This document shows positions 1-34,889 of a stretch of DNA of 34,889 nucleotides, in pieces. The position numbers and the translations under genes are program-made. Below the pieces are notes generated by a model that was not told the origin of the DNA, did no database searches, and saw only the letters and a program-made list of their open reading frames with translations. Within the stretch, counting starts at the first letter, position 1. Each line of letters starts with the position of its first letter. The DNA is from Flavobacteriales bacterium (GTDB taxonomy: Bacteria > Bacteroidota > Bacteroidia > Flavobacteriales > Schleiferiaceae), in contig REDE01000069.1 in the NCBI GenBank assembly GCA_007693635.1, positions 1-34,889 on the forward strand, read 5' to 3'.

Positions 1-82
1 AGCTTAACCCATAGCTGTCTTGTATATCAAAAATTACTACAGCCAAATATGAATTTGTTGAATTCAGGGTATATGTGGTAAA

Positions 83-709
83 TTAAAACAGTTTGTTTTT
101 TATGCAAAAATCAATGACATCGTTGCTTGATCGAACCTTCAATTTTTTCATCATGTTGTATTTATGTGTTTCAACGGTTCTTCTGCTAATATTTAATTTA
201 TTGGCTATTTCATTTACTGAAAACCTTTCATAAACGAATTTCATAATTTCTTTTTCTCTATTTGATAGGATATGCAATATTGAGCTATTTTTTGAGTGTA
301 TTGACTCCCAGGCAAAGGTTTTTATTTTTGGCTGAATATAAACTTTGTGCTGATTTATAGAATCTATGGCTTTAGGCAATAGGTCAATGTCGTTTTTTGA
401 GATTGCGCTAATTTCAAAATATGGAATCTTGTCAATGTAGTTGTTAAAACCTTCATCGATTGTGATTAGGATTTTAATCTTGGGCAAGCTGCTTAGTATT
501 GATGTCAACATTTCGCATTTTTCAATTCCATTAGAGCAATTAGAAGTGATTAATATTTGTTCGTTATTAGCATTCGAATGACACATAAATGTGTATATGT
601 TTTCTAATGTTTCAATCTTTTGATTCTTGAAGTTTTGTTTTACTATTCTTGAAATAGTACGCCTATATTGCTCAAGAGAAGAGACTATCGAAATCTTATT
701 GAATTCCAT
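83..709 (-). CDS. LuxR-family transcriptional regulator with degenerate receiver-like N-terminus
   Basis: 208 aa; C-terminal LuxR HTH (LSNREKEIMKFVYERFSVNEIANKLNISRRTVETHKYNMMKKL); N-terminus has receiver-like hydrophobic pattern without clear acidic residues. Confidence 0.85.
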   Translation of the reverse strand: MEFNKISIVSSLEQYRRTISRIVKQNFKNQKIETLENIYTFMCHSNANNEQILITSNCSNGIEKCEMLTSILSSLPKIKILITIDEGFNNYIDKIPYFEISAISKNDIDLLPKAIDSINQHKVYIQPKIKTFAWESIHSKNSSILHILSNREKEIMKFVYERFSVNEIANKLNISRRTVETHKYNMMKKLKVRSSNDVIDFCIKNKLF

Positions 710-1288
710 TTGCGTAAATTATTTTATCAAAAGCTTTGATTTATTATTCAAAAAAACATCCTTGTAGAGGCATGTGAGTTTCTGATTCTCAGTTTTTGCC
801 GCCTTCTGGTTGTTGAGTGTTATCACCTTTTAATTCACAAATTGTAATTAGAATAATGAGGTAAAGTGTAAGCAACAAATTTGTTAAAGGATGATTAATC
901 AATTAGTTTTCAAAATTAGGGTAAATAGTTAAACTTTTTTTATATTTAACATTTTTGTCAGATAAATTAGTTTTTTTTTAGAAATTTCATCTTCAAACAA
1001 GTATATATATCGTCGTTGATTATGTTGTAAGTTATGAGATGTAATATAAAAGGTTCTCAAGGTAGTCTTTCTCTTTTTGATATACGGATCAACTAATTTA
1101 GCTGCTTGCTTGGAAAGCTTGGCGGACAAGGTTTACACTTCATTTTTGAACGCATTTTTCAATATAAATCCGTCATTATTTCATGATTTTTTCAGCTATT
1201 TTTTGATAGAATGCTAAAATACCAAAAAACAATTGTGCAAGCTGAATAATGTTTGCTATTTTCGCAGCGAAACTTTTTAAACCTGTCG

Positions 1289-4200
1289 ATGGAAACTGTT
1301 TACAAGAAAATCAACAATCTTACAGGCTGGGCTGTCTTTGCCATAGCTACAATCGTTTATGTCTTAACTGTAGAGCCTACAACCAGTTTCTGGGATTGTG
1401 GTGAATACATTGCGACCTCCGTAAAATTACAAATTGGGCACCCACCAGGTGCGCCTTTGTTTCAGCTTTTGGGTGCAGTTTTCGCTCTTTTCGCATTTGG
1501 TGATTGGTCACAAATGGCTTATTGGGTAAATATAATGTCGGCGCTATCTTCATCATTTACCATTCTTTTCCTTTTTTGGACCATCACCGCTATGGGGCGT
1601 AAAATTGCTGAGTCGCAAGGAGGATTGTCAGAAAAGTCATTTCTTCCAATCATGGCAAGCGGTGCGGTTGGAGCCCTGGCGTACACATTTAGTGATTCAT
1701 TCTGGTTTTCGGCTGTTGAAGGTGAGGTGTATGCCATGTCGTCGCTCTTTACTGCAATGGCTTTCTGGGCTATTTTTAAGTGGGAACGTGAAATGGACAC
1801 CAATCCAAAGGCCAACCGTTGGCTGATATTTATCGCTTATGTTGTAGGACTCTCCGTGGGCGTGCATATCTTGGTCTTCTTAACAATCCCGGCTATTACT
1901 GTAATTTATTTCTTTAAACGTGCAGAAAAGGTTGATGCGTGGACTTTTATCAAAGCAAACGTCATCGGCGTAGTTGTTTTGGGATTTGTGTTTGCTGCGC
2001 TCATTCCGTTTGTGTTGAACATGTTTGGTAAATTGGAAATCTGGTCAGTGAACTCTCTAGGACTTCCCTTTGATAGTGGTACTTTGCTGGCTACCTTACT
2101 TTTATTTGGGTTTTTTGTTGGCGGACTTTTGTACACAGCCAAAACAAAAAAGGTGCACTGGAATACCGCAATTCTCTGTGTATTTTTCATTTTATTGGGT
2201 TATTCGTCGTTTATCACACTGGCCATTCGTTCCAATGCCAATCCGCCAATTGATGAGAACAATCCCGAGGACGCAACGAGTTTGTTGAGTTACTATAAGC
2301 GCGAGCAGTACGGCGATTTGCCTCTGTTGTACGGACAGTATTTCAATGCTCCTCTAGATCGAAATAAGCCGTATTCAGACGGTAAACCCACATTTGAACG
2401 CAACGAGGAGTTGGGTAAATATGTTGTGGTCAATGATGGTCGTCTTTCTGTTCCAAATTTTGATAAGCGCTACAAAACATTCTTGCCTCGTATGTGGAGT
2501 CCAGACCCTCGACATGCGGAAAACTATCGGAAAATCTCCGGAATGAGCCCAAATCAGGAGATTCCAACTTTCGGGCAAAACATGAAATTCATGTTTAGTT
2601 TCCAGTTTGGGTATATGTACTGGCGATATTTTATGTGGAATTTTGCCGGACGACAAAATGATGAGCAGGGATATTTGGATCTGACGCGTGGTAATTGGAT
2701 ATCAGGGATTCCTTTTGTCGATTCCATGAGACTCGGACCGCAAAAAGATTTGCCGTATTATATGGCAACTAATCCCGCACGAAATACGTATTATTTGCTT
2801 CCACTATTTTTGGGTATAGCCGGTTTAATTTATCATTTCAAGCGAAATAATAAAGATGCTTGGGCAGTTACGCTCATTTTTCTCTTTACAGGCTTAATGG
2901 TTTTAGTATACACAAATCAGAGACCATTCGAGCCTCGAGAACGTGATTACGCAGTTGTGGGTTCCTTCTATGCCTATGCAATGTGGATTGGCCTAGGAGT
3001 GTACGCGCTTATCGATTGGATTCAACGACGGTATAAACACGCTATGATTCCCATTGCCGTTAGTGTTGGGTGTCTGTTGCTCGTCCCGGGCATGATGGCC
3101 ATGCAGAATTGGGACGACCACGACCGTTCTAATCGATACACAGCTCGGGATATTGCCAAGGCTTATCTTGATAGCTGTGAGCCTAATGCCATTATTTTTA
3201 CAAATGGAGATAATGATACCTTCCCTCTCTGGTATGTCCAAGAAGTCGAAGGGTATCGCACCGACGTACGTGTGGTTAATCTGAGTTTATTGAATACAGA
3301 TTGGTACATCGACTCGATGAAGCGCAAAGCATACGAAGCAGATCCTGTGCCTTTTACCTTCGAGCGAGAACAATACGTGCAGGGAACACGTGATGCTATT
3401 TATTTTATGGAACGACGCGGAGCAGGTTCAATCTGGGATATCGACCGTTTTATCAATACTTGGGTGAAGAGCGATAATAAACAGACGAGAGCCATGGCGC
3501 AAGGTGGCCGTGAAATCCAGTTTTATCCTGTAAAGAAATTACGGGTGCCTATCGATCGCGATGCAGTTATTCGTAATGGCGTGGTTGCTGAAAGTGATTA
3601 TGACCGTATCGTTGACGAACACATAATTGATATGTCTAGCACCTCCATGCTTTCCAAGCGCGATATTATGGTTCTGGATTTAATTGCTCACAACAATTGG
3701 GAACGTCCGATTTATTTCTCTATAACCGTTGGTAGTTCGCCAAAAGATTACTTCTGGTTGACCGATTACTTCCGCTTGGAAGGTTTGGCATACCGCTATG
3801 TTCCTATTAAAAATCCCGAGCAATCACAGGGTTACAATTACGGATTTGTGGATACAGACCGAATGTACGACAATCTCATGAATAAGTTTGAGTTTGGAAA
3901 TGCTAATGATCCAAGTGTCTACCTCGACGAAACGAACCGTCGTATGGCCTCAAATTTCCGCAACATTTATGCGCGCTTAGGCTTGGCCTTGGCTAGAAAA
4001 GGCGAAAAGGAACGTGCAGTGGAGGTTTTGGATCGAATTATGGACGAAATGCCTGAGCATAACTTCCCTTTCAATTTCTTCATTATGGGAATTATCGAAG
4101 CCTATTATCAAGCAGGAGATATCGACAAGGGCAACGCCTTGGTGGAAACTTTTGCCGATCGATTGGAAAGTGAACTCCGCTATTACCAAAAGTTTAGCGG

Positions 4201-4345
4201 AAGTAAACGCAAAGCTTTGAGTTCGGAAATCAGCCAAGCAAGCCAATACTTCCAGTATCTTGTTAGCATAAATGCTCGATTTGGCGGTCAGGAAAATATT
4301 CAAAATTCCGAGCTGTTCAAACGCTATCAGCAATTTGCTCAATAG
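1289..4345 (+). CDS. DUF2723 family multi-pass membrane protein (putative protein O-glycosyltransferase, TMEM260-like)
   Basis: N-terminal signature VEPTTSFWDCGEYIATSVKLQIGHPPGAPLFQLLG, many TM segments, C-terminal soluble helical region; ATG at 1289 preferred over the TTG at 1253. Confidence 0.85.
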   Translation: METVYKKINNLTGWAVFAIATIVYVLTVEPTTSFWDCGEYIATSVKLQIGHPPGAPLFQLLGAVFALFAFGDWSQMAYWVNIMSALSSSFTILFLFWTITAMGRKIAESQGGLSEKSFLPIMASGAVGALAYTFSDSFWFSAVEGEVYAMSSLFTAMAFWAIFKWEREMDTNPKANRWLIFIAYVVGLSVGVHILVFLTIPAITVIYFFKRAEKVDAWTFIKANVIGVVVLGFVFAALIPFVLNMFGKLEIWSVNSLGLPFDSGTLLATLLLFGFFVGGLLYTAKTKKVHWNTAILCVFFILLGYSSFITLAIRSNANPPIDENNPEDATSLLSYYKREQYGDLPLLYGQYFNAPLDRNKPYSDGKPTFERNEELGKYVVVNDGRLSVPNFDKRYKTFLPRMWSPDPRHAENYRKISGMSPNQEIPTFGQNMKFMFSFQFGYMYWRYFMWNFAGRQNDEQGYLDLTRGNWISGIPFVDSMRLGPQKDLPYYMATNPARNTYYLLPLFLGIAGLIYHFKRNNKDAWAVTLIFLFTGLMVLVYTNQRPFEPRERDYAVVGSFYAYAMWIGLGVYALIDWIQRRYKHAMIPIAVSVGCLLLVPGMMAMQNWDDHDRSNRYTARDIAKAYLDSCEPNAIIFTNGDNDTFPLWYVQEVEGYRTDVRVVNLSLLNTDWYIDSMKRKAYEADPVPFTFEREQYVQGTRDAIYFMERRGAGSIWDIDRFINTWVKSDNKQTRAMAQGGREIQFYPVKKLRVPIDRDAVIRNGVVAESDYDRIVDEHIIDMSSTSMLSKRDIMVLDLIAHNNWERPIYFSITVGSSPKDYFWLTDYFRLEGLAYRYVPIKNPEQSQGYNYGFVDTDRMYDNLMNKFEFGNANDPSVYLDETNRRMASNFRNIYARLGLALARKGEKERAVEVLDRIMDEMPEHNFPFNFFIMGIIEAYYQAGDIDKGNALVETFADRLESELRYYQKFSGSKRKALSSEISQASQYFQYLVSINARFGGQENIQNSELFKRYQQFAQ

Positions 4346-4351
4346 GTAATT

Positions 4352-4960
4352 ATGATTCGCTTGCCTTACGTTCCTCGATGGACTAATTGGATTTTTCCGC
4401 AAATGGAATGGCAAACGGGTAGGCGAGAAATTGCGTTGACTTTTGATGATGGCCCACACCCAGAAATTACCCCTTGGGTATTGAATGAGCTTGCTAAGAG
4501 AAATATGGTCGCGACTTTTTTTTGTGTGGGTGAAAATGTACAGAGAAATAATGCAGTCTTTGCCGATCTCTTGAATTCTGGAAATGCTGTGGGTAATCAT
4601 ACGCACCAGCATCTGCGTGGCACCGAGGTCGGCGTGGAAGAGTATATTCGCGATGTGGAAACCGCTGCTGAATTTATTTCTACTAAACTTTTTCGGCCCC
4701 CTTACGGTCGAATTGCCAAATCTCAAGTCGAGAAGTTAGTTGCGCAAAACTATCGAATTATTATGTGGGAGGTTCTTAGCTACGATTTCGACGCGAATTT
4801 ATCTCCCGATTACTGCTTCAAGATTCTTTCAAGATATACACGCGAAGGATCTATTGTGGTTTTTCACGATTCTGAAAAGGCCTGGCCTCGTTTGAAATCT
4901 TGTTTGCCAAAGTACTTGGACTGGCTCGTGCAAAATAATCATTTAACAACCCTAGTTTAG
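4352..4960 (+). CDS. polysaccharide deacetylase family protein (NodB domain)
   Basis: Motifs LTFDDGPHPEIT, GNHTHQH and RPPYGR. Confidence 0.9.
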   Translation: MIRLPYVPRWTNWIFPQMEWQTGRREIALTFDDGPHPEITPWVLNELAKRNMVATFFCVGENVQRNNAVFADLLNSGNAVGNHTHQHLRGTEVGVEEYIRDVETAAEFISTKLFRPPYGRIAKSQVEKLVAQNYRIIMWEVLSYDFDANLSPDYCFKILSRYTREGSIVVFHDSEKAWPRLKSCLPKYLDWLVQNNHLTTLV

Positions 4961-4970
4961 TGTGCGAAGT

Positions 4971-5735
4971 ATGACTCGAATCGTATCCTGGAATGTGAAT
5001 GGACTCAGGGCCATAGTGAAGAAAAACTTTTTTGAGGCAGTTGACTTTTTACAGGCAGACGTTATTTGCTTACAGGAAACCAAGGCGCAAAACGACGAAG
5101 TTCAAAAGGCTTTGTTTGGCTTGAACGGGTATCATGTTTACGTGAATAGTGCAGAGCGAAAAGGATATTCAGGTGTAGCGGTTCTAAGTAAAATGGAAGC
5201 TATCTCGGTTTCGTACGGAATCGGTATGGAGGAACACGATGCGGAAGGTAGGGTGATTACGCTTGAGTTTGCCGATTACTTTATTGTGGGTGTCTATGTC
5301 CCTAATTCTGGAAATGCGTTGGTTCGATTGCCTTATCGCCGTGAATGGGATAAGGCCTTTTTAGCTTACGCAGATAATCTTGCTCAAGTAAAGCCAGTGG
5401 TTCTATGTGGTGATTTAAACGTTGCACACCAGGCCATCGATCTTGCACGACCTGAGGCCAATTACAATAAAACCCCAGGGTATACGCAGGACGAAATTGA
5501 CGGCTTTCAAGCTTTTATCGATCGAGCTTGGGTCGACACGTTCAGATACCTGCATCCAGATACGGTGCGTTATTCTTGGTGGAGCTATCGTGGTGGAGCG
5601 CGTGAACGCAATGTCGGTTGGCGATTGGATTATTTATTGGTTAGTCCACAGCTTGTTCAACAATTAATTGATTCTTTTATTTATACGGAAATTACCGGCT
5701 CCGATCATTGTCCGGTAGCAATTGAAATACGATAA
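4971..5735 (+). CDS. xth: exodeoxyribonuclease III
   Basis: RIVSWNVNGLRAIVKKNF, DVICLQETKAQ, LCGDLNVAHQAIDL, GSDHCPV; ATG at 4971 preferred over GTG at 4962. Confidence 0.92.
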   Translation: MTRIVSWNVNGLRAIVKKNFFEAVDFLQADVICLQETKAQNDEVQKALFGLNGYHVYVNSAERKGYSGVAVLSKMEAISVSYGIGMEEHDAEGRVITLEFADYFIVGVYVPNSGNALVRLPYRREWDKAFLAYADNLAQVKPVVLCGDLNVAHQAIDLARPEANYNKTPGYTQDEIDGFQAFIDRAWVDTFRYLHPDTVRYSWWSYRGGARERNVGWRLDYLLVSPQLVQQLIDSFIYTEITGSDHCPVAIEIR

Positions 5736-5739
5736 CTCT

Positions 5740-6285
5740 ATGAAAACTGTCGCTTCTGTTTTTTCTCGTCTTCAAACTGCAGTTGTTCATGCAGGATCTA
5801 CTAGTTTGTTTGTTTTTCTCGGACTTCTTCTAGCATTTCCCGCATTGGCGCAGCGCGAGAAAATCCCTAACTTCGAAGGAACGGTGATCGCTCCGTTATT
5901 ATTTGAACGCGATATTGAGGAACAAGAAGCCTTGCTCTTTATTGAATTTACTAGCGATTCCCTGCCAACGGAGATTGTTGTAGGTTTTATTAATGAAGAT
6001 TTTCCTTTGAGTTTGCAAGACGAAGTCCCTCTGCACGAATGGCCTTCTTTTATTTTTGGTAAAAATGAAGATGCTGTGGCTTTTCTCTTGGATGTACCGA
6101 ATTTTCCTGAGGCAATCGCCATTGAAGCTATTAATTTCGACGATGCATATCCTCGGGTTATTATGGTGATGATTCCTTTGGAAAAGGGCTTTATTTTGGG
6201 TGCGCTTCGTTCTACGGAAAAGCGTTTTTATGACGTTGAAACCTTGTTTTATTCGACCATTCGGAGCTTGGAATTGCTTGACTAA
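5740..6285 (+). CDS. hypothetical secreted protein
   Basis: ORF immediately after xth; hydrophobic signal-like N-terminus ending FPALAQ. Confidence 0.6.
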   Translation: MKTVASVFSRLQTAVVHAGSTSLFVFLGLLLAFPALAQREKIPNFEGTVIAPLLFERDIEEQEALLFIEFTSDSLPTEIVVGFINEDFPLSLQDEVPLHEWPSFIFGKNEDAVAFLLDVPNFPEAIAIEAINFDDAYPRVIMVMIPLEKGFILGALRSTEKRFYDVETLFYSTIRSLELLD

Positions 6286-6410
6286 TCTTTGATTTTCTGT
6301 TTATTGGCAACTCGTTGACTCAGAAAGTTATTTTACCTGTTATTAAATTGGTTTTTCTTTCCTTCATGTAGTCATTCGATTGTAAATTAGCCAACTGAAA
6401 GAACTAGTTT

Positions 6411-7151
6411 ATGACGCGCTCGTTGCACAGTTTATTGATGGACGCAAAAGGTAGTAATAGAACGCTTTTTGCGATGTTAATCGATCCGGATAAGAAGCCC
6501 GATGAGGTTTTCTATGAGCGCGTTCTGAATGCGTCCAAGGCTGGTGTTAATCTCTTTTTTGTTGGCGGAAGTCTCTTGCAAGATGATTTTTTGGAGCAGA
6601 CGGTCGATGTTCTTAAGTCTGTTTCGAATGTGCCTGTGGTGCTCTTTCCCGGTTCTGCAATGCAGATTACCAAGAATGCCGATGCGATTCTATTCCTTTC
6701 TCTAATATCGGGGCGAAACCCTGATTTATTGATCGGACAACAAGTCGTTGCCGCCCCTTATGTAAAGAAGAGTGGTTTAGAGTCCATTGCGACTGGCTAT
6801 ATGCTGATTGATGGTGGAACTATGACAACGGCTCACTATATTTCTCAAACCCGCCCTATTCCTTCTTCGAACATCGCCGTTGCTGTCAATACCGCGCTTG
6901 CGGGTGAGATGCTTGGACTTTCAGCCATTTATCTCGATTGTGGTAGTGGAGCAAAAGCACCGGTTTCAGCCGATATGATACGTGCCGTTTCTGAGGCAGT
7001 GGACATTCCAGTAATTGTTGGTGGGGGAATACGAACAACTCATGAAGTTGAAAGTGCCGCAAAAGCAGGGGCAACGGTAGTAGTTGTGGGCAATGCGCTA
7101 GAGGAAAACCCCTCATTATTGCAGTCTTTGATAGCATCTGCCACAGGCTAA
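6411..7151 (+). CDS. geranylgeranylglyceryl/heptaprenylglyceryl phosphate synthase (PcrB/GGGPS family)
   Basis: TIM-barrel family signatures FAMLIDPDKKP, LFFVGGSLLQ, YLDCGSGAKAPVS, VIVGGGIRTTHEVESAAKAGATVVVVGNALE. Confidence 0.9.
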   Translation: MTRSLHSLLMDAKGSNRTLFAMLIDPDKKPDEVFYERVLNASKAGVNLFFVGGSLLQDDFLEQTVDVLKSVSNVPVVLFPGSAMQITKNADAILFLSLISGRNPDLLIGQQVVAAPYVKKSGLESIATGYMLIDGGTMTTAHYISQTRPIPSSNIAVAVNTALAGEMLGLSAIYLDCGSGAKAPVSADMIRAVSEAVDIPVIVGGGIRTTHEVESAAKAGATVVVVGNALEENPSLLQSLIASATG

Positions 7152-7206
7152 ACTTTTGATGTCTTATCGGTCTTTTTGATTTTTCTTGGTGGTCTATATT
7201 TGGCCC

Positions 7207-7755
7207 ATGAATCCATCGCGTCTATTTGAACTTTCCGCAGTTGTTTCTAGTCTTTTTTACACCTACCTAATTGGCATAGGATCAGTTTATTGCTGGGGTT
7301 TTGCGCTTTATTCAGGTTTGGTTTTTACGTATTTGTGTTTTTCTAAGCGCATCTATGCCGAAGCTTTTCTTCACGTCTTTTACTTTGTAATTGGCATTTA
7401 TGGCTGGCTCAATTGGGGTGAGAATAGCTCCAACGGATTTTCCACTAGTCTGCCTTGGGATATTCACATTCTTGCGATCATTGGATTGTCGGTTATTTCT
7501 TTTTGGATAGCCAAACTTCTTGGGCGTTTCAGTGATGCCAAAATGGTGTACTTGGATTCTTTTACTACAGTATTTAGTATTTGGGCGACGGTATTAATGG
7601 TTCAGCTGATTGTAGATAATTGGATATACTTTCTCTTTATTAATGCAGCGGCGTTTTTTCTCTATTTTTCCCGTAAGCTCTATTTTACAGCGGCTTTAAT
7701 GATTGTTTACGTTGCTCTTTCCATTAAAGGTTATCAAGAATGGTTGACTCTGTGA
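7207..7755 (+). CDS. pnuC: nicotinamide mononucleotide/riboside transporter PnuC family
   Basis: Multi-TM protein with YFVIGIYGWLNWG and terminal ALSIKGYQEWL typical of PnuC; overlaps the following NR-kinase-like gene. Confidence 0.85.
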   Translation: MNPSRLFELSAVVSSLFYTYLIGIGSVYCWGFALYSGLVFTYLCFSKRIYAEAFLHVFYFVIGIYGWLNWGENSSNGFSTSLPWDIHILAIIGLSVISFWIAKLLGRFSDAKMVYLDSFTTVFSIWATVLMVQLIVDNWIYFLFINAAAFFLYFSRKLYFTAALMIVYVALSIKGYQEWLTL

Positions 7756-8249
7756 TTCGTGTTGCCGTGGTAGGCCCGGAATCCTCTGGTAAATCCACAC
7801 TAGCAGCTGCATTAGCTGAAAGAATTGCCGGCGCTTGCTTGGTGACTGAGTATGCACGTAATTTTCTTTCTACGCGTCCAAAATATTCGTATGGTGATTT
7901 GGTGAAAATCGCCAAGGGCCAACTTGAGTTGGAGAAGAAGGCAGGCACTGGGTATGGCGTGCGTATTTTGGATACGGATATGCTAACCATATTTATCTGG
8001 TCGAGGTTTGTCTTTGGACGTGTTGATGCTGAAATCAACCGTATGTTTCTCAATACCTTACCCGATTTGTATTTGCTTTGTCGGCCAGATATTCCCTGGG
8101 AATATGACCCCTTGCGGGAACATCCACATCAGCGCGATGAAATTTTTGACTTGAATCTACAGTTGATTAAGCGTACCGGTGTACAATATGTAATATTGGA
8201 GGGTGATTTTGATTCTCGGCTGAATAAAGCACTGGCGTCTTTTATTTAA
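7740..8249 (+). CDS. AAA ATPase, NadR-like ribosylnicotinamide kinase domain
   Basis: Walker A GPESSGKST, VTEYAR, LDTDMLT, LLCRPDIPWEYDPLRE; 169 aa, kinase domain only. Confidence 0.85.
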   Translation: MVDSVIRVAVVGPESSGKSTLAAALAERIAGACLVTEYARNFLSTRPKYSYGDLVKIAKGQLELEKKAGTGYGVRILDTDMLTIFIWSRFVFGRVDAEINRMFLNTLPDLYLLCRPDIPWEYDPLREHPHQRDEIFDLNLQLIKRTGVQYVILEGDFDSRLNKALASFI

Positions 8250-8387
8250 CGCTATAAAAAAACAGCTGGTTAAGATTGTTATGTTTGAGTTTGTTGGGCT
8301 GCTTTTAGCTTTGATTACTTCAAACGGTCATAAAATATCGTTTTCATCAAGTCAATACCGCTCTTTTACGTGGTTTTTTTATAAAAA

Positions 8388-8423
8388 AAACAGGTGCTGA
8401 AAATATTTCAACACCTGTTTTTG
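8388..8423. terminator. bidirectional Rho-independent terminator between convergent genes
   Basis: aaacaggtgctgaaa-ata-tttcaacacctgttttt; long stem with one mismatch, A-tract on the left and T-tract on the right. Confidence 0.8.
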
Positions 8424-8444
8424 GGAATATTGAGAAAAATCGAT

Positions 8445-9101
8445 TTAGATTTTGATCTCTAGATTTAAGGTGACCTTACCAGTAACATCAAGTGAAGCAC
8501 TGCCTTCGTAATCTGAGAAGATTGCGATGCCGATTTTTTTGTTCGCTAACAAATAATCTGCTATCAAATCTTGCGTACTTTGATCAAATGGCAATGGGAA
8601 AGAACCTTCGTTATCAGTGTTGGTCCACTTTGCAGCATCAGCCCAAGCTGAGCTAGAAATTGGCAATCTAACGATTTCTGTAAGATCATCAGAAGGGAAG
8701 CTTGTGGGTGTAGATGAAGATTGGTTAGCGGGAACCAAACTTAAATCACCGGGAACCTCAAACAAAATCACCTCACCGCTTAATGTAAATGTAGAAGCCG
8801 CAGCGATGACACGATTCAAATACGCGTATTCGATTTCGAGAATTCTAAATTGCTCCATTTTATCGATGTTGTCGGTGATTTCAGATGGCATCGAACCATC
8901 AGTAAAATCTACAACATGATAATTTGCTTTGTTAATGACAATAGTTCCCGTCGCGTTGGGATCAGCAAATTCTAGAATTTGTTCAATGGGAACGCTAGGC
9001 GTCAAGGTAACGCCTACTAGGTCGTCTAACTCATCGCATGATGTTAGCGCGAATGAGGCGGCAATGGCGAAGATGCCACTAAGGATAACAGATTTTTTCA
9101 T
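8445..9101 (-). CDS. hypothetical lipoprotein
   Basis: Signal peptide with lipobox ALTSC at the N-terminus; 218 aa, beta-rich character. Confidence 0.7.
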   Translation of the reverse strand: MKKSVILSGIFAIAASFALTSCDELDDLVGVTLTPSVPIEQILEFADPNATGTIVINKANYHVVDFTDGSMPSEITDNIDKMEQFRILEIEYAYLNRVIAAASTFTLSGEVILFEVPGDLSLVPANQSSSTPTSFPSDDLTEIVRLPISSSAWADAAKWTNTDNEGSFPLPFDQSTQDLIADYLLANKKIGIAIFSDYEGSASLDVTGKVTLNLEIKI

Positions 9102-9512
9102 AAATTTTGTGATTGTTGGGTTTATAACTTATCAATACAAGTACCCTGAGCAAATATGTTGTAGTTGAGTTTGTTTCCGGATACTTTGATTGATACTAGT
9201 AGTCAACATTTTAACTACTTCACAAAAGTATGCTTAAAGAGAATGCGTGCAACAATGTTAAAAAAAAATTAATGCAAAATAGATAATTGTCTTCTTTTCG
9301 TTGCTGAATGATGCTTTTCGGTGGTTGGAAGGCAGTTTTAGAGTTGGCTGTTTTATTAAAATCAGTGATTTTCGTCGGATTTAAGTCGAATTATTTCGGT
9401 ATTTGAATAAAATCGAGCTAAATGTAGATGTTTGTGATTTAGTGCTTTTTGATAATCTACAGCTAAAGTGCGCGACAAAAGCATTTATGGCAATTATTAT
9501 GTGATCTTGCCC

Positions 9513-9998
9513 TCAGATGCACTTAAAATAATCAAAGGGTTCAAAGCAGTCTTGGCATTTGTAGAGCGACTTACAGGGCGTTGATCCAAATTGGCTAAGC
9601 ATTGCGGTGTTCATAGATTTGCAATGCGGACAGCGAACTTCTGGGGCTTTCCCAAATAGGCTTCTTTTGTTGTGCGAGCCTTTTTGCGGCGGCGCTATGC
9701 CGTAGTCCTCAAGCTTTTTGCGCCCTTCCTCAGACATCCAATCGGTGGTCCATGGCGGATCTAGTGTTGTTTTAACCGTTGGCGAAAAGCCTGCCTCCAT
9801 CAATGCACTTTCTATATCGTCTGCTATGGTGTCCATGGCCGGACATCCACTGTATGTTGGAGTTATTGTCACAATGATCTCGGTGGGACTCGAAATTGTA
9901 ATATCCCGAATGATTCCCATATCTTCTAATGAGAGTACGGGAATTTCCGGGTCTTTTACTTCACTGAGTATTTCGCGAATAGTTTTTTCAGTTACCAT
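9513..9998 (-). CDS. paaD: 1,2-phenylacetyl-CoA epoxidase subunit PaaD (MIP18-like, C-terminal zinc ribbon)
   Basis: IREILSEVKDPEIPVLSLEDMGIIRDI; TYSGCPAMD; C-terminal CPHC...CQDC; adjacent to paaC. Confidence 0.93.
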   Translation of the reverse strand: MVTEKTIREILSEVKDPEIPVLSLEDMGIIRDITISSPTEIIVTITPTYSGCPAMDTIADDIESALMEAGFSPTVKTTLDPPWTTDWMSEEGRKKLEDYGIAPPQKGSHNKRSLFGKAPEVRCPHCKSMNTAMLSQFGSTPCKSLYKCQDCFEPFDYFKCI

Positions 9999-10744
9999 TT
10001 CATGTCTGGATATGCGCGTTGCATGAATTGTAGTTCCGCTAGAATAAATCCTAAATACTCACCGTGCTCACCTTGTTTTCCTCCTGATTGCATGAAAGTT
10101 TCTTCAGGAATTTGCAGTGTCGCAATCTCAAGGATTTCGTTTACTTTTTTATTCCAGTTAGCGGCTATCACATCCAAGTCTGGTCCAATGCCCTGCTCTT
10201 GCATTTCACGGTCTAATTCATCGGGCGTAAATAACTCACCAGTAAATGTCCAGAGATCATTTACTGAGCTCTGAACTCTTTGATGACTTTCTTCAGTTCC
10301 GTCGCCTAGTCGAATTACCCATTCGGCACTGTATTGGGCGTGGTAGGCAACTTCTTTAAAACTTTTTCGGGCAATCTCCGATAGTCTCTGGTCTGAGCTA
10401 TTCACTAGAAATTCTTGGAGATAATAGTGGTATGTGTCGAAGAAAAACTGACGAACAATAGTCTTGCCCCAATCTCCATTAGGTTGTTCAACCAGCAGGC
10501 AGTTGTAGTAATCAAAGACGTCGCGTTTCATGGCTAGGTCGTCTTCTGTAGAGCCGTCGTTGCGAATTTCAGCGGCATACTGGTAGAGCATTCGGGATTG
10601 TCCGATCAAATCTAAAGCGATATTTGTAAGGGCGATATCTTGTTCCAATACAGGTCCGTGACCACACCATTCACCTAGTCGTTGTCCGAGAATTAAAATG
10701 TTATCGGCTAATCTAAGTACGTATTTTTCTGAAGCTTGAGCCAT
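9992..10744 (-). CDS. paaC: 1,2-phenylacetyl-CoA epoxidase subunit PaaC
   Basis: LADNILILGQRLGEWCGHGPVLEQDIALTNIALDLIGQ; overlaps paaD by a few nt. Confidence 0.93.
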   Translation of the reverse strand: MAQASEKYVLRLADNILILGQRLGEWCGHGPVLEQDIALTNIALDLIGQSRMLYQYAAEIRNDGSTEDDLAMKRDVFDYYNCLLVEQPNGDWGKTIVRQFFFDTYHYYLQEFLVNSSDQRLSEIARKSFKEVAYHAQYSAEWVIRLGDGTEESHQRVQSSVNDLWTFTGELFTPDELDREMQEQGIGPDLDVIAANWNKKVNEILEIATLQIPEETFMQSGGKQGEHGEYLGFILAELQFMQRAYPDMKW

Positions 10745-10776
10745 AATTTAAGTTCCTTATTGTTTGATTTTTCCGG

Positions 10777-11067
10777 TTACATGTGCCCAATTTCGTCGGG
10801 TATTTCGTAGAAAGTTGGGTGTCGATAGACTTTATCGTCTGCCGGAGCGAATAAGGGTTCTTTCTCGTCGGGTCGTGATGCGGTAATGGATTCCGAGGGT
10901 ACTACCCATATGCTGATGCCTTCTGAGCGTCGGGTGTAGACATCGCGTGCGTTTTTAATGGCCATTTCCGCATCTGGGGCGTGAAGTGAGCCTACGTGTT
11001 TGTGGCTAATTCCGTTTTTACTACGGATAAATACTTCCCAAATTTTCCAATTATCGTTTTTACTCAT
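10777..11067 (-). CDS. paaB: 1,2-phenylacetyl-CoA epoxidase subunit PaaB
   Basis: WEVFIRSKNGISHKHVGSLHAPDAEMAIKNARDVYTRRSEGISIWVV. Confidence 0.93.
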   Translation of the reverse strand: MSKNDNWKIWEVFIRSKNGISHKHVGSLHAPDAEMAIKNARDVYTRRSEGISIWVVPSESITASRPDEKEPLFAPADDKVYRHPTFYEIPDEIGHM

Positions 11068-11106
11068 CGTTTCGTGACTTATTTTTCTTTGGTTTGGTTT
11101 AATGAT

Positions 11107-11136
11107 AAAAAAGGGTACGACTGTGAATCGTACCCC
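11107..11136 (-). terminator. Rho-independent terminator-like hairpin between paaA and paaB
   Basis: On the minus strand: GGGTACGA-TTCACAG-TCGTACCC followed by TTTTTT; starts just after the paaA stop codon. Confidence 0.6.
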
Positions 11137-11142
11137 ATTTAA

Positions 11143-12105
11143 TTAGGCTGCAGATGTTTGTTTTTGTTGGCGAACGCGCTGTTTTTCAGCATACGCATTA
11201 GCGGCTTCTCGTACCCATTTGCCTTCATCATGTGCTTTATTTCTAGCAGCGAGTCGCTCACGATTACACTTGCCGTTACCCGCAATTACATTGTAAAACT
11301 CATCCCAATTGATTTCCCCGAAGTCGTAATGTCCTCTTTCGGCGTTCCATTTTAAGTCAGGGTCTGGAATGCTAAGTCCAATAAACTCTGCTTGAGGTAC
11401 AGTTTTGTCTATAAACTCTTGACGAAGTTCATCGTTGCTTTTGCGTTTGATTCGCCACTTCATGGACTGTGCGGAATTTGGCGAGTGGTCATCGGTTGGT
11501 CCGAACATCATTAACGAAGGCCACCACCATCTATTCAGCGCATCTTGAGCCATTTTCTTCTGTGCGGGCGTTCCAGCTGCCAGTGCCATCATGATTTCGT
11601 ATCCTTGGCGTTGATGGAAACTCTCTTCTTTACAAATTTTCACCATCGCGCGTGCGTAGGGACCGTATGACGTGCGACAAAGCATAACCTGATTCGCGAT
11701 GGCCGCACCATCTACCAGCCAGCCAATAGCGCCCATGTCTGCCCACGTTGGGGTAGGGTAGTTAAAAATGCTGGAATATTTCGCTTTACCACTTAAAAGG
11801 TCCTCAACCAATTGTTGGCGATCAGCGCCTAGGGTTTCGGCCGCTGAATATAAATATAAACCGTGTCCCGCTTCGTCCTGAACTTTTGCCAATAAGGCAA
11901 CTTTTCTGCGCAGACTAGGCGCTCTGCTGATCCAATTTGCCTCCGGAAGCATCCCCACAACCTCAGAGTGCGCGTGCTGGCTTATCTGACGAATTAAGGT
12001 CTTGCGGTATTTTTCGGGCATCCAATCTTTTGGCTCCACTTTGTTTTCTTCGGCAACATAACGCTCAAATCGCGCCTCCATGTTCAGTATTTCTTCCTTG
12101 CTCAT
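11143..12105 (-). CDS. paaA: 1,2-phenylacetyl-CoA epoxidase subunit PaaA
   Basis: [93 protein letters not shown]; internal ATG at 12105 preferred over 12222. Confidence 0.95.
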
Positions 12106-12125
12106 AACGTTTATTTTTAGCATTA

Positions 12126-12156
12126 CAAAGAAACGGTAAAAACCATTCACATCAAA
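12126..12156 (-). promoter_or_regulatory. Bacteroidota-type promoter candidate for paaABCD
   Basis: Minus strand TTTG-N19-TTTCTTTG (one mismatch to TAnnTTTG), about 20 nt upstream of the paaA ATG. Confidence 0.4.
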
Positions 12157-12199
12157 GAAACACTTTTTGGTAGAAAAAGTTTGGTTTTGCCTACAAAAT

Positions 12200-14467
12200 T
12201 TAGAAGGGATATCCGAGTGCAAAGTTGACTAATAACCCGTCCTTATACCAGTTTCTTCGCAATGGGTTGAAGTCGTTGATGCGCCATATAGATTGATCAT
12301 CGGGTACTGCGTGGGCGCGAATTGGCGTGGCAAAATCGAAGCGTATGACCATGATATTTAAATCTAAACGAAGTCCGAACCCGCCTCCAATGGCTATTTG
12401 TTGCATGAATTCACTACTAAACGCGCCATTGGGTAAAGCGGGGTTTTCGTTGAGTAGCCAAATGTTTCCCGCGTCGATGAACCACGCTCCTTTTATTACG
12501 GAGGCAATGGGGAACCGATATTCGATATTCGCCTCAAGTTGAATGTCTCCTGCCTGATCAAAAAACGCCCCGAGACGGTCTGGATTTGGGTTTAAGTATC
12601 CTCCCGGTCCGAGTGCCCGAATTCGAAACGCCCTGATACTGTTTGGACCACCGGAAAAATACTGTTTTACAAATGGTAAACTTGTGGAATTTCCAAAGGA
12701 TACCCCAACACCTGTGAAGTAACGAAGCACAATGTTTCTGTCGCGAGTAATTCGCTGGTTGAGTCGAATGTCGGCCTCGGTTTTCAGGAATCTTGATATG
12801 GGAACCCCAGCAATCTCTTCGTTTAAACCCGGTAATATCGCCGACAAATTTCCGGATGATTCCCCGTGAAGTAATACGAATAACCTACTAGATTTGTTGC
12901 TGGAGGCCAGTTGAGAATACGTGTATGTATAGCCTACCGCCGGAATGAATTGTTGCTCAAAGGACCTTCTTAAAAAGGGGTTGGCATTTAGTATTTCTTC
13001 GAAACTCTCGCTGGTATTAAAGAGGTTGCTGTAAATTAGATCTACGATTTCTACGCTGTGTGTTTTTCTTTCGGAAGATTGCCAATAATAACCTGTTCGA
13101 AATTGTAGTGTATTTAGCGTGTAAAACCCAGCCCTGCGTAAAAAGTTGCTTCCGAGTGATATCCGGGTTCTTGGCAGACTATAACTGGTGTAGTTTTTCT
13201 GATCACCCCGAAATAAAACTCGTGGCAAATCCAATTCTCCACGTATGCCTAATTCATAGGAATATGCTCCGGCAAATCCACTTCCAAGTTGCGTCTCGAA
13301 TGACGATACTGTAGAAATACGGAAGACTTCACCGCCTCTGAAAATATTGCGGTTTGAGTAGGTGAGGTTTAGCGCCGGGCCAGCAAAATTATTGGATCGG
13401 GTAAGGGCTTGTAGTTCGGCTCTAAAGCTTCTGGGCAGGCTAGGCGTGAGGAGTATGCTCACATCGAGTACTTCAGGTGCGGAGTCACTTTGGTTAAATC
13501 GCATATTTGCGTGACCGAAATTCCTCAGACTGTTCAAATACCTTCCTGTTTGCCTTTGGTCGGATAGTCGATATAGTTCACCTTGTTGTAGGGTGATCAA
13601 CGGACGCATTCGTTTACTTTTGAAATAGGTTTCGTCATTGAATTGAACGCCTCTATAAAAAGCCTCTTCTTTAAGCGAATCGGGCGTGCCGCCAAGAACA
13701 ACAACATCGATGGATCCTATGCTGTATTTTTCAATGGAGCGCGGTTGAACTCCGTCTTTGATTTTTAAATGAAGCGTAAATCTCCTAAATTCAGTGGTGT
13801 TGATGGTGTCCATTTCAAAAACAAGATGATCTGCAGAAAAATAATAATATCCTTTGTTTCTCAATTCGTTTTGTATGCGAACTCGCTCCTTTTTTAAATC
13901 TTCAAGCCTGAAGATGTCGTTTTCTTGGAGTAAGGCGTTTTCTATTATTATTTGGGATAAAATATCGTAAAGCTCGCTGCTGTCTACCTGATAGTCAAGG
14001 AGTCGATAGGGTTCGCTTGCTGTTATTTTTATGATCAGACGAGCGGTGTTTTTTCCTCTCGAAACTCTTTTGAAATTTATGTTGTGAAAGAAAAACCCGT
14101 TGTTCTCCAGTCTATTGGAAATGAGTTTTTCGAGTCGATCGGTAGAGATCTCATCGATGTAAACGGGCTTTTCCCCATAGCGTCGATTGATGTAGCGTGT
14201 AACCCATCGGCCTTTCTCTTTTTCCGTCCGGTAGTTCGCCCATAGTCCTAAGCGCATGCCGAATAATGTGCTATTAGGACTCGGCGACAGCACCTCTTGT
14301 ATTTCTCGTAATATGTGCTGCTGTTCTTTTTTTGATAGGTCTACCGAGTTCCAATCTATTTGGTACGATTCGAGTATTTGTTTGGCTTCGGGTACGTATC
14401 GCAAGCTATTACAGCTTGTTATGAACAGCATAATAATTGCCACAATACCAGCTTTACTTAGTCTCAT
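12200..14467 (-). CDS. TamL/TamA-like Omp85-family outer-membrane protein with N-terminal lipobox
   Basis: [19 protein letters not shown] lipobox; POTRA-like region; [21 protein letters not shown]; terminal aromatic LGYPF; start overlaps the end of tamB. Confidence 0.87.
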
Positions 14468-17400
14468 CTTCCTCATTTTTATAGAGTAAATATTTGATGA
14501 GCTCACTGAATGTGGAGAATTCTCGCTTGAAGAGAACCGATGCGCCTGTGGTGATGATTTGGCCCTCAACGGCGCCTTGCCATTCATTTCTTCGGAATGC
14601 TTTTAGTCGGTACCTGCCATCTTCCGTAATTTGGTATTCGATGGAAACATCTCCCATAAATTGATCTGCGCCTTGAGCTGCTTTTTGGCCTTCAACATCG
14701 AATTGGCCTCCAACTTCAACGCGCAGCCGATCGTCCATAAAGGCTTTACCAACTCTGAGATTTAAATCGGTGCGGTCTTCACCGGCCGCATGGTCTGTGT
14801 AACTGTCAAGTCCTACTTCTAAGTCAATTCCTTTTACAAAACGATCGGAGAGTTGATTGAGTTGCTGAGAAAGCATACGTGAGGCACTACTACGCGCTAA
14901 TTCTGATGCTCCCGGCCCCGGTCCTCCTTGTCCTGTAGGCACAAATTGATTTAAAACAATCAAGGCAAAAGTCTGCTGATTGAGTTCATTTTCGTCTTCG
15001 CGCATTTGCACAATTCGATTGTAAATACTACCGTTTACAGCTCCTCGAGCATTTTCAGGCATGTCGAGACCAAACGATATCTCCGGCTGTAGTAACTCGC
15101 CTTTGATGTTGAGTTGAACCTCGAAAGGCTGATCTCTGCGGTAGGGGAGTTGTACGTCTCGATTGGGTCCAACCTGAGGAATCATTAATTCTAATGGAGA
15201 GGTTCGCAAAGCGTAAATAGCTTGTAAATCTAAGGAGGCGAGTAAGGGGTCGCCGTTCCATCGAATGCTGCTTCCTCGGGCTATTTTGAAATTTCGCTGT
15301 ACCAAATCAAAGAAATTTAGACGATAAACGCCTTCAGTGATGTTGTAACTACCGGTTAATCCCATATTTCCACTAGGGTCTAAGCTAAACTCTAAATCAG
15401 CTCCTCCAGTGATTTCGAGCATATCGCCAGCTCTTTCGTCAATGATGATACGAAAGGTCGTTTGCGGATCGGCTTTTATCGCGGCCAAAAGTTCCATGCC
15501 GGATTCTAAATAAATTTCTTGGCGCTGATTTCGAACGCTATCGGGTATACTGCGGTCAATAATTTCCACCACGCTTTTTCGATTCAGCATGTTGGCCTCA
15601 CTTTCAGGTACAATGAAGTTGACCTTGGTTCCTTTTAAGAATTTGGTCTCAGCACGAACAATGGGTACTAGGGTATTTCCTTTTATGTCAATTTTTGCCG
15701 AAATCAAAAGGTCACCGAAAAATAAGTCATTATCCTCTCTGGTTGATTGCAATAACCGGAATACCGGCGCGTCGATTTGTAAAGCGAATTCTGGTCTTAG
15801 GATATTTTGTAAATCAACATTACCGTTGACTTGAAGTTGGTTGTTGTCTCCATCGCGCAATGTAAATTGTCGGAATTGTATACTTTTGTCAACCAGTGAG
15901 ATTTCCTCGTTGGAGAGTGTAAATGGTGCTCTTAACGCGTTTATAATAAAACCAGCGTCTTTGAACTGTAGACTTCCTTTGTAGCGCAGGTCAGCGTTTT
16001 GCTGATTGATATTGGCTTGTAGTGCGATGTGACCTCTAGTGTTGGAGATAATCGCACCGCCAAAGGTTTCTAGAAGAGCAAGATCTAAGCGAATAAGCTG
16101 TAGATTTAAATTTAAGTAATCGGTGTAGTACTGACCGTCTATGGTAAATGAAAGATTCGGGCCATTGGCTTCAACATCTAAATCGAAAAGCCCGGCTTTA
16201 TTGCGCTGTGCTATGATGTCGATATTAGCTATGGGGTTTTCTAAAACTTCCAACTTATCGATACGGACCCGACCAAATACGCCTCCTTTTTGGGCCCAAT
16301 GAATGATCCCATCAATGCTGCCTGTAACGGGAGGATTCTCGTCATCAAATATTCCGGATATCCCGCCTATTTCAAAATTAGTGAGGTAAAAATCCGTTTC
16401 GATGTCGTCTTTTTTGTCTTTCGTTTCTATGCTAATTTCTTTGTCTTCGAATTGTAGTGTCCAATCTTTTGCCTGAAGAAAATTATTTTCCCAGTGTAAA
16501 TGATTTCCGGCTAGTATCGACCATTTGTTACCGGCCAAGATTAACGAATCGGGAGAAATATGCCAGCCTAATTTTTGGCTGCTGATTGTGATTTGATTCT
16601 CAAGGTTTAAATAAATGTCATCTTCCTTGGTGTTGCGAACCAGCAAACTTAGGTTTCCCTGGTCTATACCAGCATTAATGAGAATATCTCCTATGTGATA
16701 CTCCTGCGCGAATATGGAGTCTAGCCGTAGATTGAGCTCAGCCCGCCCTTTTTGTCCCTCCATGAAAATCCCCGCATTGCTCAAGCCTGCTGTTTGGGTT
16801 TTTAAGCTACCACACCTAAGTTGCCCTCGAAACTCGCTATTTCCTTGATTGGAGTAATATAAGTCAAAGAGTAAACTGTCTTCGCCAAGCTGAATATCTT
16901 TGTTTATGAACGATGATATGAATCCGGTATGTAAGCTTATGACAAGGTTTATCTCTATAGGTTTGGCCGATGAATCCTCGGGTAAACTGTCTAGTAACGA
17001 ATATACATAGCTTTCTAATTCACGTCGGACGCCATTGAAATTCTGGTTTGCACTGTACGTGGCTTGAAAATCCTGTAAATCAATGAGCGCGTTGGAATTT
17101 GAGTCGTTATTGGCAACTTTCAATTGAAGGTTATTGTACTCCCATGAGCGATTTTCTTCGCGAATGGAAAGACTGTCGCTGTAAATATTCACGGAGAAAT
17201 TGCTGTCGTTTGCAAACTCTAAGGCACCCCGAACATTACCACTGCTCCTAAGGTAATTGCTGCTTAGTCCAAAATATGAGCTTTCAAAATGCTTTATTTG
17301 TAAATGGAACTGACCACTTGCATCTTCAAAATAATCTCCGGGTAGCTCGGCATTGGTGTTTAATGTGAAATTTGCTTGTGGATGAAGGGCTTGAATTTCG

Positions 17401-19304
17401 CCGGAAAATACTCCCTGGTCGATACTACTGCGAATGTAAATGCTGTCAATAAGCTGGTTTTGGAAGACGAGCTTTTGAATGTCGAAATTGAAAGTCGTGT
17501 TTTTTTGCCAGTCAGGGTAAACGCTGAGGTAAAATGGGCCTTTTAGTTGCGGTATATTTTCGGCGATTTCTCCGATGTCTAAGAGACCATTTATGGTGAA
17601 TTTTTCGCTGACTTGTTGAATGTTGAATTGTGTTGCGATGTTTTTGGCGTTTACCGATAATTTCGCATCGATGCTTTGGGGCGTGTACCTCCCGAAAGAA
17701 TTTATTTGAACGTATGTCTGCTGAATATCAATGTCATATTCGCGTTTTATACTCCGCCAGAAGTCACCATAAACCTTGAAATCCGAAATGTTCCATTTGA
17801 AATTCATGGTGGAGGTATCAGTTAATTGATTTCCACTGCCCTCAAGCTGAAGTACCAGGCCGTCTTCTTGTTGAAGGTAAAAGTGCTTAATGACGGCATT
17901 CTCAATACCAATTCCCTCGAGTTTGGTGTTCAGACCATACATTCTGGTACCAAGCCAGTTGGGAATCGAATCGACAAATTCTCCCGGAATTAGATTATTA
18001 GCTTCTATTTCTATACCCCAAATGGCGTGGTTCGAATTTTTGATGAGTTTTGATAAGCCCTCGTGTTTGACGTGAATTGAACATTTAATTTGCGCGCTTT
18101 CAATTTCTGTAAATAACTCGCTAAGAATTAGTTCTTGCTTGTTTCCGATAAGGTTAAATTGAACTTGGTGAATATTTGGCAGATCTTCCGCAATTAAGTT
18201 AAGCGATTTTTGTTGAATTCCAAATAGATTTTCCTCGTTGGGATGGTTCAGAAAAATGGAGTCAGCATGCCAGTCTAAGCGCTCTAGGTTTAGCAATGAC
18301 TGCTTGTTTTTTTCTACGACTACATCACTTGCGGAAAACTGAAATTGCGCTATCGTTATTTGCCAGTCGGGAAACTCAAAGTCCGCTTCAGTTTCAGATT
18401 GAATGCTTTGACTTTCGGCAGACTGTCCCGCTCCATCAGTTAATGCAATCATGGAGTTTAGTTCGAGTAGCCTCAATTCGTTTACAAAAATCCTTTTGTC
18501 TCCGAGGTTGAGTTCTTGAAGATTGATAATGAGATCTTCCCAACGAATATTGGCCGTCGTCTCTTTGTCTTGATAATGTAATTCCAGATTTTGAATGTTG
18601 AATTTATCAACTTTTATACGCAGATTGAGGTCAGAATCTTGGGTTGGTTCTTCGTCGTTTGTATTGTTTGTCGCTGTTCGTCTGTCGATTTTTATTCGAG
18701 GATCGGATATAAGCACATGAGAAACATCAATCGTATTGCCATCGATGATTTTTGGATGAATATATAGTTTTGAAAATTGCAGCGAATATGACGATGATTC
18801 GGCGTCGATGAAGCTTAGTTGCGTTTCCCCTAAGCGTATTTTATTCCACTGAATGCTCCAGTTTGAACCATCATTTGTGGTTGAAGTGTCGGATATTTCA
18901 GTAGATGAATCTGTATTGGGAATTAGAAATGAGAATGAGAATGTTTCTTCGTCAAATTGTTTTACTTCCGCCAGAAGTCCGTCGAGTGTTATGATGTGGA
19001 GAACGACATTTTTTCGAAGCAAAGGCAGGAAATCTACGCCGAGTTCTAAGTTGTCCCATTTCAATAAACTTTCATCGTCTGGCGTTAAAAGGCTTAAATT
19101 TTCAATTTTTAAGCTTAGTGCATAGGTGAGGTGAATTTTTCCTATTGAAATATTGCCGCCTGTTTTTTCGCTGTAGACTGTGGTCGCGTAGTTTATGATT
19201 TTCTGCTGAATAATGGGTATTCTCAACAGACTAATGAGCGCAAATAGAACGATAATGATGCTGAGAAAACCAATAATGAAGATTCGGATCAAACGTTTTC
19301 TCAT
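14454..19304 (-). CDS. tamB: translocation/assembly module protein TamB (DUF490 family)
   Basis: 1616 aa; N-terminal signal anchor, AsmA-like start, C-terminal DUF490-type region (GSYNITEGVYRLNFFDLVQRNFKIARGSSIRWNGDPLLASLDLQAIY). Confidence 0.9.
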   Translation of the reverse strand: MRKRLIRIFIIGFLSIIIVLFALISLLRIPIIQQKIINYATTVYSEKTGGNISIGKIHLTYALSLKIENLSLLTPDDESLLKWDNLELGVDFLPLLRKNVVLHIITLDGLLAEVKQFDEETFSFSFLIPNTDSSTEISDTSTTNDGSNWSIQWNKIRLGETQLSFIDAESSSYSLQFSKLYIHPKIIDGNTIDVSHVLISDPRIKIDRRTATNNTNDEEPTQDSDLNLRIKVDKFNIQNLELHYQDKETTANIRWEDLIINLQELNLGDKRIFVNELRLLELNSMIALTDGAGQSAESQSIQSETEADFEFPDWQITIAQFQFSASDVVVEKNKQSLLNLERLDWHADSIFLNHPNEENLFGIQQKSLNLIAEDLPNIHQVQFNLIGNKQELILSELFTEIESAQIKCSIHVKHEGLSKLIKNSNHAIWGIEIEANNLIPGEFVDSIPNWLGTRMYGLNTKLEGIGIENAVIKHFYLQQEDGLVLQLEGSGNQLTDTSTMNFKWNISDFKVYGDFWRSIKREYDIDIQQTYVQINSFGRYTPQSIDAKLSVNAKNIATQFNIQQVSEKFTINGLLDIGEIAENIPQLKGPFYLSVYPDWQKNTTFNFDIQKLVFQNQLIDSIYIRSSIDQGVFSGEIQALHPQANFTLNTNAELPGDYFEDASGQFHLQIKHFESSYFGLSSNYLRSSGNVRGALEFANDSNFSVNIYSDSLSIREENRSWEYNNLQLKVANNDSNSNALIDLQDFQATYSANQNFNGVRRELESYVYSLLDSLPEDSSAKPIEINLVISLHTGFISSFINKDIQLGEDSLLFDLYYSNQGNSEFRGQLRCGSLKTQTAGLSNAGIFMEGQKGRAELNLRLDSIFAQEYHIGDILINAGIDQGNLSLLVRNTKEDDIYLNLENQITISSQKLGWHISPDSLILAGNKWSILAGNHLHWENNFLQAKDWTLQFEDKEISIETKDKKDDIETDFYLTNFEIGGISGIFDDENPPVTGSIDGIIHWAQKGGVFGRVRIDKLEVLENPIANIDIIAQRNKAGLFDLDVEANGPNLSFTIDGQYYTDYLNLNLQLIRLDLALLETFGGAIISNTRGHIALQANINQQNADLRYKGSLQFKDAGFIINALRAPFTLSNEEISLVDKSIQFRQFTLRDGDNNQLQVNGNVDLQNILRPEFALQIDAPVFRLLQSTREDNDLFFGDLLISAKIDIKGNTLVPIVRAETKFLKGTKVNFIVPESEANMLNRKSVVEIIDRSIPDSVRNQRQEIYLESGMELLAAIKADPQTTFRIIIDERAGDMLEITGGADLEFSLDPSGNMGLTGSYNITEGVYRLNFFDLVQRNFKIARGSSIRWNGDPLLASLDLQAIYALRTSPLELMIPQVGPNRDVQLPYRRDQPFEVQLNIKGELLQPEISFGLDMPENARGAVNGSIYNRIVQMREDENELNQQTFALIVLNQFVPTGQGGPGPGASELARSSASRMLSQQLNQLSDRFVKGIDLEVGLDSYTDHAAGEDRTDLNLRVGKAFMDDRLRVEVGGQFDVEGQKAAQGADQFMGDVSIEYQITEDGRYRLKAFRRNEWQGAVEGQIITTGASVLFKREFSTFSELIKYLLYKNEEDETK

Positions 19305-19397
19305 GGATTTTGCGCGCCGTGATGAGATGCTCTTTTTATTAGAATATTAGACGTGCAACAAAGGTACTCCAATTTTTCTAAACTCTCAGGTTTTCCT

Positions 19398-19721
19398 TCA
19401 CTGCTCGTGGGTTTCGGGTTCCTCGGATAGTAAAAACTTAAACCAAAAAATGGGAAGTATCACGACATGTCCAAAAAACAGCAAGATCGTCCAAAGGGTT
19501 TTTTTGTTTGTAGGGATTTGCGAGGTGTTGAATATGAAAACCACGTAGTAAGATATGAGGCTAATCATGATCAAAACTACCCAGACGAGCCACTGAAACA
19601 TGGTCTCCAAGGCCACAATCACATCTGGGTAATTGAATAGATTTACGGCTAAAAATATAGTGTAGATTAAAGGGATCAGAGTAAATGGTCCGATTAACAA
19701 GTGGATAATTTTTTTGCTCAT
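19398..19721 (-). CDS. hypothetical small membrane protein
   Basis: 107 aa with about three hydrophobic segments. Confidence 0.55.
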   Translation of the reverse strand: MSKKIIHLLIGPFTLIPLIYTIFLAVNLFNYPDVIVALETMFQWLVWVVLIMISLISYYVVFIFNTSQIPTNKKTLWTILLFFGHVVILPIFWFKFLLSEEPETHEQ

Positions 19722-19859
19722 AATAGGTTGTGGTTTGGTTGGCTTAGTTTACTTCGTCAAATATAGAAATTTGCTGCATAGCTAACACATTTTTTTTGAG
19801 GTTAAAAGGATGTTATCCGAAATATTTGTATTGTACCTTCGTGGCCAAATTGCAAGAAT

Positions 19860-20861
19860 ATGTTAAAGGCAGCGGATTATGCCAGTGATCAGGATGTTCG
19901 TTGGTGCCCGGGGTGCGGTGATTACTCGATTTTAAAGCAGGTTCAATCGGTGCTAGCTGAGCTAGAAGCCGCGCGGGAAAATACGGTTTTTATTAGTGGG
20001 ATTGGTTGTAGTTCTCGTTTTCCATATTACTTAAATACCTACGGAATGCACGGTATTCACGGGCGAGCTACGGCTATTGCTTCGGGTCTTCGTGCTGTTC
20101 GGCCAGACCTTGATGTTTGGGTAATTACGGGCGATGGTGATGGACTTTCGATAGGCTTAGGACACTTGCTGCATGCTCTTCGTCGTAATTTGCGGTTTAA
20201 AATATTATTGTTTAACAACGAAATTTACGGACTTACGAAGGGTCAGTATTCGCCAACTACTCCTGAAGGCCACCGTACAAAGTCCTCTCCAATGGGGGTG
20301 ATTGATCATCCGTTTAATCCGGTTTCTTTGGCTTTGGGCGCGGAGGCTACATTTGTTGCGCGTACTATGGATAGAGATCCGGTGCACTTGAGGGAGATTC
20401 TCAAAGCAGCACACGAGCATGAAGGGTCTGCCTTGATCGAAATTTACCAGAACTGCAATGTTTTCAATGATGGAGCATTTGAGGTTTTTACGGATAAGAA
20501 GCTGAAAAGCGAATCTACGGTAATGTTAGAGGCGGGTAAGCCAATCGTTTTTGGCGCGAATAACGACAAGTTTTTAACTTACGACAATCATCAACTGAGT
20601 GTGGCTACAGCTGATTCTGGAGCCACGCCTATCATTCATAATCCTTCCGATATCGGTTTGGCGTGGAAGCTTAGCAAGCTTTTCGAGCGACCTTCCGACG
20701 CGATGGATTTTCCCAGGCCTTTTGGAGTTTTTTACACTGAGGTTCGCCCCACCTATGAGTATTTAATGCAAAATCAAATCGATGAAGCCATCAAAAAAAG
20801 AGGCGCACCTGATTTGGACGACCTTCTTCAAGGTGATACCTGGTGGGAGGTGAAATCTTAA
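19860..20861 (+). CDS. korB: 2-oxoacid (2-oxoglutarate):ferredoxin oxidoreductase subunit beta
   Basis: VRWCPGCGDYSILKQVQ, GIGCSSRFPYYLNTYGMHGIHGRA, VITGDGDGLSIGLGHLLHALRRN, NNEIYGLTKGQYSPTT. Confidence 0.92.
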   Translation: MLKAADYASDQDVRWCPGCGDYSILKQVQSVLAELEAARENTVFISGIGCSSRFPYYLNTYGMHGIHGRATAIASGLRAVRPDLDVWVITGDGDGLSIGLGHLLHALRRNLRFKILLFNNEIYGLTKGQYSPTTPEGHRTKSSPMGVIDHPFNPVSLALGAEATFVARTMDRDPVHLREILKAAHEHEGSALIEIYQNCNVFNDGAFEVFTDKKLKSESTVMLEAGKPIVFGANNDKFLTYDNHQLSVATADSGATPIIHNPSDIGLAWKLSKLFERPSDAMDFPRPFGVFYTEVRPTYEYLMQNQIDEAIKKRGAPDLDDLLQGDTWWEVKS

Positions 20862-20872
20862 CAACAACATTT

Positions 20873-22156
20873 ATGAATATACACGATTTAAATTTATCGC
20901 CTTCATTGAGCGAAGGACTCGACGCTATGCGCTTTGAAAAGGCCACACCGATTCAAGAGCAAGCAATCCCAGTCATTCGGGGGGGAAAAGATCTTATCGC
21001 ATGCGCTCAGACGGGAACGGGTAAAACGGCTGCATACCTCATTCCGGTTATTGATAAAATGGTTCGCGAGAATAAACGCGGTCAAACCAAAGCATTGGTT
21101 TTAGTTCCTACTCGCGAATTGGCTTTGCAGGTGGATCAATCGGTGGAGGCTTTATCGTATTTCACCGAAATTGGATCTATCGCGGTTTTTGGCGGGGGTG
21201 ATGGAGTCGATTTTGAGCGTCAACGCCGAGCGATGGATAATGGAGCTGAGGTGGTCGTTGCAACGCCCGGTCGCTTGATATCTATTTTAAAGGCTTCATC
21301 AAAAGGGAAGTACTTTTCGCATCTTGAATATCTCATTCTCGATGAGGCAGACCGTATGCTCGATATGGGATTTCATCAAGATATCCTAACAATCATTAGC
21401 TTTTTGCCAAATGAACGCCAGAACCTACTGTTTTCGGCTACAATGCCTCCCAATATTCGGAAGCTGGCAAAGGAGATTATGCATAATCCTTCAGAAATAA
21501 GTTTATCTATCGCCAAGCCAGCTGAAAAAATTAAGCAGTCGGCATACGCTGTATTACCCGAACAGAAGGATAAACTACTGGATACCTTATTGTCAAATAC
21601 GCAGTACCAGAGCATAATTATTTTTTGCTCTACAAAATCTTCCACCTCTAAATTGGGGAGTCGGATGAAGAAAAAGGGCTATTCCGTTGCTTCTTTTTCT
21701 TCAGATATTGAACAAGGTGATCGTGAGCGAATCATGCTCGACTTTAAGAGTCGTATGCTGAATATGCTTGTGGGAACAGATATTCTCGCCCGCGGAATTG
21801 ATGTCGATGGTATTGAATTGGTTGTCAATTACGACCTTCCGTCAGATGCAGACGACTATGTGCACCGTATTGGCCGAACAGCCCGAGCTGAACGCGATGG
21901 CACCGCGATTACTTTTGTGGAGCCGCGTGACATGCGAAAATTTTCACGAATTTACGATATGGTTGATAAGCGGATTGCGCTGGAGACTGTCCCTTCGGAA
22001 ATCGGTGAAGCCATAGAGTTCCGTCTGGACGAAAAGCGCGGACCTTCAAATGGAAAGAGCTCATCGAGCAATAACCGCCGTTTTAGCGGACCTAAATCGA
22101 ATCGTTCTCAAAATAAAAAACGACCACCGAGTGCCGATGGTCGTTCAAATTCTTAG
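20873..22156 (+). CDS. DEAD-box ATP-dependent RNA helicase
   Basis: ACAQTGTGKTAAY, VPTRELALQ, DEADRML, SATMP, VHRIGRTAR; basic low-complexity C-terminal tail. Confidence 0.95.
   Translation: MNIHDLNLSPSLSEGLDAMRFEKATPIQEQAIPVIRGGKDLIACAQTGTGKTAAYLIPVIDKMVRENKRGQTKALVLVPTRELALQVDQSVEALSYFTEIGSIAVFGGGDGVDFERQRRAMDNGAEVVVATPGRLISILKASSKGKYFSHLEYLILDEADRMLDMGFHQDILTIISFLPNERQNLLFSATMPPNIRKLAKEIMHNPSEISLSIAKPAEKIKQSAYAVLPEQKDKLLDTLLSNTQYQSIIIFCSTKSSTSKLGSRMKKKGYSVASFSSDIEQGDRERIMLDFKSRMLNMLVGTDILARGIDVDGIELVVNYDLPSDADDYVHRIGRTARAERDGTAITFVEPRDMRKFSRIYDMVDKRIALETVPSEIGEAIEFRLDEKRGPSNGKSSSSNNRRFSGPKSNRSQNKKRPPSADGRSNS
22111..22145 (-). terminator. minus-strand terminator embedded antisense in the helicase C-terminal codons
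   Basis: aacgacca-ccgagtgccga-tggtcgtt; T-tract TTTTTTATTTT occurs only when read on the minus strand, i.e. downstream of the OMP gene. Confidence 0.6.
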
Positions 22157-22169
22157 AAATCAGATTTTA

Positions 22170-22661
22170 CTAGAAGTAAAAGCGAATAGCTAGCGAAGAG
22201 GTGGTCCCAAAGTAGGTGTAGTCTTTGGTGCTAAGGCCAATAACAGGACTTACATCTAGGGCGAAAACTAAGGGGAATGAGGGCAAGGTATATTCAAGTC
22301 CAAGCACACCATTGATTCCGATATCCAAAGCTCCTTCAACGTATGCGTTACTCCCACCGGCTCTCCATCCGTTTCCGTAACGGCCAAAGCGACTATTGGA
22401 GATGTGGAAATGCCCACCAAAACCGTAATACCAGTTGAGATTGGATACACCAAAGGCTTGATTGTGGATTTGGTAAAGTCCGGTTAGTCCAATCCCGTTG
22501 CCGAGGTGTAAAATTCCCTCAATAGCGTTTTGACTGGAAACAAATTTTTTGTAAGTAACTCCGCTAGGTAAACCAAACCGTAAACCAATGGCTTGATCGT
22601 ACTGGGCTTTGGCGCCTAAGCTCATGATAATTAGGCTAAGTAAAAGGACTGTCTTTTTCAT
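22170..22661 (-). CDS. hypothetical outer-membrane beta-barrel protein
   Basis: Signal peptide (LIIMSLGAKAQ), alternating beta pattern, terminal RFYF. Confidence 0.7.
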   Translation of the reverse strand: MKKTVLLLSLIIMSLGAKAQYDQAIGLRFGLPSGVTYKKFVSSQNAIEGILHLGNGIGLTGLYQIHNQAFGVSNLNWYYGFGGHFHISNSRFGRYGNGWRAGGSNAYVEGALDIGINGVLGLEYTLPSFPLVFALDVSPVIGLSTKDYTYFGTTSSLAIRFYF

Positions 22662-23932
22662 GTTGTCTGTGTATTGATTTGTTTAAAGGTACGGAATGTT
22701 TTTGTTTTTGGCAAATATTTGTTTTTAATAAATTCGCCCACGGTAAATGTGCTCCCGCCTATAAAAACACAGTCGTTAGATTTTGCCTCCATCCAAGCAG
22801 TATAAAATGCGCTGTCGACTGTATTGAATCGTTCAGCTTCAAAACCTTGATTTTTTAATTTTTCAAAGAGTTTGATGGGTTCTAACGCTCGAGGAATGTC
22901 GGGGGCGCAGCAGTAATATTTTGCTTTTTTGGGTAATAATGAAATGATGTTCTCTAGATCTTTGTCGGCAACAACACCAATTACAAAGTGGATTTTTTGC
23001 ACGTATAGACTCTCTAGTTGTTTGCTTATATACTGTATGCCTGATTCATTGTGTGCTGTGTCAGCAATGATGAGGGGGTTTTGACCCAAGACTTCCCATC
23101 TTCCGCGAAGTCCAGTTTGCCTTTTCACCTCCATTAATGCTTTTTTAATGGTTTCTTCCTGGATATCAAACGGTAATAATTTTAAAATACGAGCAAGGGT
23201 TCGCAAATTATTTTTCTGATAATCACCGCCTAAATCGGTTTTCCATGTGTTTGGTGCGTCAGTGTCGGCTTTGTGAAGGTGTGCGCCTTTTTCAAGACAG
23301 ATTCTTTCAAATACGGGTAAAATTTCTTCATCGTATTCTCCTATCACTAGGGCGGTATTGTATTTGGCTATTCCAGCTTTTTCTGCGGCTATTAGTGCTC
23401 TGGTGTTTCCGAGATATTGGGTATGGTCTAGACTAATATTTGTAATGGCAGCAAGCAGAGGTTTAATGATGTTTGTTGCGTCGAGTCTGCCGCCCATTCC
23501 GACCTCGATAATGGCAACATCTACTTTTTCTTTGGCAAAGTAATCAAAAGCCATTGCAACGCCAATTTCAAAGAAGCTTGGTTGGTCTTGTAGGTCTATG
23601 TTTCTAATGTGTGAAACAAAATCAACGACGGATTCCTCGGGAATCATGTTTCCGTTTACGCGTATTCTTTCGCGGAAATCAACTAGATGCGGACTGGTGT
23701 ATAGCCCAGTTTTTAAGCCGTGAGCTTGAAGTACACTTGCCAGCATGTGGCTCACTGAACCCTTGCCGTTGGTGCCGCCAATATGAATACTTGGGAAAGA
23801 ATCTTGCGGATTCTTGAGGATTTCACAAAGCTTTTCAATGCGCTCTAGTCCAGGCTTAAAGGCTGTTTTGCCTTGAAGTTGGAACATGGGAAGTTGCTCA
23901 AACAGCCAACGGCTTGCCTCAGCGTAGGTCAT
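22658..23932 (-). CDS. folC: bifunctional folylpolyglutamate synthase/dihydrofolate synthase
   Basis: IHIGGTNGKGSVSHMLASVLQAHGLKTGLYTSPHLVDFRERIRVNG; IIEVGMGGRLDATNII; DTAHNESG. Confidence 0.95.
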   Translation of the reverse strand: MTYAEASRWLFEQLPMFQLQGKTAFKPGLERIEKLCEILKNPQDSFPSIHIGGTNGKGSVSHMLASVLQAHGLKTGLYTSPHLVDFRERIRVNGNMIPEESVVDFVSHIRNIDLQDQPSFFEIGVAMAFDYFAKEKVDVAIIEVGMGGRLDATNIIKPLLAAITNISLDHTQYLGNTRALIAAEKAGIAKYNTALVIGEYDEEILPVFERICLEKGAHLHKADTDAPNTWKTDLGGDYQKNNLRTLARILKLLPFDIQEETIKKALMEVKRQTGLRGRWEVLGQNPLIIADTAHNESGIQYISKQLESLYVQKIHFVIGVVADKDLENIISLLPKKAKYYCCAPDIPRALEPIKLFEKLKNQGFEAERFNTVDSAFYTAWMEAKSNDCVFIGGSTFTVGEFIKNKYLPKTKTFRTFKQINTQTT

Positions 23933-23967
23933 ATGGTTGAAGAATAAATAGCGTGGAAAGCTCTATT

Positions 23968-24258
23968 TTAATTCGTGCCTTGCGGAAACGATTCCAAACG
24001 ATCAGTACAGGTTGTTGTGGTCTGTACAAAGTTTACTATAGTATCATTGGGCTCTTCACCTGAGGCGTACACTCGGCTTACATCGTCGTAACTACTGCAG
24101 TTCTCATCTTCTTTTATGTAGATGATTTCGAAAAGCGGCTCTGGACGATTTTCAGCATTGGTAGTTATGATGCATCTACAGGCTTTTTCACTTTTGCAAG
24201 AGGTGTTGAAAATACCTAGAAACGAGATGAGGGCAATTAGTGGTAGTATGTTTTTCAT
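23968..24258 (-). CDS. small Cys-rich lipoprotein (CxC-x24-C-x29-C after lipobox)
   Basis: Lipobox FNTSC, then ACRC...NC...TC. Confidence 0.6.
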   Translation of the reverse strand: MKNILPLIALISFLGIFNTSCKSEKACRCIITTNAENRPEPLFEIIYIKEDENCSSYDDVSRVYASGEEPNDTIVNFVQTTTTCTDRLESFPQGTN

Positions 24259-24433
24259 TGGTTCAAAAATTATTTTAAGCGGAATAATGAAACCTATTCA
24301 ATTCAACAGTTGCGTTGAAATAGTTTGGTTGAGCGTATTTTTCTCAAGTGAGTTACATTATCAGTGGCTTATGTTTATGGTTTTCAGTTGTCGACTAAGC
24401 TTTTAGTAATTTGTGTTTTGATGATTCAAGGTA

Positions 24434-24466
24434 CAAATATACATTTTTTGTTTTGCAATTCACAAA
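24434..24466 (-). promoter_or_regulatory. Bacteroidota-type promoter candidate for the 23968-24258 lipoprotein
   Basis: Minus strand TTTG-N21-TATATTTG (exact TAnnTTTG). Confidence 0.5.
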
Positions 24467-24508
24467 AAACTTTCTTTTGCTCAAGCCTTAATCGTTTTGT
24501 TTTTTCGA

Positions 24509-25384
24509 TTAGTGTATTTGTTCCTGTTTCCAAGTTTGCAAAATGGCAATATCGTGGAAGTCGCGAAAGCGGTAACTACCGACTACTTTTCCGTACTGTA
24601 GATGAAGGATTAGGGGCACTCGACCTCCGGTAATGGCGTTGAATATCTCTGGATTTAGATCCTGGGTTTCAAGTTTGGTTAGCTGTAAATAGTCAAAATA
24701 CTTTTCCGGATTGCTGAAATTCCCCCCCAATATAGTTTTCACACTATCGTACGGAATAGCGTTTTTCCTTGCCCAATCGTCTATTTTTTGTGCCGCCATT
24801 TTGCAATACGGACAGTTTACAGCGTAGAATGCAACAAGCTGATTTGGAGCTTCAAAGTCTACGATGTGGAGCGAATCTCGGGAGAGGGTGATCGCTTGGT
24901 TGATGGTATTGGTATGACTTGAGCCAGGCAGTAAATCGGGTGGTGATAATATCTGGGGCAAGGCCATAGAGACAATCAACCCAATCATTGAGAAGAAGGT
25001 TTTTAGTTCGAAGTTCAGCTTGGATACTTTAGCAAACATCAGGAAGATTACGGTGGCAATTGGAATGGCCAGCCAGCCGGTAATGACGATTTTGCCTTTA
25101 TAGAAAAACGGATCGGTATAGGGAAACGAAAACAGGAGCCAGCCAATCAAGAATAGAGCAGTTCCGTATCGTAAAGCTATTACGTAAAATTTATTTTGGT
25201 GATTTATCCAGTCCGTAAAGGGAATATACAAAAGCATGGCTGTAAGAAACCGTGCGGTCATATAGGACCACGATAAATTCATGGGTGTTGTGTGGTATAC
25301 AAACAGGTCGAAGTAATCGTCGCGAATAATTAAAAAAAGAAAAAGTCCGATAAAAATAACGGACCTTATTATGCGTTGTAGCAT
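24509..25384 (-). CDS. multi-TM protein with C-terminal thioredoxin-like domain (CPYC)
   Basis: About five TM segments, then LVAFYAVNCPYCKMAAQKIDDWA and cis-Pro-like GGRVPLILHL. Confidence 0.7.
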   Translation of the reverse strand: MLQRIIRSVIFIGLFLFLIIRDDYFDLFVYHTTPMNLSWSYMTARFLTAMLLYIPFTDWINHQNKFYVIALRYGTALFLIGWLLFSFPYTDPFFYKGKIVITGWLAIPIATVIFLMFAKVSKLNFELKTFFSMIGLIVSMALPQILSPPDLLPGSSHTNTINQAITLSRDSLHIVDFEAPNQLVAFYAVNCPYCKMAAQKIDDWARKNAIPYDSVKTILGGNFSNPEKYFDYLQLTKLETQDLNPEIFNAITGGRVPLILHLQYGKVVGSYRFRDFHDIAILQTWKQEQIH

Positions 25385-25403
25385 TAGTTTGTGTTACTTG
25401 TTA

Positions 25404-25670
25404 TTATTCACCATTTTCGGGCTCATCGATATCGATGATTTCCATTTCTTCACACTCGGCCATGTATTGCATGCCGTTGTAGAGCATTGGTCCACTTGCG
25501 TCATCACAGTCGCCACCTTTGGGGAAAGTGTGGACAAATTGTGAGCTTGGCAGACTAGTGTTCGATTCAACGGGATTAACCGTACACAAACAATCTACGC
25601 GTTTATTGCACGATGAGGCAACCAAGACGAATGTCACTAGTGTTAAAATACTGAGTATAATTTTTTTCAT
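25404..25670 (-). CDS. small Cys-rich lipoprotein (CxC-x25-C-x17-C after lipobox)
   Basis: Lipobox VASSC, then DCLC...DC...EC. Confidence 0.6.
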   Translation of the reverse strand: MKKIILSILTLVTFVLVASSCNKRVDCLCTVNPVESNTSLPSSQFVHTFPKGGDCDDASGPMLYNGMQYMAECEEMEIIDIDEPENGE

Positions 25671-25795
25671 CGTTCAGAGTGGTTTTTTCGGTTGTTGATA
25701 CAATCCTTTTGTTGTGAGGTGGTTATTCGAAAAGTACTTGAAGTGTGATTTTAGTCGCTGACTCGTTTTGAAAATTTTAAATAATTGTCAAGCCC

Positions 25796-25827
25796 CAAAG
25801 ATATGTACATTATTGGATTATAAACAA
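25796..25827 (-). promoter_or_regulatory. Bacteroidota-type promoter candidate for the 25404-25670 lipoprotein and 24509-25384
   Basis: Minus strand TTG-N21-TATCTTTG (exact TAnnTTTG). Confidence 0.45.
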
Positions 25828-25850
25828 CTTTTCAACAAATTTTTCAAAAA

Positions 25851-25878
25851 AAAACCATCTGAAGCAGATGGTTTTTTT
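25851..25878 (-). terminator. Rho-independent terminator downstream of sucB
   Basis: aaaaccatctg-aag-cagatggtttt, A/T tracts on both sides; lies just after the sucB stop. Confidence 0.8.
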
Positions 25879-25894
25879 GATTTCTCGTTTTTTA

Positions 25895-27124
25895 TTACAA
25901 TTCCAAGGCTTTGCGAATGTTGTTATCCATAAGTAATTCTTGGGGATTTTCGAGGCATTCCTTGACTTTTACTAGGAAGCCAACTGACTCTCTACCGTCT
26001 ATTATACGGTGGTCATAGCTTAGCGCGACGTACATAATTGGTCGAATTACGATTTGTTTGTCAATCGCAACAGGTCGTTCAACGATGTTATGCATTCCTA
26101 GAATAGCACTTTGCGGCGGATTAATGATCGGTGTTGATAGCATAGAGCCGAATACACCTCCGTTAGTAATGGTGAATGTACCGCCAGTCATGTCATCGAT
26201 GGTAATTTTTCCATCTCTAACTTTTTCGGCCAGTCTCTTTATTTCTTGTTCAACTCCGGCAAAGCTCAGGTTCTCGGCATTCCTAATCACGGGAACCATA
26301 AGTCCTTTAGGTCCGCTCACGGCGATGCTGATATCGCAGAATTCGTGGGAAACCATTTCACTTCCGTCGATCATTGAGTTTACCTGCGGGAACTCTTGTA
26401 GCGCTTTCACCACGGCTAGAGTGAAGAAAGACATAAATCCAAGACCCACACCGTGTTTTGCTTTAAAGTCGTCTTTGTACTCTTTGCGAAGATCGAAAAT
26501 TGGCTGCATATCCACCTCGTTAAATGTGGTGAGCATTGCCGTTTCGTTTTTAACGCTAACCAATCTTTCCGCGAGCTTTCTGCGTAGTGATGACAAGCGT
26601 GTTCTTTCCACGCCACGTTTTCCACCATTAGACGATCCCATGCTCGCTTTCGCTTGCATGGCGTCTTCCTTGGTTATCCGGCCATCTTTGCCTGTTCCTT
26701 TTACCTCAGAGGCATCAATGTTTTTTTCTGCAAGAATTTTCTTTGCTGCCGGTGAGGCCGTACCCGATGCGTACGTTTGATTAGAAGATTTCGATTCAGA
26801 AGGTTTTGATTCTTCTTTTTTCGGCTCTTCCTTTTCCGCAGGCTCTTCCTTTTTGGTGGAAGATTCAGTTTTCCCTTCGGGTTTGGCTGCGCTGGTGTCA
26901 ATTTTACAGACTACCTGACCAACTTCAACAACTTCGCCGTCTTTGGCAATGAGCTCGATAATTCCACTTTCTTCCGCGGGAAGAGCGAGGGTAGCTTTAT
27001 CAGAATCGATTTCTGCAATTTCTTGGTCTTTTTCTACGTAATCACCGGATTTGACGAGCCATGCGGCTATTTCTACTTCGGAGATTGATTCGCCCGGTGA
27101 GGGCACTTTCATTTCGAGTATCAT
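25895..27124 (-). CDS. sucB: 2-oxoglutarate dehydrogenase E2, dihydrolipoyllysine-residue succinyltransferase
   Basis: Lipoyl domain [13 protein letters not shown], peripheral-subunit-binding domain, catalytic [11 protein letters not shown]. Confidence 0.94.
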
Positions 27125-27161
27125 AATGGAAGAAATGATGGATTAATTTTCAAATTTACGT

Positions 27162-29924
27162 TTACGAGTTGGTTTTTTCAAAGGCAGTTTGAATTACCCG
27201 TTTTTGTAGCGCAACGGCAGCTTGGTTAGATCCTGAAGCCGGACTAGCACTGGCTTTCGGACTTACTAATTCAAAATCACCGATAAGTCCCCAAGCTTTT
27301 AGGAACCAATTGGCACCCATATTGGCAGGTTCTTCTTGCACCCAAATGCGTTTTACATTGTTGGGATAGCGCTCAATTACCTCATTTATTGCCTTTTCTG
27401 GGAGTGGATACAATTGCTCAATACGAATTATGGCCACGTCATCGCGTTGGTCTTCCTCTTTTTTCGCGAGGAGTTCGTAATAGACTTTACCTGAGCAAAA
27501 CATCAAGGATTTGATATTTTTCGTATCTTTCACTTGCGGGTCGTCAAGGACCTCTTGGAAACTGCCCTCAGTAAAACGATCAATTGTTGATACACAGCGG
27601 GGGTGACGAAGTAGGCTCTTGGGCGACATTACCACGAGTGGTTTACGGAACGGTCGGTGTAATTGACGACGCAAAGCGTGAAAGAAATTTGCCGGTTCTG
27701 TAATGTTCACCACTTGCATATTGTCTTGGGCACACAATTGTAAAAAGCGCTCTAGGCGGGCACTGGAATGCTCAGCACCCTGACCTTCGTAGCCGTGGGG
27801 AAGCAATAGAACCAATCCGCTCTGAACACGCCATTTGTCTTCAGCAGCACTGAGGAATTGATCTATAGTGATTTGTGCGCCATTGACAAAGTCACCAAAC
27901 TGTGCTTCCCAAAGAGTTAGTGATTTTGGCGTAGCCAGACTGTATCCGTAATCAAATGCCATTACAGCGTATTCGGATAGCAGGGAGTTATAGGCTTCGA
28001 ATTCGGCTTTTTTATCGCGAATGGTATTGAGCTGAATAAACCTTTCTTCAGATTCCTCCGCTCTCATAACGGCGTGACGGTGACTAAAGGTTCCGCGCTC
28101 AACGTCTTCTCCACTCAAGCGAACATTGATTCCTTCCTGCATTAGTGTTCCGTAGGCTAGTAATTCGGCCATGGCCCAGTCTAGCTGCTTTTTATCCTCG
28201 ACCATATTCTTGCGGTCATTCACAAGTTTTTCGACTTTGCGAATGAACTTCAAATCTGAGGGGAGTGTGGTAAGGGACGCGAAAACTGTATTGATTTTTT
28301 CTTCTGAAACACCCGTTTGTGGACTTTCATTGAAATCCTCTGCGGTAGATTCACGGTAATCTTCCCAATCGCTGATCAAAAAGTTGGTGATCTTGTTTTT
28401 GGCAATTTTTTTAGACTCGTCATACTTCATTTCCAGCATGGCTTTGAAGTCTTTTTCAAGTTCACTGACGTATTCGTCAGAAATCACCCCTTCAGCAAGT
28501 AGTTTGTCGCGATAGATATCTCTTGGGTTGGGATGACGAGAAATTATTTTGTAGAGTTTGGGCTGTGTAAATCGTGGCTCATCACCTTCATTATGCCCGT
28601 ATTTTCTGTAGCAAAGTAGGTCTACAAAAACTTCTTTATTGTAGTGTTGGCGATATTTTATTGCAAACTGAAAAGCGTGAACCACAGCTTCAGAGTCGTC
28701 ACCATTAACGTGGATAACCGGCGCCATAATCACCTTCGCTACATCTGTACAATACGTAGACGATCGACCATCTATATAGTTGGTTGTAAATCCAACTTGG
28801 TTATTAATCACGATGTGGAATGTTCCACCTACACTGTAGCCATTTAAGGTTTCCATTTGGATGTGCTCGTAAACAATACCTTGTCCGGCTATGGCAGCAT
28901 CACCATGAATGAGAATAGGAAGAACAGTTTGGTTATCTCTATCGTATTTTAGGTCTCTTTTAGCTCGTGCTATTCCTCCAACGACGGGATTTACAGCTTC
29001 GAGATGTGAAGGATTGGGCGATAGAGTGAGTCGCACTTCTGTGTTGTCGTCCAAGACTTTGGTTGTAGAATAACCTAAGTGATACTTTACGTCTCCGTCA
29101 AAACCTTCATCTTCGAATTCTTTTCCTTCAAATTCGCTAAAGATATCGCGTTGAGTTTTTCCGAAAATATTGGAAAGCACGTTTAGTCGACCGCGGTGCG
29201 CCATTCCCATGACAATCTCCTTTACTCCTAATTTGGCAGCATCTCTCACAGCAATATCCAGAGCGGGAATCATTGACTCTGCCCCTTCGATGGAAAACCT
29301 TTTTTGCCCGACAAATTTGGTGTTTAGGAAGGTTTCAAAACCAACTGCCTCGTTGAGTTTTTGTAGTATGTACTGTTTTTCTTCTTTATTGAAGTTCGGT
29401 TGATTCGCATTGATGTGGATTTGTTGTCTTATCCAACGCGTGATTTCCGGTTTGCGAATATGCATGTACTCGATTCCGATACTTTGACAGTAGGCAGTTT
29501 CGAGGTGTGCAATTATATCGCGTAACTTGGTGGGTTCGTCAAGTCCAACTTTTTTACCGGCCTCAAAGGATTTGTCTAAATCATCGCTGCTTAAACCGAA
29601 ATTCTCAATCGCCAGAGTTGGCTCGTACTTTCTTCTTTCCCTTACGGGGTTGGTTTTGGTAAATAAATGTCCGCGTGTACGGTAACCATTTATCAAATCG
29701 AGTACCCTGAACTCTTTTTCAATTTGTTCAGGAATTTCTGGAGAAATGCAGTTGTCACCAACCACAAACTCAGCATCATTGCCGTACTGCTCAAGTGCGA
29801 AGTCGTAACCTTGAAAAAAGGATCTCCAACTTGGCTCAACGCTGTCGGGGTATTTTATGTACTGCTGATAAAGTTCGTCTACAAACGACGCGTGAACACT
29901 TCCGAGGAAGGAAAAACGTTCCAT
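27162..29924 (-). CDS. sucA: 2-oxoglutarate dehydrogenase E1 component
   Basis: GMAHRGRLNVLSNIFGK, HGDAAIAGQGIVYE, RKYGHNEGDEPRFTQP, LLPHGYEGQGAEHSSARLERFLQLCA. Confidence 0.97.
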   Translation of the reverse strand: MERFSFLGSVHASFVDELYQQYIKYPDSVEPSWRSFFQGYDFALEQYGNDAEFVVGDNCISPEIPEQIEKEFRVLDLINGYRTRGHLFTKTNPVRERRKYEPTLAIENFGLSSDDLDKSFEAGKKVGLDEPTKLRDIIAHLETAYCQSIGIEYMHIRKPEITRWIRQQIHINANQPNFNKEEKQYILQKLNEAVGFETFLNTKFVGQKRFSIEGAESMIPALDIAVRDAAKLGVKEIVMGMAHRGRLNVLSNIFGKTQRDIFSEFEGKEFEDEGFDGDVKYHLGYSTTKVLDDNTEVRLTLSPNPSHLEAVNPVVGGIARAKRDLKYDRDNQTVLPILIHGDAAIAGQGIVYEHIQMETLNGYSVGGTFHIVINNQVGFTTNYIDGRSSTYCTDVAKVIMAPVIHVNGDDSEAVVHAFQFAIKYRQHYNKEVFVDLLCYRKYGHNEGDEPRFTQPKLYKIISRHPNPRDIYRDKLLAEGVISDEYVSELEKDFKAMLEMKYDESKKIAKNKITNFLISDWEDYRESTAEDFNESPQTGVSEEKINTVFASLTTLPSDLKFIRKVEKLVNDRKNMVEDKKQLDWAMAELLAYGTLMQEGINVRLSGEDVERGTFSHRHAVMRAEESEERFIQLNTIRDKKAEFEAYNSLLSEYAVMAFDYGYSLATPKSLTLWEAQFGDFVNGAQITIDQFLSAAEDKWRVQSGLVLLLPHGYEGQGAEHSSARLERFLQLCAQDNMQVVNITEPANFFHALRRQLHRPFRKPLVVMSPKSLLRHPRCVSTIDRFTEGSFQEVLDDPQVKDTKNIKSLMFCSGKVYYELLAKKEEDQRDDVAIIRIEQLYPLPEKAINEVIERYPNNVKRIWVQEEPANMGANWFLKAWGLIGDFELVSPKASASPASGSNQAAVALQKRVIQTAFEKTNS

Positions 29925-30152
29925 ATTGTTTTGGGAGCTAAATTTGGCGGTAAAATTACATTAGATTGCATCAACTACGCAAAGATGATTTTAATTTTAG
30001 GGTTTCATAAATTTTGTGTTCAATGAAATGTTGTTTTTCTTCCGCAAATTTAAAGAAGCAATGCCTAAAGAGTTGAAATGTATTTGGATTTTCGAAATTA
30101 CTTTAAATTCCTTAACTTCGTTGCCTACATTGATGAATGATTTATTTGAAGT

Positions 30153-30764
30153 GTGATGTTAAATTATGTATACAGGTTTTTCGTTGTCATATTTGTTCTG
30201 CTAGGATCACTTGAGATGTGCGCTCAATATGTTGAGGAATTTGAGTCTTCCGATTTTCAAAAACAAAATACCGAGGATTCGGAAAAGAGTTCTAAGTGGG
30301 TTTTCGGCGGAAATTTTTTGGTTGGCTTTTCCAATCCATCATTGCTCTTGTTTAATCCTCGAGTGGGGTATCGTTTGACCGAAAGACTAATAGTGGGCTC
30401 AAGTTTCACCTATTTGTCTATGCGGGAATCCTTTCGCTTGGGACAAGGTCAATACCGAACGGTAAATACAGAAGCCTATGGCCCTGGTTTGCACGCAATG
30501 CATTTTTTGTCGTTACCTTTGTTGAGTGATTGGGGATTTACATCCTATATAGGATTAGAATACGATTACTTGGTTGTTAACACAACGATTGACTTTTTAA
30601 AGGACAATCGTAATGCCCAACAACTTTTGCTGGGATTTGGTTTGATGAATAGTGTAAACAATCGCTTAGGTACATTTGTGGGATTGTATTACGACTTGCT
30701 TTTTTCAGAAGACAATAGTGTATTTGCCTCCCCTTGGAATTACAGAATAGGAATTTTATTTTAA
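30153..30764 (+). CDS. hypothetical outer-membrane beta-barrel protein
   Basis: Signal-like N-terminus ending MCAQ, beta-rich pattern, terminal YRIGILF. Confidence 0.65.
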   Translation: MMLNYVYRFFVVIFVLLGSLEMCAQYVEEFESSDFQKQNTEDSEKSSKWVFGGNFLVGFSNPSLLLFNPRVGYRLTERLIVGSSFTYLSMRESFRLGQGQYRTVNTEAYGPGLHAMHFLSLPLLSDWGFTSYIGLEYDYLVVNTTIDFLKDNRNAQQLLLGFGLMNSVNNRLGTFVGLYYDLLFSEDNSVFASPWNYRIGILF

Positions 30765-30777
30765 TTTATGTATATAT

Positions 30778-31752
30778 ATGGAGAAGATTGGAGTATTTTA
30801 CGATGGGAATTATTTTCATCACGTCAGCAATTATTATTTTTACACACATTCCAAAAAACGTCGTTTGAGCGTTGCGGGAATTCATCAATTTATTCGAACT
30901 CGAGTTGCTGAGGAAAGCAACCTAGGTATTAATCTATGTCAAATTGTTGATGCTCATTATTTTAGGGGACGTAGCACGGCGTATGAAGCGAGTCAGCGGG
31001 GCAACCAATTATACTATGACCGCCTTTTTGATGACATTCTCACCCACGAAGGTGTAACAACCCATTATCTTCCAATGCGCAACGCCTATGGGCGAAGAGA
31101 GGATAAGGGTGTAGATATTACCTTGGCTTTGGAAGTCTATTCGCAAGCAGTAGCCGGAAAGTATACGACGGTTGCCTTGGTTATTTCCGATGGCGAATAT
31201 GTGCCTTTGGTTCGTAAATTAAATGCTTTAGGCGTAAAAGTCATGTTGCTTGCCTGGGATTTCGATTACTTAAATCACGAGGGAATTAAGAAGCAGACCA
31301 GGGCTTCGTACGAACTTTTAGAGCGTTCAAACTTTCCCTTACGAATGCACGAACTTATCGACGAGGGAAGTGTGGAGGGAATATTCGTGGCTTCTGAAAA
31401 TCGTAATCGCAATGATGAAGGAGCAGACTTTTCTCAATGGGACGATGATGACGATGAAACGGAAAGACCCTATCAAGGAACAGTCACCGAATTGGACGAC
31501 GAAGAAGATGATCCGGCGCACCTCAATGCGATAGAAGGTGACGAGCTACATAGCGAAATATTGTCGATAAAAGACGGTTTTGGTTTTATTCGATTCCCCA
31601 ATAATAATCTTTTCTTTCACTATTCGGATGTTGAAAACTGCGAGTTTTCTGAATTGCAGCCTGGTGAAAAAGTGAAATTTATTTTGTCTAGCGGAAACGG
31701 CGGACAAGACATCGCTAAGCGCGTTCGTAAGATAAACGCGAAAATTTGGTAG
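30778..31752 (+). CDS. NYN (PIN-like nuclease) domain protein fused to C-terminal cold-shock-like domain
   Basis: IGVFYDGNYF, GVDITLALEVYSQA, VALVISDGEYVPLVRKLNALGVKVML; C-terminal DGFGFIRFPNNNLFFHYSDV; acidic linker. Confidence 0.85.
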   Translation: MEKIGVFYDGNYFHHVSNYYFYTHSKKRRLSVAGIHQFIRTRVAEESNLGINLCQIVDAHYFRGRSTAYEASQRGNQLYYDRLFDDILTHEGVTTHYLPMRNAYGRREDKGVDITLALEVYSQAVAGKYTTVALVISDGEYVPLVRKLNALGVKVMLLAWDFDYLNHEGIKKQTRASYELLERSNFPLRMHELIDEGSVEGIFVASENRNRNDEGADFSQWDDDDDETERPYQGTVTELDDEEDDPAHLNAIEGDELHSEILSIKDGFGFIRFPNNNLFFHYSDVENCEFSELQPGEKVKFILSSGNGGQDIAKRVRKINAKIW

Positions 31753-31755
31753 AAG

Positions 31756-31796
31756 AAAAAGCGAACTCCGAGTTAATCCTCGGAGTTTGCTTTTTT
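31756..31796. terminator. convergent terminator, bidirectional in principle, overlapping the 3' end of the SPOR-like CDS
   Basis: aaaaagcgaactccgag-ttaatc-ctcggagtttgcttttt. Confidence 0.8.
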
Positions 31797-32228
31797 AGTT
31801 TGAACTTCATTCAGCGTTCGCTCGTCCTCAACACTTGGTAACGAAATTGTCGTTTCCACAATAAAAGCACTGATGTAGGTTTGTCTTAATCTAAGGGCTT
31901 TTGCTTGTGCGTTGAAGTAATCTCTGAAATCGCCAATCTGCACCTGATACTCCGGCGCTGAATATGACAGATAAGCCTTGGTGTCGGGAAAATTTTTAAT
32001 AAACTCAGCTCTTCGTGTTTCCGCCTCTCTTCGCGTACCATTATATATTTGAATGCGAAAACCCTTAATGTTTGCCGTCTCCGTGGTCTTGTAGGCTTCG
32101 AGTAAATCTTCAAAACTTTCCGATGCAAACCTTTCGGCAGTCGATTCAGCAGATTGCGCATATGCAATACCGAGTATCATGGAGAAAAACAAAGTGAAAA
32201 AGTGAGGCGTGAATGGTCTGTATTTCAT
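31773..32228 (-). CDS. SPOR-like domain periplasmic protein
   Basis: Signal peptide ending AYAQ; GFRIQIYNGTRREAETRRAEFIKNFPDTKAYLSYSAPEYQVQIGDF resembles a SPOR repeat. Confidence 0.65.
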   Translation of the reverse strand: MKYRPFTPHFFTLFFSMILGIAYAQSAESTAERFASESFEDLLEAYKTTETANIKGFRIQIYNGTRREAETRRAEFIKNFPDTKAYLSYSAPEYQVQIGDFRDYFNAQAKALRLRQTYISAFIVETTISLPSVEDERTLNEVQTKKANSED

Positions 32229-32542
32229 TTTGAGTAATCTAGGTGTTAAAAGTGCAAAGTAAAACATTGACGCAATACAATCTTTAAAATGCTTTTTTAT
32301 TCGTCAAAAATCTTTTCACAATTTTTTAGCGATTTATCGATCTTGGTGCCATCAAGCTTAAAGGCTTAAATTTATTTTATCATTCATGCTGATATAAAGC
32401 ATGTTTACATTCTTTATTAATTTCTAAGAATCAGAACGCTGAAGCATTGGATACATTTTAGACCGTATTTTTATTTAGAAGGATTTTAAATTGCTTGTTG
32501 TCCTTGTTTCCTTGGGAAAGGAATCATGATTTGTGTCATAAA

Positions 32543-32573
32543 TTTGCCGACCAATAAACAAGGTGTATCGTTG
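32543..32573 (+). promoter_or_regulatory. Bacteroidota-type promoter candidate for the act operon
   Basis: TTTG-N19-TATCGTTG (one mismatch to TAnnTTTG), about 30 nt upstream of the actA ATG. Confidence 0.5.
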
Positions 32574-32602
32574 TTGAACTAACACTTTAGAGACTTAATT
32601 CA

Positions 32603-33844
32603 ATGAACAAGAATCGTCTTTTCTTTCTTTTTTTCGCCAGCATGTTTACTCTATCGTCGATGCTTTTTGCACAAGACGCAGCAGAGTTGCCTGGTGATCC
32701 GGTAAATGGTAAAAAAATATTCAATGCTCAGTGTGGGGCTTGTCACAAACTTGATCGCAGAATGGTCGGTCCAGCTTTGGGTGATATTTCCCAACGTCAT
32801 TCGATGGAATGGATTATAGCATGGACTAGAAACAACGCGGAGTTGCGTGCTTCTGGTGATCGTGCTGCAATTGCCATCTTTGAAGAGTATAATGGTGCGA
32901 TTATGCCCGCCTTTCCTGCGCTCAGCGATCAGGATATCATGGACATTGTCGCCTACACAATCGAAGGTGACCAGAAAAAGGTTGCTGTGGCCTCTGGAGA
33001 TGGAGGCGCGGTTGCTAGTGGGACAGAAGATAAAGGTATGAACATCTGGGTCATTCTAGGTCTTGCTGCCTTTTTAGTTGTTCTCATTGCTATCTTGGTC
33101 AAAGTAAAGAATACCTTAAAGGTAATCAAAGGCGAGCCTACTTCTACCTTACTTGAAGACTCAACAGCTTTTACTCGCGTCGCTGTTCGCAATCGCAAAG
33201 TGATTACAATATTCACTTTGGTTGTTGCGGTGTTTTTGTTGAAAGAGCTTTATTTGGGGCTCATGGGTGTTGGCCTTGAACAAGGTTACCAGCCCGAACA
33301 GCCTATTGCGTTTTCTCACGCACTCCACGCGGGTGAAAACCAAATTGATTGTCAATACTGCCATTACGGAGCAGAAAAAGGTAAGCACTCAAACATTCCA
33401 TCAGTTAGTCTTTGTATGAACTGCCATATGTATGTTCAAGAAGGCTCAAAGTACGGCACAGAAGAGATTGATAAGATTTATGCGGCCGTTGGTTTCGATA
33501 GAGAAACGAGTCAGTATATCGATGGATACGAGCAAAAGCCAGTCAAATGGGTTCGTATTCACAACCTTCCTGACCTAGCTTATTTCAACCATGCGCAGCA
33601 CGTTAATGCCGGTAATATTGAGTGTCAAACTTGCCACGGTCCAGTACAAGAAATGGAGGAGGTCTATCAGTATTCTCCTTTGACTATGGGCTGGTGTATC
33701 AATTGTCACCGTGAAACTGAGGTTGACGTGAAAGACAACGGATATTACGAAGAAATGCACGAGAAGTTAAAAGCTAAACACGGCGATGGCAAGATCACTG
33801 TTGAGATGATCGGAGGCCTTGAATGTGGTAAGTGTCACTATTAA
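32603..33844 (+). CDS. actA: alternative complex III multiheme cytochrome c subunit ActA with N-terminal monoheme domain
   Basis: Six CxxCH motifs (CGACH, CQYCH, CMNCH, CQTCH, CINCH, CGKCH); TM segments between the first and the remaining five. Confidence 0.87.
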   Translation: MNKNRLFFLFFASMFTLSSMLFAQDAAELPGDPVNGKKIFNAQCGACHKLDRRMVGPALGDISQRHSMEWIIAWTRNNAELRASGDRAAIAIFEEYNGAIMPAFPALSDQDIMDIVAYTIEGDQKKVAVASGDGGAVASGTEDKGMNIWVILGLAAFLVVLIAILVKVKNTLKVIKGEPTSTLLEDSTAFTRVAVRNRKVITIFTLVVAVFLLKELYLGLMGVGLEQGYQPEQPIAFSHALHAGENQIDCQYCHYGAEKGKHSNIPSVSLCMNCHMYVQEGSKYGTEEIDKIYAAVGFDRETSQYIDGYEQKPVKWVRIHNLPDLAYFNHAQHVNAGNIECQTCHGPVQEMEEVYQYSPLTMGWCINCHRETEVDVKDNGYYEEMHEKLKAKHGDGKITVEMIGGLECGKCHY

Positions 33845-33865
33845 TACAAACCCATCACTTTAGAT

Positions 33866-34889
33866 ATGGCATCAGAAAAAACCTATTGGAAGGGTATTGA
33901 GGAATTAGATAATCCCTCATTGGTCGATACGTTAAAGCAAAATGAATTCCCAACAGAAATTCCTGTTGACGAGTTTTTGACCCAGCAAGAGCAAAATGGT
34001 TCAAGTACATCACGTCGTGATTTCCTAAAGTTTTTAGGTTTCTCTACAGCTGCTGCTACTTTGGCCGCTTGTGAAGCTCCAGTTGTTGAGTCTATTCCTT
34101 ACGTAGTTGCCCCAGACTCATTGGTTCCGGGTATAGCGAGTTACTACGCATCTACATATGATGATGGCTACGACTTTGCTAGTGTTCTTGTGAAAACTCG
34201 CGAGGGACGCCCTATAAAATTGGATCCAAATTCGGACGCACCTTATTCAGGTAACACCAATGCGCGTGTACAAGCCTCTGTTTTGAATCTTTACGACGCG
34301 ACTCGTTTGCAAGCTCCTTTGAAAGACGGTGAGGCCACTACCTGGTCAGTATTCAATAAGGACGTTAAATCAGCTTTAGAAAAGGCTTCTGCAGCGGGCA
34401 AGCGTATAGTTGTGCTTACTAGCTCCATTAATAGTCCTTCTTCGAAGCGTGCATATGCTGCCTTCGCCGAAACGTATGAAAATGTTTCCCACGTGGCTAT
34501 TGATGCTATTTCTTACAGCAATGCATTGGATGCTTCCGCGAAGGTTTTTGGTAACCGAGCATTCCCATACTTCGATTTCACAAAGGCTTCTCGCATTGTT
34601 TCTGTAGGCGCTGATTTTCTTGGCGATTGGATTGGTCAAGGTGTCTCTGGTGCTTACGCTACACGCCGTAAGCCTGGTAAGGACATGTCGCGCCACATCC
34701 AGATCGAATCAAATATGAGTCTAACGGGCTCAAATGCCGATACTCGTTACCGCGTAAAAACCTCCGAGTATGGAGTAATTTTAGCGGGTCTTTATAATCG
34801 TATCGCATCAGCTACTGGAAATGCAAGTGTAAGTGCCGGAAAGACCTCCATCGAATCACAGCTTGATAGTATAGCTAAAGATTTGTTGG
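33866..34889 (+). CDS. actB: alternative complex III molybdopterin oxidoreductase-like subunit ActB, N-terminal part (truncated at window end)
   Basis: Manual translation from ATG 33866: MASEKTYWKGIEELDNPSLVDTLKQNEFPTEIPVDEFL...TSRRDFLKFLGFSTAAATLAACEAPVVESIPYVVAPDSLVPGIASYYASTY; open to the window edge, so absent from the ORF track. Confidence 0.88.
   Translation, partial: MASEKTYWKGIEELDNPSLVDTLKQNEFPTEIPVDEFLTQQEQNGSSTSRRDFLKFLGFSTAAATLAACEAPVVESIPYVVAPDSLVPGIASYYASTYDDGYDFASVLVKTREGRPIKLDPNSDAPYSGNTNARVQASVLNLYDATRLQAPLKDGEATTWSVFNKDVKSALEKASAAGKRIVVLTSSINSPSSKRAYAAFAETYENVSHVAIDAISYSNALDASAKVFGNRAFPYFDFTKASRIVSVGADFLGDWIGQGVSGAYATRRKPGKDMSRHIQIESNMSLTGSNADTRYRVKTSEYGVILAGLYNRIASATGNASVSAGKTSIESQLDSIAKDLL

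Follow-up and report, generated by a model that had tools for sequence, protein, structure and literature searches.

Small four-cysteine lipoproteins and a membrane thioredoxin protein form a candidate substrate–enzyme pair in Bacteroidia

At one locus of a Flavobacteriales genome of the family Schleiferiaceae, two small cysteine-containing lipoproteins, LpA and LpB, are encoded on either side of a membrane protein with a thioredoxin (Trx) domain, here called TM-Trx. This arrangement raises the question of what such an oxidoreductase does for its neighbours. A sequence-only reading had proposed that the lipoproteins could be redox substrates or partners of the membrane protein, or metal-binding lipoproteins that it matures. 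Here we analyse the window, which is the whole 34,889-nucleotide stretch from contig REDE01000069.1, together with related loci from the same bacterial class. Gene association and invariant cysteines argue for a partnership, in which the lipoproteins are more likely substrates than electron carriers or metal binders.

The locus in the window and in its close relatives

The features of the locus, in the order of transcription, are as follows.

25796..25803, minus strand: promoter-like TAnnTTTG motif in the gap before LpB; likewise upstream of LpB in four congeners
25404..25670, minus strand: LpB, small lipoprotein of 88 amino acids; lipid-bearing Cys21, C27xC29, C55 and C73; orthologues in four congeners
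24509..25384, minus strand: TM-Trx, membrane thioredoxin protein of 291 amino acids; about five membrane helices (probably derived MauE/DoxX-like, without the CxC) and a C-terminal Trx domain
24803..24814, minus strand: CPYC active site, residues 191–194 of TM-Trx
24614..24616, minus strand: cis-Pro position P257 (VP257) of the TM-Trx fold
24434..24441, minus strand: TAnnTTTG promoter-like motif before LpA; also precedes LpA in congener G003
23968..24258, minus strand: LpA, small lipoprotein of 96 amino acids; lipid-bearing Cys21, C27xC29, C54 and C84; the G003 orthologue has the same five cysteines in the same place

LpB and the TM-Trx gene form an operon-like pair separated by 19 bp, and LpA follows downstream after a gap of 250 bp in which a separate promoter-like motif lies. 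The distances between the cysteines agree exactly with those first described: after the lipid-bearing C21, LpA has C27-x-C29, 24 residues, NC54, 29 residues and C84, and LpB has C27-x-C29, 25 residues, DC55, 17 residues and C73. The two lipoproteins had also been called divergent, which is true of their sequences (20% identity in the mature part) but not of their orientation, because all three genes lie on the minus strand. The TAnnTTTG motifs had been taken for promoters. A copy is indeed present on the correct strand in the gap before each lipoprotein gene, but the window contains the motif about as often as expected by chance (38 copies, 36 expected), and its count was rejected as promoter evidence, which leaves position and conservation in its favour. 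That the motif precedes LpB in five species is better support than the count, and the copy at 25796..25803 likely serves both LpB and the Trx gene.

An alignment of 56 TM-Trx relatives and an AlphaFold model bear out the proposed protein of about five membrane segments with a CPYC site and a cis-proline. C191, C194 and P257 are invariant across the alignment, and the model (mean pLDDT 86) predicts a Trx fold after about five membrane helices. Foldseek matched this model to ResA/DsbF/TlpA-type structures at a probability of 1.0, with a best E value of 0.002 and none at or below 0.001, and Pfam Trx matches fell below threshold. The CxxC and the cis-proline within a predicted Trx fold are the features by which the thioredoxin superfamily is recognized. 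The odd number of membrane helices, and the loops with basic residues on one side, suggest that the Trx domain would face the periplasm.

The membrane part points to a different family. Pfam MauE (PF07291) gives no match for the TM-Trx of the window; it matches 48 of the 56 aligned relatives, those outside the window genus among them. Of 77 wider relatives, 67 have the MauE CxC(F/L)G motif of the membrane domain, which the window genus lacks. Given the MauE matches beyond the genus, we read the window protein as a derived MauE–Trx fusion from which the MauE CxC has been lost. Among the 77 MauE–Trx proteins, 42 have the active site CPHC, which is the motif of Escherichia coli DsbA.

When 60 related genomes were searched, TM-Trx homologues turned up in each of the four congeners among them and in two further genera of the same family; in every one of these a small CxC lipoprotein adjoins the Trx gene. 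In G003, orthologues of LpA (51% identity in the mature part) and LpB flank the Trx gene in the same order as in the window, with the same outer neighbours, a dihydrolipoamide succinyltransferase-like gene and a folC-like gene. The Trx gene of genus g3 is likewise flanked by two lipoproteins. Separately, three congeners and members of family f99 have a Wzz/GNVR chain-length-type gene immediately 3′ of the Trx gene (L002 2418–3440, L218 1066–2085).

LpB orthologues in the four congeners keep all five cysteines. LpB is under strong purifying selection (dN 0.08, dS 1.0, G001 versus G002) and is more conserved than its Trx protein (53–90% versus 28–72%). Such conservation is expected of a working protein partner and, with the operon pairing and the capacity of CxC motifs for redox activity, it would fit lipoproteins that act as redox carriers, swapping electrons with the Trx domain and relaying oxidizing or reducing equivalents to other envelope proteins. 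We nevertheless consider this unlikely, given that related genomes encode up to 18 profile matches each, with variable fillers and orphan copies, which has the look of a substrate family, and that the cysteines are placed on three distinct secondary-structure elements with no CxxC at a helix start.

A family of small lipoproteins with four cysteines

We built a profile from six lipoproteins of genera other than that of the window; among 396 class genomes it picked up relatives in 89, or roughly a fifth. In the iterated profile search, 189 of 193 non-redundant members of this lipoprotein (LP) family had the lipid-bearing cysteine and exactly four others, arranged as CxC, C, C. Since the filter asked for the lipid-bearing cysteine and the CxC alone, the third and fourth cysteines (about 99% each) are independent evidence. 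The four cysteines are thus invariant in homologues, as the sequence-only reading required. The CxC is usually followed by 22–32 residues before the third cysteine and then by 8–25 before the fourth, within a mature part of about 50–60 residues. AlphaFold models of 110 LPs predict a compact beta-beta-alpha-beta domain (pLDDT about 87–90 over the mature part) with the CxC on strand 1, one cysteine on the helix and one on strand 3. A fold search of the PDB with an LP model gave no match at E < 0.1, and no relative of the family was found in PDB, Pfam or NCBIfam. The PG1828 family (NF050142) resembles the LPs in its lipoprotein signal peptide and CKK start, and 73 of the 110 LPs match it weakly. 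We rejected it as their identity because these matches stem from just those two features, and its best members, once fetched, had a mature part that is free of cysteine and of low complexity, unlike that of the LPs. Its cut-off is 50 bits, and neither LpA nor LpB gives a match to it.

With the profile from other genera, LpB (11.3 bits) and LpA (6.4 bits) rank first and second of the window's 243 open reading frames, at scores that are not significant. Both have the lipobox cysteine followed by CxC, C and C with no further cysteine in the mature part, and both adjoin a MauE–Trx gene; the Trx proteins of all five genus members fall in a clade in which every protein has an LP beside it. Position, cysteine pattern and Trx clade, rather than a significant score, place LpA and LpB in the LP family. 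A canonical LP is encoded on another contig of the same genome (L086 4905–5138, G000:C23), with no Trx gene beside it in the 5.6 kb of sequence covered.

Several LPs can be encoded in one genome: G851 has 18 profile matches and one full-length MauE–Trx protein of this clade. Three to seven LP genes lie in tandem at L096 5241–7590, L079 1459–2780 and L097 7006–7774, and one lipoprotein (L085 1894–2256) consists of repeats ending in DDGSC followed by an LP domain. A second type of small lipoprotein, with C-x(1,2)-C-xx-C starting from the lipid-bearing cysteine and more cysteines beyond, is often found near LP/Trx loci:

L060 1080–1295, L061 1853–2290, L085 1125–1346, L224 3459–3671, L226 2052–2297 and L227 1947–2192

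The tandem arrays, with their variable middle parts, and the presence of MauE genes in putative RiPP clusters (PMC7794033) might suggest that the LPs are small disulfide-stapled effectors or signals that act between cells or against them and are matured by the Trx protein. We regard this as improbable: the strong purifying selection on LpB and its greater conservation relative to its Trx protein disfavour a role in an arms race, and neither an immunity gene nor an exporter gene was noticed alongside.

Association of the lipoproteins with membrane thioredoxins

Across the 396 class genomes, 89 have an LP and 80 a MauE/DoxX–Trx protein; 64 have both, 25 an LP only and 16 a Trx protein only. Co-occurrence (64 of 80 Trx-positive genomes versus 25 of the other 316) gives an odds ratio of 46.6 (p = 1e-37), an association that is in part ascertained because the strict MauE–Trx profile derives largely from LP-adjacent members, with thresholds set by eye and metagenome-assembled genomes included. 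A divergent LP-like gene, in one case without the CxC, adjoins the Trx gene in 12 of the 14 inspected genomes among the 16 that had scored as Trx only. In a control with a single, fuller LP profile, an LP was found at E ≤ 1e-6 in 71 of 80 Trx-positive and 7 of 80 Trx-negative genomes, the latter hand-picked from genomes with weak or no matches; this threshold was adopted because the LP profile contains the signal peptide and at E ≤ 0.01 returned signal-peptide noise in control genomes.

Gene order agrees with these counts. Of 150 LPs listed, 56 lie within 2 kb of a MauE–Trx gene, with an expectation of 0.14% each, and these are all on the same strand and almost all upstream (54 of 56). When 80 loci were fetched by the Trx protein alone, the profile found an LP within 1 kb in 52; of the others, one has an LP missed by the profile and one the second lipoprotein type. 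In these 80 loci, 99 of 101 LPs are upstream of the Trx gene and 100 of 101 on its strand. Loci taken from a pattern scan of genome contigs, for which the pattern was that of the closer subgroup, are those of relatives outside the window genus.

In a tree of 179 MauE–Trx proteins (FastTree, with long branches), the LP-adjacent label is clustered, requiring 20 changes against a shuffled mean of 56. The window Trx protein falls in a nine-row clade in which every row is LP-adjacent, and 35 proteins, BT_3928-like or from distant classes, form one LP-free clade. In family f11 (L016–L037), the BT_3928-like MauE–Trx genes have a fixed, different neighbourhood without lipoproteins. In family f20, LPs adjoin a shorter and different membrane Trx protein, which suggests that the partner shared by all is the Trx domain.

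Many LPs have no adjoining Trx gene and several MauE–Trx clades have no adjoining LP. Solitary genes of both kinds are what chance or ordinary neighbourhood, with no functional link, would lead one to expect. Such a reading is, however, already disfavoured by the association, which is far above random and recurs in many families with differing outer flanks, and we consider it very improbable. The neighbourhood association that the sequence-only reading had proposed to check is thus strong, whether with MauE–Trx or with another membrane Trx protein, and the link between LP and Trx is well supported.

A proposed role, and known systems

We consider it somewhat better than an even bet that TM-Trx is a periplasmic thiol oxidoreductase (an oxidase or isomerase) dedicated to the small lipoproteins whose genes adjoin its own. 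In this model, the lipoproteins would leave the cell interior reduced and become lipid-anchored at Cys21, and the periplasmic CPYC Trx domain would make two structural disulfides among their four conserved cysteines. The MauE/DoxX helical part of most relatives would use its CxC to re-oxidize the Trx domain from the quinone pool; in the window genus, where that CxC is lost, re-oxidation would have to take another route. Disulfide formation by the Trx domain is favoured by the even number of cysteines, their separate positions in the predicted fold and the variable filler between them, as well as by the several LPs per enzyme and the DsbA-like CPHC in over half of the relatives. By analogy with the speculation on MauE/MauD, we favour the MauE part as its quinone-side partner. 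The pairing of the genes, the invariance of the cysteines and the purifying selection on LpB are shown, and the folds are predicted; the direction of electron flow, the pairing of the disulfides, the quinone link and the final role of the LPs are inferred. Against this model we count the profile scores of LpA and LpB, the lost MauE CxC, the unpaired LPs and the LP-free Trx clades.

Four invariant cysteines including a CxC could instead hold a metal such as copper or zinc, with a Trx protein that keeps the thiols reduced, as proteins of the TlpA, ResA or Sco type do at metal or haem sites. ResA and TlpA, which are reductants in cytochrome assembly, are among the nearest solved Trx folds. Yet the inspected neighbourhoods show no metal-handling gene, the CPHC active sites speak for oxidation and MauE is tied to disulfide formation; metal binding therefore seems unlikely to us, slightly more so than electron carriage.

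Taken together, the data most likely reflect a widespread, class-level partnership of LP and membrane Trx protein in which the latter is a dedicated disulfide-forming enzyme for these lipoproteins. The fuller picture, of a class-wide envelope disulfide pathway in which one quinone-coupled MauE–Trx protein per genome matures from 1 to about 18 four-cysteine mini-domains that are lipid-anchored and have a fold with no known relative, we put at a little under even. A lipoprotein family with no Pfam, NCBIfam or PDB relatives would thereby be tied to a specific oxidoreductase as a testable enzyme–substrate pair, and the fused MauE–Trx protein would gain a probable role. The pairing also offers a way into a large group of genes that are named in no family library, with up to 18 profile matches per genome in about one-fifth of the sampled class genomes.

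In the literature searched, whose coverage left out most subscription papers, we found no described lipoprotein/MauE–Trx system. The BT_3928 family (NF045576) is also a MauE/DoxX–Trx fusion, and two relatives match it at 46–48 bits over the membrane part. We rejected it as the identity of these proteins, since those scores are far below its 250-bit cut-off, the window TM-Trx gives no match to it and the f11 neighbourhood differs and lacks LPs. In VKOR–Trx fusions and in DsbA/DsbB, a quinone-linked helical bundle re-oxidizes a periplasmic Trx protein. These systems work as proposed here, but their membrane family differs and they are not specific to a single family of small lipoproteins.

Similar in gene content are SviE and SviF of class I lasso peptide clusters, a DoxX protein and a CxxC Trx protein adjoining a small disulfide-bearing peptide (PMC9266682); unlike the genes described here, they are separate, come from Streptomyces and accompany a lasso peptide precursor rather than a lipoprotein. 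SviF proved dispensable for the disulfides of that peptide (PMC9266682), which warns that an adjoining DoxX and Trx pair may be dispensable. MauE itself has been speculated to form the disulfides of the methylamine dehydrogenase beta subunit (PMC7794033). Whereas the MauE-like and Trx parts are fused here, the partner is a lipoprotein and no mau enzyme genes were seen, MauE/MauD share with the LP–Trx systems the membrane family (PF07291), a Trx partner and the service of one nearby-encoded, cysteine-rich envelope protein.
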